Shown: in pieces, positions 1-64,000 of the stretch
How positions within the stretch are numbered: position 1 is the stretch's first letter
How the letters are laid out: each line of letters opens with the position of its first letter
Assembly: GCF_009834875.1 (NCBI RefSeq)
Contig: NZ_WVHT01000004.1
Span: 1 to 64,000 of the forward strand
Source: Hufsiella arboris
Lineage (GTDB): Bacteria > Bacteroidota > Bacteroidia > Sphingobacteriales > Sphingobacteriaceae
Direction of reading: 5' to 3'
Length of the DNA stretch: 64,000 bases
The notes under the pieces: generated by a model
What the model saw: the letters and a program-made list of their open reading frames with translations, nothing else
What the model was told of the DNA's origin: nothing
Databases searched by the model: none
Position numbers and translations under genes: made by a program

Positions 1-513
1 TATAATTGGATCCCCCTGTTTCATATCAGTGATTCCTATTCGCTCGCGTACAAATGGCTTAACTTCCTGAAAGAAAAAGATATCGCGGAAACATTAGGCT
101 TTGTAATCATGCCTAATCATGTACACCTGATTATTGAGCTTTTATCTCATGAAGAATCCAATCTCAATAAAATCATTTCAAACGGAAAACGTTTCATGGC
201 TTATGAAATCATAAAACGACTGAAAGCAATTAATTCAACAGAAATCCTTTCCAAACTAAGAAATTCGAGATCAGTTAATGACATTTCGAAAGGACAATTA
301 CACAAAGTCTTTGAAGCCTCTTTTGATGCAAAACCTATTTTCTCCGATAGCTTTTATCAGCAAAAATTGGATTATATACACCATAATCCCGTATCAGGTA
401 AATGGAATTTATGCACTGATTTTGTGAATTATCCGCATAGCAGCGCAGCGTTTTACGAGCTTGGGATTCCGCACGAACATTTACAGATTAAAGATTTTAG
501 AGAGGCGTTGTAG
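1..513 (+). CDS. REP-associated tyrosine transposase (RAYT, IS200-like Y1 family), 5' end outside window
   Basis: The reading frame is open from base 1, so the N-terminus lies left of the window; the ATG at 109 is internal. Y1 transposases of this type cut and rejoin single-stranded DNA at REP hairpins. The HUH metal-binding motif is visible (PNHVHLI, codons from 109). Near the C-terminus is the family's YIHHNPV segment, followed by an NYPHSSA stretch like the usual Y-x-W-S-S-A ending. The stop is the tag at 511-513. Hairpin-rich repeats follow directly, as expected for a RAYT and its REP substrates. Family assignment is firm; whether it is active cannot be told. Confidence 0.85.
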   Translation, partial: YNWIPLFHISDSYSLAYKWLNFLKEKDIAETLGFVIMPNHVHLIIELLSHEESNLNKIISNGKRFMAYEIIKRLKAINSTEILSKLRNSRSVNDISKGQLHKVFEASFDAKPIFSDSFYQQKLDYIHHNPVSGKWNLCTDFVNYPHSSAAFYELGIPHEHLQIKDFREAL

Positions 514-514
514 T

Positions 515-790
515 TGTTCCATAAATCGGTCGACAATGGGATCATTAAAGGATCATTTTAAGAGACCCCTATGGATATTGATTAGAGAATTTAGAAGTTG
601 CAGCGGTCGAATTTAAGAACGAAGGGTCCTCTGCGAGAGACCCTTCTAAGACATAATAAATTTCTAAGACATAATAAATCGGTCGTTGATCATTAAAGGA
701 CTTCCGTAAAAGCAGCGTCTCTCGAAGAGAACCCTGCGCCTATTCAAGGGTCCTCTTAGAGAGACCCTGCTACGACGATAAGAGCCCCTT
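515..790. repeat. REP-like hairpins and direct repeats beside the RAYT gene
   Basis: This non-coding stretch holds imperfect palindromes with the arms AGGGTC/GACCCT and inner CTCT/AGAG pairing: 622-645 and 747-768, plus related half-sites near 561-570 and 714-736. It also has a perfect 18-bp tandem duplication (644-661 and 662-679) and a two-part module, ATAAATCGGTCG with GATCATTAAAGGA, present twice (521-532 with 540-552; 674-685 with 688-700). Such short hairpins beside a RAYT are typical of REP/BIME substrates. That these hairpins are the actual substrates is an inference. Confidence 0.6.
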
Positions 791-798
791 TTGAGACG

Positions 799-2802
799 CT
801 ATTTCGCGCTATAAGTAATGCCTTTCCAATCATCAGTTCTAAAAGGCGACGCCGGCAGGCCGGATGCGTTTGTTAAACTTACTTCCGGGTTGTTTGCCCA
901 GCCATAACGAACCGCCGTTGGCTTGCTAACCTGCGGGCTGCTTACTATAACCTGGTTGCCTACGATCTTGGCATCGGCCCAAACGAATTTATGATCGTCG
1001 CCGGCAATTTCAAATCCTTTTAATGACGAACCCGTGGTCGATTTCAAACCGCTGTCGGTATGAGTGAATGATAACTTGATCGTATTACCGGCAACCTGGT
1101 GAGTGGTATAAACCGGGCCGGAATAAGTGATCTTCTTGCCATAGTTTTTTGCAAGGGCGATCAGTGCCAGCCTTCGGCCTACTTCCTGTTTATTTTTCGG
1201 GTGAATGTCGCCGGCGTCGCCAATATCAATAGCCGATGCCATACCGGTATTTGGCAGTGCCAATGTTTTTGATTGAGCCTCTCTTAATTCGGCCCAGTCC
1301 GATTCTCCGGGTTGCTCGCCTCTTTTCTGATAATTGGCCAGCTGTACGAAGTAAAAAGGAAAATCTGGTTCGTTCCAGTTTTTCCGCCAGTCCTTGATCA
1401 TCGCAGGAAACAGCTCCCGGTACTGATAAGCGCGGCCCGCGTTACTTTCGCCCTGGTACCAAATCGCCCCCTTGATGGCAAAGTTTAGGAAAGGATGGAT
1501 CATCGCGTTGTACAGTACGGTAGGTCGGTTCGGACCATCAACCACGGTCGGCGCCGCACCAACATCTTTTACATCTACTCCGACATGATATTGCCATTGT
1601 CCCGCTAAGGAAATCCTCTCGCCGTCAGGATTGATAAGGGCCAAACTTTTTTCGTCGCCGAAAAAACCGCCGCCGCCGCCGCTGTCAAAAACACGGACAG
1701 TGATCGTATTGTCTCCGGCTTTTAATGTGTTTGCAGCAATGGTATATTTCCTTGGAACGGATACACCAACAGTTTGTCCAACTTTAGTATCATTAATCCA
1801 GGTAATATCGTCATCGTCGATTGTGCCCAGCGAAAGCTGAATCTCCTTCCCGACCCAAGACTGAGGGATAGATATCTTCTTTTTCATCCAAACAACACCA
1901 TCAAAGCTCGGCAAGGCCTTTTCTTCCCATAATCCGGGAACGGCCATTGTCTTCCAATCATTTGAGCTTTGATTATCCAACCAAATAGCCTTTCCTTCAC
2001 GGTAACCGGCATCCTTTCCAACCATGTCCGCTTGCCATTTTGCTAGATCAGCCTGGTATTTCCGCTTAAGTTCGGCCTGGTCTTTCGATGAGCTTTCAAT
2101 TTTCACCACAGCATCCTTGAAGTCTGGCATGGTTTTCAGCGTTGCGGCGCTTGTCCAGGCTTCGGCGATTGTACCGCCCCAGGAGGTATGAATTAACCCG
2201 ATCGGGATTTTTGTTTCCTTATAAAGTTCGCGTGCAAAAAAATACGCTACTGATGAGAAGTCGGCTACGCTGGCGGGCGAACATTCATCCCAACCGGTGT
2301 TTCTCACCTCGACGTCGTCTAAAGGGAAGTTGCTTGTTTTCCGGATTGCCTGCAGCAAACGAATGTTTGGATAATTCGCTTTAGCAATTTCATCTTCATA
2401 GTTATTTACCTTTCCCCAGCCTGCCAGCGGCATTTCCATATTCGACTGGCCTGAACAAACCCAAACCTCTCCGATCAGGACATTTTTTAAAGTCAAGTCT
2501 TCACCATCGTTGATTGAAATTGTGTAAGGACCACCGTACGATGGTGTCTGGATCTTCTGCTTAAAATTTCCGGAAGCATCGGTTTTGACCGTATATTTCT
2601 TTTTATCCCATGATGGGATGATTGTAATTGTTTTACCAGGATCGTCCTTACCCCAAATCGCGGCTTGTGTTTTCTGCTGAAACACCATGTTATCGCTAAA
2701 AACGGATGGCAGTTTAACTTTGGCTTCAGCTGTTTGATATATTGAAAAAGTAGCTATCACCACAAATGAGCTGAGCAGCCCGGAAGAATATTTCAGATTC
2801 AT
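799..2802 (-). CDS. sialate O-acetylesterase family protein (SASA domain, SGNH-type hydrolase), secreted
   Basis: A 667-residue protein with an N-terminal signal peptide (hydrophobic stretch ending near AEA, residues 20-27). The SASA-family blocks are present: GQSNMEMP near residue 118 with the nucleophile serine, GLIHTSWGGT in the middle, and WYQGESNAG, then a DIHPKNKQEVGRR segment carrying the catalytic Asp and His. Between these is a galactose-binding-like insert (GLWEEK to VRVFDSGGGGG), common in the Bacteroidota members. Such enzymes remove O-acetyl groups from sialic acid or plant polysaccharides in the periplasm. The substrate cannot be read from sequence, and no polysaccharide-utilisation genes lie next to it. 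Confidence 0.9.
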   Translation of the reverse strand: MNLKYSSGLLSSFVVIATFSIYQTAEAKVKLPSVFSDNMVFQQKTQAAIWGKDDPGKTITIIPSWDKKKYTVKTDASGNFKQKIQTPSYGGPYTISINDGEDLTLKNVLIGEVWVCSGQSNMEMPLAGWGKVNNYEDEIAKANYPNIRLLQAIRKTSNFPLDDVEVRNTGWDECSPASVADFSSVAYFFARELYKETKIPIGLIHTSWGGTIAEAWTSAATLKTMPDFKDAVVKIESSSKDQAELKRKYQADLAKWQADMVGKDAGYREGKAIWLDNQSSNDWKTMAVPGLWEEKALPSFDGVVWMKKKISIPQSWVGKEIQLSLGTIDDDDITWINDTKVGQTVGVSVPRKYTIAANTLKAGDNTITVRVFDSGGGGGFFGDEKSLALINPDGERISLAGQWQYHVGVDVKDVGAAPTVVDGPNRPTVLYNAMIHPFLNFAIKGAIWYQGESNAGRAYQYRELFPAMIKDWRKNWNEPDFPFYFVQLANYQKRGEQPGESDWAELREAQSKTLALPNTGMASAIDIGDAGDIHPKNKQEVGRRLALIALAKNYGKKITYSGPVYTTHQVAGNTIKLSFTHTDSGLKSTTGSSLKGFEIAGDDHKFVWADAKIVGNQVIVSSPQVSKPTAVRYGWANNPEVSLTNASGLPASPFRTDDWKGITYSAK

Positions 2803-2931
2803 AAGTTTATTTGGTTATCAGGCCAAAATAAACAACAATACTGAAAAATTTACAGGAAGTGTAAAATTGACAATCAACAGCTAAATTTTAACTGGCTGTT
2901 CAGTCAAATTGTTAATGTAATGAACGAACAC

Positions 2932-3017
2932 AAAAAAGCGCTTCGAAGTTAAATTTATTCAGGCAATGTGAATTGCTATGTTAAAACCGCCTGGCTGAAC
3001 AAAACTTCGAAAGCGCT
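2932..3017 (-). terminator. rho-independent terminator with an unusually long loop
   Basis: Read on the minus strand, 3017-3003 pairs with 2950-2937 (AGCGCTTCGAAGTT against its complement with one bulged base), followed by TTTTTT. The 52-nt interior itself contains GCCTG/CAGGC pairing. It lies directly after the stop of the gene ending at 3033. Confidence 0.75.
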
Positions 3018-3032
3018 CAATTAAAAACTAAA

Positions 3033-5135
3033 TCACTTCAAACAAACCACTTCAGATGCATAAACGGTATAACCCGCCCAGGCACTGTCGTGAATTGTTT
3101 TCTCGGTAGCACTCAGACCGATACTTCCGCAAGGGTTGTCAGTTCCGGATGTATCAAAGTCGAAGCTGGAAGCGACATTAGTAGTGCCGGAATAATTATT
3201 TGGAACCACAGCGGCAGGCCAGCTGCTGCCCAGTGAATAATTAAGCAGGTAAGCATCATACACAGAAAAACTACCTGTGATATGTTCGCCTTTTGCATAG
3301 CCACCGCAACCGGGGCGATCAACGGTCAGCGAAATCTGCGGTAGCTGGTTATCCATCTGGATGCGTTTAGAAACACTGGCTCCGTCTTCATGCTCTATGG
3401 TAATCTCCAACAGATCATTCGTTCCGGGACTGAACCTTGCCAGTATGCTGTCGATGTTATTCAGATAGCTTTGATAAACATAGTAGTTATCTGCATCGGG
3501 ATAAATAACCGGATGGATGATGGTGCTGGTAACCGGATCAAAACCTAAAAGATGCAATCCGGCATTATAGTAATATTGCGAACCATCGGCCAGGTTACGG
3601 ATTTTAACACGATATTTTAATCCGGCAAGCGGGTGTGATAGTCCCTGTAAAACGATAATTCCCGCAAATGGGCTCGCGTTATAAACCGGCGCCTGGTTAA
3701 ACTCTAATACTGCACCGGCAAGTGTTAATCCGGAAATGTCATCGATGTTATCAACCGATACCCCACCAAGGGTAATCATCACAGGATTCTTTCCATCCCA
3801 CTGCTTACCTGGCGAAACCTGGATATAGGAATCTATAATATTTCCCCAATATGGTACCTCATTGGGATTTGAATCTGATGGCGGCACGTTCCATGACAGC
3901 ACCGCACGCACCTTTAAAATAGTCGGTGAGGAACATGCTGTACGAAATTTCGAAAAGTCAGCCGGCAGGATAACTGAATACGAAAGTCCGCCTTCAGGAA
4001 GTTCAATGTCATAAGAGTTCACAAATGACGTTCCGACAAACTGCCATCTGCAATCCGTTTGAGGCGATTGGATCCAAAAGCCGACGTACTCCTTACTCCC
4101 AGCTTTACAAAGGCTGCCGCTGTAGCCATAAGGTTTTTTTACCTGGATATTAGCTACCAATGCTTCCTGGTGATAATCGGCGCCAACGCAATATAACTGC
4201 TCGTAACTGGTATTTCCATTCAGTGAAGCGAAGTTTTTCAAAGCAGCCGTTAAATCTATCCCCGCTTTAATCAGGATATCCTTATTGACAGACAGAATCG
4301 CCGGATTTTTGGAAATAATGGTTTCATTCAAAATTTTAGTCGCAATCCTTTCAGGCTCAACCTGGGCGTTTGCATAAGCAGCTGTTAATTCAGAAAGTTC
4401 GGCCTTAGGCTGCGCGATCGCCTGTTTTGCAAGATCTAATTTTTCGATCCCTTTAAAGGTTGTCGCGGCGATATCAGAAAGACTGATCGAGGGATTCAGA
4501 ATCGCGCTGGCCAGCAATGGGCCGATTTCATCTAACGGAAATGTTGGAAATAAGATCCGTAACGGACTGATTTGAATGAACGCTTCTTTTGTATCACCCC
4601 AGATTGTTGGTGGATTAATATTGCCCGGCGGTGGTGTAATATTCCAGGAAAGCACCGCACGGATTTTCGGCAGATTCGGTTTTGAGCAAATTAAATGCTT
4701 CGGGTCTATTTTGAGACGGACAACGTAAGACAATGGTTTTTCAAGCGCCTTTTCGCAATCATAAGCGTCTTCGATATCATGGACATTTACGGCGGTTACG
4801 CCCATATCAAGCCAAATACCGTCTCCATAGTCGAGAAAAAAACGAACAAATTCATGCGATCCGCGGCTGCAAAGATTGCCGCCATAGCCGGATGATTGCT
4901 TAATTTGAATATTTGCAGTGAGTTCAGAAGTTGTTGGGTGATAACCGATGCAGCCCAGTTCCTCAAAATATTTATTATTCTGAATTACAAACTCCGGCTG
5001 GAGATTACTTTCGGGGTTGGTGCCGAAAAAATTGGGATTAGCTGCGAGGAGTTTAAATGCATTGCTCCGATACTGCAGATGAGTTGTAATTTCGCTTACA
5101 GCAACATTTGCCGTCAGCTTGATTCGTTTTGCCAT
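3033..5135 (-). CDS. hypothetical protein with an internal domain duplication
   Basis: A 700-residue protein that I do not recognise. It has no signal peptide or membrane segment. Two related blocks are visible, at roughly residues 58-190 and 315-450. Each runs as ELxC-IG/VG, then ANIQ(I/V)K, GYxGxLCxxGSxE(F/Y)V, a variable segment, then KIRAVLSWN/KVRAVLSWN, PPxxxNP, WGxxxxxxIQ(I/V)SP. Cysteines are kept between the copies. The C-terminal 250 residues are different, beta-rich by appearance, and end in a FDTSGTDNPCGSIGLSA segment. It has its own terminator, so it is probably transcribed alone. It could be a surface or structural protein exported by a non-Sec route, but no function can be given. 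Confidence 0.8.
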   Translation of the reverse strand: MAKRIKLTANVAVSEITTHLQYRSNAFKLLAANPNFFGTNPESNLQPEFVIQNNKYFEELGCIGYHPTTSELTANIQIKQSSGYGGNLCSRGSHEFVRFFLDYGDGIWLDMGVTAVNVHDIEDAYDCEKALEKPLSYVVRLKIDPKHLICSKPNLPKIRAVLSWNITPPPGNINPPTIWGDTKEAFIQISPLRILFPTFPLDEIGPLLASAILNPSISLSDIAATTFKGIEKLDLAKQAIAQPKAELSELTAAYANAQVEPERIATKILNETIISKNPAILSVNKDILIKAGIDLTAALKNFASLNGNTSYEQLYCVGADYHQEALVANIQVKKPYGYSGSLCKAGSKEYVGFWIQSPQTDCRWQFVGTSFVNSYDIELPEGGLSYSVILPADFSKFRTACSSPTILKVRAVLSWNVPPSDSNPNEVPYWGNIIDSYIQVSPGKQWDGKNPVMITLGGVSVDNIDDISGLTLAGAVLEFNQAPVYNASPFAGIIVLQGLSHPLAGLKYRVKIRNLADGSQYYYNAGLHLLGFDPVTSTIIHPVIYPDADNYYVYQSYLNNIDSILARFSPGTNDLLEITIEHEDGASVSKRIQMDNQLPQISLTVDRPGCGGYAKGEHITGSFSVYDAYLLNYSLGSSWPAAVVPNNYSGTTNVASSFDFDTSGTDNPCGSIGLSATEKTIHDSAWAGYTVYASEVVCLK

Positions 5136-5263
5136 AACACTTCATTTTTAATTTTTGTTAACTGGTTAATTAAAATCAAAGTGACTGGAAATTCGATTAG
5201 CTGACAACGTAACCAATACTGGAAACATTCAGGTAATGGAACGTTATCTGTAACGAAAAAAGA

Positions 5264-5293
5264 GAAACAAAAACCACGTAGTAAACGTGGTTT
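5264..5293 (-). terminator. terminator preceding the 5.1-kb gene start, downstream of the DUF2807 gene
   Basis: On the minus strand the arms AAACCACGT (5293-5285) and ACGTGGTTT (5279-5271) close a 5-nt loop and are followed by TTTGTTT. It is placed just after the stop at 5320. Confidence 0.75.
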
Positions 5294-5319
5294 TATAATG
5301 CGAAAATACTTGCTTAAAG

Positions 5320-6039
5320 TTAATCTACCCGCTTAATGCTGGAAGCACCCGAGTTGTCATTGTTAACAACAGACGGGCTGCCACGATAAACAATCTCACT
5401 GCTTCCGCTCGAATTTACTTTAAGGCTTTTCAATACGTTTATACTGCACTTACTGGCTCCCGAGCTTTCAATTTTATATTCGCCGACAGTAAAGTTCAAC
5501 GCGTTTACTTCACCCGAGCCGCTCATTGACAGCGTGTGACTGCGGGCCTGGCCGCTTAATACGATCTCTGAAGATCCACTGGCTTGTGTTCTGACATCCG
5601 CAGCATTTAAATCGAGCTTAACTTTATTTGATCCGCTTAAATCAAGGTCAAAATTTTCTGTATTAAATTTCCCCTCGGTTACAATTTCATTTGCGCCTGA
5701 AGCATCGAGCCCGTTGAAATATTTCGAAGAGATATAAACCGTGATATCTCCTTCCGTACAATACATACCGCGTTCCATCCCTATTTCCAGCGTATTTCCT
5801 TTAACGCGGGATTCGATATGATCAATAATATTATCGTCGGCGGTGATTTTTACGGACTGGGCAGAATCCTGCCTGATAAAAACTTTCATTGAACCGCTGG
5901 CCTTCAGCATTCTGAAATCGCCGATTTCTCTCGTTTGACTAACCTGTTTACCAGAGCCGGTTATACAACCGACGTTATTACAGCCAGCATTCAAAATTAC
6001 GATGGAAGCGAAAAAGAATAAGAGAAGCTTTGATTTCAT
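5320..6039 (-). CDS. head-GIN domain lipoprotein (DUF2807)
   Basis: About 239 residues from the MKSKLLLFF start; an upstream in-frame start at 6063 would place extra residues before the signal peptide. A lipobox (LNAGC) follows the hydrophobic segment, so it is probably an outer-membrane lipoprotein. The mature part shows the DUF2807 pattern of repeated short strands with S/G/N-rich turns (GSMKVFI, SGANEIVTEG, SGSNKVKLDL, SGSSEIVLSG, SGSGEVNAL), which form a beta-solenoid in this family. These proteins are common in Bacteroidota and have no settled function, though 'auto-transporter adhesin' is a frequent database label. Confidence 0.85.
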   Translation of the reverse strand: MKSKLLLFFFASIVILNAGCNNVGCITGSGKQVSQTREIGDFRMLKASGSMKVFIRQDSAQSVKITADDNIIDHIESRVKGNTLEIGMERGMYCTEGDITVYISSKYFNGLDASGANEIVTEGKFNTENFDLDLSGSNKVKLDLNAADVRTQASGSSEIVLSGQARSHTLSMSGSGEVNALNFTVGEYKIESSGASKCSINVLKSLKVNSSGSSEIVYRGSPSVVNNDNSGASSIKRVD

Positions 6040-6085
6040 AAAACTGATTTTGCAATTTGACAACCGGACAGCCGGAATGGTTACA

Positions 6086-7981
6086 CTAAATATAAAACTT
6101 TTCGCCGTCGCTTTTTATACGGCCGGCATCCAGCAGGTTCCTGATAACGTCAATACGTTGTTTTTCAACGCCTGATTGTAGCGAAAGCACTAACTCATCA
6201 ATGCTCAGGTGATTTAACGCAAGAAGCTTCAAAAGCTCATTTTCAATGGATTGTTCAATATTCTCCTGTTTGTCTTCCCGCGACTCATGAAGGCAAACAT
6301 CACAAATACCGCATTTCGGCGAATCGTGTTCATCGAAGTATGCTAACAATTGCTGACTGCGGCAATGTTGAGTTTCAGCATAGTTCACAGCTGCATCAAT
6401 CTGGCTCTTCGTTATTTCTTTGCGTTCGCTAATATATTTCTTGTTTATATGAAGCTGCGATGAACTCACACGTTCGCGAAGGAACTGGAGCTGCGGCTTA
6501 TCCGTTTGTTGCTGATAGGACAGCAATCCCATAATTTCCAGTTGCTTTAAAAAACCAATGGCCTGCGAAGCAGTTAACCCGGTACGTTTGGCAATATCCG
6601 ATTCATTTATTGCAGTGAAGTACTCAAACAAACCTCCGTATGATCTGAGCAGTGTTTTTATGAAAGGATCGAAGGAAGCATGTTCTATCTGGAAGCGATA
6701 CAATTCCTCGGATGTAATATTAATTTTTACCCGTGACGGAAGAAAGACACTTTCGGTGAGAGAAATGTATTCGTCCTTTTCTAGGAACTTTAAAGTGCTG
6801 ATGGTTTTGATTGCATCAAGTTTATACTTTGTGCAAAAGTCTGCAATGTCAAAATCCAGCGTAAGATCCAGCCCCGCTCCATGTGCGAGCTGGTAATAGT
6901 TGCCGAGTTGATGGTAAACCTGTTTTATTTCGTCAATGGATGGAAAACTGAGTTCAAACTTTCTTTTTAACTGCGAAATATCAGCCTTGTTAAAAAGCAA
7001 TACGGCAAAGGCTTTAGTATCGTCCCTCCCGGCCCGGCCTGCTTCCTGATAATACGCCTCGAGACTATCTGGCAAATCGAGATGTACGACAAACCGCACA
7101 TCCGGCTTGTCAATACCCATCCCGAATGAATTGGTTGCAACGATAACCCTGATTCGATTTTCCTTCCATGCCTGCTGCTTATTACTGCGTGTCTGGCTGT
7201 CGAGGCCGGCATGATAAAAATCACTTGAAATACGTTGCTGATTAAGTAGACGAGAGATTTCCTGGGTTTCCCTCCTATTGCGCACATAGACAATTCCCGA
7301 CCCTTTCACCTTATTTGCTACGGCGAACAGTTTCCGAAGTTTATCGTCTTCGTTGACAACCACGTAACTCAGGTTACTACGGATAAAGCTTTTGCGGAAA
7401 ACATTCGGACGTTTAAAAGACAGTTTTTCCTGGATATCCTCCACCACACGGCTTGTAGCTGTTGCTGTAAGAGCCAAAACCGGCACGGTGGGATGTAAGG
7501 CTCGTAAATCGGCAAGATGAAGATATGGCGGCCGGAAATCGTAACCCCATTGCGAAATACAATGTGCCTCGTCAACAGCGATCAAATTTACGTTCATCTG
7601 CCTGATACGTTCCTGCACCAGTTCCGATAAAAGCCTTTCTGGTGACAAGTACAAAAATTTAATATCGCCGTAGATGCAGTTATCCAGTAAAATATCAACC
7701 TCCCGTTTACCCATGCCCGAAACAATGGCAATCGCCTTAATACCACGAGCTTTCAGGTTTTCGACCTGGTCTTTCATTAAGGCGATGAGCGGAGATACCA
7801 CGATACAAATTCCCGGTTTGGCTAAAGCCGGAACCTGGAAGCAAATTGATTTTCCGCCGCCGGTCGGCATTAAAGCGAGCGCGTCGTTGCCTTCTAAAAC
7901 CGATGTTATAACTTCCTCCTGCAGGGACCTGAACTGGCTGTAACCCCAATATTGCTGTAAAATCTGGTAGATGGAAATCAT
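6086..7981 (-). CDS. recQ: ATP-dependent DNA helicase RecQ
   Basis: A 631-residue superfamily-2 helicase. The motifs are in order: TGGGKS Walker A at residues 40-45, DEAH followed by the RecQ-specific CISQWGYDFRP aromatic loop, LALTATAT, GIVYVRNRRE, then VATNSFGMGIDKPDVRFVVH and QEAGRAGRD. A zinc-binding RecQ-CT segment follows (C-x16-C-x2-C-x2-C around residues 540-565), then a winged-helix-like tail. No HRDC domain is visible, so this is a short RecQ. Such enzymes unwind 3'-tailed DNA in recombination repair. A Bacteroidota -7 box on the minus strand at 8015-8022 suits the ATG at 7981. Confidence 0.95.
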   Translation of the reverse strand: MISIYQILQQYWGYSQFRSLQEEVITSVLEGNDALALMPTGGGKSICFQVPALAKPGICIVVSPLIALMKDQVENLKARGIKAIAIVSGMGKREVDILLDNCIYGDIKFLYLSPERLLSELVQERIRQMNVNLIAVDEAHCISQWGYDFRPPYLHLADLRALHPTVPVLALTATATSRVVEDIQEKLSFKRPNVFRKSFIRSNLSYVVVNEDDKLRKLFAVANKVKGSGIVYVRNRRETQEISRLLNQQRISSDFYHAGLDSQTRSNKQQAWKENRIRVIVATNSFGMGIDKPDVRFVVHLDLPDSLEAYYQEAGRAGRDDTKAFAVLLFNKADISQLKRKFELSFPSIDEIKQVYHQLGNYYQLAHGAGLDLTLDFDIADFCTKYKLDAIKTISTLKFLEKDEYISLTESVFLPSRVKINITSEELYRFQIEHASFDPFIKTLLRSYGGLFEYFTAINESDIAKRTGLTASQAIGFLKQLEIMGLLSYQQQTDKPQLQFLRERVSSSQLHINKKYISERKEITKSQIDAAVNYAETQHCRSQQLLAYFDEHDSPKCGICDVCLHESREDKQENIEQSIENELLKLLALNHLSIDELVLSLQSGVEKQRIDVIRNLLDAGRIKSDGEKFYI

Positions 7982-8014
7982 AAGAGCAATCAGCTAAAAA
8001 TTGTTCGTTAATGT

Positions 8015-8022
8015 CAAAAATA
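8015..8022 (-). promoter_or_regulatory. -7 box for recQ
   Basis: TATTTTTG on the minus strand matches the Bacteroidota TAnnTTTG consensus, 34 nt before the recQ start codon. Confidence 0.55.
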
Positions 8023-8082
8023 GCGATTACGAATCATTGTTTGCGTAATATGTAACTACTATTACTATTAAACCGGCATTCC

Positions 8083-8090
8083 TATATTTG
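8083..8090 (+). promoter_or_regulatory. -7 box for the propeller-amidohydrolase gene
   Basis: TATATTTG matches TAnnTTTG 22 nt upstream of the ATG at 8112. The upstream in-frame TTG at 8088 overlaps this box, which argues for 8112 as the start. Confidence 0.6.
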
Positions 8091-8111
8091 TGGCTAAAGA
8101 GTTCCTTCGTT

Positions 8112-11100
8112 ATGAAAAAAGCAGCTTTGCTCCTAGCCTTTACCGTTTCTGCATTCAGCTTATTTAGCCAGCAACAGGCGCCAAAATGGAATATTGAGAA
8201 ACCCTCAGGTCCTAAAAAAAATATAAATTTCACTACCGATGAAGGAACCTGGATGAACGTTGACATTAGTCCCGACGGCAAGGAGATCGTTTTCGATATG
8301 TTGGGAGACATTTATAAAATGCCGATCGAGGGTGGGCAGGCGACTGTCTTAGCCGGTGGAATGGCATTTGAGGTACAACCAAGGTTTAGCCCTAACGGTA
8401 AATTCATTTCTTATACAAGCGATAAAGAGGGCGGTGATAATATTTGGATAATGAACTCTGACGGGTCTAACAAACATTCGATTACCAAAGAAACTTTCAG
8501 ATTACTGAACAACGCTGTCTGGACTCCAGATAATCAATACATCATCGCGCGTAAACATTTTACTGCGAGAAGATCACTGGGTGCCGGAGAAATGTGGATG
8601 TATCATATCGCAGGCGGAGGTGAAGGAATCCAACTTACAAAACGAAAAAACGATCAGCAGGATGCTGGCGAGCCGGCCATTTCACCGCGGGGCAAATATG
8701 TTTATTTCAGCGAAGACGTAAGTCCCGGACCTTTTTTCCAGTACAACAAGGATCCAAACGGAGAAATCTATAATATCCGGCGTCTGAACCGCGAAACCGG
8801 AGATATTGAAACTATCGCCGGCGGCCAGGGCGGCGCTGTCAGGCCGCAGCCTTCCCCGGACGGTAAATATCTCGCGTTTGTAAAACGGGTCAGGACGAAA
8901 TCGGCTCTTTACCTTCAGGATCTCGACACAGGCGAAGAATGGCCGATTTATGACGATCTGTCTCACGACCAACAGGAAGCATGGGCAATCTTCGGCGTTT
9001 ACCCAAATTTCGCCTGGACGCCCGATAGTAAAAATATCGTGTTTTATGCCAAGGGAAAGATTCGAAAAATTGACATCGGCAGCCAGGAGACAACGGTTAT
9101 TCCGTTTACTGCAAGTGTTAACCAAACGGTTACTGAGTCATTACATTTCGAACAGACAGTTTTCAAAGATGAGTTCGATGTAAAAATGATCAGGCAGCTG
9201 GTGACCTCGCCTGATGGAAAACGTGTTGCCTTTAACGCTGCAGGTTTTATTTATACAAAAGATTTGCCTAACGGTAAGCCTGAACGCTTAACAAACGGCA
9301 CTGACTTCGAATTTGAACCAAGCTTCAGTCCCGACGGACGAACTATAGTTTTTGTAAGCTGGAATGATGAAACCAAAGCTTCGATCAATAAAGTCGATGC
9401 AAAGGGAGGACGCGTCATTCATCTTACCCGTGAAAAAGGATTTTACTATTCGCCATCCTACTCAAATAAAGGTGATAAAATTGTGTATCGCAAAGGTGTT
9501 GGCAACGAGGTTTTAGGGTTTGCTTTCGGGAAAAATCCGGGAATTTACGTTATGCCAGCCAACGGCGGTGTCGGAGAAAAAATCTCCGATGAAGGTATTG
9601 AACCGTTGTTTAGTGCAGACGATCAGCGTATTTATTTTCAATCGTCCGCTGATGGAAAGAAAGCTTTCAAGTCGGTAAATCTAAATGGTTCCGACAAAAA
9701 AACGCTGTACACATCCACCTATGCTACTCAATTTTTACCGAGTCCCGATGGCAAATGGATGGCTTTTGATGAGCTTTTCAATGTATATATCACACCATTC
9801 GCCGCTACCGGCGCTTCCCTTGACCTTTCGTCAGCAAATAAATCCCTTCCATTAACAAAGGTTAGCCGTGATGCCGGCAGCTTTTTACAATGGAGCAAAG
9901 ACAGTCAGCGATTAATGTGGACTCTTGGTTCGCAATATTTTTCCAGGGATATACGAAATTCGTTCAGTTTCGTGGAGGGAGCACCATCTAAACTCCCCGC
10001 GGCAGACAGTATTGGAGTTGAAATCGGACTGCGCCTGAAAAACGATGTACCGGTTGGTAAAATTGCCTTTACCAATGCACGTATAATCACTATGAAAGGC
10101 GACGAAGTAATCGAAAACGGCACAGTGATAGTGGAAAAAAATAAAATAATCGCTGTCGGGTCTGCGGCTTCAGTTACCGTTCCTGCAGATGCAAAGGTGA
10201 TCGATGCAACCGATAAAACCATTATGCCGGGAATAGTCGATGTCCATTCACATCTTCGCACCAGTCCCGACGGCATCTCACCCAAACAGGATTGGAGCTA
10301 TTATGCAAATTTATCTTATGGAGTAACAACCGCTCATGATCCTTCAAGCAATTCTGAAATGGTTTTCAGCCAGTCTGAAATGCTTAAAGCGGGCCGCATG
10401 ATTGGTCCTCGTGTTTATTCAACCGGAACAATTTTATACGGCGCTGACGGAGATTTTAAAGCTGTGGTTAACAGCCTTGATGATGCCCGTTCACATGTTC
10501 GCAGAATGAAAGCTCTAGGTGCGTTCTCAGTAAAATCTTACAATCAACCGAGACGAGAGCAACGCCAGCAGATCATTCAGGCGGCAAGGGAGTTAAGCAT
10601 GGAAGTCGTTCCTGAGGGAGGTTCAACGTTTTTCACTAACATGAGTATGATCCTGGACGGGCATACTGGTATCGAACATAACATCCCTGTTTTGCCCGTT
10701 TATAAAGATGTTAAAACGCTCTGGAACGGAACTAAAGTAGGTTACACACCAACCTTAATAGTTTCTTATGGTGCACAGTCGGGCGAAAACTTTTGGTATG
10801 ATCGTACTAACGTTTGGGAAAATGAGCATCTCCTGAGTTACACGCCGAGGCAAATTATTGATGCCCGCTCCAGAAGACGAACAACGTCTGAGTTTGCGGA
10901 TTACGGACATATAGAAGTGTCGAAAGCGGTAAAGCAAATTGCTGACGGCGGCACTAAAGTTAACCTGGGCGGCCATGGACAGCTCCAGGGGCTCGGCTCA
11001 CATTGGGAATTATGGATGCTTGCACAGGGTGGCATGTCACCATTAGAGGCTATACGTTGTGCGACGATAAATGGCGCGAATTATCTTGGTATGGGCAAAG

Positions 11101-11360
11101 AAATCGGATCATTGGAAACCGGCAAGCTTGCTGATCTTATTATCTTAAATGCCAATCCTTTAGAAGACATCCGCAACAGCGAAAAAATCAAATTCGTCAT
11201 GGTAAACGGACGCTTGTATGATTCTGAAACGATGAATGAGATAGGAAATACCGAAAAATCCCGTGGAAGATTCTGGTGGCAAATGGGACATGCAGAAACC
11301 GCCACACTACCTTCCGGAAATATCGAAACGTATACGCACCAGGTTTTAGATGGTGATTAA
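8112..11360 (+). CDS. secreted beta-propeller (PD40/TolB-like) + amidohydrolase fusion protein
   Basis: About 1082 residues with a signal peptide (MKKAALLLAFTVSAFSLFSQ). The first 600 or so residues are a run of WD40-like PD40 repeats with the pattern SPDGK/SPNGK-x-(I/V)-x-(F/Y) and IW-x-M-N-x-DGSN. The C-terminal 400 residues are an amidohydrolase: PGIVDVHSHLR gives the HxH metal ligands, GIEHNIPV and GGHGQLQGLGSH supply further histidines, and GSLETGKLADLIIL is the usual closing segment. Members act in the periplasm, probably on peptide-like or cyclic amide substrates; the propeller may control access. It appears to be a single-gene transcript. The substrate is unknown. Confidence 0.9.
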   Translation: MKKAALLLAFTVSAFSLFSQQQAPKWNIEKPSGPKKNINFTTDEGTWMNVDISPDGKEIVFDMLGDIYKMPIEGGQATVLAGGMAFEVQPRFSPNGKFISYTSDKEGGDNIWIMNSDGSNKHSITKETFRLLNNAVWTPDNQYIIARKHFTARRSLGAGEMWMYHIAGGGEGIQLTKRKNDQQDAGEPAISPRGKYVYFSEDVSPGPFFQYNKDPNGEIYNIRRLNRETGDIETIAGGQGGAVRPQPSPDGKYLAFVKRVRTKSALYLQDLDTGEEWPIYDDLSHDQQEAWAIFGVYPNFAWTPDSKNIVFYAKGKIRKIDIGSQETTVIPFTASVNQTVTESLHFEQTVFKDEFDVKMIRQLVTSPDGKRVAFNAAGFIYTKDLPNGKPERLTNGTDFEFEPSFSPDGRTIVFVSWNDETKASINKVDAKGGRVIHLTREKGFYYSPSYSNKGDKIVYRKGVGNEVLGFAFGKNPGIYVMPANGGVGEKISDEGIEPLFSADDQRIYFQSSADGKKAFKSVNLNGSDKKTLYTSTYATQFLPSPDGKWMAFDELFNVYITPFAATGASLDLSSANKSLPLTKVSRDAGSFLQWSKDSQRLMWTLGSQYFSRDIRNSFSFVEGAPSKLPAADSIGVEIGLRLKNDVPVGKIAFTNARIITMKGDEVIENGTVIVEKNKIIAVGSAASVTVPADAKVIDATDKTIMPGIVDVHSHLRTSPDGISPKQDWSYYANLSYGVTTAHDPSSNSEMVFSQSEMLKAGRMIGPRVYSTGTILYGADGDFKAVVNSLDDARSHVRRMKALGAFSVKSYNQPRREQRQQIIQAARELSMEVVPEGGSTFFTNMSMILDGHTGIEHNIPVLPVYKDVKTLWNGTKVGYTPTLIVSYGAQSGENFWYDRTNVWENEHLLSYTPRQIIDARSRRRTTSEFADYGHIEVSKAVKQIADGGTKVNLGGHGQLQGLGSHWELWMLAQGGMSPLEAIRCATINGANYLGMGKEIGSLETGKLADLIILNANPLEDIRNSEKIKFVMVNGRLYDSETMNEIGNTEKSRGRFWWQMGHAETATLPSGNIETYTHQVLDGD

Positions 11361-11367
11361 AAATAAA

Positions 11368-11397
11368 ATTGTTCCCGGTTCAACTTCCGGGAGCAAT
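11368..11397 (-). terminator. terminator for the VOC protein gene
   Basis: An 11-bp stem (ATTGTTCCCGG with CCGGGAGCAAT, one G-T pair) is followed on the minus strand by TTTTATTTTT. It lies between two convergent genes and may serve both. Confidence 0.6.
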
Positions 11398-11405
11398 TCC
11401 AATGA

Positions 11406-11831
11406 CTATGCGTCTATCAGTTTCTGCATGTCGAGTTTTTTCATATCCATAATAGCTGCCATCACCCGTGGAGCTCGTTCCGGATCAGACATCAACTCGC
11501 CAATAACTGTCGGAACAATCTGCCACGAAAGTCCGAATTTGTCTTTGAGCCAACCGCACATACTCTCCTGACCGCCATTCGCGGTAAGACTTTCCCATAA
11601 AAAATCGATTTCCTCCTGGGTTTCAGATTCAACTACAAAGGACACCGCTTCATTGAACTTAAAGTTCGGGCCGCCGTTCAAACCCATAAACTTGGTTCCG
11701 TTAACCTCCCAAAAAACGACCATAGGTGACTCAAATGTTACTTTTCCGCCTTTAAAAACGGAACAATAAAATTCGGCGGCCTCTTTAGCGTTGCCATCAA
11801 ACCACAAAGACGGATAAATTGGACTTTTCAT
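11406..11831 (-). CDS. VOC family protein (PhnB-like glyoxalase fold)
   Basis: A 141-residue protein of the PhnB/3-demethylubiquinone-9 methyltransferase-like VOC group. It starts with the family's IYPSLWFDGNAKEAAEFYCSVF, contains FMGLNGGPNFKFNEAVSFVV and ends with the typical GWLKDKFGLSWQIVP and later AAIMDMKKLD segments. Members are small beta-alpha-beta-beta-beta proteins, often annotated as fosfomycin-resistance or methyltransferase relatives on weak grounds. No catalytic activity can be assigned. It stands alone between the amidohydrolase (convergent) and the META-domain lipoprotein. Confidence 0.85.
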   Translation of the reverse strand: MKSPIYPSLWFDGNAKEAAEFYCSVFKGGKVTFESPMVVFWEVNGTKFMGLNGGPNFKFNEAVSFVVESETQEEIDFLWESLTANGGQESMCGWLKDKFGLSWQIVPTVIGELMSDPERAPRVMAAIMDMKKLDMQKLIDA

Positions 11832-11940
11832 TTCTTACAGTATTAAGTTTATACTGCAAGTTAACCAGTTACGCTACAATTATCGGCGGGATAAAACGAC
11901 TTTTTAAGGGATAAATGCGACAGAATAGGATGCCGCGGAC

Positions 11941-12339
11941 CTACTTTTTATAGGTCATTAAAAGTTTATTCGAACCGTACAAATAGAGCAAGCCGTAACG
12001 GATTTCGTATCGTTTTACGCTTTCCAGGTTAGTAATAATTTGATTCTCCTTGTCCATCATATCGTTGCAAAACATTTTTGTTGAAGCAATTTTGGAGAGA
12101 CTAAGGCTTTTTCCCGCCGACTCATATTCTGAAGTAAAACTATTACATCCGGCTTTGCCACTGGCCTTTTTATCTTTAAACTCCACAAAAGCATTCTCAC
12201 CAAGGTCGATAGATTTTTCATTTAACGCCACGAGTTTCCAATGCGTTCCTTCAAGCTGTGGTTCTTCAGAAGTTGATTTCATCGATTTGCACGATGCGGC
12301 AGCTAACAAAACGGGCAACAAAATTCTTATTATTTTCAT
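11941..12339 (-). CDS. META domain (HslJ-like) lipoprotein
   Basis: A 132-residue protein with a short signal peptide and a lipobox (LLAAASC, Cys near residue 17). The META signature is clear: LEGTHWKLVALN, then KKASGKAGCNSFTSEYE, LSLSKIASTKMFC and a closing YEIRYGLLYLYGSN. The family includes E. coli HslJ, linked to novobiocin resistance and envelope stress, but most members are uncharacterised. It lies 37 bp downstream of the flavoprotein gene on the same strand and may be cotranscribed with it. Confidence 0.85.
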   Translation of the reverse strand: MKIIRILLPVLLAAASCKSMKSTSEEPQLEGTHWKLVALNEKSIDLGENAFVEFKDKKASGKAGCNSFTSEYESAGKSLSLSKIASTKMFCNDMMDKENQIITNLESVKRYEIRYGLLYLYGSNKLLMTYKK

Positions 12340-12376
12340 CAGATTATTCTTAAGTTTTCTACAACAATATTATTCA

Positions 12377-13570
12377 TTACAAGTTTTGTGCGATAACAAA
12401 ACCGCTCGCCCAGGCCCACTGGAAGTTATAACCTCCTAGCCATCCGGTTACGTCAACTGCCTCGCCGCCAAAAAACAATCCCGGAACTGTTTTTGCCTCC
12501 AATGTTTTTGACGAAAGATTGCCGGTAGCCACTCCTCCACGCATAACTTCTGCTTTATCATAGCCTTTGTCGCCTGCAGGCTTCACTTTAAAATTATGGA
12601 TCAGCTGGGTAATTTTGTTTATATCTTCTTTAGTTAAAGATGCGAGATTTTTATCAACCGGGAGAAATTTGCCAAGAGCTTCTGCAAATTTCCTGGTGAA
12701 TATTCCGGCAAGAAAATTTAACAAAGTTTTTTTTCCGTTGGAGATACGGTCCTGAGAGATCTGTTCGCTTATATCCTCCTTTGGATACAAATTAATAAAA
12801 ATTTGCTCGCCCGGTTTCCAGTAGGATGAGATCTGTAAAATTGCCGGTCCACTTAGTCCCCAATGAGTGAAAAGAATATTTTCCTCGAAACTTATACGAT
12901 CATTCCAAACCCTGCAAAACACAGTATTACCCGAAAGTTCGGCGAACCATTCGCTGTCCTTGCCGGTTATTGTTAAAGGCACAAGAGCCGGCGCAGTTTG
13001 TTCAATCTCCATACCAAATTGCCTGGCGGCTCGCAATGCAAAATCAGTAGCTCCCATTTTTTGCACAGGTAAGCCGCCTGTCGCTATCACAACTTTCGCG
13101 GCATCAATCGTTGCTTCCGAACCGTTTAACAAATATCTGACCCGGAAACCTGTTGATATTTTTTCGATGGATGTGACATCTGCATTACACCTGATTTCCT
13201 GGCCAAGTTCCCTGCTTAACTCAGTAAACACTTTAACGATGTCTTTTGCATTGTTTGTTACCGGAAAAAGCTGCCCCAAGGTCTTTTCCTGCCCTTCAAT
13301 CCCGTAGGTTTCAAAAAATGATATGGTATCCTGAACGGTCCATTGAGAAAAAGCTGACTTACAAAAATGATCATTTTTCGAAATGAAATTGGCCGATGAT
13401 GAATAGAGATTAGTATAGTTGCATCTCCCCCCGCCCGAAATCAGGATTTTGGCGCCTGGCTTTGAATTTTTCTCGAGAACTAAGGTTTGCTTTCCCAGAA
13501 AACCAGCCTGTACCGCGCACATCAACCCGCAGGCACCACCCCCAATAATTACAGCATCCAATTCATCCAT
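12377..13570 (-). CDS. NAD(P)/FAD-dependent oxidoreductase, HI0933/YhiN family
   Basis: A 397-residue flavoprotein. The N-terminal dinucleotide-binding motif is GGGACGLMCAVQAG, followed by KNSKPGAKILISGGGRCNYTN, which is diagnostic for the HI0933-like family. VVIATGGLPVQKMGATDFALRA and the C-terminal GLFFGGEAVDVTGWLGGYNFQWAWASG are also family blocks. The physiological substrate is unknown; the group is often labelled BaiN-like. The gene diverges from nuoA, with only 27 bp between start codons. Confidence 0.9.
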   Translation of the reverse strand: MDELDAVIIGGGACGLMCAVQAGFLGKQTLVLEKNSKPGAKILISGGGRCNYTNLYSSSANFISKNDHFCKSAFSQWTVQDTISFFETYGIEGQEKTLGQLFPVTNNAKDIVKVFTELSRELGQEIRCNADVTSIEKISTGFRVRYLLNGSEATIDAAKVVIATGGLPVQKMGATDFALRAARQFGMEIEQTAPALVPLTITGKDSEWFAELSGNTVFCRVWNDRISFEENILFTHWGLSGPAILQISSYWKPGEQIFINLYPKEDISEQISQDRISNGKKTLLNFLAGIFTRKFAEALGKFLPVDKNLASLTKEDINKITQLIHNFKVKPAGDKGYDKAEVMRGGVATGNLSSKTLEAKTVPGLFFGGEAVDVTGWLGGYNFQWAWASGFVIAQNL

Positions 13571-13584
13571 TTGGCAAATATTGT

Positions 13585-13592
13585 TAATTTTG
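13585..13592 (+). promoter_or_regulatory. -7 box for nuoA
   Basis: TAATTTTG matches TAnnTTTG and ends 5 nt before the nuoA ATG at 13598, implying a very short or absent leader. Confidence 0.5.
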
Positions 13593-13597
13593 CAGCA

Positions 13598-14179
13598 ATG
13601 AACGAAGTTTCACAGTTAACTGAATTCGGAAAAGTTTTGATCTTTTTGATCATGGGAGTACTCTTTGTGCTGGCAGCTTTCCTGGTTGTGAGATTTCTCG
13701 CTCCAAGAAGACCTAACCCGATAAAACTCAGCACGTACGAGTGCGGCGAAGAAACCAGTGGCACCTCTTGGGTACAATTTAATCCCAAATTTTATGTGAT
13801 TGCGATTGTCTTTTTGCTCTTTGATGTGGAAATGGCCTTCATTTTTCCTTGGACAACTATTTACGCACAAAGTTCGCTGATAGCGGCCGATAGCCGCTGG
13901 GGCTGGTTCAGCCTCTCAGAAATGTTCATTTTCATTGGGATTTTAATTATCGGCCTCGTGTACGTCTGGAAGAAAGGCGACCTGGAATGGATTCGCTCAA
14001 AGCCAATTGTACCGAAAGTTGACAACCCCGTACCCGGATTGCTATATGAACATATCAACCAGGAAATATATCAAATACGGGAATTTTCGCTTGAGAAGCC
14101 AAAAGATTCAGAACCTGTGATCGCTGCAACGGTGACCAAACCTTCGTTTAAACCTACCTTCAGAAAGGCTACCCCATGA
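13598..14179 (+). CDS. nuoA: NADH-quinone oxidoreductase subunit A
   Basis: NuoA of the membrane arm of complex I. Three transmembrane segments are visible. The family block [20 protein letters not shown] carries the conserved cysteine loop, followed by [26 protein letters not shown] chose the ATG at 13598 because the earlier in-frame start at 13487 lies inside the divergent gene and upstream of the -7 box. At about 193 residues it is longer than the usual 120 or so, because a hydrophilic tail of about 65 residues follows the third membrane segment. The stop overlaps the nuoB start (ATGA, 14176-14179), so the two are translationally coupled. Confidence 0.93.
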
Positions 14180-14658
14180 GTTTAAATAAAATTTCGGAAA
14201 ACGGCGGCGTAATGGTTACCAAACTGGATGATCTGCTTAATTGGGCAAGACTGTCATCCCTTTGGCCGATGAGCTTTGGTATCGCATGCTGCGCCATAGA
14301 GATGATGGGATCTATGGCATCGAATTATGATCTCGACCGGTTTGGTGTTTTTCCGCGGCCTTCGCCCCGCCAATCGGATGTTATTATTATTGCCGGAACA
14401 GTGACTTTTAAAATGGCTGAACGTATCAAACGCCTTTATGAACAAATGCCGGAGCCGAGATATGTTATTTCTATGGGCTCATGCTCCAACTGCGGCGGCC
14501 CTTATTGGGAACATGGTTATCATGTAGTGAAGGGCGTCGATAGAGTAATTCCGGTTGATGTTTATGTTCAGGGCTGCCCGCCACGACCTGAATCACTTAT
14601 CGGGGCGATTCTTGAACTGCAGAAAAAAATTGAAACTGAAAGCATCACAAATGCCTGA
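14176..14658 (+). CDS. nuoB: NADH-quinone oxidoreductase subunit B
   Basis: A 160-residue NuoB (PSST) subunit that carries iron-sulfur cluster N2, next to the quinone site. All four ligand cysteines are visible: the adjacent pair Cys38-Cys39 in [11 protein letters not shown], then the cysteine in MGSCSNCGG, and that in VQGCPPRPE. The start overlaps the nuoA stop. nuoC does not follow directly; purK begins 43 bp downstream on the same strand. Confidence 0.96.
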
Positions 14659-14701
14659 CAGTAAACACAATCATAAGCTATTCGATTTATAAAAAGATTT
14701 A

Positions 14702-15841
14702 ATGAAAGCATTTTACGGAGATTTACGCGTTGGAATTTTGGGAGGCGGACAACTTGGCCGCATGCTTATACAACAGGCTATTAATTACAACGTAAGTATT
14801 CGCGTACTCGATCCTGACGCCGATGCTCCATGTAAAAATCTGTGCGATGATTTTACGCAAGGATCTCTTACGGATTTTGAAACAGTATATAACTTCGGCA
14901 AAAAGCAAGACCTTATCACTATCGAGATTGAGAAGGTAAATGTTGATGCGCTCGAGAAGCTCGAGCAGGAAGGTATTTTGATATATCCGCAACCCCGTGT
15001 TATCCGCTTAATACAGGACAAAGGACTTCAAAAAGAGTTTTTTAAACAAAATGATATCCCTACCGCACCGTTTCAGCTTATCGAAAACAGGGCGACATTA
15101 AAAAAATCCGCGCTAAAATTTCCCTACATTCAAAAGCTTAGGCGAGACGGTTACGACGGCAAAGGTGTGCATAAGGTCGTCTCGGAAGCTGACTATTCTA
15201 CCGCCTTCGATAAGCCCAGTATTGTTGAAGAATGGATTGATTTTGAAAAAGAGATTGCAGTTATCGTAGCCCGTAATGACAGCGGCGAGTTGAAATCATT
15301 TCCTGTAGTTGAAATGGAGTTCAACCCGGAAGCAAACCTTGTAGAGTTTTTAATTTCACCTTCTACCCTTCCTGCAGACATCCAGCTTGAAGCTGAAAAC
15401 CTCGCAGCAAAGATTGCTGATCAGCTAAAAATAGTTGGCTTACTCGCAGTAGAAATGTTCCTTACGAAGGACGGCAAGATCTTGATCAACGAATTGGCTC
15501 CCCGTCCGCATAATAGTGGTCACCAAAGTATTGAGGGAAATTACGTGTCACAGTTTGAACAGCATTTGCGCGCAATATTTGATCTTCCGTTAGGCGATAC
15601 GCGCTGCATCAGCAATGCGGTGATGATCAACCTGCTGGGCGAAAAAGGATTTGAAGGACTGGCAGATTACGAAGGCTTAAACGACATATTGAAAATGGAC
15701 GGCGTTTATGTTCATCTTTACGGAAAAAAATTCACCAAACCGTTCCGGAAAATGGGGCATGTAACTATCATTGACAATGATCGCCAGCTTGCGATTGAAA
15801 AAGCTCGAAAAGTGCAGGAAACGGTAAAAGTTAAAGTTTAG
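14702..15841 (+). CDS. purK: 5-(carboxyamino)imidazole ribonucleotide synthase
   Basis: PurK (379 residues) converts AIR, bicarbonate and ATP to N5-CAIR in purine synthesis. The ATP-grasp fold is evident: VGILGGGQLGRMLIQQA at the N-terminus, FPYIQKLRRDGYDGKG in the nucleotide-binding part, VEEWIDFEKEIAVIVARN, and the family hallmark INELAPRPHNSGHQSIEG. It is followed after 52 bp by purE, its pathway partner. Both sit inside an otherwise complex I gene cluster. Confidence 0.95.
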   Translation: MKAFYGDLRVGILGGGQLGRMLIQQAINYNVSIRVLDPDADAPCKNLCDDFTQGSLTDFETVYNFGKKQDLITIEIEKVNVDALEKLEQEGILIYPQPRVIRLIQDKGLQKEFFKQNDIPTAPFQLIENRATLKKSALKFPYIQKLRRDGYDGKGVHKVVSEADYSTAFDKPSIVEEWIDFEKEIAVIVARNDSGELKSFPVVEMEFNPEANLVEFLISPSTLPADIQLEAENLAAKIADQLKIVGLLAVEMFLTKDGKILINELAPRPHNSGHQSIEGNYVSQFEQHLRAIFDLPLGDTRCISNAVMINLLGEKGFEGLADYEGLNDILKMDGVYVHLYGKKFTKPFRKMGHVTIIDNDRQLAIEKARKVQETVKVKV

Positions 15842-15893
15842 ATATTAACGCCGGGCATAAATTTTATACAGACACAAAACGAACCTTATAAAC

Positions 15894-16391
15894 ATGGGCA
15901 ATAAACATAAAGTAGGCATTATCATGGGCAGCAAATCGGATTTACCTGTTATGCAAGATGCCGCTGATATACTGAAAGAGCTTGGCGTCGATTTTGAAAT
16001 CACGGTCGTTTCGGCTCACCGTACCCCTGAACGTATGTTTAATTATGCGAAAACCGCTCATGAACGTGGATTAAATGTTATCATCGCCGGCGCGGGCGGT
16101 GCCGCTCATTTGCCGGGCATGGTGGCTTCGATTACGCATCTTCCTGTTATCGGCGTTCCGGTAAAATCCTCAAATTCAATTGATGGCTGGGATTCAATTC
16201 TATCAATTCTTCAAATGCCAAATGGAATACCGGTTGCAACAGTTGCATTAAATGCAGCCACAAATGCAGGGCTGCTGGCTGCACAGATTATTGCTATCGC
16301 AGATCCGGCTGTATCACAAAAACTGATTTCCTACAAAGAGACATTAAAGCAAAAAGTAGAAGAAAGCGCACGAGAGATGGGCGATATTTAA
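15894..16391 (+). CDS. purE: 5-(carboxyamino)imidazole ribonucleotide mutase
   Basis: PurE (165 residues) rearranges N5-CAIR to CAIR. Family blocks are [30 protein letters not shown] with the catalytic histidine, [17 protein letters not shown], and [19 protein letters not shown]. This is the bacterial class I form that works with PurK, encoded directly upstream. Its stop overlaps the stop of the convergent YqgE/AlgH gene by 4 bp. Confidence 0.96.
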
Positions 16392-16957
16392 TTCCACATT
16401 GGATTTTCGGGAAAGTTAACTATATGGGCATATTTAGGCCCGAGACTAATGATAACTTCTTTCCATAAGTCTTCTTCATTAGCTACGAAAACAATATCTG
16501 AATTAAATTTGTCGCCTGTAATCCAGGAGTTTTCACGAATCTCGTTCTTTAACTGATCATGGCCCCAGCCTGAATAACCCATAAAAAAACGTATTTCGTC
16601 ATCGGCAAGCTGATTGCTGTTGATCAGTATTTTAATCGTCTCAAAATTGCCGCCCCAAAAAATATCTTTTTTAATTTCAATACCACTGTGAATTAAGTCA
16701 TTGCGCTTGTGAATATAATGAAGCGTATCAGATGCAACCGGCCCGCCGTAATAAACTGGAAATACAGCATCGGGGCACTCGTTTAAGACATCTTTTAAAA
16801 GCAGATTACTTTTCTGGTTCAACACATAGCCAACAGTTCCTTCCTCGCCATGCTCCGTGAGCAGTACAACCGAACGTTTGAAATTGGGGTCAATCATAAA
16901 CGGCTCAGAAATAAGAAGACCACCCGTTTTTGGTTGATTATTGCTGATCATAGGCAT
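16388..16957 (-). CDS. YqgE/AlgH family protein (DUF179)
   Basis: About 189 residues from the methionine at 16957; the longer frame to 17017 adds 20 residues that do not resemble the family's N-terminus. Family blocks: [51 protein letters not shown], and [18 protein letters not shown]. The biochemical role of DUF179 proteins is unknown. The gene is convergent with purE and diverges from pdxH. Confidence 0.9.
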
Positions 16958-17021
16958 CTTTTTTTGACGAGCGGATGTTGTGGCCACTCCGTTATATGAT
17001 AAAAATAAGTATTTCAATTAG

Positions 17022-17029
17022 TAAGTTTG
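17022..17029 (+). promoter_or_regulatory. -7 box for the pdxH-nuoC-nuoD transcript
   Basis: TAAGTTTG matches TAnnTTTG, 10 nt before the ATG at 17039. The in-frame TTG at 17027 overlaps this box and is therefore unlikely to be the start. Confidence 0.6.
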
Positions 17030-17038
17030 CAACAATAT

Positions 17039-17692
17039 ATGATTACGGATAAAAAAGACCTCGAAAACTTGCGCCAGGATTACATATCCGCAACGTTAAA
17101 CAAAAGTGATGTTCTCAGGAACCCTATAGAACAATTTGACAAATGGTTTAGCGAAGTTCTGAACAGCAATGTTTACGAACCGAATGCCATGACACTTGCC
17201 ACGGCAACTCATGATGGAAAACCATCTGCCAGAATTGTATTGTTAAAAGGATTCAGCGAAAAAGGATTTGTCTTTTTTAGTAACTATCTCAGCCGCAAGG
17301 GTAAAGAAATTTCTAAAAATCCAGTTGTATCTCTGGTATTTTTCTGGCCCGAACTCGAAAGGCAGATCCGAATTGAAGGCACCGTAGAAAAACTCGATAA
17401 ACTAGCATCCGAACAATATTTCCAATCAAGGCCAAAGGGCAGCCAGATTGGTGCGTTGGCGTCTCCTCAAAGCCAGGAGATTAAAGACCGTTCTGTTTTG
17501 GAAAAAGCCTGGGAAGAATTTGAGACAAAATATCAGGATACCGAAGTTCCGAAACCATCCTACTGGGGTGGTTACCTGGTAAAACCCCAGTTAATTGAAT
17601 TTTGGCAGGGACGAAAAAGCCGCCTACACGATCGGATAGTTTATCGCAAGGCAGATAAAAATAATTGGAAAATCGTCCGTCTGGCTCCATAA
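17039..17692 (+). CDS. pdxH: pyridoxamine 5'-phosphate oxidase
   Basis: PdxH (about 217 residues) oxidises pyridoxine/pyridoxamine 5'-phosphate to PLP using FMN. Diagnostic segments are PNAMTLATATHDGKPSARIVLLKGF, GFVFFSNYLSRKGKEI, the QSRPKGSQIGALASPQS loop and the C-terminal PSYWGGYLVKPQLIEFWQG plus SRLHDRIVY. The start at 17039 sits just after a -7 box. nuoC begins 1 bp after its stop, so pdxH is the first gene of a pdxH-nuoC-nuoD transcript. Confidence 0.95.
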   Translation: MITDKKDLENLRQDYISATLNKSDVLRNPIEQFDKWFSEVLNSNVYEPNAMTLATATHDGKPSARIVLLKGFSEKGFVFFSNYLSRKGKEISKNPVVSLVFFWPELERQIRIEGTVEKLDKLASEQYFQSRPKGSQIGALASPQSQEIKDRSVLEKAWEEFETKYQDTEVPKPSYWGGYLVKPQLIEFWQGRKSRLHDRIVYRKADKNNWKIVRLAP

Positions 17693-17693
17693 A

Positions 17694-18194
17694 ATGACTT
17701 TTGACGAAATAAAAGATCTGCTGGTTAAGCGTTTCGGTCCAGAAGTGATCGAAGCGGAAGAAACGACCGGGCTGCAGCCGGCGCTGATCATCAGGAAAGA
17801 TCGGATAACTGCAGTTTGTTTAGAACTGAGAACCAACGATCAGACTTATTTTGATTTTTTGTCCTGCTTATCTGCCGTTGATCATGGTTTGGAGGAGAAT
17901 AAAATGAGCGTCGTTTACCATCTCGCTTCAATTCCTTATAAAACACAACTAACACTTAAGGTTGTCCAGGAATTTGACAGAACATCTGGCTCATTACCTA
18001 TTTGTCAAAGTGTTTCATCTGTGTGGAAAACGGCAGAATGGCATGAACGCGAAGCTTATGATCTGCTTGGGGTATTTTTTGATGGAAATCCTGACTTAAG
18101 GAGAATTTTGCTGCCCGACGACTGGGAAGGTTATCCATTGAGAAAAGATTATAAAACTGCGGCCGAATACAATGGAATAAAAATTGACTTTTAA
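17694..18194 (+). CDS. nuoC: NADH-quinone oxidoreductase subunit C
   Basis: NuoC (166 residues), the 30-kDa subunit of the peripheral arm. The family's C-terminal signature is present as TAEWHEREAYDLLGVFFDG followed by RRILLPDDWEGYPLRKDY. It is a separate protein, not fused to NuoD as in E. coli. It starts right after pdxH and ends 3 bp before nuoD. Confidence 0.95.
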   Translation: MTFDEIKDLLVKRFGPEVIEAEETTGLQPALIIRKDRITAVCLELRTNDQTYFDFLSCLSAVDHGLEENKMSVVYHLASIPYKTQLTLKVVQEFDRTSGSLPICQSVSSVWKTAEWHEREAYDLLGVFFDGNPDLRRILLPDDWEGYPLRKDYKTAAEYNGIKIDF

Positions 18195-18197
18195 ACC

Positions 18198-19376
18198 ATG
18201 CCATACGCAACCAGATACGAAGAATTAATAGCCAATACCGAGCCGCAGGAAATGATCCTGAACATGGGTCCGCAACATCCTTCCACTCATGGAGTTTTGC
18301 GCTTGGAGCTCATTACCGACGGAGAAGTGGTCAAAGAAGTCATTCCTCATATAGGCTATCTGCACCGGTGTTTTGAAAATCACGCCGAACATCTGACCTA
18401 TCAGCAAACCATTCCTTTTACCGACAGGATGGATTACCTCGCTTCGATGAACAACAGCCACGCCTGGGTCATGGGCGTTGAGCGAATGATGGGCATTGAA
18501 AAAGATATTCCAAAACGCGTTGAATATATCAGGGTACTTGTCTGCGAACTCAACAGGATAGCATCACACCTAATCGCAATCGGAACTTACGGAATTGACA
18601 TTGGCGCCTTCACACCTTTTTTATGGTGCTTCCGCGACAGGGAACATATCATGGGACTACTTGAGTGGGCGTCTGGTGCAAGAATGCTTTACAATTACAT
18701 TTGGGTGGGCGGTTTATTTTACGATCTGCCCATAGGTTTTGAAGAGCGTTGTAAAGAATTCGTCGACTATTTTAAGCCTAAATTAAAGGAGCTGAATGAG
18801 CTGCTAACCAACAACCAGATTTTCATTGAGCGTACAGCAAATGTTGGCGTATTGCCCCTTGATGTTGCCATCAATTATGGCTGCTCGGGCCCGATGCTTC
18901 GCGGTTCAGGACTAAAGTGGGATTTGCGGCGTGTTGATGAATATTCCGCTTATCCGGAACTGGAATTTGAGATTCCTGTTGGAAAAGGGGAAATGGGTGC
19001 AGTTGGCGATTGCTGGGACCGTTACAAAGTGCGCGTTGATGAGGTGGTTGAATCGCTCCGTATTATCGAGCAATGTCTTGAAAGGCTGCAAAAAGAACTT
19101 AAACGCACCCCTGACTTCGACCCAAGAGCGAAACTTCCGAAGAAAATAATTCCTAAGGCACAGGACTTCTATATACGAGCAGAAAATCCAAAAGGCGAAC
19201 TAGGTTTCTATTTTATTACCGATGGCCGCACGGAAATTCCTAAACGTGTAAAAGCCCGAGGGCCGAGTTTCAATAACTTATCTGTTATATCAGAAATCTC
19301 GAGGGGCGTATTAATCGCTGATCTTATTGCGATCCTTGGTTCGATCGATATCGTTTTAGGCGAAGTTGACCGCTAA
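18198..19376 (+). CDS. nuoD: NADH-quinone oxidoreductase subunit D
   Basis: NuoD (392 residues), the 49-kDa subunit that forms the quinone cavity with NuoB. Clear blocks are [18 protein letters not shown] near the N-terminus, [20 protein letters not shown], and [31 protein letters not shown]. The closing segment [23 protein letters not shown] is typical. A strong terminator follows and the next gene is convergent, so the subunits E to N must be encoded elsewhere. Confidence 0.96.
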
Positions 19377-19410
19377 AAAAAGCTCGTTCAAATCTGAACG
19401 AGCTTTTCTC
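19374..19410 (+). terminator. terminator after nuoD, possibly bidirectional
   Basis: A perfect 10-bp stem (19381-19390 with 19395-19404) and AATC loop, with a T run on the plus side and an A run before it that would serve the minus-strand gene ending at 19432. Confidence 0.85.
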
Positions 19411-19431
19411 TTGTATGTAATCTTGTAAAGA

Positions 19432-20526
19432 TTAATAAACCTTAACCATAAATATGTAATCCCTGATCTTTTTGATCTGAGATGGCCGGTTGAGGCCTGC
19501 CAAAGCATTCTTTTTATTTATCACCAACTTGGAAGTCAGGGAATCTTCAGGAATATCGTTGATTGCTTTAAGAATGAAATCAGTTTTTACCGCAAAAGCA
19601 GCACCCTCGATCTGGTCTTGTTTACCTTTAACAATTCCTATAATATTTCCTCTTGGATCAATCAGCGGACCGCCGCTATTACCGTTATTAACGGGCATAG
19701 AAACCTGGTAAGCAGTTGTATCTCCGGAATATCCATTGCGTGAACTCAATATTCCGCTTCCTATAACCGGTTCATCCTTTGAGAACCCGATGGTATAAAC
19801 ATCTTCTCCGAGATCGGAAGTCTTTTTAAAGGTATAAGGAAGGGAATTATAATTTTTAAAATTAGAATCGACAATTTTAAGAATTGCCACGTCACTTTCC
19901 TTATCAGAATAAACGGTTTTCGCTTTGAATGCTTCGCCATCCGTATTCTGCACATAAACCGAATCAGCGCCGCTTATTACATGATAATTGGTAAGGACAT
20001 ATCCGTTGGTAGTCAGTGCAAAACCTGTTCCGCCGTATTTAGCCGGGATGGTTGGCGCATGGGGTTTCATATCACGAAGCAACGCATTTTGAGATTTCGT
20101 TATGTTGTCAATGCGTTTATCCATCTCTATTACACGGCGAAGCGCGTTATAGTCCGCTTTCTTCTCGTTGAATACACCAACCGAAAATAACGTTGTAAAC
20201 ACAGCTAATATCGCCACAGAAGCCGCTATACCAATGCTTGCGCGATATTTCTTCCACATCACTACCACCATAGCAGGTTCCTTTATAACAGAACTTCTGA
20301 TAGCTTCAATATTCATCGATTGATGAATACGGTTCATCTGACGTTTTAAAGCAAGATTCTTTCCGTAATCAGCGAGTTCTTTCATAAGAGCAAGGTGAGC
20401 CACTACCTGCGCATTTAATACCGGATCTTCCGTACGTAACTGCTCAAAAGCCCTGCGCTCCTCTGCCGGCATCTCTCCCCTCAAATAGGCCTCAATTTGA
20501 TTGATCAGTTCCATTTCTGTATTCAT
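19432..20526 (-). CDS. membrane-anchored HtrA/DegP-like serine protease with an anti-sigma-like cytoplasmic domain
   Basis: A 364-residue fusion. Residues 1-93 are hydrophilic and start like Bacteroidota anti-sigma domains (INQIEAYLRGEMPAEERRAF, then a DPVLNAQVVAHL segment). One membrane segment follows at about 95-118, then a coiled linker and a trypsin-like domain. The protease triad is His182 (NYHVISG), Asp212 (SDVAIL) and Ser284 (GNSGGPL), giving an N-in, protease-out topology. No PDZ domain is visible. It lies 10 bp downstream of an ECF sigma gene on the same strand, so an operon is very likely. The anti-sigma role is inferred from the N-terminal pattern and neighbour; the protease assignment is strong. 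Confidence 0.85.
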   Translation of the reverse strand: MNTEMELINQIEAYLRGEMPAEERRAFEQLRTEDPVLNAQVVAHLALMKELADYGKNLALKRQMNRIHQSMNIEAIRSSVIKEPAMVVVMWKKYRASIGIAASVAILAVFTTLFSVGVFNEKKADYNALRRVIEMDKRIDNITKSQNALLRDMKPHAPTIPAKYGGTGFALTTNGYVLTNYHVISGADSVYVQNTDGEAFKAKTVYSDKESDVAILKIVDSNFKNYNSLPYTFKKTSDLGEDVYTIGFSKDEPVIGSGILSSRNGYSGDTTAYQVSMPVNNGNSGGPLIDPRGNIIGIVKGKQDQIEGAAFAVKTDFILKAINDIPEDSLTSKLVINKKNALAGLNRPSQIKKIRDYIFMVKVY

Positions 20527-20536
20527 TTCGTATATA

Positions 20537-21103
20537 TTAAGACTGAAAAAACAGTTTTTTCAATCGCTGCAAGCATTTATATTTTTGATTCTTTGCATTA
20601 TCGGCATTAGTATATCCAAATTTTTCGCAGATATCCTGCATGGATTTACTTTGCATGTAAAAATCCTCCAATATAGTTTTGCAAGGTTCGCCAATCTGGC
20701 TGAGAGCTGTCTCTATTTTTTTGAATTGCCTGTCCTTCTCTTCATATGATTCGAGATCATCTTCAACAGGCAGAATATCTTCAAAATCCTTTATATTATT
20801 TGAACTTCTGCTCTTCTGACTAAGCTTCTTCAGCCATAGCCGCCTTGCAACAGAGTAGATAAAAGTTTTAAGCTTACTGCTTAACTGGAAATTCCCGCTC
20901 TTAATTTTGTTGTACAAAACGATGATGGTTTCCTGGTATATGTCTTTCGCATCATCATCATCACCCGTGTTGCTTAAAATAAACTGCAAAACCATCGGGA
21001 AATATGCTTTATACAACTGGTTAAGTGTTTCTTCTGAGCCTTTTAATACACCCTCAATTACTTCGCTATCTGCTGGGAATGACTTTCTTAACTCTCTGTT
21101 CAC
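20537..21103 (-). CDS. RNA polymerase sigma-70 factor, ECF type
   Basis: A 188-residue ECF sigma factor. Region 2 includes LYKAYFPMVLQFIL, DDDAKDIYQETIIVLYNKI and LKTFIYSVARRLWLKKL, and region 4 has the helix-turn-helix around DFYMQSKSMQDICEKFGYTNADNAKNQKYKCLQRLKKLF. The annotated start is a GTG at 21103, the only plausible early start codon. A motif shared with two nearby lipoprotein genes ends only 4 nt before it (see 21107-21135). The protease/anti-sigma-like gene follows in the same operon. Confidence 0.92.
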   Translation of the reverse strand: MNRELRKSFPADSEVIEGVLKGSEETLNQLYKAYFPMVLQFILSNTGDDDDAKDIYQETIIVLYNKIKSGNFQLSSKLKTFIYSVARRLWLKKLSQKSRSSNNIKDFEDILPVEDDLESYEEKDRQFKKIETALSQIGEPCKTILEDFYMQSKSMQDICEKFGYTNADNAKNQKYKCLQRLKKLFFQS

Positions 21104-21106
21104 TCT

Positions 21107-21135
21107 TTAATACGATGTTTGATGAATAGTAACCC
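21107..21135 (-). promoter_or_regulatory. candidate ECF-dependent promoter of the sigma gene (GGGTTAC-N15-GTATTAA)
   Basis: On the minus strand GGGTTAC (21135-21129) is followed after exactly 15 nt by GTATTAA (21113-21107). The same two words with the same spacing occur at 21762-21790. The box ends very close to the GTG start, so a transcript would be leaderless or nearly so. Confidence 0.45.
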
Positions 21136-21177
21136 AATGATAAAGAAAAAAAATCGGGAATTAATTTATAACGCAAA

Positions 21178-21207
21178 GGGTTACTTTTTATTGATTAAAG
21201 GAATTAA
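21178..21207 (+). promoter_or_regulatory. candidate ECF-dependent promoter of small lipoprotein 1
   Basis: GGGTTAC (21178-21184) followed after 16 nt by GAATTAA (21201-21207), one mismatch and one spacer base different from the copies at the sigma gene and lipoprotein 3. The start codon is 26 nt downstream. Confidence 0.4.
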
Positions 21208-21233
21208 GGGAAGAACTAAAATAAAACTACACT

Positions 21234-21437
21234 ATGAAAAACACATTAAAAACAGGATTAATTGCAATGGGAATTGCATTATCAATCGCGGCTTGTAATT
21301 CTAACAAATCAGGCGGCAGTTCAGATTCGACTGTAACTGACACATCAATGAGTACTACTGATAGCACGGGCGTAATGGGCACCGATACTACGAGCAGTAC
21401 AACGCTCGACTCTACTGCGGCGGATACAACAAAATAG
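21234..21437 (+). CDS. small Ser/Thr/Asp-rich lipoprotein 1
   Basis: A 67-residue protein: signal peptide, lipobox SIAAC with Cys21, then NSNKSGG and a disordered tail made almost only of S, T, D, G and A (repeats of TDSTxxxTDTT). No known domain. It is the first of three paralogues on the same strand (21234, 21507, 21828), each followed by its own terminator. The tail has no charge pattern typical of a folded domain and may act as a spacer or stress-induced envelope lipoprotein. Confidence 0.8.
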   Translation: MKNTLKTGLIAMGIALSIAACNSNKSGGSSDSTVTDTSMSTTDSTGVMGTDTTSSTTLDSTAADTTK

Positions 21438-21445
21438 TAAACTCT

Positions 21446-21479
21446 AAAGAATCGTCGGTTAGCAGACGGTTCTTTTTTT
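21446..21479 (+). terminator. terminator after lipoprotein 1
   Basis: Stem of 21446-21456 with 21465-21475 (one G-T pair) around a GGTTAGCA loop, followed by a run of seven T. Confidence 0.8.
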
Positions 21480-21506
21480 ATAATTATTAAACTTTATCAA
21501 AAACAC

Positions 21507-21698
21507 ATGAAAAGATTATTCAACGTAGCATTTTTAGCATTAGCAGTTTCGTTATCAGTTGCTGCATGCAGCTCAAACAAAAGCGCAACATCAGCAGATT
21601 CTACTACTGTAGATTCAACAGTTACAACTGATACTGTTAGTACAACTGATTCAACTGTGACTGACACAGCTAAGGCTGACACTACAAAGAAAATGTAA
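21507..21698 (+). CDS. small Thr/Ser/Asp-rich lipoprotein 2
   Basis: A 63-residue paralogue of its neighbours: MKRLFNVAFLALAVSLSVAAC gives a signal peptide and lipobox with Cys21, then SSNKSAT and a tail of DSTVTTDTVSTTDSTVTDT type ending in KADTTKKM. Unlike genes 1 and 3 it has no GGGTTAC motif upstream, so it may rely on read-through from gene 1 or on another promoter. Function unknown. Confidence 0.78.
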   Translation: MKRLFNVAFLALAVSLSVAACSSNKSATSADSTTVDSTVTTDTVSTTDSTVTDTAKADTTKKM

Positions 21699-21719
21699 TT
21701 ACAACATTTCTAAATGATG

Positions 21720-21743
21720 AACCCGCTTTTTGCGGGTTTTTTT
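21720..21743 (+). terminator. terminator after lipoprotein 2
   Basis: AACCCGC and GCGGGTT arms around a TTTTT loop, followed by a T run. Confidence 0.8.
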
Positions 21744-21761
21744 ATTTTTTTAATTTTTTTC

Positions 21762-21790
21762 GGGTTACCTTTTAAAAAGGCAGGTATTAA
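21762..21790 (+). promoter_or_regulatory. candidate ECF-dependent promoter of small lipoprotein 3 (GGGTTAC-N15-GTATTAA)
   Basis: GGGTTAC at 21762-21768 and GTATTAA at 21784-21790 with a 15-nt spacer, identical in both words and spacing to the minus-strand copy in front of the sigma gene. The start codon lies 37 nt downstream. Confidence 0.5.
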
Positions 21791-21827
21791 GCTGTAAACT
21801 TATTAATTACTTTAAGAACAAAACAAC

Positions 21828-22037
21828 ATGAAAAATTTATTCAAATTCGGTTTCTTAGCTTTAGCTATCTCTTTGTCAGTTGCTGCTTGTAACTCAAACA
21901 AAACTTCAGAAGCTACTTCTGACACTATCGATTCAACTGCTTCAGTTAAAACTGATTCAATCGATTCAACTGCTTCAGCTGCAAAAGACACTGTAGATTC
22001 TTCAGCTTCAGCTGCTAAAGATTCAGTTAAGAAATAA
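21828..22037 (+). CDS. small Ser/Asp/Ala-rich lipoprotein 3
   Basis: A 69-residue paralogue with lipobox SVAAC (Cys21), NSNKTSE, and a tail with a repeating DSTAS/KDTVDSSASAAKDSV unit, so it is more lysine- and alanine-containing than its two neighbours. The heptad-like spacing of the repeat could give a helical, Lpp-like structure, but that is speculative. Terminators flank it on both sides. Confidence 0.8.
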   Translation: MKNLFKFGFLALAISLSVAACNSNKTSEATSDTIDSTASVKTDSIDSTASAAKDTVDSSASAAKDSVKK

Positions 22038-22060
22038 TTGAACCTTAAGGTCAACAAAAA

Positions 22061-22088
22061 AACCTCCGCTAATCGCGGAGGTTTTTTT
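22061..22088 (+). terminator. terminator after lipoprotein 3
   Basis: Nine-bp stem AACCTCCGC/GCGGAGGTT with TAATC loop and a run of seven T. Confidence 0.85.
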
Positions 22089-22090
22089 GT

Positions 22091-22120
22091 TTAAAAGAAA
22101 AGCACCCATTTGGGTGCTTT
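22091..22120 (-). terminator. terminator after the RND efflux operon
   Basis: AAAGCACCC and GGGTGCTTT arms; on the minus strand the stem is followed by TTTTCTTTT. It sits just after the stop at 22126. Confidence 0.75.
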
Positions 22121-22125
22121 CTTTA

Positions 22126-25100
22126 TTATTGATAGTTTTCTTCAAGAGTTTTTACTTCCGCTTTAGCAGCAGGTTGCTTTTTAAATTTAGCACGAAGCCA
22201 TGCCTTCATATTAATACGGATCAGGTACATACAAGGAACCAATATTAACGTAAGGAACGTTCCGAATGCTAACCCGAAGATCATTGTCCATGATAACGGC
22301 CCCCAGAATGCTACGTTATCGCCACCAAAGTAAAGGTGAGGATTGAATTCTGTAAACAACGTGGTGAAATCGATATTCAACCCGACTGCCAGCGGAATTA
22401 ATCCAAGTATCGCGGCAATTGCTGTAAGAATTACCGGCGTCATCCGGGTACGGCCAGCTTCAACAGCGGCATCATAGCCTGACATCCCCTGTTCGATCAT
22501 ATAATCAGAGAACTCTACCAGCAAAATACCGTTTCGGACTACCACACCGGCCAGTGCAATGATACCAACCATCGTCATTACAATTACGAAACTCATGTTG
22601 AATATCGTTAATCCTAATAATACGCCGATGATACTGAATATGATCTCACTTAAAATAATCAGTGTCTTACCGATTGAGTTAAACAGTAAGATCAGGATCA
22701 GGATGATCATACCAATAGCCGATAAAAGCGCACCGGCAAGGAACGAAGCGGCTTCATTTTGTTCTTCCTGCTCTCCAGCCATATTCACCGTTATTCCGGC
22801 AGGAAGTTTATAACTGCTTACTTCTCTTTTTATACTGGCAACTACATCGTTAGCGTTGAACCCGGTTAACACGTTTGATCCTAAAATAATGATCCGTTTT
22901 TGCTGCTTACGTTTGATACCCCCATAGGAATTAACGTAATCGACATTCGCTACTGCAGAAATAGGAACCTGACGTATAATTCCCCCCATGCCCATGTCAC
23001 GGTAAGTCATTTTCATGTTACGGAGTGCATCAATGTTATTGCGTTGCGATTCCTCGGCCCTGACATTTATTTCATAATCTTCTTTCTGATCATGAAACTT
23101 TGAAACTTCATACCCGTAAATCGCCGCACCTAAATTTTGAGCGATTGTGTTAGAAGTGATACCTTGACGATTAGCACGTTCGCGGTCTACATCGAAAACT
23201 ATTTCAGGCTTATTATTTTGAAAATCTGATCGTAATTCCTCAACCCCTGGAATATTCTTTTTCGTCAGATATGCACGCAGGCGTTCGGACGTTTTTACCA
23301 ATGTATCCAGGTTATCTCCGGAAATCTCAATACTGATCGGTTTGGCCGTCGGCGGACCGCTTTGTTCCTGGTTAACACTTATCTGAGCGCCAGGTATTCC
23401 TTTTACAGCATTCCGAATTTTAGTCAGATATGTTTTTGTATCTGCGCCATTCCTTTTACCAAATTCTACGAAAGCAACGGTCACTTTACCACGGTTTGGA
23501 TAATCACCCTGGTCTTCGTCCTGAGGATCAGTTACACCTTTCGTAACATTCGAAATCACTGATGATACTACAGGGTCAATTTTACCATCTTTTGAAACTA
23601 CTCCGATGACACGGTCTTCAACCTTTTTCGTAATCTGATTAGTATATGCCTGATCAGTACCAACAGGAAGTGAAATGTAAACGTAAACGAAGTTTGGATC
23701 CGAAGAAGGGAAAAACTCAACTTTCGGACTTCTGATTACCGTAAATACTATCGAAAGTACCAGCAATCCAACCGTTCCTAATAAGGTTGTCCACGGCCTG
23801 TGAAGGAACCATTCGAGCCTTTTAGTATACCAGTTCTGGAATCTTGGCCACCCGTGTTCCTGGAAGCTTTTGATGACGCCTTCCAGGACAAAATGATGGA
23901 ATATATAAAGCAAATAAATAAATATAACGAAGTTTCCAATGCCTACATTCATCAGGTAACCGAGCAGGGCAAATACTGCAAAGCCGATTGAGGTACGTTT
24001 TACCTGGCGGTCGAACTTTGGTTTGCCGTGTTCATGTTCCGTGTGCGGCTTCATGAAATCGACCGCGAAGACAGGATTGATAATATAAGCGATAATCAAT
24101 GATGCTACCAGCGTTACAATCAATGTGGCAGGCAGGAAAAACATGAACTTCCCGATTATACTATTCCAGAAAAGCAGCGGAATAAACGGTGCCAATGTCG
24201 TAGCTGTTCCGGAAAGTACCGGCATAAACACCTCGCCAGCAGCCATTTTTGCAGCTTTTTTGATCGGTACTTTACCGTTGTTGAAAATACGGTGTGTGTT
24301 TTCGATTACGACGATCGCATCATCCACAACAATCCCGAGCGCAAGCAGGAAGGAGAAGAGTACGATCATGTTCAAGGTAAACTTGAAATCGAAAAGACCG
24401 CCAAGCATTGGCATGGCGATAAATGCAAGGAAACACGATAAAGGAACGGAAAGCGCAACAAAGATCGCATTTGTAACACCCATAAAGAACATCAAGACAA
24501 TAGTAACGAGTACGAAACCGATGATGATCGTGTTAATTAAATCGTGCAGGGTGACGCGTGTTTGGTCAGACTGGTCGCCGGTAATTGTAATGTTTAACCC
24601 TTTTGGCAACTGGTCTTTTTGCATATCCTTAATCAGCGCCTGGATTTTATCAGAAGCCTCAATCAGGTTCTCACCGCTTCGTTTTATAACGTTTAATGTA
24701 ATTACATTCTTTCCATATAATCTGGCGTAGCTTTCCTGCGTTTTAAAGCTGTCTTTAATTTCGGCAATGTCCCGGAGATAAATCGTTTTACCAGAAGGAT
24801 TTTGGATCACAAGGTTTTGAAGATCATCAGCGGATTTGAAATCCATCTTCACGTTAATGCTTCTTCTTACACCGTCAACAGGAACGGTTCCTCCGGAAGA
24901 AGTAACGTTTTCAGAACCAACTGCCTGGCCGATATCCTGAAAGCTAAGCTGAGCGGCAGCCATCTTATTCAAATCAACGTTAATTTGAATTTCACGATCA
25001 AGCGCACCAACAATATCTACCTTTGAAATTTCAGGAAAACTTTCAATCTTTTCCTGCAAATCATCTGCGTATTCTTTCAACTTTTTCAGATCATAATTAC

Positions 25101-25563
25101 CTGATAAATTGATATACATTACAGGAAGGTCCGAAAGATTAATGTCCTGAACTACCGGATCTTTAAATCTTGTGTCGCTGGTAGGAAGGTCTGGTTTAGC
25201 TCGGTCTACCGCATCTTTTACCCGCTGTTTGGCAACGGTCATGTCCACGTTTATGTCAAACTCTGCAGTAATGATCGAATAATCCTGGTACGAGTTCGAT
25301 GTGAGTTTTTTTAATCCCTGCGTGGCTTTAAGCTGTTTTTCAAGTTGCTTAGTCACCAATTTCTCCATGTTATCCGGAGATGTTCCTGGATAAGCAGTAC
25401 TAACAAAAATCTTAGGTATTTGTACCTCGGGAAAGTTTTCCTTAGACAAATTATTATAACCTATCAAACCCATGATGGTTATAATTACCGTCAAAGCATA
25501 AATGGCCGTTTTATTGTCAATGGCCCAGCTTGACGGTTTAAACTCTTTCTCTATATCTTGCAT
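22126..25563 (-). CDS. efflux RND transporter permease subunit (AcrB/HAE1-like)
   Basis: A 1145-residue inner-membrane proton-driven pump with the RND two-fold repeat: a first membrane segment near residue 20, a large periplasmic loop (AYPGTSPDNMEKLVTKQLE, LSDLPVMYINLSG), then a membrane block with GIVVDDAIVVIENTHR (the conserved acidic pair), a second loop and a second block (GVVVRNGILLVEFSDY). It is the last gene of a tetR-tolC-hlyD-rnd operon. The long hydrophilic and membrane insert between the halves (HTEHEHGKPKFDRQVKR) suggests a Bacteroidota subfamily. Drug versus other substrate cannot be told. Confidence 0.93.
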   Translation of the reverse strand: MQDIEKEFKPSSWAIDNKTAIYALTVIITIMGLIGYNNLSKENFPEVQIPKIFVSTAYPGTSPDNMEKLVTKQLEKQLKATQGLKKLTSNSYQDYSIITAEFDINVDMTVAKQRVKDAVDRAKPDLPTSDTRFKDPVVQDINLSDLPVMYINLSGNYDLKKLKEYADDLQEKIESFPEISKVDIVGALDREIQINVDLNKMAAAQLSFQDIGQAVGSENVTSSGGTVPVDGVRRSINVKMDFKSADDLQNLVIQNPSGKTIYLRDIAEIKDSFKTQESYARLYGKNVITLNVIKRSGENLIEASDKIQALIKDMQKDQLPKGLNITITGDQSDQTRVTLHDLINTIIIGFVLVTIVLMFFMGVTNAIFVALSVPLSCFLAFIAMPMLGGLFDFKFTLNMIVLFSFLLALGIVVDDAIVVIENTHRIFNNGKVPIKKAAKMAAGEVFMPVLSGTATTLAPFIPLLFWNSIIGKFMFFLPATLIVTLVASLIIAYIINPVFAVDFMKPHTEHEHGKPKFDRQVKRTSIGFAVFALLGYLMNVGIGNFVIFIYLLYIFHHFVLEGVIKSFQEHGWPRFQNWYTKRLEWFLHRPWTTLLGTVGLLVLSIVFTVIRSPKVEFFPSSDPNFVYVYISLPVGTDQAYTNQITKKVEDRVIGVVSKDGKIDPVVSSVISNVTKGVTDPQDEDQGDYPNRGKVTVAFVEFGKRNGADTKTYLTKIRNAVKGIPGAQISVNQEQSGPPTAKPISIEISGDNLDTLVKTSERLRAYLTKKNIPGVEELRSDFQNNKPEIVFDVDRERANRQGITSNTIAQNLGAAIYGYEVSKFHDQKEDYEINVRAEESQRNNIDALRNMKMTYRDMGMGGIIRQVPISAVANVDYVNSYGGIKRKQQKRIIILGSNVLTGFNANDVVASIKREVSSYKLPAGITVNMAGEQEEQNEAASFLAGALLSAIGMIILILILLFNSIGKTLIILSEIIFSIIGVLLGLTIFNMSFVIVMTMVGIIALAGVVVRNGILLVEFSDYMIEQGMSGYDAAVEAGRTRMTPVILTAIAAILGLIPLAVGLNIDFTTLFTEFNPHLYFGGDNVAFWGPLSWTMIFGLAFGTFLTLILVPCMYLIRINMKAWLRAKFKKQPAAKAEVKTLEENYQ

Positions 25564-25594
25564 CTGGTTTCAGATTTTGGTTTCAATACTTCGG

Positions 25595-26689
25595 TTAATT
25601 AACGATAGTAACCGGATCGCCATCTTCAAGATTCTGCGCACCTTCCGTAATCACCTTGTCTCCTGCTTTGATTCCTGCTAAAATCTCCTGCTGCCCTCCG
25701 TAAATATTTCCGGTTTTTACAGCAATACGTTTGGCAGCATTGTTATCGGCTAAGTAAATGAAAGAACCATCCGGGGTTTTTTGAATAGCTTTTAAAGGAA
25801 CAACCAATGCATTTGGCTTATTGTAAGATACGATTTTCAATACCGCCGTCATATTCGGTTTCAAAGTATTTTTCGACGGAAGTTTAACCTCAACATTAAA
25901 GCTACGCGAAGTTGGATCGATAACTTTAGACGCATAGGTAACAACAGCATCAACTGAATCAGCAGCGTCAGGAATGCTGATTAGTACATGATCACCCTGC
26001 TTAATAGTACCAGCGTATGATTCGGCGATATTTGCCTTAACTTTTAAACGGCTCAGATTTACAATGCGAATTCCCTGGCTTCCCGGCTGTATAACTTGTC
26101 CCAGTTTTAAATCCATCTGGTCAACCGTTCCGCTGATAGGCGAAACGATGCGATACATGTTCGACTGAGCACGCAAAGTTGACATTTGTTTCTGTGCGAC
26201 ATCGCGGTTGGTTTTAGCCTGAATAAACTGAACTTCGGTTCCAATTTTTTGATCCCAAAGGTTCTTTTGACGATCATAAAGGCTGTTTGTAAGTTCCACC
26301 TGGGCCTGTGCCTGGGCGATTTGCTGTTGTACCGTCTTGTTGTCAAGTTGAACCAAAACCTGGCCTTTACTTACCTGCTGACCGGGATGAACATAGATTG
26401 CCGTGATCACTCCGCCAGCTTCCGCATTTGGTGTTACATTGTCTTCAGCGTCAATCGTTCCCTGAACTTCAACATAGTTTTTGAAAGTCGACGGTTCGAT
26501 ACTTACAACCGAAACATCAGCTTTGCTATCGGTAGAATCTTGCTTACCGGTTTGGGATTCAAGAACGGCAATTTTTTGCGCTATTTCCGCCTGCTGTTTT
26601 TTCAAGTCAGCGAGTTCAGTTTGCTTATCTTTTTTGCCGCCGCAAGCTGCCAGAAAAATAAATATTAAAGGGTAAAATGATCGTTTCAT
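25595..26689 (-). CDS. efflux RND transporter periplasmic adaptor subunit (membrane fusion protein), lipoprotein
   Basis: A 364-residue HlyD-like adaptor. It has a lipobox (FLAACGG), a short coiled coil after it (ELADLKKQQAEIAQKIAVLE), the lipoyl-type half motif AGGVITAIYVHPGQQVSKGQVLVQLD, a helical hairpin (IAQAQAQVELTNSLYDRQ), the second half motif and beta-barrel domains ending with GNIYGGQQEILAGIKAGDKVITEG. It connects the inner-membrane pump encoded 31 bp downstream with the TolC-type channel encoded just upstream. Confidence 0.93.
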   Translation of the reverse strand: MKRSFYPLIFIFLAACGGKKDKQTELADLKKQQAEIAQKIAVLESQTGKQDSTDSKADVSVVSIEPSTFKNYVEVQGTIDAEDNVTPNAEAGGVITAIYVHPGQQVSKGQVLVQLDNKTVQQQIAQAQAQVELTNSLYDRQKNLWDQKIGTEVQFIQAKTNRDVAQKQMSTLRAQSNMYRIVSPISGTVDQMDLKLGQVIQPGSQGIRIVNLSRLKVKANIAESYAGTIKQGDHVLISIPDAADSVDAVVTYASKVIDPTSRSFNVEVKLPSKNTLKPNMTAVLKIVSYNKPNALVVPLKAIQKTPDGSFIYLADNNAAKRIAVKTGNIYGGQQEILAGIKAGDKVITEGAQNLEDGDPVTIVN

Positions 26690-26708
26690 ACTATTTGTTG
26701 TTGGGAGA

Positions 26709-28070
26709 TTACTTGATATTACCTAATGCCTGATTTAAATCAACTCTGCTAACTAGCGCATTATATAATGCTTCGATATAATTCAACTCGGCGGTTTCTA
26801 ATTGCGTTTGTGCCTGGGTTACTTCGATACTTGAACCAACGCCCTGCTGATATTTAATTTTTGAAACCCGAAGCACTTCATTTGCGAGATCCATATTTTG
26901 CTTCTGATTATTGTATGACGCAAGTGAATTGCTAAAATTCGTTCTCGCCTGCTGTACCTGGAGATTGATAGAATTTTTGGTATCGTTCAACGTATTAATA
27001 CTTTTCAATACCTCAACATTGGCTTGTCTAACCTGGTTAAGGCGTTGCAATCCACTGAAAATCGGCACATTCAATTGTAAGCCGACAATAAGGGAGGGAA
27101 AAGAATTTCCGTACAAATTGTTGAAGAAGTTATTTTGAAAGGAGTATGATCCGTTCGAAAACGCCGATAAAGTTGGAAGATATTGGCTTTTATAACGTTT
27201 CAGATCCAGCTCATTTAATTTTTTCTGAGTTTCAAGCAATCCATACTCAATCCGGTTGTGATAAGCTGTTGAATCCATCGCAGTATTGCTGTTCGCTGCT
27301 TCGCTGATATTCAGGTTTGCAATCTTTTCTTTAATAATAAGATTCTCCGAAACAGGCATTCCCATCTGGAATTTTAGAAGTTGCACAGCCAACGCCAGTG
27401 AGCGCACTGTATTTTCGCGCGCGGTTACCAGGTTGTTATATTGGACATTAATCCTATCTACGTCAATCTTTTCCGAAAAACCCTGCTTATTCAACTGAGT
27501 TACTTCATTACGTTGTTGTGCTATTTCTTTAATGTTAGCGTCCACCAGCCTCAGTTGCTCATCGTTAACCAAAACCTGGTAATAGGCCTTGGTTACGGAT
27601 GCATTTGTTTCTATCTGAGTCCTGGTAAAACTCCGCTGAGATAATTCCTTGTAAGTTTTCGATGCTTTCAATCCTACCAGATACGTACCGTTAAATAGCA
27701 ATTGCGTGGCCTGAAACGCCACTGTACTTTGATATTTTACGCCAAATTTAACTGGGATAAAGGTGCCTGGCTGCCCTACAAACTCACCGGGAAGCAAAGT
27801 AGTTGGCAACTTCAGATAATCCTGAAAATTTGCGGTACCATCTATTTGCGGTAAACCAATGCCGATGGTTTCTTTGACTTTATATTCCGCTTTCTTTATG
27901 TCAAGCTGCGCGTTTTTAACGCTAACCTGATGCTCGTAAGCGTAATCAATACATTGCTGCAAGTTGAAATTATGTATTTGCGAGGTATCCTGCTGCGCGA
28001 CAGCGGTAAATCCTGCAAACACAAATATTAGTGTGTATAACTGTTTCATTAGTGAGAGTTTAGTTTTCAT
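26709..28070 (-). CDS. TolC family outer membrane efflux protein
   Basis: About 453 residues with a signal peptide (LYTLIFVFAGFTAVAQ). Two long OEP helical repeats are visible: LQQCIDYAYEHQVSVKNAQLDI and the second half with LQVQQARTNFSNSLASYNNQ, VLRVSKIKYQQGVGSSIEVTQAQTQLETAE. The frame can start at 28070 or at the methionine at 28049; the former overlaps the tetR stop and suggests coupling. It forms the outer-membrane channel of the RND pump in the same operon. Confidence 0.92.
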   Translation of the reverse strand: MKTKLSLMKQLYTLIFVFAGFTAVAQQDTSQIHNFNLQQCIDYAYEHQVSVKNAQLDIKKAEYKVKETIGIGLPQIDGTANFQDYLKLPTTLLPGEFVGQPGTFIPVKFGVKYQSTVAFQATQLLFNGTYLVGLKASKTYKELSQRSFTRTQIETNASVTKAYYQVLVNDEQLRLVDANIKEIAQQRNEVTQLNKQGFSEKIDVDRINVQYNNLVTARENTVRSLALAVQLLKFQMGMPVSENLIIKEKIANLNISEAANSNTAMDSTAYHNRIEYGLLETQKKLNELDLKRYKSQYLPTLSAFSNGSYSFQNNFFNNLYGNSFPSLIVGLQLNVPIFSGLQRLNQVRQANVEVLKSINTLNDTKNSINLQVQQARTNFSNSLASYNNQKQNMDLANEVLRVSKIKYQQGVGSSIEVTQAQTQLETAELNYIEALYNALVSRVDLNQALGNIK

Positions 28071-28668
28071 TCGTGTTTCTGTATTCGTTTAGCAATTGAT
28101 GCCCTTTTAGCGAGCAAACCCCATATAAAAAATGTTCTGTTATTTCAGTCATCACTTCAACTAAACTGTAATCATTAGTCATATACATTCCTGATAACAC
28201 TCGTTCTACCTGTTCTAATCTTAAGCGTGTCAGTATATCAATATTAATGTCCGACCTAAAGAGATTTTCGTGTATCCCCCGTTCCAGATTGCTGCGTATC
28301 GCCTCTTTTAACTTGGTATCTTTAAATTTTTTGAAAATGTTCCAAACTTCCGGATGATATTTTTGCAAGTCGTAAAAAAGCATTGCGTTGGTATTAGATA
28401 ATAATTGTTTCATTTCTGTTACACTGGAAAAAATTTCCTCAACGGCGTTTTCCGAGTTTTTGATTGAAACGTCTATCGCACATTCCTGCAATTCCATCCG
28501 GCCTGCTATCAATACTTGAACCAGTTCGTTTTTATCTTTAAAAAACTGGTATATCGTTTTTTTCGATATGCCCAACTGCCTGGCGATATCATCCATCGTA
28601 ACACTTTTAATACCATACCGGCAAAAAAGCTTATCGGTTTCTGTTAAAATATGCTCCTTAATATCCAA
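28060..28668 (-). CDS. TetR/AcrR family transcriptional regulator
   Basis: A 202-residue repressor-type protein with the TetR helix-turn-helix: ETDKLFCRYGIKSVTMDDIARQLGISKKTIYQFFKDKNEL. The start appears to be TTG at 28668, since the next in-frame ATG falls inside the DNA-binding domain. The C-terminal ligand domain is the usual variable helical type. As first gene of the efflux operon it probably represses its own transcription and that of the pump until an inducer binds. Confidence 0.9.
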   Translation of the reverse strand: MDIKEHILTETDKLFCRYGIKSVTMDDIARQLGISKKTIYQFFKDKNELVQVLIAGRMELQECAIDVSIKNSENAVEEIFSSVTEMKQLLSNTNAMLFYDLQKYHPEVWNIFKKFKDTKLKEAIRSNLERGIHENLFRSDINIDILTRLRLEQVERVLSGMYMTNDYSLVEVMTEITEHFLYGVCSLKGHQLLNEYRNTNEN

Positions 28669-28759
28669 TTAATGGTAAAATTTTATCAACGCAAAACTAC
28701 GGAAACTTTTTTCAATTCAAAAGTTTCCGAGGAAAAAATATCTAATAAAATGAATGAGA

Positions 28760-29761
28760 TTATTTGGCCAGCTTTTTAAGCAATATTTCAGGTTCGTTTG
28801 TCGTAATGAAATCTGCCTTATTTTTAAGCAGCCAATCCATATCAGCCTCGTCATTTACTGTCCACACATTTACGTCGATATTTTTCTCGCCGGCTTCTTT
28901 AAAAATAGCTTCGTTCTTTTTCAGGACGCTGTAATGGTAATCCAGGCCATTCATTTTGTTTTCAGATAATTCGCCGACTGATTTGTCACCGTTCAGGTAC
29001 TCAACGTTAGCGTAAGGCTGCAACTGCCTGATAAGCTTACAAACATCCCAATCGAAACTTATATAAGTAATCCAGGCTTGTGCTTTTTGTTCATGTACCA
29101 TGTTCAATACCTTTTTTGTGAGCGCCAGGGAACGTTCCTTACTCACAATCGATGCTTTAATTTCCAGGACAAGTTTTGTTTTATTTTGTGTCATTACCTC
29201 CTGCAGGTAAGCTTCAAGAGTTGGAAGTTGCTCACCGTTGGAAAGCTTTAATTTGGAAAGTTCAGCAGACGTTGTTTGTTCAATCGCCACGCCCTGAAGT
29301 TTAGGATCGTGGTGAATATAAATAACAGAATCGCCGGAAAGATGAACGTCGGTTTCGCTGCCCGAACAACCTAGCTCTATTGCCTTTTTTAAAGAACCGA
29401 TTGAATTCTCGGTCTCGCCTGTGTTCTTCCATGCTCCGCGATGTGCAACAACAGGATTTTTCAGGAAGTCGTTTCGTACGATTCTGAACGTGTCAATATG
29501 ATTTTCGTTATCGGCGATCATTACATCCCGCCACTTGTCATTAAGTGCTTTCGTATTTACATAGAGCTTGTATCCTTTTAGCCGGAATTTTTCCGAACCG
29601 GCGCCAATAAGTTTCACCGGGCCTTCCTTTCCGATTAAAGTACCAACATATTTATTTCCTTTTTCAAAAGTATAACCGCTTAATTGCGAATAGCTTTGTC
29701 CCGATACATTTAAAACCGCCATAAAACAGACTGCTGCAGAGATGATTTGCTTGAATTTCAT
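28760..29761 (-). CDS. glycerophosphodiester phosphodiesterase family protein, secreted
   Basis: A 333-residue protein with a signal peptide (ISAAVCFMAVLNVSGQ). After an N-terminal domain of about 100 residues unique to this group comes the GDPD barrel: VVAHRGAWKNTGETENSIGS (the HRG metal/catalytic block), SETDVHLSGDSVIYIHHD with the E-x-D and catalytic HD, LEIK and a closing VNVWTVNDEADMDWLL plus ADFITTNEP. It hydrolyses glycerophosphodiesters in the periplasm. Single gene, divergent from purB. Confidence 0.9.
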   Translation of the reverse strand: MKFKQIISAAVCFMAVLNVSGQSYSQLSGYTFEKGNKYVGTLIGKEGPVKLIGAGSEKFRLKGYKLYVNTKALNDKWRDVMIADNENHIDTFRIVRNDFLKNPVVAHRGAWKNTGETENSIGSLKKAIELGCSGSETDVHLSGDSVIYIHHDPKLQGVAIEQTTSAELSKLKLSNGEQLPTLEAYLQEVMTQNKTKLVLEIKASIVSKERSLALTKKVLNMVHEQKAQAWITYISFDWDVCKLIRQLQPYANVEYLNGDKSVGELSENKMNGLDYHYSVLKKNEAIFKEAGEKNIDVNVWTVNDEADMDWLLKNKADFITTNEPEILLKKLAK

Positions 29762-29845
29762 TGATATCTTTTTGTTGGCAATTTATCTATTTCGCGTTAA
29801 GCCAATATTAACGAATCGAACAATTGCCGCAATTAACAAAAAATG

Positions 29846-29853
29846 TAACTTTG
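29846..29853 (+). promoter_or_regulatory. -7 box for purB
   Basis: TAACTTTG matches TAnnTTTG, 18 nt before the ATG at 29872, and lies downstream of the longer frame's start at 29824, which is therefore unlikely to be used. Confidence 0.65.
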
Positions 29854-29871
29854 GCCTTTAATTCACAAAAA

Positions 29872-31215
29872 ATGAGCTTTTCGCCTTTATACGCTATATC
29901 GCCTGTTGACGGACGTTATAGAAACACTACTCATGAACTTGCTTCTTATTTCTCGGAGGCAGCTTTAATTGAATTTAGAGTGTATGTTGAAATTGAGTAC
30001 TTCATTGCACTTTGTGAACTGCCGTTACCTCAGTTAAAAGATTTTGACAAGTCAAAGTTCGCTGATTTACGAAGGATTTACGAACGCTTCCACCAGGATG
30101 ATGCAGAACGTGTAAAGGAAATCGAAAAAGTCACGAATCACGATGTTAAAGCGGTAGAATATTTTCTAAAAGAAAAGTTCGATAATTTAGGTTTGTCCGA
30201 CTTTAAGGAATTCATTCACTTCGGCTTAACTTCTCAGGATATTAACAACACTTCTATCCCTCACTCGTTTAAATTGGCAGTTGAAAAAAGCTATATGCCG
30301 GCGATTAACGGACTAAAAGACCTGCTTAAAAAACTTGCCGGGGACTGGAAGGACATACCAATGCTAGCCCATACACATGGACAACCGGCATCTCCAACAC
30401 GCCTTGGAAAAGAAATACTGGTTTTTGTTGAGCGGATTGAAGCTCAAATCAAATTGCTTAAGCATATTCCGTTTTCTGCAAAGTTTGGTGGTGCAACAGG
30501 AAATTTTAACGCGCATGTAATTGCTTATCCAAAGATTGACTGGGTTGTTTTCGCGAACAATTTTGTAAACGGAACTTTAAAGCTGAACCGTTCACAGTAC
30601 ACTACCCAAGTTGAGCATTACGACAACTTCGCTGCACATTGCGACGCATTAAAACGAATTAACAGCATTTTGATTGACCTGGACCGCGATATGTGGACCT
30701 ATATCTCAATGAATTATTTCAAGCAGAAAATCAAAGCCGGCGAAGTAGGATCATCCGCGATGCCGCATAAAGTTAACCCGATCGATTTTGAAAACTCAGA
30801 AGGAAATCTTGGCATAGCCAACGCTTTATTTGAGCATTTAGCTGCAAAACTTCCGGTTTCCAGGCTTCAGCGCGACCTTACAGATTCGACCGTTTTCAGG
30901 AATATAGGTGTTCCGATGGCGCATACGCTGATTGCCATCAAGTCGACAATTAAAGGGCTGAATAAACTCCTGCTTAACGAAGCGAAAATTAAAAGCGATC
31001 TGAATGATAACTGGGCCGTTGTTGCCGAAGCTATTCAAACAATCCTCAGAAGAGAGTCTTATCCTAATCCATACGAAGCACTGAAAGAGCTAACCCGCAC
31101 AAACCATCAGGTGAATGCGGAAACAATTGCAGGCTTTGTCGAAACACTTAATATCTCCTCATCAGTTAAAGAAGAAATTAAGCGTATTAGTCCGGAAACT
31201 TATACCGGGGCCTAG
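29872..31215 (+). CDS. purB: adenylosuccinate lyase
   Basis: PurB (about 447 residues) acts twice in purine synthesis, splitting SAICAR and adenylosuccinate. The start MSFSPLYAISPVDGRYRN matches the family's N-terminus. Active-site blocks include EKVTNHDVKAVEYFLKE, the HFGLTSQDINNTS region, LAHTHGQPASPTRLGKE, and the signature loop GSSAMPHKVNPIDFENSEGN. It is monocistronic by appearance, with nfu following under its own promoter. Confidence 0.96.
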   Translation: MSFSPLYAISPVDGRYRNTTHELASYFSEAALIEFRVYVEIEYFIALCELPLPQLKDFDKSKFADLRRIYERFHQDDAERVKEIEKVTNHDVKAVEYFLKEKFDNLGLSDFKEFIHFGLTSQDINNTSIPHSFKLAVEKSYMPAINGLKDLLKKLAGDWKDIPMLAHTHGQPASPTRLGKEILVFVERIEAQIKLLKHIPFSAKFGGATGNFNAHVIAYPKIDWVVFANNFVNGTLKLNRSQYTTQVEHYDNFAAHCDALKRINSILIDLDRDMWTYISMNYFKQKIKAGEVGSSAMPHKVNPIDFENSEGNLGIANALFEHLAAKLPVSRLQRDLTDSTVFRNIGVPMAHTLIAIKSTIKGLNKLLLNEAKIKSDLNDNWAVVAEAIQTILRRESYPNPYEALKELTRTNHQVNAETIAGFVETLNISSSVKEEIKRISPETYTGA

Positions 31216-31269
31216 CAGTCATTTTGCGGTAAAAACTCTGCAAGCTATATACCGGCCTCTAAAAAATGG

Positions 31270-31277
31270 TATTTTTG
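31270..31277 (+). promoter_or_regulatory. -7 box for nfu
   Basis: TATTTTTG, 18 nt before the ATG at 31296. The longer frame starting at 31266 would begin inside this box. Confidence 0.6.
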
Positions 31278-31295
31278 TATACAAATAATTTTGTC

Positions 31296-31862
31296 ATGAG
31301 CACAGCAACATCGAACATAAACGTATTTACAGAATCAACGCCAAATCCTGCTACTATGAAGTTTTTGGTAAACAAATTACTGATTAACGGCAGTGTTGAT
31401 TATGCTACCAAAGAGAGCGCTGAAAAATCACCTTTTGCAAAGGAGCTGTTTAAGTTTGATTTTGTTAACGGTGTATTTTTTGCCAGCAACTTCGTAACAG
31501 TTACCAAAACAGAAACTGCAAGCTGGGATGATATTGAACCGGTATTAAAAGATTTCGTTAAAGGCGCTGTCGAAGCAGAATTAAAAGTTAAAGACGACAT
31601 ATCTGAACAGGAAGTTTCGTTCGAAGGCAATGAAGCAGAAGTTAAAATTCAGCAAATTCTTCATGATTATGTCCGTCCAGCAGTTGAACAGGACGGCGGA
31701 GCCATTACGTACAAATCGTTTAACGAAGGCGTTGTAACTGTTGAATTGAGGGGTTCATGCAGCGGTTGTCCGTCATCAACCATCACATTGAAGGCTGGTA
31801 TTGAAGCTCTTTTGAAACGCATGGTTCCGGAGGTTACCGAAGTGGTTTCTGAAGCGTTGTAA
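31296..31862 (+). CDS. NifU/Nfu family iron-sulfur cluster carrier
   Basis: About 188 residues. An N-terminal Nfu_N domain (FTESTPNPATMKFLVNK, then FPF-like KSPFAKELFKFDFVNGVFFASNFVTVTK) is followed by a NifU-like C-terminal domain, IQQILHDYVRPAVEQDGGAI, with the cluster-binding CSGCPSS motif in GSCSGCPSSTITLKAGIE. Such proteins carry [4Fe-4S] clusters to target enzymes; complex I and MtaB encoded in this window are plausible clients. Confidence 0.93.
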   Translation: MSTATSNINVFTESTPNPATMKFLVNKLLINGSVDYATKESAEKSPFAKELFKFDFVNGVFFASNFVTVTKTETASWDDIEPVLKDFVKGAVEAELKVKDDISEQEVSFEGNEAEVKIQQILHDYVRPAVEQDGGAITYKSFNEGVVTVELRGSCSGCPSSTITLKAGIEALLKRMVPEVTEVVSEAL

Positions 31863-31871
31863 ATTAAAAAT

Positions 31872-32660
31872 TTAAAAATATTTCTGAATCACAGACAGTA
31901 ACTCGTCTGTGATTTTTTTGTTGGTAGCAACAATTTCACGCGAATTGAAATATTCTGTTCCGCCTGAAAAATTGAATGTCTGTCCGCCGGCTTCATTGAC
32001 AAGGACTATACCTGCAGCCATATCATACGAATTGAGATTGTATTCAAAATATCCATCATAGCGTCCACAGGCAACATAGGCCAGGTCAACCGCTGCAGAA
32101 CCAACCCTGCGAAGGCCATGGCAAACCTGTGTCAAATCCCTGAAAACATTAATATATTTTTCAAGCAAATCAAATTTGTAATAAGGAAACCCGGTAGCAA
32201 GCAATGATTGGGAAAGGTCGACATTTTCAGAAACTTTAATCTTAGTTCCATTAAGCCAGGCACCACCATCTTTCCAGGCGTAAAAACATTCATCCCGGTT
32301 TATTTCATACACAACGCCAGATACAAGTGCTCCCTGATACTCTAACGCTATACTTACCGAATACGCCGGCAGGCCATGTATAAAATTAGTTGTTCCATCC
32401 AGCGGATCAACGATCCAGTTGTAATCTTCGCCCTGTATATTCAATGTCTTTTCTTCGGTGATAAAACCTGCCTCCGGGAGCAAGGACTTCAGCCCTTCTA
32501 CGATCCTTTTCTCTGCTTCTTTATCAACATATGATACCAGGTCATTCAATCCTTTGTACTCGATTTTTGAGGAACTGAAATTTAGCGACTCATTACGTAT
32601 AAACGAGCCAGCCGACCTTGCGATCTCCGAAACCTTAAAAGTAATTTCTTCTAAATTCAT
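31872..32660 (-). CDS. inositol monophosphatase family protein
   Basis: A 262-residue member of the IMPase/SuhB group. Metal-binding motifs are FITEEKT (EE), IVDPLDGTTNFIHGLP (DPLDGT), and the C-terminal SYDMAAGIVLVNEAGG (WDxAAG type). It hydrolyses inositol-1-phosphate or a related sugar phosphate using magnesium. It follows lgt on the same strand with a gap of 17 bp, so the two are probably cotranscribed. Confidence 0.93.
   Translation of the reverse strand: MNLEEITFKVSEIARSAGSFIRNESLNFSSSKIEYKGLNDLVSYVDKEAEKRIVEGLKSLLPEAGFITEEKTLNIQGEDYNWIVDPLDGTTNFIHGLPAYSVSIALEYQGALVSGVVYEINRDECFYAWKDGGAWLNGTKIKVSENVDLSQSLLATGFPYYKFDLLEKYINVFRDLTQVCHGLRRVGSAAVDLAYVACGRYDGYFEYNLNSYDMAAGIVLVNEAGGQTFNFSGGTEYFNSREIVATNKKITDELLSVIQKYF
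31887..31920 (+). terminator. terminator of nfu placed inside the 3' end of the convergent gene
   Basis: Ten-bp stem AATCACAGAC/GTCTGTGATT with an 8-nt loop and a T run. It overlaps the last codons of the inositol monophosphatase gene, which is on the opposite strand. Confidence 0.75.
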
Positions 32661-32677
32661 CTCTCGCTTTATTGGAA

Positions 32678-33853
32678 TTAGAAATCAGTTGTCAATTGCG
32701 TCTTCTCATTTCTATAACGTCTGGATGTCCAAATCATTCCTGCTATCCCTAAAATTATCATAATAAACGAGATGAGTTCGGCTTGTGTAAAAGCGTAACC
32801 GAAAACATGATATAATGAGTTCACCCGGATGTGTTCAATAAAAAACCGCTCAAGTCCATTTAACACGAGGTATAGCGAAAACATAAATCCGGTTGCTTTA
32901 ATATTTTTACGTATACTCCAAAGTATTACGAAAAGAATAAGGCATATGATAACCTCGTAAAACGAAGTGGGATAAACAGCCATTGGAAGCTCACTGCAAT
33001 AACGCCCGGTACATCCGGCAATTGGAACACCTTCGTTGATCACATTGTGAGGAAACTTAAAAGACCACATCCAGTCAGGCAGAAAGTTCAATAACGAAGG
33101 CTTAGGATTTGAATTGACAATTCCCCAGTCGCCATCACCAGAAAGATGACAGCCGATACGGCCTACGGCATAGGCAAGCATCATTCCCGGCGCACCCACA
33201 TCTAACATTACCAAGGGCCTAATTCCACGTTGGTAAACAATATAAAGCACCGCGGCACCTCCGCAAATCAATCCTCCGTAAAATGTTAAACCGCTGAATG
33301 ATAATAAATCGGCCACGGGATCTTTAAGGAAGTTATCAAAGTATTCCAGACTGTTGAAAATCTTCGCACCGAGGAAGCCCCAAACAGCAGCCCATACAAC
33401 AACCGAACTCATCAACTGGTACGGATGTACCGTTTCCTGCACTTCCTTAGGTTGTGGTAATTGAGCCTTCTTTTTTTCAGAGTACGCCCAGTAAGCAAAT
33501 ACTGCTGCAACAACCAGTCCGCCAATAAAATTTCCTTTTAATGATAACAAAGAACCTTGTGGATCATTAACAAATTCGGAATAGTTAAAAATACCGTATA
33601 CCAGCTTATAACCGATGATAAAGCCAAATATTCCGTTCAATACGAGCTCCAGCGGATGGGGAGCTTCTCCTACTTTGACAGTTCTTTTGAAAGGATGAAT
33701 AAGGCCGTCCGCTTCCTTCCGTTTAAGTTCCTGGGTAAACGCCCAGTAACCAGCAATAAACGCCATAGCTACAAAAAAGCCGAAGGTTTGTACAGGAAGA
33801 GGGATTTGAATGCCAAATAAATAATTCAGAAGATAAGATATAGTCGGGAACAT
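32678..33853 (-). CDS. lgt: prolipoprotein diacylglyceryl transferase
   Basis: Lgt moves diacylglycerol from phosphatidylglycerol to the lipobox cysteine, the first step for the many lipoproteins encoded here. The signature [14 protein letters not shown] (GRIGNF/H-x-GD type) and [15 protein letters not shown] are present, with seven or so membrane segments. At 391 residues it is about 110 longer than E. coli Lgt because of loop insertions (for example the [20 protein letters not shown] region), a form I associate with Sphingobacteriaceae. Confidence 0.93.
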
Positions 33854-33936
33854 AAATGAATGTTACGGATGATACATTTTTAAGGCACAAGTATAAGGAT
33901 TACTTGTGGAAGGTTGTATTTCGCTTAAAAAAATGC

Positions 33937-35256
33937 TTAATGGACAAACACTTCTGACTCTTCTTCTATGTCAACTTCCCCATCAGCGGCAATAGAAATA
34001 AGGCGAACTCTTTTTAATTCATTTACAAGTAATGGATCATATAGCGCTTTAACTTTGACATAATTAGCCGTAAAACCGTGCATGATTCCATCTTTGTTAT
34101 CGCCTTCAAACAGTACTGTCGCAGATGTATTCAGCTGACTTTCGTAAAAGGCACGTCTTTTCTTTTCAGAAAGTATATGCAGCATTTTGCTTCTGTCAGC
34201 ACGCAACGAGCCCGGAACAGTGTTCTCCATTGTTGCGGCCAACGTATTTTCTCTCTCCGAGTAAGTAAAAACGTGCAGATAAGAGATATTCAACTCATTT
34301 AAAAAGTTATAAGTATCAATAAAATCTTCGCGGGATTCGCCAGGGAAGCCCACAATTACGTCGACACCAATACACGCATCTGGCATTAAGGATTTGATTT
34401 TAGCAACCCTGTCGCTGTAAAGTTCGCGACGGTAACGCCGGCGCATAAGCGACAAGATTTTATTTGAGCCAGACTGTAACGGAATATGAAAGTGCGGCAC
34501 AAAACGATTCGACGTCGCTACAAATTCGATAATTTCATCCGTTAACAGATTCGGTTCTATCGATGATATTCTAATCCGGTCGATCCCTTCAACATTATCC
34601 AGTTCCTTAACCAGTTCAAAAAAACGATTTCCGCGTTTGCCATCTATTATACCGAAATCGCCGATATTTACACCAGTTAATACAATCTCCTTTACTCCGG
34701 AAGCAGCAATTTCATTTGCCTGTTTAACAATATTTTCAATCGTGTCACTTCGGCTTGAACCGCGCGCCAGTGGGATCGTACAAAACGTACAGGAGTAATC
34801 GCACCCATCCTGAACTTTTAGAAAGGTTCGTGTTCTGTCACCAATTGAAAACGAGGAATTGAACTGATTAGCAAATTCTATCGGTTGATTGTAGACTACA
34901 GCTTTGGGCTTTTTAGTCAGATCTGTAATATGATCTATTATTTGAAATTTTTCTGCAGCGCCAAGCACCATATCCACCCCGGGAATTTCAGAAATCTCCT
35001 TTGGCTTCAACTGCGCGTAACAACCAACAATGGTTATATAGGCATTTGGCGACTGTTTTAACGCCTCCTTAACCACCTTCCGGCATTTTTTGTCGGCATT
35101 ATCAGTAACCGAGCAAGTATTGATAACAAACACGTCAGGTGCAGCAGTAAAATCAACAGTTTCAAAACCTGCGTTCTGAAATTGCCTGCCAATTGCAGAT
35201 GTTTCCGAATAATTTAACTTACAGCCTAATGTATAAAATGCTACTTTTTTGCCCAT
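33937..35256 (-). CDS. mtaB: tRNA (N6-L-threonylcarbamoyladenosine(37)-C2)-methylthiotransferase
   Basis: MtaB (439 residues) adds a methylthio group to t6A37 of ANN-decoding tRNAs. The N-terminal UPF0004 domain carries three cluster cysteines (TLGCKLNYSE, VINTCSVTDNADKKCRK, GCYAQLKP). The radical-SAM core has CDYSCTFCTIPLARG, and later IRISSIEPNLL, HFHIPLQSGSNKIL, VDVIVGFPGE. A TRAM-like tail closes it. A TATCTTTG -7 box precedes the start. Confidence 0.94.
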   Translation of the reverse strand: MGKKVAFYTLGCKLNYSETSAIGRQFQNAGFETVDFTAAPDVFVINTCSVTDNADKKCRKVVKEALKQSPNAYITIVGCYAQLKPKEISEIPGVDMVLGAAEKFQIIDHITDLTKKPKAVVYNQPIEFANQFNSSFSIGDRTRTFLKVQDGCDYSCTFCTIPLARGSSRSDTIENIVKQANEIAASGVKEIVLTGVNIGDFGIIDGKRGNRFFELVKELDNVEGIDRIRISSIEPNLLTDEIIEFVATSNRFVPHFHIPLQSGSNKILSLMRRRYRRELYSDRVAKIKSLMPDACIGVDVIVGFPGESREDFIDTYNFLNELNISYLHVFTYSERENTLAATMENTVPGSLRADRSKMLHILSEKKRRAFYESQLNTSATVLFEGDNKDGIMHGFTANYVKVKALYDPLLVNELKRVRLISIAADGEVDIEEESEVFVH

Positions 35257-35269
35257 AACTTTCAGGCTG

Positions 35270-35277
35270 CAAAGATA
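35270..35277 (-). promoter_or_regulatory. -7 box for mtaB
   Basis: TATCTTTG on the minus strand, 13 nt before the mtaB ATG at 35256. Confidence 0.6.
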
Positions 35278-35326
35278 AGGATTAATTTTTTTTGAGGATT
35301 AGCTAATTATCAGTGCTTTGACATGT

Positions 35327-35896
35327 TTAATCCTCACCCCAGCGGTAGGACTCGTTCTCAAAACCGCAAAGATCAATAATACGGCTAACAACGGTTTCTG
35401 CGACATCTTCAATACTTTCCGGCAAACTATAAAATGATGGGTTTGCCGGGCAAATAATTCCACCTGCCTCAGTTATAATTTTCATATTGTTGATATGAAT
35501 CAAACTAAACGGAGTATCTCGTACAACCAGTACCAGCTTGCGGCGTTCCTTTAAAATTACATCTGCAGCGCGTGTGGTCAGATCGTTAGATACACCGGTA
35601 GCGATTCGACCCAATGTACCCATGGAACACGGACATACAATCATCGTGTCATACTTCGCTGAACCGGACGCGAAGGGTGCAAAAAAATCATCCTTTGAAT
35701 ACGTTTTAAACTGGTAATTCAGATAATCTGTATTTAGAAGCTCATATTCCCAAACCTGTTTTGCGTTGTCGGACATTATCAGACCGACGTCTTCAATCTG
35801 ATCGTGAAGCTTAGTGAGCTTGTCTAATAAAACTTTCGCGTATACGGCCCCGCTTGCTCCGGTAACGGCCAGGACGACCTTTTTTTTACGTGTCAT
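35327..35896 (-). CDS. ubiX: UbiX family flavin prenyltransferase
   Basis: About 189 residues. It prenylates FMN to make the cofactor of UbiD-type decarboxylases. The Rossmann start VVLAVTGASGAVYAKVLLDKL, CPCSMGTLGRIATGVSNDLTTRAADVILKERRKLVLVVRDTP and the C-terminal GGIICPANPSFYSLPES block fit the family closely. The start is the ATG at 35896; the in-frame TTG at 35905 overlaps the -7 box. No ubiD gene is in the window. Confidence 0.92.
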   Translation of the reverse strand: MTRKKKVVLAVTGASGAVYAKVLLDKLTKLHDQIEDVGLIMSDNAKQVWEYELLNTDYLNYQFKTYSKDDFFAPFASGSAKYDTMIVCPCSMGTLGRIATGVSNDLTTRAADVILKERRKLVLVVRDTPFSLIHINNMKIITEAGGIICPANPSFYSLPESIEDVAETVVSRIIDLCGFENESYRWGED

Positions 35897-35902
35897 ATCG
35901 AA

Positions 35903-35910
35903 CAAATATA
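35903..35910 (-). promoter_or_regulatory. -7 box for ubiX
   Basis: TATATTTG on the minus strand, ending 6 nt before the ATG at 35896, so the transcript would be almost leaderless. Confidence 0.5.
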
Positions 35911-35930
35911 ACCTGAAATAAGAGCAATAA

Positions 35931-35997
35931 AAAAGGGTCGAATACTAGTACTCGACCCTACATCTACCTATGAAAAACATGCCCTTTGGGAGGGCAT
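35931..35997 (-). ncRNA. candidate small RNA of about 65 nt
   Basis: Minus-strand order: a TATATTTG -7 box (36007-36000) with a TTTG 17 nt upstream, then a 5' hairpin ATGCCCT/AGGGCAT (35997-35991 with 35985-35979), a 19-nt unpaired stretch, then a terminator hairpin AGGGTCGA/TCGACCCT (35959-35952 with 35941-35934) followed by TTTTTTATT. No minus-strand ORF lies upstream that would need this terminator. A plus-strand 16-codon frame (35971-36021) also exists but lacks a promoter box. The size and layout suit an independent regulatory RNA; I cannot name a family. Confidence 0.5.
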
Positions 35998-35999
35998 TA

Positions 36000-36028
36000 C
36001 AAATATACACAATAAATTGAATTGCAAA
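36000..36028 (-). promoter_or_regulatory. promoter of the candidate small RNA
   Basis: TTTG at 36028-36025 and TATATTTG at 36007-36000 on the minus strand, with a 17-nt spacer, slightly shorter than the 19 nt seen for the tRNA-His promoter. Confidence 0.45.
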
Positions 36029-36213
36029 TTTTTTTTTTAAGAAATGAGTTTAAACGCACATTTTCTCAATAACTTGAAAATCAAGTGACTAAAAAAACAT
36101 CAGTGAAGTTATGACGATTATTGATTGAATCACTGCTCTGTTGTCTCAGATTTTTCTTCGCAAACCTTAAAAAATTTCGAAACATTTTCCAGCTTCATAC
36201 GTAGGTTTTAATT

Positions 36214-36465
36214 ATGATCATCTCTCCGGAAATATTGAAAAGATTTAAAATTGAGCCGGAATTCCTGAAAAACGGAAAGGTCAAGTACCGGCTTTTCAAT
36301 CATTATGTGATGGAAATATTGGAAAAGAACGGCCGTTATCTTTACGAAGTTTTTTGGGAGAACTGGGGCAGAAAAATTTCGTTTAGCTCTGGTGAATTAA
36401 AGAATGAAGATGATTTCATCTACTTTATCGAGTATTCGGAAGAGTGTGTAAGCTCTTTTGAATAA
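36214..36465 (+). CDS. hypothetical protein, 83 residues
   Basis: An acidic, aromatic-rich small cytosolic protein starting MIISPEILKRFKIEPEF, with no signal peptide, membrane segment or motif I recognise. The codon use and clean ATG support it being a real gene. It stands alone between the candidate sRNA and tRNA-His on the plus strand. No function can be proposed. Confidence 0.6.
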   Translation: MIISPEILKRFKIEPEFLKNGKVKYRLFNHYVMEILEKNGRYLYEVFWENWGRKISFSSGELKNEDDFIYFIEYSEECVSSFE

Positions 36466-36554
36466 GTAAACAGTTATTCCACCGGCTGTTCATTTATTTG
36501 CCAAATTGACTATCAGCAATTTGCGGGCAATTTTAAAAAAACAACCTTTAAAAC

Positions 36555-36584
36555 TTGATAATAGAATAAAGATTGATATTTTTG
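36555..36584 (+). promoter_or_regulatory. promoter of tRNA-His
   Basis: TTG (36555-36557) and TATTTTTG (36577-36584) with a 19-nt spacer: a full Bacteroidota -33/-7 promoter, 14 nt before the tRNA. Confidence 0.75.
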
Positions 36585-36598
36585 CAATCTCATAAACG

Positions 36599-36672
36599 GT
36601 AGGTATAGCTCAGTTGGTTAGAGCACTAGATTGTGGTTCTAGGGGTCGTGGGTTCGAGCCCCATTACTTACC
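36599..36672 (+). tRNA. tRNA-His (anticodon GTG)
   Basis: A full cloverleaf can be drawn: acceptor GTAGGTA with TACTTAC (one G-T pair), D arm AGCTC/GAGC, anticodon stem CTAGA/TCTAG with loop TTGTGGT, and T arm GTGGG-TTCGAGC-CCCAT. An extra G at 36598 faces the discriminator C at 36672, the G-1:C73 pair that identifies tRNA-His. CCA is not encoded. Confidence 0.95.
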
Positions 36673-36680
36673 CGAAATAT

Positions 36681-36706
36681 AAGCAGCTTAACGGCTGCTT
36701 TTTTTG
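36681..36706 (+). terminator. terminator after tRNA-His
   Basis: AAGCAGC/GCTGCTT stem, TTAACG loop, then TTTTT. Confidence 0.8.
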
Positions 36707-36769
36707 TTTCCAGTATTTCCGTTGTTGGAAAATTGAACATCTTTACCAAGTAATCAGTCAGCTCATCAA

Positions 36770-38044
36770 ATGAAATCGTTGATTCTTTTTTCTGCCGCGA
36801 CTATATTGTCAGGATTTTGCGGAATAGCAAATGCCCAACCCGTTAAAACTAAAGTTGTAAAGTCAACAACTGGTTATACGCTAACGCGAAACGGAAAACC
36901 ATATTTCATAAAGGGTGCAGGCGGCAAAAAGTACATTGATCGCTTAGCAAAGTACGGAGGTAATTCAGTCAGGACCTGGGATACCAGAGACGCTGATACT
37001 ATTTTAGACAATGCTCAAAAGCTTGGCCTCACAGTAACTTTGGGGTTAAACGTTGCGCGTGAACGTCATGGTTTCAACTACAACGATACCGCCGCGGTAC
37101 ACAAACAACTCGAAACATTGCGTCAGCAAGTAATTAAATATCGGAATCATCCGGCGCTTCTGGCATGGGGAATTGGAAATGAGCTGAACCTTGACTATAA
37201 AAACCCAAAGGTTTGGGACGCAGTAAATGATATTTCAAAAATGATCCACCAGGAAGACCCGAATCATTTAAGCACGACGATGCTTGCTGGTGTCAATCCA
37301 GGTGTTATGAGTGAGCTATTGCCACGATGCCGCGACCTTGATCTTTTGTCTGTCCAGGTATATGGCGGACTCGCCAGTGTTCCGCAACAAATTCGCCAGG
37401 CTGGTTATAATGGGCCTTATATGGTAACTGAATGGGGACCAACCGGTCACTGGGAAGGCCCACAAACACCATGGAAGGCGTCTGTTGAGGAGACGAGCAG
37501 CCAAAAAGCCGCCGTTTATAAAAGCCGCTACGAAGCTTCTATTAAGGTTGACAAAAACTGTGTCGGGTCGTATGTTTTTCTTTGGGGACAGAAACAGGAA
37601 CGTACACCAACGTGGTACGGTTTATTTACCGAATCCGGCGAGGAAACGGAAGTAATTGATGTTATGCAATATTTATGGACAGGGAAATGGCCTGCTAATC
37701 GCGCACCGCATATTGACTCGTTAACACTGGACGGGAAGCAAGTACTTGACTTTATCACATTGCAGCCAGGCAAAACGTATGCTGCCAGGTTATTTGGAAA
37801 AGACCCCGACCATGATAAACTAACGGCACGCTGGGAGTTGCTTCCGGAAAGCACTGATCTGAAAACCGGCGGCGACCGCGAATCAAGACCACAGCCAATA
37901 TCCGGATTAGTAAACAGCGCTAATGATAAAGGTGCTACAGTAAAAGCGCCTGATAAAGAGGGCGCTTATCGCCTGTTTGTTTATCTAAGTGACGGAAACA
38001 ACAAGGTTGGAACGGCCAACATCCCGTTTCTTGTTAAAGAGTAG
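36770..38044 (+). CDS. secreted glycoside hydrolase-like TIM-barrel protein
   Basis: A 424-residue protein with a signal peptide (ILFSAATILSGFCGIANAQ). The barrel resembles the catalytic domain of GH2/GH5-type enzymes: YFIKGAGGKKYIDRLAKYGGNSVRTWD, YRNHPALLAWGIGNELNLDY with the likely acid/base glutamate in GNEL, and PYMVTEWGPTGHW with the likely nucleophile glutamate in TEWG. A C-terminal domain of about 110 residues (LTLDGKQVLDFITLQPGKTY onward) looks immunoglobulin-like. The substrate is not predictable; no carbohydrate-uptake genes are adjacent. Confidence 0.82.
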   Translation: MKSLILFSAATILSGFCGIANAQPVKTKVVKSTTGYTLTRNGKPYFIKGAGGKKYIDRLAKYGGNSVRTWDTRDADTILDNAQKLGLTVTLGLNVARERHGFNYNDTAAVHKQLETLRQQVIKYRNHPALLAWGIGNELNLDYKNPKVWDAVNDISKMIHQEDPNHLSTTMLAGVNPGVMSELLPRCRDLDLLSVQVYGGLASVPQQIRQAGYNGPYMVTEWGPTGHWEGPQTPWKASVEETSSQKAAVYKSRYEASIKVDKNCVGSYVFLWGQKQERTPTWYGLFTESGEETEVIDVMQYLWTGKWPANRAPHIDSLTLDGKQVLDFITLQPGKTYAARLFGKDPDHDKLTARWELLPESTDLKTGGDRESRPQPISGLVNSANDKGATVKAPDKEGAYRLFVYLSDGNNKVGTANIPFLVKE

Positions 38045-38093
38045 TGCATTTAGCGGCTTTTAACTGAAATAATTTTAAGATGTTTGCAGACAA

Positions 38094-38570
38094 ATGGCGA
38101 TTGAAATTTTTACAGACGGAGCTTCAAGCGGAAATCCGGGACCAGGTGGTTATGGGACCATTTTAAGGTCTGGCCAGCATTATAAGGAGATTTCCGGCGG
38201 ATTCCGGAAGACTACGAATAACCGGATGGAACTGCTCGCCGTTATCGTCGGATTAGAAGCCATAAAAAAACCTAAACAAGATATCGTTATCTATTCCGAC
38301 TCAAAGTATGTTGTAGATGCCGTTGAAAAGAAATGGGTATTCGGCTGGCTGAACAAAGGGTTTGAAGGCAAAAAAAATAAGGATCTCTGGATCCGCTTCC
38401 TTGCATCTTACAAACTGCATAATATCAGATTTCAATGGATTAAAGGCCATGCCGGCCACCCTGAGAATGAGCGTTGCGACAGGCTCGCCGTAGCCGCGTA
38501 CCTGCAGAAAGATAAGCTACTCATTGACTCTGTTTTCGAAGAGGAATGTAAAAGGCAATCGCTGCTTTAA
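38094..38570 (+). CDS. rnhA: ribonuclease HI
   Basis: RNase HI (158 residues) cuts RNA in RNA-DNA hybrids. Catalytic acids sit in IFTDGASSGNPGPGGYG (Asp), NRMELLAVIVGLEA (Glu), IYSDSKYVVDAVEKKW (Asp) and the histidine/aspartate part KGHAGHPENERCDRLA. The length equals the E. coli enzyme. It converges with fbp, 17 bp away. Confidence 0.95.
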   Translation: MAIEIFTDGASSGNPGPGGYGTILRSGQHYKEISGGFRKTTNNRMELLAVIVGLEAIKKPKQDIVIYSDSKYVVDAVEKKWVFGWLNKGFEGKKNKDLWIRFLASYKLHNIRFQWIKGHAGHPENERCDRLAVAAYLQKDKLLIDSVFEEECKRQSLL

Positions 38571-38587
38571 ACTTTCATTTCTTGACG

Positions 38588-39604
38588 CTATTCGCCCAAT
38601 TCCGGAAACTCGTTTAACAATTGCTCCACTTTTGATACCATGTTTTCTGAGCCAATATAAATGGATGATCGCTGGTGGAGTTCATTTACTTCCAGTTCGA
38701 GAATACGTTGCTGACCGGTCGTTGCTCTTCCCCCGGCCTGCTCAACGATAAATGCCATAGGATTACACTCGTAAACCAGTCGAAGTTTTCCTTTAGGAGC
38801 ATTTACGGATGCGGGGTACATAAAAATCCCTCCTTTTATCATACTGCGGTGTAGATCAGCGATCATTGAGCCAACATACCGGGCGGTATAAGGCCGGCCG
38901 GTAGCTTCATCCTCTTCCTGGCAAAACTTAATGTATTTTTTCAGCCCTTCCGGAAACTGCCTATAATTACCTTCGTTAACAGAGTAAATATATCCGTCCT
39001 TCGGCATCGTCATATCGGGATTTGAGAGGCAAAATTCGCCGATGGAGGGATCGAGCGTAAAGCCATTCACTCCTTTGCCCGTTGTGTAAACCAGCATAGT
39101 CGATGTTCCATAAATGACATAACCTGCTGCAACCTGATTAATACCTTTTTGATAGATATCTTCGAGCGTGCACCTGCCATCAATAGACCTCCGGCGGTAA
39201 ATAGAAAAAACTGTGCCTACACTTACATTAACCTCAATATTCGACGAGCCGTCAAGCGGATCGATAGCTACAATATATTTTGCATCGCTTGACACCGGTG
39301 AGTCTATATGATTTACTTCCTCGTTTTCTTCCGAAACAACCATGCAGCATTCGCCTCCGCTTGTCAGCGCGGCTATAAACTGTTCATTGGCGTAAACGTC
39401 TAATTTTTTTTGCGATTCACCCTGTATATTGGTGGTTCCTACTTCACCTAAAATATCGATTAGCCCGGCCTTATTAATTTCGCGGTTTACAATTTTTGCT
39501 GCAATTCCTATGTCGCGAAGCAATCGTGACAACTCTCCTTTCGCATAGGGAAAATCAGCTTGTTTTTCAATAATAAATTGACCGAGTGTTTTTACAGGAT
39601 GCAT
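38588..39604 (-). CDS. fbp: fructose-1,6-bisphosphatase class 1
   Basis: FBPase (338 residues from the [11 protein letters not shown] start) is the committed gluconeogenic step. Blocks: [40 protein letters not shown] (metal-binding DPLDGS), [23 protein letters not shown], and [21 protein letters not shown] chose 39604 because the longer frame to 39661 would overlap the upstream phosphoesterase gene and adds residues foreign to the family. Confidence 0.95.
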
Positions 39605-39611
39605 GCTTTCT

Positions 39612-40106
39612 TTATTTAGGACCCAATTCAATAATCTCCAGATCGAGGATTCTATCTTCAATAATATTAAACCTGAGCAAAGTCCGCAACCTGTGCCAAC
39701 CTTGTTTGCCGGCAGCGCCCGGATTCATATGCAGACAGGATATTTTCTTATCGTAAATAACCTTTAAAATATGAGAATGCCCGGTTATAAACAGTTTTGG
39801 CGGATTACGATAAATTTCAGCGCGAATCTTAGGACTGTACTTATCAGGATAACCTCCAATATGGGTCATCCAGACGTCGACGCTCTCACACATAAACCGT
39901 AAATTCTCCGGATAAGTCAACCGGATATCCTTGCCATCAATATTTCCAAAAACACCTTTTAAGGGTTTAAAATTCGCTAATCTGTCGGCTAGTTCAATTG
40001 AACCGAAATCACCGGCATGCCAGATCTCGTCGCGATCATCGAAATACTTAAAAACCAAGTCGTCCAGGTAGTTATGTGTATCGGAAATTAGCCCAATTTT
40101 AACCAT
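39612..40106 (-). CDS. YfcE/MJ0936 family metallophosphoesterase
   Basis: A 164-residue calcineurin-like phosphoesterase. Metal ligands are visible in [13 protein letters not shown] (D-x-H), [10 protein letters not shown] (GD), VFGNIDGKD (GN-x-D), and TGHSHILKV (GHSH). Members hydrolyse phosphodiesters in vitro; physiological role is unclear. It lies between trmN6 and fbp, all on the minus strand with gaps of 7 bp, so they form an operon. Confidence 0.92.
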
Positions 40107-40113
40107 GACAATA

Positions 40114-40815
40114 TTAAAAATTTATGAAGAAGTCTTTTAGAGCCTCGCGATATTGTGCTGAATATTGTCCGGGGCCTGAGTAAATAACGAATTGCGTTTC
40201 ATGCACTTGTCGCTTTTGCTTGCTTAAAGAGATAATGTGCCTGTGCTCCTGACTGCTTTCGAATGACTTCAGCCGTATCATTAAATGAAGGTGAAAGTCG
40301 AATTTTTCTGCAGCGATTAAAACTTTCTGAGCTGTATCAGGAGGAAGGATTAGCCATAACTCACCCGATTGTTTTAAAAAAGTCTTCGCCGCAAGAAGTA
40401 AATCATCAAAAAAAGACATGTCAGCGTGTTTTGCAATTTCCTTTTGCTTGTTTGGCGATTTCAATGCATCGATAAAAAAGGGCGGATTAGAAACAATCAA
40501 ATCTACCGGTTCCTGTTCCGCCACAAAATAACTTTGAAAAGGCCCGCTATATGCTTCTACCCGCGATAAAAACGATGATTCTGAAAAGTTTTTCTTCGCA
40601 GTTTTCACGGCTTTCTCATCAAGCTCTATCCCGGTAAGCGCGGCATTTTCAAAGCGCTGCGCAAGCATAAGAGCGATGACGCCGGTACCGGTTCCTATAT
40701 CAATTATTCTTTTGGGAGTTTCTGATACTAACAAGGCAGCCAGCAGTACGCCATCTGTATTAATTTTCATAGCGCAATCGGTTTGATCGACGCTGAACTG
40801 TTTAAATCTAAACAT
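40114..40815 (-). CDS. tRNA1(Val) (adenine(37)-N6)-methyltransferase family protein
   Basis: A 233-residue class I methyltransferase of the YfiC/TrmN6 type. SAM-binding RIIDIGTGTGVIALMLAQR and the N6-adenine signature VSNPPFFIDAL (NPPF) are clear; the start MFRFKQFSVDQTDCAMKINTDGVLLA and HxxHRHIISLSK end are typical. It methylates A37 of a valine tRNA in E. coli. First gene of the trmN6-yfcE-fbp group. Confidence 0.9.
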   Translation of the reverse strand: MFRFKQFSVDQTDCAMKINTDGVLLAALLVSETPKRIIDIGTGTGVIALMLAQRFENAALTGIELDEKAVKTAKKNFSESSFLSRVEAYSGPFQSYFVAEQEPVDLIVSNPPFFIDALKSPNKQKEIAKHADMSFFDDLLLAAKTFLKQSGELWLILPPDTAQKVLIAAEKFDFHLHLMIRLKSFESSQEHRHIISLSKQKRQVHETQFVIYSGPGQYSAQYREALKDFFINF

Positions 40816-40895
40816 AATTCAAATTAGATAGAACCGACATTAAAGTAGATTGTTATTAATCCAAATCCTATTGTTAAACTTAAATTAATAACATC

Positions 40896-41018
40896 ATGCC
40901 TAACAGTAAAAAAGATTCAAAAAGCAAAGCATCTCAGGAAATGAGATCGCCAAACACTTCAAAATCAGAAAAGTCAAAAGCAGCAAAAGAGCTGAATTCC
41001 GACAAAAAGAAAAAATAA
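40896..41018 (+). CDS. 40-residue lysine/serine-rich disordered protein
   Basis: An ATG-to-TAA frame of 41 codons encoding a protein made mostly of K, S, A and N (starts MPNSKKDSKSKAS, ends in SDKKKK). It is followed 13 bp later by a perfect terminator palindrome, which supports transcription as a separate small gene. Composition suggests an intrinsically disordered, possibly nucleic-acid-binding protein, similar in feel to stress-induced lysine-rich peptides. No family is recognised. Confidence 0.55.
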   Translation: MPNSKKDSKSKASQEMRSPNTSKSEKSKAAKELNSDKKKK

Positions 41019-41030
41019 GACTTCAAAAGA

Positions 41031-41055
41031 AAGGCCCCGATCGGGGCCTTCTTAT
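41031..41055 (+). terminator. terminator, 20-bp perfect palindrome
   Basis: AAGGCCCCGA/TCGGGGCCTT is fully self-complementary and lies between the lysine-rich ORF and the convergent purL gene, so it can serve both. Confidence 0.75.
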
Positions 41056-41059
41056 TTCT

Positions 41060-43282
41060 CTAGTTTCCAAGAATGTTATGCAACACGCTGTCGAATACTT
41101 GTTTTGATTCTCCAACAGTAGAAAACAACTCGTTATCGACAATCAGGCTTCCGGATGTTACGGTACCCAGCAATGAAAACTCTATTTCTGAAGTTGCCAT
41201 CGTTTCAACGAATTGATCTTGTTTCTCGGGTTTAACAGATACTACGATACGGCCCTGTGCTTCTCCGAAAAGAAATGCATCTTTACGAATATCCGAATCG
41301 CTTTCGATATCGAAGCCTAAGTTTTGCGGCATCGCCGATTCAAATAACGTTATATACAAGCCGCCGTCAGCTACGTCATGCGCCGATTCGATCAGTTTTT
41401 CGCCGATAAGTTGCTTAATTACCTGGTGGGTGGCATATTCTTTTTCCAAATCAAAATAAGGAGCCGGCGAAGCGGTAATTTTGTGGAAAGAAGCCAGGTA
41501 TTGTGACGAGGAAATATCGTTTTTACTTTCACCAACAAGGAAAATCAGATCACCTTCTGATTTAAAATCAGAAGTCATTACGCTGTCCAGGTCATCAATT
41601 ACGCCAAGCATACCGATAGTCGGCGTAGGAAAAACCGGGCCTTCGTCCGACGACTGGTTATAAAACGAAACGTTACCGCCGGTAACAGGTGTTTCAAACT
41701 TGGTACAAGCTTTAGACATTCCCTTGATCGCACTTACAAACTGCCAGTAAACTTCCGGAACATATGGATTCCCGAAATTTAAACAATTGGTGATCGCCAC
41801 CGGTTCCGCCCCAGAGCAAGTTAGGTTCCGTGCAGCTTCAGCTACCGCAATAGCACAGCCAGTTTCAGGGTCGGCATTTACATACCTTGAGTTACAGTCA
41901 ACAGTAAGGGCGATCGCTTTGTCAGTATCTTTAACAGCAACAATCGCCGCGTCACTTGGACGGTTGGTTGTGACTGTGGAGGTTCCGATCATTGAATCGT
42001 ACTGGTCAGTTACCCAACGTTTTGATGCAATATTATGATGTGAAACCAGGTGTTCTGCAACTACTTTCAGGTCTTGCGGCTCCTCAACCCGGTCTATCGA
42101 AAATTTCTTGTATTCTTCGAAGTAAGCTGGTTCCTTATATTCCCGGTGATAAACCGGTGCTCCGCCACCTAAAACGAGGTCGTCCGCAGGTACGTCGGCA
42201 ACCAATTCGCCGTTAACGAAATATTCCAGTCGTTTTGTATCCGTTACTTCCCCGATAATGGCACAGTTGAGATCCCATTTGTCGAAAACTGCTTCCACAT
42301 CCTTTTCCCTGCCTTTTTCAACGACAATCAGCATACGTTCCTGCGATTCGGACAAAAGAATCTCAAAAGGCTTCATGTTTTGCTGTCTTGTCGGAACGCG
42401 ATCAAGATAAATGCGCATTCCATGCTCGCCTTTAGCCGACATTTCTGAATTTGAACAAATGATACCGGCAGCGCCCATATCCTGCATACCTACCACAGCT
42501 CCGGTTTTGATCACCTCAAGCGTAGCTTCTAATAAAAGTTTCTCCTGGAACGGATCGCCAACCTGAACGGAAGGTAAATCGTTCACCGAATCTTCGGTAA
42601 TATCTTTTGAAGCGAAAGCCGCTCCGTGAATTCCGTCTTTACCGGTAGAAGAGCCAACAATATAAACCGGGTTTCCAACTCCGTAGGAAGTTGCCGATAC
42701 TGTTTCGCCAACTCTCACAATGCCGGCCGACATGGCATTTACCAATGGATTGATATTGTACGACTCGTCAAAAAACAACTCGCCACCCACCGTCGGAATA
42801 CCGAACGCGTTGCCGTAGTCGCCAATTCCTTTTACCACGCCTTTGATTAGCCATTTGGTTTTTTCCAGGTTTATATCGCCAAAACGCAGCGAATTAAGTT
42901 GTGCGATCGGGCGTGCGCCCATGGTAAAAATATCGCGGTTGATCCCACCAACACCGGTAGCGGCACCCTGATAAGGCTCGAGAGCCGAAGGATGATTGTG
43001 CGATTCTATCTTGAATACACAGGCAATTCCGTCACCAAGGTCAACCATTCCTGCGTTTTCCTCACCTGCTTTTGCAAGCATTCGCGGGCCATCCTTTGGC
43101 AAAGTTTTTAGCCAAACTATTGAGTTTTTATAAGAGCAATGTTCGCTCCACATCACCGAAAAGATCGACAGTTCTGTAAAGTTGGGTACGCGACCTAAAA
43201 TTTCCTTTATACGATCGAATTCTTCCGGCCTTAGGCCTAGTTCCTGAGCGGTTTCAACGGTTGTAAGCTGATTATTTTCCAA
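41060..43282 (-). CDS. purL: phosphoribosylformylglycinamidine synthase subunit PurL
   Basis: PurL (about 740 residues), the small-type synthase that acts with PurS and PurQ. Blocks: LGRVPNFTELSIFSVMWSEHCSYKNS, FKIESHNHPSALEPYQGAATGVGGI, GDPFQEKLLLEATLEV, VGMQDMGAAGIICSNSEM, CLNFGNPYVPEVYWQF. The start is probably the TTG at 43282 (ENNQLTTVETAQELGL matches the family). The longer frame begins at a TTG inside the -7 box at 43310-43317, so it cannot be the transcribed start. Confidence 0.94.
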   Translation of the reverse strand: MENNQLTTVETAQELGLRPEEFDRIKEILGRVPNFTELSIFSVMWSEHCSYKNSIVWLKTLPKDGPRMLAKAGEENAGMVDLGDGIACVFKIESHNHPSALEPYQGAATGVGGINRDIFTMGARPIAQLNSLRFGDINLEKTKWLIKGVVKGIGDYGNAFGIPTVGGELFFDESYNINPLVNAMSAGIVRVGETVSATSYGVGNPVYIVGSSTGKDGIHGAAFASKDITEDSVNDLPSVQVGDPFQEKLLLEATLEVIKTGAVVGMQDMGAAGIICSNSEMSAKGEHGMRIYLDRVPTRQQNMKPFEILLSESQERMLIVVEKGREKDVEAVFDKWDLNCAIIGEVTDTKRLEYFVNGELVADVPADDLVLGGGAPVYHREYKEPAYFEEYKKFSIDRVEEPQDLKVVAEHLVSHHNIASKRWVTDQYDSMIGTSTVTTNRPSDAAIVAVKDTDKAIALTVDCNSRYVNADPETGCAIAVAEAARNLTCSGAEPVAITNCLNFGNPYVPEVYWQFVSAIKGMSKACTKFETPVTGGNVSFYNQSSDEGPVFPTPTIGMLGVIDDLDSVMTSDFKSEGDLIFLVGESKNDISSSQYLASFHKITASPAPYFDLEKEYATHQVIKQLIGEKLIESAHDVADGGLYITLFESAMPQNLGFDIESDSDIRKDAFLFGEAQGRIVVSVKPEKQDQFVETMATSEIEFSLLGTVTSGSLIVDNELFSTVGESKQVFDSVLHNILGN

Positions 43283-43309
43283 TGTTATTTGGGTTTTGAA
43301 GAGACGGGG

Positions 43310-43317
43310 CAAAGGTA
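43310..43317 (-). promoter_or_regulatory. -7 box for purL
   Basis: TACCTTTG on the minus strand, 27 nt before the TTG start at 43282. Confidence 0.55.
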
Positions 43318-43389
43318 GGAAAATCGAAGTTAAATAACCAGTTTAAAAGGTTAATCAATCGTGATTTCACGAAGCGTGATACGATTTAG

Positions 43390-43735
43390 ATAAAATGTGG
43401 GTTTTCGTTAATTCTATATTTTAAGCCCGATAATTATTGAACCAATGAAGAAGCACTTTACCGGATTATAAAAAACCTGGGATGACTTATTGAAAACGAA
43501 CGCTCATCACTTTTTGCATTTGCAGCCCCGCCATTCAGTCCAAGTCCTCGCCACAGGCACACAAACCAACGCTTTGCTGCGGGCTTTACCTTGCTGTCGG
43601 GTTTACTACCGAACGGCTTGATTTTCATGGCGAAATGGAGCCTGTGCACTGAGTCGGCGCTGTATTGCAAGCACGTCCTTCCAACTAGCAGGAAAGTTTT
43701 TGCCAATTCTAACATTCACTTCCCTCGTAGGTTCC
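43390..43735. other. intergenic region with an atypical GC-rich block
   Basis: About 350 bp between purL and the deacetylase gene without a convincing gene. The part at roughly 43510-43690 is clearly more GC-rich than its flanks and has open frames on both strands (for example 43458-43715 minus), but none starts or reads like a protein I know. It could be a non-coding repeat or the remains of an insertion. Confidence 0.4.
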
Positions 43736-44638
43736 CTAAAAATAGATCTGATGTGCAACCCGGTAAGTGTTACAATGCGCCTCGACAATGTCGCGGATGT
43801 GAGCCGAATAACCGCCGCCCATGCTTACCTGCACCGGAATATTTCGTTGAAAACACTGCTCAAAAACCATGCGGTCGCGTTCTTTACAGCCCTGCCTGGT
43901 TAAAGCGAGCTTACCCAGTTTATCAGTCTCCAGAACATCGACCCCGGAAAGATAAAATACAAAGTCCGGATGGATCTGATCAAAAAGGCTTGAAAGATTT
44001 TCCTTTAGAATTGATAAATATTCATCATCACCGATGCCATCCTGCAAGCCAATGTCATAATCTGATTTTTCTTTATGAAAAGGGAAATTCTTTTCACCAT
44101 GCATGGAAAATGTAAATACAGCGGGTTCATTCCTGAAAATCTGGGCTGTCCCATTCCCTTGATGAACATCCAGGTCAATAATAAGAACTGAAGAAGCTAT
44201 TCTTTTTTTCAGGAGATATGCAGCTGCGATCGCCTGGTCATTTAACAGGCAAAAACCTTCACCCCAATTGGTACCTGCGTGATGCGTTCCACCAGCCACA
44301 TTGAAAGATACACCGTTTTCTATTGCATGGAAACAACCCTGAACCGTTCCATTTGCAATCCTTGTTTCACGTTCGATGAGTCTGGCAGATAGTGGAAAAC
44401 CTATTCGTCGCTCCTCTTTTGGCGTTACTGTAAGATTTTTTAAGCGATTCCAATAGTCCCTTTCATGAACCAGCAAAATTGTTTCCCCGCCAAGAGGCTC
44501 AGGACTAAATATATTTTCTTCGGTGATTAATCCTTCATGTAATAACTGCCCTGGAATCAGTTCATATTTAACCATAGGAAACCTGTGCCCGGGAGGTAAG
44601 TTATGCGCATAGATCGGATCGTAAGCTATTTTGAGCAC
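43736..44638 (-). CDS. histone deacetylase family protein (acetoin utilization/class II-like deacetylase)
   Basis: About 300 residues from a GTG start at 44638, which gives the family N-terminus VLKIAYDPIYAHNLPPGHRFPM and sits 1 nt after the upstream stop. Zinc-site and catalytic blocks: GGTHHAGTNWGEGFCLLND (His-His), VLIIDLDVHQGNGTAQIF (D-x-H), FYLSGVDVLETDKLG (Asp) and SMGGGYS. Bacterial members deacetylate small amines or lysine side chains. Longer in-frame starts exist at 44665 and 44782 but would run inside the upstream gene. Confidence 0.9.
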   Translation of the reverse strand: MLKIAYDPIYAHNLPPGHRFPMVKYELIPGQLLHEGLITEENIFSPEPLGGETILLVHERDYWNRLKNLTVTPKEERRIGFPLSARLIERETRIANGTVQGCFHAIENGVSFNVAGGTHHAGTNWGEGFCLLNDQAIAAAYLLKKRIASSVLIIDLDVHQGNGTAQIFRNEPAVFTFSMHGEKNFPFHKEKSDYDIGLQDGIGDDEYLSILKENLSSLFDQIHPDFVFYLSGVDVLETDKLGKLALTRQGCKERDRMVFEQCFQRNIPVQVSMGGGYSAHIRDIVEAHCNTYRVAHQIYF

Positions 44639-44639
44639 G

Positions 44640-45461
44640 TCAGATTTGAGCAACTGGTTCGACATGAGAAGAACCCGATCTCGTATTTTTATAGAGTTGA
44701 ATGATCGCCGCCAAAGCGATAAAAACGATTCCGCCCCAGCACGCAAGAATAACATCGTGATAAAGTTGGCCATTGACTTCATTACGTTTCAAAACGATCC
44801 CATAAAGAGCCCATATAACAACTAAGCCAAAAAACACGTTCCGCCTAACCAAAACAACAAATAGCGTTATGAGGCTTGCGATACCGATCATGATGATAGT
44901 CCAGTAAGAATCCGAAATACCCATTCCGCGCCATCCGATGCTTACCAGCCAAGTGCTGATATTCGCTATCGTTGCGATACATATCCACGCGAAATAAATA
45001 CTTAAAGGCCATTGAGTGAAAATACGCGAGTTCGCTGAACGAGAAGGGTCATAAATACTAAGCCGGATATTGATTAGCAATAAAGTGATGAGTTGTATCA
45101 ACATCAATATTACCGAAATAGCCAGCTTTTCGTATAACCAGGCGAAAACCCAGGCAGCGACAGCGAGGTTGTTGATAATAAACAGCCAATTGATTTGCAA
45201 AATCTCAGTTGTTGATTCTTTATTCGCATCGCTGCTGTACGCCTTTCTCAAATGATAAATACAAAAGCCGAGCAGACTTATATAAATCACTCCCCAGATA
45301 GAAAAAGTAATGCCGGTTGGGGCAAAAATGGTTCCGAACTTATCAGAAATACTTCCTATATCACGGCTCCTGAAAATCTTAAACGAACTGAGGTTCGAAA
45401 CAGCGCATGCTACGATAAAAAAAACAATGTTTAACGCCGCTAAAGGTTTTCTTTTTTCCAC
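44640..45461 (-). CDS. TspO/MBR-like tryptophan-rich polytopic membrane protein
   Basis: A 273-residue membrane protein with seven or so hydrophobic segments and many tryptophans. FAPTGITFSIWGVIYISLLGF near residue 50 matches the PxxxFxxWxxIY signature of the tryptophan-rich sensory group, and NNLAVAAWVFAWLYEK plus WPLSIYFAWICIATIANIS follow. It is longer than true TspO (about 160), so it is a related family rather than TspO itself. GTG is the likely start. It is translationally adjacent to the deacetylase gene. Confidence 0.75.
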   Translation of the reverse strand: MEKRKPLAALNIVFFIVACAVSNLSSFKIFRSRDIGSISDKFGTIFAPTGITFSIWGVIYISLLGFCIYHLRKAYSSDANKESTTEILQINWLFIINNLAVAAWVFAWLYEKLAISVILMLIQLITLLLINIRLSIYDPSRSANSRIFTQWPLSIYFAWICIATIANISTWLVSIGWRGMGISDSYWTIIMIGIASLITLFVVLVRRNVFFGLVVIWALYGIVLKRNEVNGQLYHDVILACWGGIVFIALAAIIQLYKNTRSGSSHVEPVAQI

Positions 45462-45513
45462 AATTGGCTTTTAAAATAAACAAGCAAAATAGCTGATTGT
45501 TCAGCGAGTCGGG

Positions 45514-45945
45514 CTATATCTTATAGGCTTGACGGCCAAGCAGCTTCCATGCTGAGCCCTGTTTTTGCCATACAAGTAAAATTCCGAGCTTCACCGTTCC
45601 GGGCTTGCCGCTGTCGGCTGTTTGTGCCTGTAACTGGTGTCTCACTAAGGCAGTTTTGCCTGAGACCACCGTCGTAACATTGCTAAAATCAAGTGTAACA
45701 AAATCCGATTCTTTGGTAACCAAAGAGCTAATAAACTCCGACTTGGTTTGAATCTTACCGCTTGAGTGCCCGTAGCTTAACTGATTAGAGGTGACTTTTT
45801 CCAATACATCTTTATCAGCATTTAACATAGCATTGCGCAGTTGTTCGAGTGCTGCGGACAGCTGCTTTTCACTTTTGGTTTGTGATTTTACTGGTGAAAT
45901 ACTAATAAGCACAAAAAATGCGATTAAAAATGATTTGGCCATCAT
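45514..45945 (-). CDS. secreted NTF2-like protein (DUF4440-type)
   Basis: About 143 residues from the MMAKSFLIAFF start, which gives a signal peptide ending near VKSQ. The rest has the NTF2-like cone-fold pattern: LEQLRNAMLNADKDVLEKVTSNQLSYGHSSGKIQTKSEFI, VVSGKTALVRHQLQAQ, KLGILLVWQKQGSAWKLLGRQAYK. The longer frame (to 45978) overlaps the upstream PAP2 gene. Members are of unknown, possibly ligand-binding or isomerase function. Confidence 0.8.
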   Translation of the reverse strand: MMAKSFLIAFFVLISISPVKSQTKSEKQLSAALEQLRNAMLNADKDVLEKVTSNQLSYGHSSGKIQTKSEFISSLVTKESDFVTLDFSNVTTVVSGKTALVRHQLQAQTADSGKPGTVKLGILLVWQKQGSAWKLLGRQAYKI

Positions 45946-45952
45946 AGATAAA

Positions 45953-46762
45953 TTAAAATGTGCAGGCGAGCGTAGCATATTTGTATTCTGGTGTTATTAC
46001 AGGCGTTAAGGTAAGATTAGTTTTATTTGTTTTCTTATGTAGCTGCGGAACTAAAATTCCGGCGCCAGCTCCAAGTGCGTAACCGAGTAAATTATCAGTA
46101 AGGAAATGCATTCCGGCTTTCGACCGTAAATACGCCACTGATGCGGGAACAATTGCCGCAGCCGCCCAGACATAAGGTTTTGCTTTTGAGTCGGGATTAA
46201 AATCCTGGAAAACTTTTGCCGCAAAAAAAGTTGCCGCCGCTGTTGCTGCCGTATGGCCTGCATAAAATGACCGTCTCGCTCCTGCACTCGTTTTTTTATC
46301 CATAGGCGCATTGTCACTATAAACAAACGGACGATTACGGTTGATTAAGCCCGCCGAATTTGAATATAAAGCGCCGGTGATAGCCATAGTTTCTATATAA
46401 AGTGCGACTATCTGCCCCGCTTTACTTCCTTCATTTTTATTTAGCAGCAAGGCTACGGGCATAGCAAAAGATGCATAAAACGGGTAATAGCTAGCTTTAT
46501 CTGCCGAAGTAGAATAATTTCCTGCTATAAATCTGTCGGTACCATTTACATCGCTTTTTGACACAGAATTCACTTGTTGCTCGGTTAATCCATCTTTGTT
46601 TTTTATAAAAGAAACACCTAAAACTGATAACCCAACTCCTGCGCCAATGATAGGGGCATCAACTTTCCAGCTTGTTTTATATGGAGATTCGGTTTGACTT
46701 TGTGCTTGCTTAAATGATGCTAGAAGAGTTAATCCTAAAAATATCCGGTGTAGTAATTTCAT
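45953..46762 (-). CDS. PAP2 superfamily phosphatase, secreted
   Basis: A 269-residue protein with a signal peptide (FLGLTLLASFKQAQSQ). The PAP2 motifs are partly present: NRNRPFVYSD (the RP motif), FYAGHTAATAAATFFAAK (SGH replaced by AGH), and YLRSKAGMHFLTDNLLG (R...H...D). The change of Ser to Ala in SGH is seen in several Bacteroidota members and does not remove the catalytic histidine. It likely removes phosphate from lipids or undecaprenyl pyrophosphate in the periplasm. Confidence 0.85.
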   Translation of the reverse strand: MKLLHRIFLGLTLLASFKQAQSQTESPYKTSWKVDAPIIGAGVGLSVLGVSFIKNKDGLTEQQVNSVSKSDVNGTDRFIAGNYSTSADKASYYPFYASFAMPVALLLNKNEGSKAGQIVALYIETMAITGALYSNSAGLINRNRPFVYSDNAPMDKKTSAGARRSFYAGHTAATAAATFFAAKVFQDFNPDSKAKPYVWAAAAIVPASVAYLRSKAGMHFLTDNLLGYALGAGAGILVPQLHKKTNKTNLTLTPVITPEYKYATLACTF

Positions 46763-46808
46763 AGTTGTAGTAAATTTGGCTTGAGAACAGCGCTTTCAAA
46801 AGACTGTT

Positions 46809-47219
46809 TTAAGATTCTTGTGAATTAACTGATTCCTGCTCTTCAATTTTAATTTCTTCAACCTTAGTTTCTACGCGGTCTTTTTTGATATTGATGCGTA
46901 AAAACCCAAAAAGACTCATGTAGATATTGGCTATCCATACCAGTGAAAAGCCGGCCAAAACATATCCTTTCCAATTATCCAGCAACAAATGATAGTCGGT
47001 AAAAAACAAGGCTGCAACGGTAACATAATGACTAAAGCAGTATTCGCAGGTAAAAAGATAAAAGAACTTACGCTTCCAGACGGAGTTACAATCATTGCTT
47101 AACCTTTCACAAAACTCCCTTGGTTCACGAAAGACTTCCTCATGTGTCACTGTCCATGCAATGCAGGCGATCGGTACGGCTAACAGGAAAAGCCAGATTA
47201 TTTGAGTCGATAAATCCAT
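46809..47219 (-). CDS. hypothetical membrane protein with a CxxC-SH segment
   Basis: A 136-residue protein with an N-terminal membrane segment (IIWLFLLAVPIACIAWTV), a cytosolic loop, the segment FTCEYCFSHYVTVAALFF, a further membrane segment and an acidic, charged tail (KKDRVETKVEEIKIEEQES). The C-x-x-C-x-S-H-Y/W pattern recurs in DUF1360-like membrane proteins, but the match is too short for a firm call. Monocistronic. Confidence 0.65.
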   Translation of the reverse strand: MDLSTQIIWLFLLAVPIACIAWTVTHEEVFREPREFCERLSNDCNSVWKRKFFYLFTCEYCFSHYVTVAALFFTDYHLLLDNWKGYVLAGFSLVWIANIYMSLFGFLRINIKKDRVETKVEEIKIEEQESVNSQES

Positions 47220-47325
47220 AAACGAGAAATATTACACAATACACGACACATTAAATTATTGTTTCACCGATAGTTAAAAACCTCTAAAACCCAAAACGTA
47301 TATTTAATCAGATTGACAACGATAC

Positions 47326-47844
47326 ATGGAACAAGAGCCGTATGACAAGCGAAAAAACAATGAATTTGAGCCGGAAACAGAAAAACGAATCTGGTGGATA
47401 GTGCTCTCACTAAGCTGTGTTTACATTTATCAGTTCATTGTTAACGAAGGGCTTTTTCAATCGGTTCTGACATCACTGTTGCAGCATAAGCAGCATGTAC
47501 TATATCATTTGATACGATATATTTTACCTGTTCCCGCATTGATTCTGCTTTTTAAGCGAAGAAGGTCCGGTTGGTTTCTGACCTACATTTATCTCATCGT
47601 AAACATAACTATCCAGCTTTTTTTACTGGGACGCGAATTTAGCTACCAGTATAATGTAACGAGTTTGGTAAGCCGGTTGCTGAGCCTGCTTATTGTTATC
47701 GGGATCGAGCTGACTAGTGTAGCTTTTATAATCCATCACTCAATGCTTTCCTTCTTCCGAATAAAAAACAAGTGGTGGTTTAATATCGCTGTAAGCGCCT
47801 GCATTGTTACTTCAATTAGCATTATCTATTCCTGGTATTTTTAA
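47326..47844 (+). CDS. hypothetical membrane protein, four membrane segments
   Basis: A 172-residue protein with a charged N-terminus (YDKRKNNEFEPETEKR) and four hydrophobic segments (WWIVLSLSCVYIYQFIV, a second near residue 58, a third near 90, and the last near 150 ending IIYSWYF). No known motif. It is the first of three plus-strand small genes here, but 47864 has its own -7 box. Confidence 0.65.
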   Translation: MEQEPYDKRKNNEFEPETEKRIWWIVLSLSCVYIYQFIVNEGLFQSVLTSLLQHKQHVLYHLIRYILPVPALILLFKRRRSGWFLTYIYLIVNITIQLFLLGREFSYQYNVTSLVSRLLSLLIVIGIELTSVAFIIHHSMLSFFRIKNKWWFNIAVSACIVTSISIIYSWYF

Positions 47845-47851
47845 CAGTGCG

Positions 47852-47859
47852 TATATTTG
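47852..47859 (+). promoter_or_regulatory. -7 box for the 75-residue protein gene
   Basis: TATATTTG, ending 4 nt before the ATG at 47864; this implies a leaderless or nearly leaderless mRNA. Confidence 0.5.
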
Positions 47860-47863
47860 AGCG

Positions 47864-48091
47864 ATGAAAGAACCATTCGACATAGAGATTAACGGCATCG
47901 ATTACGCGGTTTTCCCTGAAGAAGGCGATGTATATACAATTTTTAAAGATGGTGAAGAATTCGTTAAAATCCTGAAAGACACCGAAAACCATTGGTTGAA
48001 ATTAGATAATGAAACGGACCTTCCATTGTTTATTGAGGATGAAGAAGTTAACCGTATCGGTAGAGAAATCGAAAAAGAAACAGGCGAATAA
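47864..48091 (+). CDS. hypothetical acidic protein, 75 residues
   Basis: A small, very acidic cytosolic protein (starts MKEPFDIEINGIDYAVFPEEGD, ends EVNRIGREIEKETGE). No motif is recognised, but the pattern of a small beta-rich domain with a C-terminal helix is common in Bacteroidota hypotheticals. A -7 box lies directly upstream. Confidence 0.65.
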   Translation: MKEPFDIEINGIDYAVFPEEGDVYTIFKDGEEFVKILKDTENHWLKLDNETDLPLFIEDEEVNRIGREIEKETGE

Positions 48092-48159
48092 TTAGCCGCG
48101 TTTTTTTGGAAACGGAAAACCTTTTCAACAGGATTGCGTTTTCAGACAAAAAATCTAAC

Positions 48160-48330
48160 ATGATCTTCAAGAAAAACGACAAAGTTACCACCCCTTCCGG
48201 CTACGGCCTGGTTAATAAAGATCAGGAAGCCAATGAAGTTGAAGTTAAAATTACTCAAACCGGCGAGATCGAAACTTTTAATGAAGAAGATATCGATTAC
48301 GACATCTCGCCAGAGCCGCTTCCTGATTAA
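48160..48330 (+). CDS. hypothetical small acidic protein, 56 residues
   Basis: Encodes MIFKKNDKVTTPSGYGLV, then a short acidic beta-rich domain ending PEPLPD. The KKNDKVTTPSGYGLV start looks like a small SH3-like barrel. I prefer the ATG at 48160 over the TTG at 48106, which would add 18 residues without family support. The stop overlaps that of the convergent NlpC/P60 gene by 4 bp. Confidence 0.55.
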   Translation: MIFKKNDKVTTPSGYGLVNKDQEANEVEVKITQTGEIETFNEEDIDYDISPEPLPD

Positions 48331-48899
48331 TCAGGAACCTGCACTGAAGACATCGCTTTGGGAGATCCCGCTCGTGAAAAATATTTATAATACCAGGGAT
48401 CTTTCAAATCGCTGATGATAACTCCCTTCGAGGTCGATGCATGCACAAACTTATTATTCCGAAGATATACGCCAACGTGGCTATATTTTTGGCCACCGAA
48501 ATCAAAAAATACAAGATCGCCTTCCTGTAAATCTTCCTCATATTTTCGCTTAACCGTCGCGGCCATTTGCTTAGCGATCCGCGGAAGCGAAGTGTCGTAA
48601 ATTTCTCTTTCCAAAAGCGTGGTAAATCCTGAACAGTCAACGCCGTTTTTATCCATCCCGTTTGAACGATAAGGAACGCCCATCCACTCATCGATAAATT
48701 TATAAAGCTTCTCGTTTTTTATATCCCGTCCGGAAACGTTCAAAATCTCAGCATAACGCTCTTTAACACTACCCGAAAGTTTTTTTGTTCCACGAAGGTC
48801 GCTTGCATCTGTCAGCAGCTTTTTACTTTTGCAAGCCGTACCGAAAATCAGGAGAAACAAAAAAAGTATAAGGACAGCGCGATTTCTTGAACGTATCAT
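48327..48899 (-). CDS. NlpC/P60 family peptidoglycan endopeptidase, lipoprotein
   Basis: About 190 residues from MIRSRNRAVLILFLFLLIFG, with a lipobox (FGTAC) and a basic stretch KSKKLL. The catalytic C40 domain has KNGVDCSGFTTLLEREIY (nucleophile Cys in DCSG), KYSHVGVYLRNNKFVHASTS (catalytic His and downstream polar residue) and LQEGDLVFFDFGG. Such enzymes cut the D-Glu-mDAP bond of stem peptides. The 48947 start would put 16 residues before the signal peptide. Confidence 0.9.
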   Translation of the reverse strand: MIRSRNRAVLILFLFLLIFGTACKSKKLLTDASDLRGTKKLSGSVKERYAEILNVSGRDIKNEKLYKFIDEWMGVPYRSNGMDKNGVDCSGFTTLLEREIYDTSLPRIAKQMAATVKRKYEEDLQEGDLVFFDFGGQKYSHVGVYLRNNKFVHASTSKGVIISDLKDPWYYKYFSRAGSPKAMSSVQVPD

Positions 48900-48982
48900 A
48901 GTACAAGATCGCAAGGTACACTTTTGCGGCAACCTGATTTTACTCACAGCTGTGGAAAAGGCTATTTCCAGAAATTGACGTC

Positions 48983-50026
48983 TTATTTCCTTACTACTCT
49001 TCTGATCGCGTTGTTTTCGTAATCCGCTATATACATAACATCACCTTTTATAGAAATTCCATACGGATAATGAAATTGCGCATATTTTAAAAGTCCGTCG
49101 GTATATCCATTGCCATGCGGGCCAAGCATTCTTTGTTCACCGCCGGTTGTTTGAACAAAGCCTATCGTATTATTAGTATTGGTTACGAAAATATTTGTTT
49201 CCGGAGTTGGATTGAAGTAGTTGTCCTTTTTCGCAAGTGCAAAATCCAGGATTTGGACATCGTCCAGCGCTTTAAATACCGTGCTCACTCTGCCGTATTG
49301 ATTGATGCGGCGAATATAACGTCCAGGTTCGAATGCCCCTGAGTTCGGTCCAAAAGATCTGCCATCAACAAAATAAATAAAACCATCGCCACCGTATTTA
49401 ATACTTGTGGGATTGGTAAGCCTGACTGCGGCACCAATTCCATCCATTGTTCCCGGATATCCGTTACCCGCAATCACAGTTGAAGTTCCATCAGGTGTTA
49501 CTTTAATGATCCGATGGTGATAGGAATCGGTAATGTAAGCCGTACCGTCATCAAGAACTGCCATGTCGGTGGGCTGATACAATTCCTGGGATGTTTGGAT
49601 GGCAGGCAGTATTCGGCCGTCAGACGAAAATCTTGCTATACCTCTTGTGGCGTCTTTACACATAACGAAAACATCGCCATTCTTCCCCACTTTGATTCCG
49701 AAAGGATGGCCTGCCACTTTCGCAAACAGGCTGACGGTCGAGCCTTTAACCCGGTAAACTTCATTACTTTTGCTCGCGGTGGCGTACAGTGTTCCATCTT
49801 CTCCTGTGGCGACCCTGCTGATACCTTTATCTGAAACAAATTTGACAACCGTACTTACTACAAAAGAGTCTGACACGACAGAAGTTTTGTCGGTGTTTTT
49901 TGTTACCGCTAAAGTTGAACTATCCGCGGCAGACGAAAGAACATCGTCTTTCTTACAATTTGAAAAAGAAGCAACGAAAATAGCGGCGCTAGCTACAGCT
50001 ATTACTCTGAATATCTCACGTTTCAT
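48983..50026 (-). CDS. NHL-repeat lipoprotein 1
   Basis: A 347-residue protein with a signal peptide and a lipobox-like end (ASFSNCKKDD). NHL beta-propeller repeats are evident: GISRVATGEDGTLYATASKSNEVYRV, GIKVGKNGDVFVMC, PTDMAVLDDGTAYITDSYHHRIIKVTPDGT, and GISIKGDVMYIADYENNAIRRVVRK at the end. The residues after Cys (KKDD) resemble the Bacteroidota surface-export signal, so it may face outside. It is a distant paralogue of the genes at 58591 and 60073 and of the decayed copy at 53167. Confidence 0.82.
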   Translation of the reverse strand: MKREIFRVIAVASAAIFVASFSNCKKDDVLSSAADSSTLAVTKNTDKTSVVSDSFVVSTVVKFVSDKGISRVATGEDGTLYATASKSNEVYRVKGSTVSLFAKVAGHPFGIKVGKNGDVFVMCKDATRGIARFSSDGRILPAIQTSQELYQPTDMAVLDDGTAYITDSYHHRIIKVTPDGTSTVIAGNGYPGTMDGIGAAVRLTNPTSIKYGGDGFIYFVDGRSFGPNSGAFEPGRYIRRINQYGRVSTVFKALDDVQILDFALAKKDNYFNPTPETNIFVTNTNNTIGFVQTTGGEQRMLGPHGNGYTDGLLKYAQFHYPYGISIKGDVMYIADYENNAIRRVVRK

Positions 50027-50238
50027 TAGAATATAATTTGGTATTTGTAAAGCTAGGGATATAGCTTTTCTATATATAGAGGCCGGTCAAATTGTGAAAA
50101 TTTTGAGAATTTTTCCTAACGTTCTTAAATACACTGAGATAAAAAAAGTGGCCGTTTCCCGTGCAAGAATATATGAATAAGCGAAATATATGGAGACGTC
50201 AGTATTCACATTGCAGCTCGTATGCCTGGCAATATTGA

Positions 50239-52848
50239 TCAGCCCTTTAACACCCTTTGTATCTCATCCAATTTCATCAGCGCTTCAACCGGCGTCAGCG
50301 TGTTTACATCAAGATTATTCAGCACATCGCGAATCTTAACCAGGACAGGATCGTCGATTGAAAACATTTGAAGCTGGTATGCCTGCTGCTGGACTTTTTT
50401 AATACTGTCCTTGATATGCTCGCCGCCGGTCCTCTCCTGTTCCAGGCGTTTCAAAATTTCATTCGCGCGACCGATAAGTTTCTGCGGCATACCGGCCATC
50501 TTGGCTACATGAATACCGAAACTATGCTCGCTTCCGCCGGGCACCAGCTTGCGCAGGAAAATTACTTTATTGGCTACTTCGCGCACCGAAACATTGAAAT
50601 TTTTGATCCTGGGAAATGAGTTCGATAATTCATTCAGCTCATGGTAGTGCGTCGCGAATAAGGTTTTGGCTCTTGCCGTTTGGTGATTGTGTAAATATTC
50701 GGCAATTGACCAGGCAATCGAAATACCATCATAGGTGGAAGTGCCACGGCCGATTTCATCCAACAAGATTAAACTTCGGTCGGACAAATTATTTAAGATA
50801 CTGGCCGTTTCGTTCATCTCCACCATAAACGTCGATTCACCGGAAGATAAATTATCGGAAGCTCCTACCCTCGTGAAAATTTTATCGACAAGGCCGATTT
50901 TCGCCTCCTTCACCGGTACAAAGCAGCCCATCTGCGCCATCAGCACAATTAAACCGGTTTGACGTAATAACGCCGATTTACCGGCCATATTCGGACCGGT
51001 GATGATAATAATCTGCTGACTTTCGCCGTCCAGGTATACATCGTTCGTGATATATTCCTCACCGGTCGGCAAATGTTTCTCGATAACCGGGTGCCGGCCG
51101 CCCTTGATATCCAGGACATTTTCGTCGAGCAATTCCGGCTTTACGTAATAATTTTTAATCGCGACGGTAGCAAAACACAGCAGCACGTCAAGCTGAGCAA
51201 CGAGCTGCGCATTTAGCTGTACCGGTTTAATATATTCCAGCAGATCCGCCAGCAAAGAAATATACAACCTCGTTTCCAGCGCATTGATTTTCTCTTCGGC
51301 CCCTAAAATCTGATCTTCATATTCCTTTAGCTCAGGCGTGATATAACGCTCGGCGTTCACCAGCGTTTGCTTCCGTATCCATTCTGCCGGCACTTTATCC
51401 TTATGAGAATGAGTCACCTCGAGGTAATAGCCAAATACATTATTAAAGGCAATTTTCAGCGAAGGGATGCCGGTCGCTTCTGCTTCGCGGCGCTGGATTT
51501 CCACCAGGTAGTCCTTGCCGCCGAAAGCGATCTTTCGCAGCCTGTCAAGCTCTTCATCAACGCCGGATGCGATTACATTTCCCTTGTTCAGCAAGGCAGG
51601 CGGCTCAGCATGCATTTCTTTCTCAATCCGGTCACGGATAAGTATGCAGGGATTCAGCTGCTCACCAATTACTTTTAAAGCATTATTATCCGATGCATCG
51701 CAAACTGTCTTTATAGCCTCGATCGAATGCAACGCGCGTTTCAACTGGCAAACTTCCCGCGGATTTGCTTTCTGTAAACCGATTTTTGAAATGAGCCGTT
51801 CAAGATCGCCGATCTGTTTCAACTCATTCGAAAGTTGCTCCCGTAATTCCTCGTGTTTTGTGAAATACTCCACCACGTCCAGCCTGGCCTGTACCGGTTT
51901 CTTTTCTTTCAGCGGCATTACGATCCAGCGGCGCAGCAAGCGTCCGCCCATCGGCGAGCAGGTATGATCCAGAACGTCGACCAGCGTCCGCGCGTTTTCA
52001 TTTGCCGAGCCGATCAGTTCCAGGTTACGGATCGTAAAGCGGTCGAGCCACATGTAACGATCTTCTTCGATTCTTGAGATAGAGGAGATATGCTGCAGGT
52101 TGCGGTGCTCAGTTTCGTTGAGGTAATGAAGTGCTACGCCGGCTGCAGTTATCCCCGCTGTTAAACGTTCAATACCAAAGCCTTTCAGCGACTTTACCTC
52201 GAAATGTTTAAGCAGATTTTCAGAAGCATAGTCGCCGGAATAAGGCCATTCGTCCAGTGTATAAGTGTAATATTTATCGCCAAAAGCCTCAATAAAATCC
52301 CTGTGACGGCTCTTCTGAAAGATCAGCTCGCTCGGCCTGAAGCTCTGAAGCAATTTGTCGATATATTGCTGATTTCCTTGCGCAACCATGAACTCACCGG
52401 TTGAAATATCGATAAGCGCGATACCGATGATACTCTTATCAAAGAAAAGCGAAGCCAGGTAGTTGTTCGACTTTTGGTTCAGGATATTGTCATTATAGGC
52501 CACACCAGGTGTTACCAGTTCGGTCACCCCGCGCTTAACGATGGTTTTAACAGTCTTCGGATCCTCTAGCTGATCGCAAATAGCTACCCTTTGGCCAGCT
52601 CTTACCAGTTTCGGCAGATAAGTCTCCAGCGAATGGTGCGGAAACCCAGCCAGTTCAATATGCGTCGCAGCACCATTGGCCCGCCTTGTAAGTACGATTC
52701 CTAATATCCCAGATGCTTTGATGGCATCTTCCCCAAATGTCTCATAAAAATCTCCCACACGGAACAACAGCAAGGCGCCGGGATATTTCGCCTTGATGGT
52801 GTTATATTGCTGCATTAAAGGGGTTTCTTTCGTCGCGCTCTTTGCCAA
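50239..52848 (-). CDS. mutS: DNA mismatch repair protein MutS
   Basis: MutS (869 residues) recognises mismatches. Domain order: mismatch-binding domain with the [11 protein letters not shown] phenylalanine-glutamate motif near residue 30, connector, lever helices, clamp, and the ABC ATPase with [18 protein letters not shown] (Walker A), [31 protein letters not shown] and the [10 protein letters not shown] histidine. The start seems to be TTG at 52848 ([14 protein letters not shown] fits family N-termini). A G-rich plus-strand tract lies about 100 bp upstream. Confidence 0.96.
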
Positions 52849-52920
52849 GGTATTTGATTAAACGCGCTAAATTAAATTATTGGGATTGGTTTATCGGGAT
52901 TGTTGAAAAATCGGGGATTG

Positions 52921-52990
52921 TGGATGGGGGAAAGGATTGATGGGGAGCGGGAAATGGGTTTGGGGAAATGGGTTTAGGGAAATGGGTAGA
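52921..52990 (+). other. G-quadruplex-type tract upstream of mutS
   Basis: Between 52949 and 52986 six runs of three or four G (starting 52949, 52956, 52962, 52970, 52977, 52984) are separated by 3-4 nt loops, formed by a repeated GGGAAATGGGTTT unit. This satisfies the standard G3+N1-7 quadruplex rule. More G runs lie just before (52926-52930, 52942-52945). The intergenic 52861-53166 holds nothing else I can name. Confidence 0.6.
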
Positions 52991-53166
52991 ACAATTCGTC
53001 GTTCCGGAACTGGCCCCCGTTGTTGTTGTTCGGGAAAGTTTGTGGATATACAAATGATAAATTATAATTCTATTGCTTTTAAAAGCAAGTGTCAGTTCAG
53101 CACACTTTTAAGAGCCGCTGAGCGACAAACATACGCCTGCCGCACAAAACTAAAACTCACACTTAG

Positions 53167-53707
53167 CTACTGCCTGGATATTTTCCGGATAGCGTTATTC
53201 GAGATATCGGCAACAAATATGCCGCTTGGGTTCACCGTAAGACCGGTCGGTCCCCTGAAAGTGGCCTGTGCTGCTGCTCCGTTTTGAAATCCTTCGGTAA
53301 GCAACCCGGTAATGGGCGTCAAAACCTTATCGTACGACAAGTGCAGTATCTGGTACTTTCTTTGGGTCAGCGAAGAGGTGTCACTTACAGCTGAACGGGT
53401 AATTGATATAAAGGCGTTTTCGTGAGAAGTCAAATTGAAATCCTTGTCGCGCTTTGTTACGGCGACGTCGTTGATAGCCCAATTCAAAGAAGGATCCAAC
53501 TTAAGGAACGTGGTTACAGTTCCATCCATTTTTATATGTCGTATGGTTTGGCCGCCCAGGTTCGGAGTATTTCCCCCCGGAGTTGTTTTCACCGCCCCCA
53601 TTCCCATCCACAACCCACAATGTTCCGTCTTTGGCATAGCGTATATTACTGGGATAACTAAAACGTGCATTCCCGCCTTTACCATCAACTAATCCAATTT
53701 GACCGGT
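53167..53707 (-). pseudogene. truncated, frameshifted NHL-repeat protein remnant
   Basis: Only the C-terminal half of an NHL protein remains. One frame reads LVDGKGGNARFSYPSNIRY, LWVVDGNGGGENNSGG; then the sense continues in another frame as NTPNLGGQTIRHIKMDGTVTTF to the end VADISNNAIRKISRQ. The switch falls at a run of six G (plus-strand C at 53573-53578); five would keep one frame. The N-terminal part with signal peptide is missing; an in-frame stop lies at 53708-53710. It is a relative of the lipoprotein genes at 48983, 58591 and 60073. Confidence 0.75.
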
Positions 53708-53840
53708 TTAGTTAAGGCCATTATGAAAAAATGAAAAAATTTTGGAGAATTACAAAGTGGGATTAGAAATCCCTTCTATCGAATTATTCGACATGCCCTG
53801 CGGAACATGTCGAACAGCTGGATAGCTGGTTTTGTTCCCT

Positions 53841-54767
53841 TTATCGTAATGTTTCAATTATATATCGCTTCAAGCATTCTGGTGTCTTTGCATATTGGCT
53901 TAAACTTGAACACATAGTTGCATTTTCAATTCTCAAGTTACAAGAATATTTGTTTACAAAAGGTGAACAAGTAGTGCCAAAAATAGATTGCAGCCGACAT
54001 AAATAACTTTCAAGAAATCGTATTAAAAACTTACCTCTAAATTTTTCGGATTGATTAATGTATGCGAACTCTTGAGATTTTATATTCAAAGCATCGTCAG
54101 AAACACTTGGTGAATTGTTGTAAATGCTTTGTATTTCTTGTTTGGATGTTAATCCCTCTAAAGGTTTTATGCCAGTCAAGTCTGGCAATACAACTTTATC
54201 AAATTTTGCTTTTACCTTATTGTCAATATTTAATCTTGTTTTGGTTTTTAGGTCATTCCGTATATCTGACTGACAAGCTAACCAAGCATTGAATAGTAAC
54301 ATTTCAGATGTGAATTTTTGTTGAAGAGTTTTATAGTTCTCGATACATTTTACAAAGTCATCATCTGTTCTTTTCATTTTGAATTCTGCAAGAAGTATTT
54401 TTTCAAATGCCTCCTGGACACAGTAGAGATTTTCTATACTATAGGTGGGTGTTTTGTAAATAGTTTCAGGAAGATTATAATTGTCAAAATCACTGTCAAT
54501 AAAAAATCCTGTTTTTACATTTTTATAGTGAGGACTTTCTTTAATAAGGTTGTGAACTTTAATCACATCATCTTTTCCTCCACAAACAAAATCTACAACA
54601 GTCTTATATGATATGCTTTCTATCCGTATTGTGTAATAAATTGGATCTTCAAACCCTTCAAAAAAGCAATAAAGAGCATCCTCTGTTTTCTTGTATTGGA
54701 GCATAAATTCCGTATAAGCCACACAATCAGATGTCGCTTCTTCTCTCAGGCGTTCTACAATATCCAT
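53841..54767 (-). CDS. DUF4435 (TOPRIM-like) protein, PARIS AriB-like
   Basis: About 308 residues from the ATG at 54767; a TTG at 54776 is an alternative that would overlap the upstream stop. The DUF4435 pattern is visible: ALYCFFEGFEDPIYY with Glu37, VCGGKDDVIKVHNLI, GFFIDSDFDNY with Asp91, Asp93 and Asp95, and TYSIENLYC. These acidic residues match a TOPRIM nuclease core. Paired with an AAA/ABC ATPase gene directly upstream, this is the gene pair of PARIS anti-phage systems, in which AriB is the toxic nuclease released on activation. Visibly more AT-rich than the surrounding DNA. Confidence 0.75.
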   Translation of the reverse strand: MDIVERLREEATSDCVAYTEFMLQYKKTEDALYCFFEGFEDPIYYTIRIESISYKTVVDFVCGGKDDVIKVHNLIKESPHYKNVKTGFFIDSDFDNYNLPETIYKTPTYSIENLYCVQEAFEKILLAEFKMKRTDDDFVKCIENYKTLQQKFTSEMLLFNAWLACQSDIRNDLKTKTRLNIDNKVKAKFDKVVLPDLTGIKPLEGLTSKQEIQSIYNNSPSVSDDALNIKSQEFAYINQSEKFRGKFLIRFLESYLCRLQSIFGTTCSPFVNKYSCNLRIENATMCSSLSQYAKTPECLKRYIIETLR

Positions 54768-54772
54768 ATTAA

Positions 54773-56176
54773 TCAATCAATAAATATATTCATACCCACC
54801 GCATATTTGTCCAATTCATTTTTAAAGATGAAAGGTGAGTGTGTTACAGCTAACAAAAATTTACATTTTCCAGAACTTAAAATATCAGGAAGAAGAAGCT
54901 TTTGCCATTCAATGGAAAGTGATAATTCAGGTTCGTCAAATAGAACCGTTATGCTACTATGTTCTTCAAGATAGATTTTTGAAAACAAGGAAACTATTTG
55001 TTTTTCACCGGACGAAAGTTGGTTTAATTTGACCATTTGTCCAGATTTTTTTCTGATTATATCAATTGACACAGAACTTTCATCAAATTTCAATTCTTTT
55101 CCAACTAAATATTTGTTACAAACAGCCACAAAGTTTTTGATTCTGTTATCAAGTTCTTTTTGTGTTTCATATACGCCTATCAATTTTGATAAAAAGAAAA
55201 CTAAATCTTTTTTATCTGATAGTTTTTTTGACTCAACAATTCCAATAATATTCCTTCTGTCAGTTTCAGACAGATTCCCCCTTACTCTATTTAAAATTAT
55301 TTCAATGTCATCTTTGTTTAAATGTAATAATGATGATTCATCTACCGTAGGAAATCCTTTTAGCATTTGGGACAACACTTGACCTGTAACCGTGGTAAAA
55401 CCGGTCAGAGACATTTCGCTAATTTGAAATAACACACTTTTAATTCGGGTTTCTACGTCTTGCATCCCGAATTGTATTAATGTTTCTTCTTCTATGTTTG
55501 ATAACTCAATTCGTTCTTCTTCTTCAAATGGGTCTGAAAAATCAAAGTCGTCATTACTGATTTTTCTAAGTTGACCAAGATTTTGTAGTTCTTCTTCAAC
55601 CCGTCTATATGTTGGAAAGTACATTATAGTTGTGTCGAGTTGTTCCTCAATTATTTTATTTATGTCGTCAAAAACGAGTACAAATTCATCTGTTAATAAT
55701 CTGATTAAGCAATCAACAAGCACACCCGTTGGTGCTCCAATTTGTTGATTTATTCTGTTCTTTATGATATAATTAATAATATCCTGATGGTTGATTATAG
55801 TTTGCTGATTGACCGTATCAGGTTTCAATAACTCCTCTTTAAGCTTGTTTACATTAGGGATTAAGCTTTTAAGTTGAGAAATGATTTGGAGGTGTCCTCT
55901 TTTCCGTTGCCTTTTGTCATCCATTAAATAGGCTTCCAAATGTTTTTTTGAAAATCGTATTATTGAATTACTATCAAAAGTCAGCTCAATGCTTTCAAAT
56001 GGAATTTTTATGAGTTTATGCCATTTTTTTGTCAAGACATAATACAGAGAATTAAGAATTGTTGTTTTCCCAAGTCCATTTTCTCCTATAAGAATTTTAA
56101 TATTTTCATCAAACGGAATAACCACATTTTGAGTGTTAAAGAGTCCGTTTATTGCATATTTTTTTATATTACTCAT
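54773..56176 (-). CDS. AAA/ABC-type ATPase, PARIS AriA-like
   Basis: A 467-residue ATPase of the AAA_15/AAA_21 (SMC/OLD-like) type. Walker A is GENGLGKT at residues 31-38, then a long helical insert, the ABC signature LSSGEKQIVSLFSKIY, Walker B ITVLFDEPELSLSIEWQ and the H-loop VTHSPFIFKNE. In PARIS, AriA forms an ATPase scaffold that holds AriB and senses phage anti-restriction proteins. It is the first gene of the pair, 5 bp from the DUF4435 gene. Defence ATPases of other systems (Septu, Gabija-type) look alike, but the DUF4435 partner points to PARIS. Confidence 0.78.
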   Translation of the reverse strand: MSNIKKYAINGLFNTQNVVIPFDENIKILIGENGLGKTTILNSLYYVLTKKWHKLIKIPFESIELTFDSNSIIRFSKKHLEAYLMDDKRQRKRGHLQIISQLKSLIPNVNKLKEELLKPDTVNQQTIINHQDIINYIIKNRINQQIGAPTGVLVDCLIRLLTDEFVLVFDDINKIIEEQLDTTIMYFPTYRRVEEELQNLGQLRKISNDDFDFSDPFEEEERIELSNIEEETLIQFGMQDVETRIKSVLFQISEMSLTGFTTVTGQVLSQMLKGFPTVDESSLLHLNKDDIEIILNRVRGNLSETDRRNIIGIVESKKLSDKKDLVFFLSKLIGVYETQKELDNRIKNFVAVCNKYLVGKELKFDESSVSIDIIRKKSGQMVKLNQLSSGEKQIVSLFSKIYLEEHSSITVLFDEPELSLSIEWQKLLLPDILSSGKCKFLLAVTHSPFIFKNELDKYAVGMNIFID

Positions 56177-56179
56177 TTT

Positions 56180-56620
56180 TGCTATTTCCTTTCGTTATTT
56201 GTTTTCTCGTTCATTAATGTTGCTGCCAACCCGTTTGTAAGGATGATTTTCCTTCTTTCTTTCGGCTAAGATAATTTATTTTCAATCCCTTTAACCGAAC
56301 AATAATTTACCAGTATTCTTATCCACTAAAAAGGCCGTCCGCATCCCCGCAAATAGTCTTTAAAATTTATAATTGCGTCCAGGTCTTATGCGCCCGCTTT
56401 CAACTCAACCACTTCCTCGCCGGCCTTTCTTCCTCCACGATCCGTAATTTTCCTTGCCTGGCGGTAGCTTTCAAAAACTCTTCGTCGGTAAAAAAGCCGT
56501 TCAACAAATCATCGAACAAACTGAATACTCTTTCTTTAATTCGGGATTTTATATTTTGAAAAATTTACAATACTAAATACACAGTGAACAATCTGCACGC
56601 CTAAATACCTCCTCTAACCC
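56180..56620. other. intergenic region with decayed coding remnants
   Basis: About 440 bp between the ATPase gene and the MFS gene. On the minus strand, around 56400-56560, one frame reads without ATG as RIKERVFSLFDDLLNGFF, then TDEEFLKATARQGKLRIVEE and so on to a stop, and a second frame ends EEVVELKAGA. These look like pieces of a former protein gene that I cannot identify. The rest is AT-rich and featureless. Confidence 0.45.
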
Positions 56621-56628
56621 TATCTTTG
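56621..56628 (+). promoter_or_regulatory. -7 box for the MFS transporter gene
   Basis: TATCTTTG, ending 7 nt before the ATG at 56636. Confidence 0.6.
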
Positions 56629-56635
56629 CTTTCCC

Positions 56636-57841
56636 ATGTTTACCTCAACCATTCAATTATACAAAACAGCCTATACCGGCCTTTCCAAAAACAGCTGGTA
56701 TCTCAGCATTGTCATGCTGATCAACCGCAGCGGCACGATGGTGATACCATTCATGACCATCTATTGCACGCAGCAGCTTCATTATACAATTACACAAGCG
56801 GGAACAATTATGGCGTTGTTTGGCCTGGGGTCGATTGCAGGAGCATTCATCGGCGGCAAGATCACGGATAAGCTTGGCTTTTACCAGCTGCAGGTCGGCG
56901 CGCTCATGAGCGGCGGCATTATGTTTATCGTGATCGGTTTACTCACACATTTCATTGCGTTATGTATCGGGACATTCGTTTTAAGTATCTGTAACGAATC
57001 ATTCCGGCCGGCTAATTCCACCGCCATCGCGCACTACAGCACACCCGAAAATCAAACACGTTCCTATGCTTTGAACAGGCTGGCGATTAACCTGGGCTGG
57101 TCGTTCGGCGGAGCGCTTGGTGGTTTCCTGGCGTCCTTTAATTATCATTTGCTGTTTTGGGTAGACGGCTGCACAAATATCTTCGCGGCTTTCCTTCTTC
57201 TTTGGCTATTGCCTTACAAATCGATTGTTGCCGAAAAAAAATCAAAGAATACGCAGGACGGAACGTCTCCGTACCGCGACCGGATTTACCTGGCTTTTAT
57301 CGGACTGGTAATATTATTCGCTTCCTGCTTTTTTCAATTATTTACCATGGAACCGGTTTTCTTTAAAACGCAGTGGGGTTTTAACGAACGATTAATAGGA
57401 ATGCTGATGGCCTTGAACGGGATAATAATCGCATTCTTTGAGATGATCATCATACACAAGATCGATGGCAAAAAGCACCCGCTATTTTATATCGTTATGG
57501 GGACGCTTATATCAGGGGGCGCTTATATCCTACTTAACCTGCTTCCCGTTCTGCCCGTTTCGGGCGTCATTGTGGTAACGATGATCACCATTGGCGAAAT
57601 CCTGTGTTTGCCTTTTATGAATTCCTTCTGGATCTCCCGCAGTAATGCACAGAACCGGGGCGCTTACGCGGCATTGTATACCATGGCATGGTCGACAGCA
57701 CAAATACTGGCGCCAACCCTGGGCAGCCAGGTAATTTACCTTAAAGGGTTCGGCTTATTGTGGACTATCATGGCAGTAGTATGCCTGCTGTCTGGCGGCG
57801 GGTTTTATATGTTGTATAAGACGGTGAAAGTTAGAGCATAA
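56636..57841 (+). CDS. MFS transporter (DHA1-like)
   Basis: A 401-residue protein with about 12 membrane segments and the MFS loop motif GGKITDKLGFYQLQ (G-x-x-x-D-x-x-G) between segments 2 and 3. WYLSIVMLINRSGTMVIPFMTIY opens it and QTRSYALNRLAINLGWSFGGALGG is segment 5 with the antiporter-type glycine motif. It belongs to the MDR-type exporters common in Bacteroidota. The substrate is unknown. Transcribed alone from its own -7 box. Confidence 0.88.
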   Translation: MFTSTIQLYKTAYTGLSKNSWYLSIVMLINRSGTMVIPFMTIYCTQQLHYTITQAGTIMALFGLGSIAGAFIGGKITDKLGFYQLQVGALMSGGIMFIVIGLLTHFIALCIGTFVLSICNESFRPANSTAIAHYSTPENQTRSYALNRLAINLGWSFGGALGGFLASFNYHLLFWVDGCTNIFAAFLLLWLLPYKSIVAEKKSKNTQDGTSPYRDRIYLAFIGLVILFASCFFQLFTMEPVFFKTQWGFNERLIGMLMALNGIIIAFFEMIIIHKIDGKKHPLFYIVMGTLISGGAYILLNLLPVLPVSGVIVVTMITIGEILCLPFMNSFWISRSNAQNRGAYAALYTMAWSTAQILAPTLGSQVIYLKGFGLLWTIMAVVCLLSGGGFYMLYKTVKVRA

Positions 57842-57935
57842 ATTTACCGGGTGAGTAACAAGCAATAAGTAACTTTTTTTAATGTATGTTACGAATTCTT
57901 ATAATTAGAAAATTAACGTTTCGGCTACTATGAAA

Positions 57936-58010
57936 CGATAGTCCTGCTTTACGTTCATACTGCACAGGCATTAGCCGCCAGGCCGGTATACACTTCAATC
58001 AGGTTTAAAA
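57936..58010 (-). repeat. dispersed repeat R1 (inverted, divergent core)
   Basis: On the minus strand it starts TTTTAAACCTGAT and ends AGCAGGACTATCG, the same ends as R2, R4 and R5, but the sequence between differs. Confidence 0.5.
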
Positions 58011-58082
58011 ACTTCGGATACTTAACAAACTCTCTTCGCAATACGACGTTCGTCATAAACCGCAGTGTTATTGCACAGTCCC

Positions 58083-58158
58083 TTCATTTTAAACCTGATG
58101 GAAACGGCAGCCCCGAGGCACGAGGGCTACAGTGTACAGCAGGACTATCAACCGATAG
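58083..58158 (+). repeat. dispersed repeat R2
   Basis: TTCATTTTAAACCTGATGG, then AAACGGCAGCCCCGAGGCAC and on to AGCAGGACTATCAACCGATAG. AGCCC/GGGCT can form a hairpin. Confidence 0.8.
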
Positions 58159-58296
58159 ATGCAGCTGCTTTCATTTCCAATTAATTATCATGAACCGCCA
58201 TCAAGCTAATTCATCGTATTCATATACCATTTGGCTTTACAAAAAACTCTTAACGCCACAAATTCTGATAAACCCAAGATTCTATTGTACAACCCC

Positions 58297-58352
58297 TTCA
58301 TTTTAAACCTGATGGAAACGGCAGCCCCAAGGCAGGATTGTCAGCTGCCGAG
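58297..58352 (+). repeat. dispersed repeat R3 (truncated)
   Basis: Shares the first 40 or so bases of R2, R4 and R5 (to GGCAGCCCC), then diverges into GGCAGGATTGTCAGCTGCC, which keeps a hairpin. Confidence 0.65.
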
Positions 58353-58424
58353 ACGTTCATTTCAAAAAGCAAACGGAATAAAATACCAATAATGAAACTG
58401 TTACCTGATACTGTCACATCATAC

Positions 58425-58564
58425 CTAAATTTCCAGCTTCCCCTCTACCGCATTTGCATTTTTTTTGCCGCTTGCAGATTGTCCGCCGGTAATACTGACG
58501 CCTTTTTTACAGCTATTAAGAGCAAAAGCAGAAAACATTACAAAAATGAAAATGATTGTTTCAT
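58425..58564 (-). pseudogene. decayed chimeric small lipoprotein with a PNPOx-like tail
   Basis: From the ATG at 58564 a 1-nt shift in the second or third codon is needed to read on as TIIFIFVMFSAFALNSCKKG, a signal peptide with lipobox LNSC. It ends SGKKNANAVEGKLEI, almost the same as the last residues (SGKKDANAVEGKLKV) of the PNPOx-like protein at 61578. Without the shift, a 37-residue frame starts at the ATG at 58538. Too short and damaged to call a working gene. Confidence 0.5.
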
Positions 58565-58590
58565 AACCATTTAATATTTTCTAAAAAGCG

Positions 58591-59652
58591 TCAATTCGAA
58601 TGCAGCCTCAAAATAACCTTCCGCACCGCATTCGCATTCAAATCGGTGAAGTAGAGAGTATTCTCATCTTTCGATAAGGCTAAAGAATAAGCATATACAT
58701 CAGCGTTAGTGCCAACCCCATCTCTAGAGTCGTGGTGTTTTGGATTTGGCCCTGTTATATACTGAAGTTTTCCGTTTACGATGACTTTAATGGCTCCATT
58801 ATCAACTATATAAATGGATCGGGAGTCGTGATTTGCAACGATAGACGTAACATTTTTAAACTTTAAATCGGTATAAATGTGAGATGGGGTACCATCACGC
58901 AATATTTTAAACATGTCGCCTTTAAGCGATTCCGGATCACTTAATATCATGTAAATTATATTGTTAAATCCGAAAAAGAACCCTCTTGGCGTATAATACG
59001 GGCTATCGAAACGTCCATCATAGTCAGAAGGTAGATGATAAGTCAATTTGTTAAAATCAATCCCATAACCCTGATAATACGATCCAACTCTGTGAATAAA
59101 TGGCGGGCCAAAATCGGTTCCTTCATAAAAGCTTTTCGTGAAAGGATCCCAAGCTAAACCTAGAAGGGATGAACGTATAAGATCATGATAATCAAATAAA
59201 CCGTCCGGTTTAAAAACGGATACCCGGCCTCCGCCGTCATATTTATCGACTACCGCTAAACTGCCATCATCATACAACCCAACCGCATTGGGTTCGCTGA
59301 AATGGGCTGCTGTTATAGCGGGGTTCACCAGAGTAGTAACTGTTCCATCTGTGGTTACTTTTCGAATAGCATTATTTTTAGAATCTGCAACGTAAAGATT
59401 CCCGGTATTGGCTAAATAAATTCCTAGCGGTGCTTTGAATCTGGCATCCTTGCCGGTTCCATCTACCAATGTGGGACCAGTAGAATCTCTCATTCCTGCG
59501 ATGGTTTTTACAATAAGAATGGTATTACCCGCTGAAACTGATAATTGATCTTTAGCAGTGCTAATTACTGTCTGATCAGAAACAGAAATGTCTTTTTTGC
59601 AGCTGCTAATTACGACACCGATAAGAACAGCAATTAATAAATTCTTTTTCAT
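58591..59652 (-). CDS. NHL-repeat lipoprotein 2
   Basis: About 353 residues from MKKNLLIAVLIGVVISSC, with lipobox ISSC and KKD after the cysteine, which resembles a surface-export signal. NHL repeats follow: DGTGKDARFKAPLGIYLANTGNLYVADSKNNAIRKVTTDGTVTTL, EPNAVGLYDDGSLAVVDKY, and a final repeat ending NENTLYFTDLNANAVRKVIL-like. Its closest relative is the next gene at 60073; the two sit in a tandem duplication that includes their upstream regions. An extracellular binding role is possible but unproven. Confidence 0.82.
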   Translation of the reverse strand: MKKNLLIAVLIGVVISSCKKDISVSDQTVISTAKDQLSVSAGNTILIVKTIAGMRDSTGPTLVDGTGKDARFKAPLGIYLANTGNLYVADSKNNAIRKVTTDGTVTTLVNPAITAAHFSEPNAVGLYDDGSLAVVDKYDGGGRVSVFKPDGLFDYHDLIRSSLLGLAWDPFTKSFYEGTDFGPPFIHRVGSYYQGYGIDFNKLTYHLPSDYDGRFDSPYYTPRGFFFGFNNIIYMILSDPESLKGDMFKILRDGTPSHIYTDLKFKNVTSIVANHDSRSIYIVDNGAIKVIVNGKLQYITGPNPKHHDSRDGVGTNADVYAYSLALSKDENTLYFTDLNANAVRKVILRLHSN

Positions 59653-60072
59653 AGTTACCAATGTTTAACATAAAGTTACAGTTGGTAACAGATTCACTAT
59701 ACACTTTTCAATTATCGTGAAAATTATGTGCAGTTTTCAGAAGAACTGAGAAAGCTGCTTGTTGCGGTAAAGATTCCCGATCAACCGGGAGCTGCTGCGG
59801 CACCAGTGTTTATTACATAATGGTTTGTCTTTCTACGATCATCTGTTAGCTTACAAACCCGTTTTGTAACGTTGGTTTTCAATGCACAGAGCTTTCATTT
59901 TAAACCTGATGGAAACGGCAGCCCCGAGGTACGAGGGCTACAGTGGACAGCAGGACTATCGGCCGATAGCTCCGCAATGTCCATTTTCAAAAGATAGCCT
60001 TGTAATTACTTCAACGCGTTAAATTCAAGATTAAACCCAAAGCTGATTGTTCGTCATACAATCGTTACCCGG
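59653..60072. other. intergenic region: NHL promoter, shared upstream block and repeat R4
   Basis: From the NHL start outward: a minus-strand TAACTTTA box (59678-59671), overlapped by an inverted repeat GTTAC-N5-GTAAC (59675-59689); the hairpin TCCCG/CGGGA (59774-59789); the block shared with 61249-61393; repeat R4 (59894-59970); then about 100 bp without features. Confidence 0.55.
59894..59970 (+). repeat. dispersed repeat R4
   Basis: Full copy from TTCATTTTAAACCTGATGG to the 14-bp palindrome CTATCGGCCGATAG. AGCCC/GGGCT arms form a second hairpin inside. Nearly identical to R5. Confidence 0.85.
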
Positions 60073-61149
60073 CTAATGCATATTTAAAATAACTTTCCGC
60101 ACTGCATTTGCGTTGATATCAGTAAAATACAAGGTATTTTCATCCTTCGATAAAGCCAGCGAAAAAGCGTACACATCGGCATTTGTTCCAACGCCATCTC
60201 TTGAATCGTGATATTTTGGGTTAGGGCCAGTTAAGTATTTTAGCTTTCCTTTAAAGATCACCTTAATAGCTCCGTCGTCTACTATATAAATGGATCGGGA
60301 GTCATGAGTTGCAACAAGAGCAGTGACGTATTTGAATTTCAAATCAGTGAAAATATGCGACTGTATCCCGTTAGGCAACACAATTTTATAAAGATCAGAG
60401 TATTGGTCAAAATTGCTGTAAGCAAGATATAAAACATTATTATAGCCAAAGAAAGATGCATGCGTCCAATAAAATGGGCTTTCAAAACTTGCAGAATCAG
60501 AGGGTATTTTGTAATCCAATCGAGTATCACTAATGGAATACTCAACTGGGCCTTTCTCGGCAGAATAATTCGGCGAAACTTTTAAAATGCCTGGTTTTTT
60601 AAATGCCCCCCCGCCCCAGAAGCTTTTATCAAATGGATTCCATACTAAGCCTTTACTATACAAGTGATAATCATCATCGGTGTAATCCAAAGAACCATCA
60701 GACTTTAGAACAATGAATCTGGATGATCCTCCAATACCGTTATCTACAATTGCCAAACGTCCGTCATCATATAATCCTACTCCGTTAGGTTCCGCTAACT
60801 TAAGTTGCTGGAGAGCGGGGCTATTTATCGTAGTTGTTAGGCCATCTACTGAAACTTTTCTGACTGCATTGTTTAATTCGTCTGCAACGTACAGGTATCC
60901 ATTAGCTGCGAGATTAATACCCAGAGGATGATTAAATCTTGCTTTTTTTCCCGTTCCATCAAGTAATGTAGGCCCTGATGTGTAAGGGCCGCCTGCTATT
61001 GTTTTTACAATAACTGGAGTACTGCTTGATGACATATTCACTTCATCTTTGCTATCACTTGTAGCATTCGGATCAGGGATAGAAGCATCCTTTTTACAGC
61101 TGCTAATTGCGACTCCTATTAAAACAGCTATTAATAAAATCTTTTTCAT
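60073..61149 (-). CDS. NHL-repeat lipoprotein 3
   Basis: A 358-residue paralogue of the preceding gene: MKKILLIAVLIGVAISSC with lipobox and KKDAS after the cysteine, the repeat DGTGKKARFNHPLGINLAANGYLYVADELNNAVRKVSVDGL, EPNGVGLYDDGRLAIVD, and the nearly identical C-terminus with PNPKYHDSRDGVGTNADVYAFSLALSKDENTLYF. The middle part is the most diverged between the two, perhaps the ligand-contact side of the propeller. Same promoter layout as its neighbour. Confidence 0.82.
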   Translation of the reverse strand: MKKILLIAVLIGVAISSCKKDASIPDPNATSDSKDEVNMSSSSTPVIVKTIAGGPYTSGPTLLDGTGKKARFNHPLGINLAANGYLYVADELNNAVRKVSVDGLTTTINSPALQQLKLAEPNGVGLYDDGRLAIVDNGIGGSSRFIVLKSDGSLDYTDDDYHLYSKGLVWNPFDKSFWGGGAFKKPGILKVSPNYSAEKGPVEYSISDTRLDYKIPSDSASFESPFYWTHASFFGYNNVLYLAYSNFDQYSDLYKIVLPNGIQSHIFTDLKFKYVTALVATHDSRSIYIVDDGAIKVIFKGKLKYLTGPNPKYHDSRDGVGTNADVYAFSLALSKDENTLYFTDINANAVRKVILNMH

Positions 61150-61577
61150 TGGTTACCAGTACTTGTAATAAAGTTACAACTGGCAACGGAGTTAGCGCTT
61201 ACCTTTTACTTATCGTGAAAATTTTGTGCAGTTTTCAGAATAAACTGGTAAAGGCATTTGCTGCGGTAATATTCCCGATCAACCGGGAGCTGCTGCGGCA
61301 CCAGTGTTTATTACATAATGGTTTGTCTTTCTACGATTATCTGTTGCGTACAAACCCGTTTTTGTAACGGTGGTTTTCAATGGACAGAGCTTTCATTTTA
61401 AACCTGATGGAAACGGCAGCCCCGAGGTACGAGGGCTACAGTGCACAGCAGGACTATCGGCCGATAGCTGTAGAAACGTTCATTTTCAAAATATAAACGT
61501 AATAAAACTCAAAGAATGAGCCAGATAAGTCAAAACTGATTTCTGATACCTTAAACCTGATACCACATATCCAACGC
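61150..61577. other. intergenic region: second copy of the NHL upstream block and repeat R5
   Basis: Contains a TAACTTTA box (61176-61169 minus) with the near-palindrome GTTAC-N5-GCAAC (61173-61187), the TCCCG/CGGGA hairpin near 61273-61288, the shared block and repeat R5. Between R5 and the PNPOx-like gene there is nothing else I can name. Confidence 0.55.
61392..61468 (+). repeat. dispersed repeat R5
   Basis: Full copy, nearly identical to R4, ending in the CTATCGGCCGATAG palindrome (61454-61467). It is followed by ACGTTCATTTTC, as R3 is in similar form. Confidence 0.85.
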
Positions 61578-62084
61578 TTAAACTTTCAGCTTCCCCTCCA
61601 CCGCATTTGCATCTTTTTTGCCACTTACCGCCGATGCCAGTATGCTTACCAGGGTAACCAGTTTATTATGCTTCGTATCCCAATAATACACGTCCTGAGG
61701 TTTAACTCTGATAGCAGAAACAGCTGGATCGTCGGCGCCCTGTTTGAACCAGGCTTTCGCGATAGGTGTCCACACTTTTTCTACCTCAGCGTGGTCACGG
61801 TATATTTCAGCCTCCCCAAAAACGCTCAGGTATTCGGCAGCTCCTTTGTTGGAGTAGAACAACTGAACACGCTTATCTTCTTTGATCTCAATATTCTTAT
61901 CGCTGTTCTTATTGCTCAAAAACCAGATATTTCCTTCGTCGTCCACATCGGCAGTTCCCATCGGCCTGCTGGTAAGTGGTAATTCAGTAAGGTTGGTTAC
62001 GAACATGCAAATGCCGGCATCTTGAGCTAATTCTTTGATTTTTTCTACGGCCTCTTTTGAAACCAGGTTCTCAATGTTTTCCAT
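61578..62084 (-). CDS. pyridoxamine 5'-phosphate oxidase-like protein (general stress protein 26 type)
   Basis: A 168-residue split-barrel flavin-binding family protein. Blocks: VEKIKELAQDAGICMFVTNL, LPLTSRPMGTADVDDEGNIWFLSNKNSDKNIEIKEDKRVQLFYSN, and a late RVKPQDVYYWDTKHNKLV. Such proteins are stress-induced in many bacteria but lack the full PdxH site; flavin or F420 binding is possible. Its last 15 residues recur in the decayed ORF at 58425. Confidence 0.9.
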   Translation of the reverse strand: MENIENLVSKEAVEKIKELAQDAGICMFVTNLTELPLTSRPMGTADVDDEGNIWFLSNKNSDKNIEIKEDKRVQLFYSNKGAAEYLSVFGEAEIYRDHAEVEKVWTPIAKAWFKQGADDPAVSAIRVKPQDVYYWDTKHNKLVTLVSILASAVSGKKDANAVEGKLKV

Positions 62085-62105
62085 GATGATAGATAGATGT
62101 GTATG

Positions 62106-62279
62106 TTAATGTTTTTGCAGCGTATCGTTTTTCGACTTAATAGCCGACGTATCCTTGTCTTCATTCCGCGTACCTTTCGGGATATTGTGCCTTCCTCCCG
62201 GATCAACGGATTTCACCGCGGTTTTGCAGGCTGCCGCAGATGCGATCAGGGCAACAATTATGAACAACTTTGCTTTCAT
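62106..62279 (-). CDS. small lipoprotein, 57 residues
   Basis: From MKAKLFIIVALIASAAAC, a signal peptide with lipobox SAAAC, followed by a short polar chain (KTAVKSVDPGGRHNIPKGTRNEDKDTSAIKSKNDTLQKH) with no fold signature. A longer frame to 62381 would place 34 residues before the signal peptide and overlap the MFS gene, so it is not used. Lies 22 bp upstream of the PNPOx-like gene on the same strand and may be cotranscribed with it. Confidence 0.65.
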   Translation of the reverse strand: MKAKLFIIVALIASAAACKTAVKSVDPGGRHNIPKGTRNEDKDTSAIKSKNDTLQKH

Positions 62280-62313
62280 GATTATCCTTGATTGAGTAAG
62301 GATAACAGCGGTA

Positions 62314-63498
62314 TCAGGAAGTGGTTTGCAAATTTGCAGTTTGGTTTTTTTTATAAGTGAAGATATATACGGCGAGTGCACACAGCAGCAAAACGATCAA
62401 ACCGAGGCACACTCCATGCCAGCCGCTCCATTTCCATAGAGCGAGGCTCATCGCACTACCTGCTGATGTACCCACAAAACTAGCCGTCATGAACACTGTA
62501 TTGAGCCTGTTGCGCGCTTCGGGAATAAGCGCATAAACACGTGTCTGGTTCGACACATGCACTCCCTGCTGACCAAGGTCGAGCAGCAATATGCCAAAAA
62601 TGAACAGGTACAAATGTGTACCGAAAAAGTAGAAGATAAGTAACGCAATCAAAAGGATGAGCAACCCATAACCCACAGCGATACGTGGGTTTTTCTTATC
62701 GCCGATTCGCCCGACGAGCGGAGCTGCCATGGCTCCCATCGCACCTGCCAACCCGAATAAACCGATCTGGTCAGCGCGAAAGTAATACGGCGCACCATCA
62801 AGAAGTAAAACCATGCTCGTCCAGAATGCACCGAAAATGGAGAACGCCAGCGCGTTGATGGCCGAGGCTTCCCGAAGTTCGGGCAGCTCGCGGGTAAGTT
62901 TCACGAGTGAAGCCATCAGATCCTTGTATTTTCCGTTAAATGTTGGCCGGCTTTCCGGAAAACGTTTCTTAATTAGAAGCATCAGTAAACTGCAAATCAC
63001 AGCTGCGATCCAAAACATGGCACGCCAGCCGAACAGTTGCCCGATGATTCCGCTTAAGGTTCGCGATAGTAAGATACCGATCAACAAGCCGCTCATAATT
63101 GTGCCGATCACTTTTCCGCGTTCCGTCGGCTCGGCAAGATGAGCAGCGAGCGGAAGAATAAGCTGCGGAACTACCGAGCTGAACCCAATAATTACCGAAG
63201 CGATGCATAATATTGTGAAACCAGGTGATAGGGCTGCAGCAATTAAGGCCGCGATGGCTAACAAGGTTGTATATAGTATCTGGGTTTTACGTTCCAGCCT
63301 GTCGCCAAGCGGTACCAGGAATAGCAAACCCAAAGCGTAACCGGCTTGGGTCAGATAAGTTATGCGTCCGGCATCACTTTCGGCGATGTTAAATTCTTTA
63401 GCGATAAGAATGATCAGCGGCTGGCAGTAATAAATATTCGCCACGATGAGGCCGGTCGTAAAAGCCATCAGAATGATATCGGTTTTCTTAAGTTGCAT
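62314..63498 (-). CDS. MFS transporter (DHA1-like)
   Basis: About 394 residues with 12 membrane segments. FTTGLIVANIYYCQPLIILIAKEFNI opens it; LFLVPLGDRLERKTQI is the segment 2-3 loop with the D-R-x-x-R/K motif, and the mirrored GRIGDKKNPRIAVG occurs after segment 8. LIVANIYYCQPL is typical of a Bacteroidota/Proteobacteria exporter group. The start at 63498 is preferred over 63516. It diverges from galK. Confidence 0.88.
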   Translation of the reverse strand: MQLKKTDIILMAFTTGLIVANIYYCQPLIILIAKEFNIAESDAGRITYLTQAGYALGLLFLVPLGDRLERKTQILYTTLLAIAALIAAALSPGFTILCIASVIIGFSSVVPQLILPLAAHLAEPTERGKVIGTIMSGLLIGILLSRTLSGIIGQLFGWRAMFWIAAVICSLLMLLIKKRFPESRPTFNGKYKDLMASLVKLTRELPELREASAINALAFSIFGAFWTSMVLLLDGAPYYFRADQIGLFGLAGAMGAMAAPLVGRIGDKKNPRIAVGYGLLILLIALLIFYFFGTHLYLFIFGILLLDLGQQGVHVSNQTRVYALIPEARNRLNTVFMTASFVGTSAGSAMSLALWKWSGWHGVCLGLIVLLLCALAVYIFTYKKNQTANLQTTS

Positions 63499-63570
63499 GT
63501 TTGCAAATAACGTCATAAAGACACTTCTATCAGCACTTTTTTTTATCTTTAGCGCCTTATACCAACGAAT

Positions 63571-64000
63571 ATGACAGACGAATTAGCCAAAAATTTCAGG
63601 GAGATTTTCCAACATGAGCATCAGGATATTTTCTTTGCTCCGGGACGCGTAAACCTTATCGGTGAGCATATCGATTATAACGGCGGACTGGTGATGCCGG
63701 CTGCGATTACGTTCGGAACCTACCTGTTGACCGCGCCGAACACTATCGGCAAGTTTCGTATGAGAAGCATAAACTTTGACGAATCGTTGGATATAGATGT
63801 TCAGAATTCCTATTCAAAAAAAGACGAAAGCTGGTTCTATTATCCGCTTGGTGTAATTGACCGCTTCGCTAAAGCCGGTTTCGAGCTGAAAGGCCTCGAC
63901 ATGCTGTACTTCGGAAATATTCCTATCGGCTCAGGTCTATCGTCTTCTGCTTCTATTGAAGTGGTGACGGCTTTTGCCTTAAACCAACTTACAAATGCAG
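63571..64000 (+). CDS. galK: galactokinase, 3' end outside window
   Basis: The first 143 codons of GalK, which phosphorylates galactose in the Leloir pathway. The galactokinase signature GRVNLIGEHIDYNGGLVMPAA lies at residues 26-46, and the GHMP ATP-binding loop IPIGSGLSSSASIEV follows near residue 120. The frame stays open to base 64000, so the gene continues beyond the window. It diverges from the MFS exporter gene. Confidence 0.93.
   Translation, partial: MTDELAKNFREIFQHEHQDIFFAPGRVNLIGEHIDYNGGLVMPAAITFGTYLLTAPNTIGKFRMRSINFDESLDIDVQNSYSKKDESWFYYPLGVIDRFAKAGFELKGLDMLYFGNIPIGSGLSSSASIEVVTAFALNQLTNA

Follow-up and report, generated by a model that had tools for sequence, protein, structure and literature searches.

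Positions 53841-56176 of the 64,000-nucleotide stretch of Hufsiella arboris DNA analysed here (contig NZ_WVHT01000004.1; hereafter, the window) very probably hold a complete PARIS system of two genes that arrived by horizontal transfer and that acts as its counterparts in Escherichia coli do. The gene pair has a conserved partnership, belongs to PARIS by both profile and fold, retains intact catalytic residues, and is of foreign base composition. The locus itself is an ordinary acquired defence cassette, a further member of PARIS, but the mechanism of these systems is known from few E. coli examples, and the intact pair described here comes from a distant and widespread branch.

Both genes are encoded on the minus strand, with ariB directly behind ariA. 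The first, ariA (54773..56176), specifies a 467-amino-acid ABC-type (AAA_15/AAA_21) ATPase, the predicted sensor holding AriB inactive, and the second, ariB (53841..54767), a 308-amino-acid DUF4435/Toprim protein, the predicted tRNA nuclease effector; PADLOC, Pfam, and fold comparisons contribute to both assignments, as do a family profile for AriA and invariant residues for AriB. As the initial annotation described them, the genes are adjacent, on the same strand, and nearly overlapping: they are 5 bp apart if ariB begins at the ATG at 54767 (308 amino acids) and overlap by 4 bp if it begins at the alternative TTG at 54776 (311 amino acids). Alignment with relatives favours the ATG, from which we number the residues of AriB. 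The two frames are fully open across 2.3 kb, and neither protein has lost any of the residues that are invariant in its family. Immediately beyond the stop codon of ariB is an imperfect 20-nt inverted repeat (53776..53825, minus strand) with a perfect 9-bp hairpin core, TTCGACATG-N10-CATGTCGAA at 53787-53814, that is single-copy in the genome; this repeat possibly marks the end of the transcript.

The suggestion that these genes form a PARIS-like module is borne out by the search with AriA and AriB profiles in PADLOC, in which each protein has its own PARIS family as its best match. For the ATPase, the AriA profile matches at 5.4e-31 and the best PtuA profile at only 5.5e-16 (15 orders of magnitude weaker), and the sole PADLOC match of the DUF4435 protein is AriB (4.8e-28). 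The pair from an E. coli P2-like phage scores comparably (AriA, 5.7e-40; AriB, 2.3e-24), and P2-like phage hotspots are known to carry such systems (PMC9122126). Pfam scores of the ATPase (48.2 bits for AAA_21 and 42.7 bits for AAA_15) and of AriB (119.1 bits for DUF4435) all lie above the cut-offs of the PARIS detection rule of Rousset et al., which calls for AAA_15 of at least 32 bits or AAA_21 of at least 27 bits, plus DUF4435 of at least 27 bits (PMC9122126). Likewise, a profile built from nine AriAs aligns with E. coli AriA over nearly its whole length at 9e-40, versus 2e-19 for PtuA. Sequence searches that started from the window AriB, from its five-member profile, or from two other AriBs did not lead to E. 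coli AriB, and a comparison of folds was therefore needed.

AlphaFold2 models built from alignments of the relatives of the window proteins are confident (pLDDT of 93.8 and 87.3 for the two models), and both resemble PARIS components more than any other structure. The first 15 Foldseek matches of the AriA model are all E. coli AriA chains, and the only two PDB matches of the AriB model at E < 0.001 are both E. coli AriB, at rank 1. Superposition of AriA on chain 8ux9_B yields a VIA Z score of 21.8 (rmsd of 5.0 over 354 aligned residues), with PtuA next (Z of 16.4), and that of AriB on 8ux9_A a VIA Z score of 14.1 (rmsd of 4.8 over 247 aligned residues), with the Toprim domains of OLD proteins next (Z of 8.1). 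Counting against the assignment, the window AriB shares only 13% identity with its E. coli counterpart when the two structures are aligned, and the sequence searches above do not link them.

The active sites appear intact. All four ABC-type ATPase motifs that had been reported for AriA are present (Walker A GENGLGKT, signature LSSGEKQ, Walker B FDEPELSLS, and THSPF), and in 57 sequences their key residues vary little or not at all. For AriB, the acidic residues Glu37 and Asp91/93/95 had been singled out along with the YSIENLY stretch, and most of this proposal holds: E37, D91, D93, and E112 (the glutamate within YSIENLY) are invariant across 59 AriBs, as are R244, G245, and K246. The exception is position 95, which is an aspartate in just 33 of the 59 and, judging from this alignment, is probably not catalytic. 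The first three of these residues match the Toprim E...DxD pattern and are situated at the ends of model strands 1 and 3, and from its placement after strand 1, E37 would be the equivalent of E26, a catalytic residue of the E. coli protein. We could map no certain counterpart of the lysine pair (K60 and K64) with which E. coli AriB grips tRNA, which counts against an E. coli-like mode of action; within the branch, K or R is found without exception at position 65, but K70 is not conserved.

To gather relatives, we took AriA as bait, since searches for related loci with AriB alone, or with a diverse AriB alignment, gave nothing usable. Among the 81 AriA loci obtained, which come from genomes of bacteria and a single viral contig, AriB accompanies AriA in 78 and in almost every case follows it by no more than about 20 bp; the remaining three have either broken AriB pieces (L123) or short open reading frames in which AriB is not recognised (L122 and L135). 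The fragments in L123 (Desulfobacterales; 1062-1473) are beside AriA, and an Anabaena locus (L072; 7347-7889) has an internally deleted AriB; in both, the sensor has possibly been kept and the effector lost. Other arrangements occur: a Paraburkholderia sabiae plasmid (L147; 5433-8264) carries AriA followed by two consecutive DUF4435 genes, the second encoding about 573 amino acids, and in Leptolyngbya (L128; 8671-12143) a type I methyltransferase-like gene sits close behind ariAB, joining PARIS to a restriction locus. Fusobacterium phage FNU3 (L148; 2962-3738) encodes a short ATPase resembling AriA (about 40% identity along a portion of AriA) with no DUF4435 partner annotated, which one might speculate to be a decoy or a counter-defence protein.

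The distribution of the pair is sporadic. A direct AriB protein search detects it in 5 of the 395 genomes of the phylum, 21 of which contain any DUF4435 protein, and the AriB profile matches 8 of 201 genomes in the family; PARIS as a whole is present in 5.2% of genomes (PMC9122126). A search of one genome of the same genus gave no match to AriAB, and relatives of AriB are absent from the phage collection and only distant on plasmids. In the trees of both proteins, the closest relatives are those of Chryseobacterium sp. legu1 (L062), followed by L063, L064, and L065 (GWA2_31_9b, MM_PW_MetaG, and UBA4036), with identities to the window proteins of 46-48% for AriA and 37-40% for AriB. One of these loci belongs to a Campylobacterota genome, and its presence among the same relatives in both trees indicates that ariA and ariB travel together between phyla.

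The composition of the locus is consistent with this history. The interval 53841-56176 has a GC content of 0.310, compared to a mean of 0.418 (standard deviation, 0.028) for segments of the same size, and is the lowest when set against 553 non-overlapping segments, and the GC3 of the pair is 0.25, versus 0.55-0.58 in the flanking mutS and MFS genes; the pair is thus considerably more AT-rich than its surroundings (31% versus 42% GC), as had been claimed. The initial annotation also placed decayed DNA on both sides of the pair, which is confirmed for the left side only. There, at the edge of the AT-rich island, we detected by tblastn with intact paralogues the frameshifted C-terminal part of an NHL-repeat gene (53167..53710, minus strand; upper boundary taken from the alignment), whereas the right flank (56177-56640) contains no NHL paralogue, no Pfam match, and no recognisable coding remnant up to the MFS gene. 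The broken copy is located between two intact members of a small local NHL-repeat gene family (48983-50026 and 58591-59661).

That the island is transferred defence DNA, again as first proposed, agrees with its foreign GC content, its absence from the same-genus genome, and its relatives in other phyla. Because the mutS locus of the same-genus genome is rearranged, no empty site can be demonstrated. The edges of the island have no direct or inverted repeats in common, none of the neighbouring open reading frames listed was recognised as an integrase or transposase, and Rfam gave no match, so we propose no mechanism of insertion. Farther along the window, at 57926-58010, is a dispersed repeat of approximately 85 bp that exists in many copies (about 70-94% identity, partial lengths) both here and in the same-genus genome and has neither an Rfam match nor an inverted repeat. 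The host carries several N6-methyltransferase genes of the type I restriction family, four of them strong matches to N6_Mtase, and an anti-anti-restriction system would make sense in such surroundings.

How the pair works, from ring assembly through trigger sensing and AriB release to tRNA cleavage, we infer from E. coli. By analogy, AriA would assemble into a multimeric ABC-ATPase ring (a hexamer in E. coli) that binds AriB and holds its Toprim nuclease in check until a phage protein binds AriA, upon which AriB would be released. An example of such a trigger in E. coli is Ocr, a DNA-mimicking anti-restriction protein (PMC11455837; PMC12409363). Once freed, AriB would dimerise and nick the anticodon stem of a few tRNA species, between positions 40 and 41, such that translation and growth would stop and the phage could not spread. 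Both the trigger and the set of tRNAs may differ from those in E. coli, because the window pair sits in a branch distant from the systems studied there.

The potential targets can be considered in light of the host tRNAs. E. coli AriB cuts between positions 40 and 41 (PMC11455837; PMC12409363), preferring the site U36AAUC|A41, and its main targets are tRNA-Lys(UUU) and tRNA-Thr(UGU) (PMC12409363). In a survey of host tRNAs that read 30 of 43 places and yielded 31 distinct genes (such that further isoacceptors may be missing), the UAAUC|A site is found in Thr(UGU), Asn(GUU), and Lys(CUU). Host tRNA-Lys(UUU) reads UAAUGU and is without the site, which counts against a target set identical to that of E. 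coli, and an E. coli-like Lys(UUU) anticodon stem-loop, when sought in the host, was not present in a tRNA. If specificity is conserved, which is itself uncertain at 13% identity, the target set would shift.

The branch to which the window AriA belongs holds 80-odd systems from Bacteroidota, Cyanobacteriota, Bacillota, Pseudomonadota, and others, and a quick tree separates it from the PARIS of E. coli, a P2 phage, and a Klebsiella plasmid (SH-aLRT of 99), although its members were gathered because they resemble the window AriA and the outside references are on long branches, making their exact placement unsure. The tree and a distinctive motif together suggest that the branch is separate. Beyond the ATPase motifs, T189, R191, R192, E194, G237, D240, K360, and C438 are invariant in 57 AriAs. 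The first four are within PTYRRVE (residues 188-194; 55595..55615, minus strand, with codon positions computed from the start of the open reading frame), which is outside the ATPase core, and G237 and D240, likewise outside the core, are within FGMQDV (residues 236-241; 55454..55471, minus strand), where a long helix begins. These two motifs flank an acidic loop (residues ~196-234; 55475..55591, minus strand) that has a net charge of -10 and is poorly predicted (block-mean pLDDT of ~51-70). E. coli AriA aligns SFYNRKA and LGIAAY to the two motifs, which thus occupy a comparable place in the protein with different residues; in the form searched, the motifs are absent from eight outside reference AriAs, including that of E. 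coli. The literature searched contains no functional study of this branch, which is presumably already inside earlier surveys of DUF4435/AAA systems.

These features bring into consideration a working PARIS-like system that has drifted and follows PARIS in its general scheme though not in its particulars, its AriA sensing a trigger that is not an Ocr-like DNA mimic and its AriB cutting other tRNAs, an explanation that refines and overlaps the one that we prefer and that we regard as quite possible but less well favoured. The separate branch with its own TYRR-x-E and G237/D240, the acidic loop between the two motifs, and the host Lys(UUU), whose site departs from the UAAUC|A still found in Thr(UGU), Asn(GUU), and Lys(CUU), all point in this direction. 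However, divergence in sequence alone is no proof of altered specificity, the E. coli system itself responds to structurally dissimilar triggers (PMC11455837), and the long branches leave the placement of the references unsure. More tentatively still, the entire branch might constitute a distinct subtype of PARIS in which the invariant residues and acidic loop sense a phage protein that is not Ocr-like and AriB attacks a different set of tRNAs; if so, AriB in this host would perhaps spare Lys(UUU) and cut Lys(CUU), Thr(UGU), and Asn(GUU) instead. The invariant residues outside the core, along with the predicted sites in host tRNAs, offer a way of asking whether the PARIS family as a whole senses triggers and selects tRNAs alike.

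It is improbable that the island is the remnant of a dead PARIS system that has lost expression or function: its left neighbour is a pseudogene, and loss does occur among relatives (three of the 81 have no recognisable intact AriB, and that of L072 is internally deleted), but the open frames and full complement of invariant residues argue against decay of the pair itself. We can all but dismiss a different defence system in which a Septu/retron-type (PtuA) or OLD-type ATPase happens to lie beside a DUF4435 gene, since PtuA, despite its own profile match (5.5e-16) and standing as the next fold family (Z of 16.4), trails AriA by 15 orders of magnitude in profile and about 5 Z units in fold, and the partner is a DUF4435/AriB protein in 78 of the 81 relatives; the initial annotation had held that an ATPase closer to another family with a non-DUF4435 partner would tell against PARIS, and the reverse was found. 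Septu (PtuAB) in particular was rejected: PtuA is not the best profile match, and the partner matches AriB alone and is not the HNH protein PtuB.

Compared with known systems, the PARIS of the window resembles that of E. coli (PDB accession numbers 8ux9 and 8v45-8v49) in organisation, with two genes, ABC ATPase and Toprim/DUF4435 folds, conserved acidic residues, and proteins of similar size (AriA of 464 amino acids versus 467 here; AriB of about 306 versus 308 here). It differs in sequence (identities of about 19% for AriA and 13% for AriB in structural alignments), in possessing TYRR-x-E and G237/D240, in its Bacteroidia host, and in that the preferred E. coli cleavage site is missing from host tRNA-Lys(UUU). 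The pairs in the Escherichia P2-like phage vB_EcoM-813R9 (L145) and on the Klebsiella plasmid (L146, an AAA/DUF4435 pair) similarly consist of an adjacent AAA ATPase and AriB-profile protein that match the same PADLOC models, but both fall outside the AriA and AriB branch of the window pair and are without the branch motif. Septu/retron PtuA and the OLD/Gabija proteins share a related ABC ATPase core, and OLD and GajA also join an ATPase with a Toprim nuclease, but their profile and fold matches are weaker; the partner of PtuA is the HNH protein PtuB, and in OLD and GajA the two activities are fused in one protein. The four closest pairs (L062-L065) have the same cassette and the same motifs as the window pair and differ in their hosts, as expected for horizontal spread.
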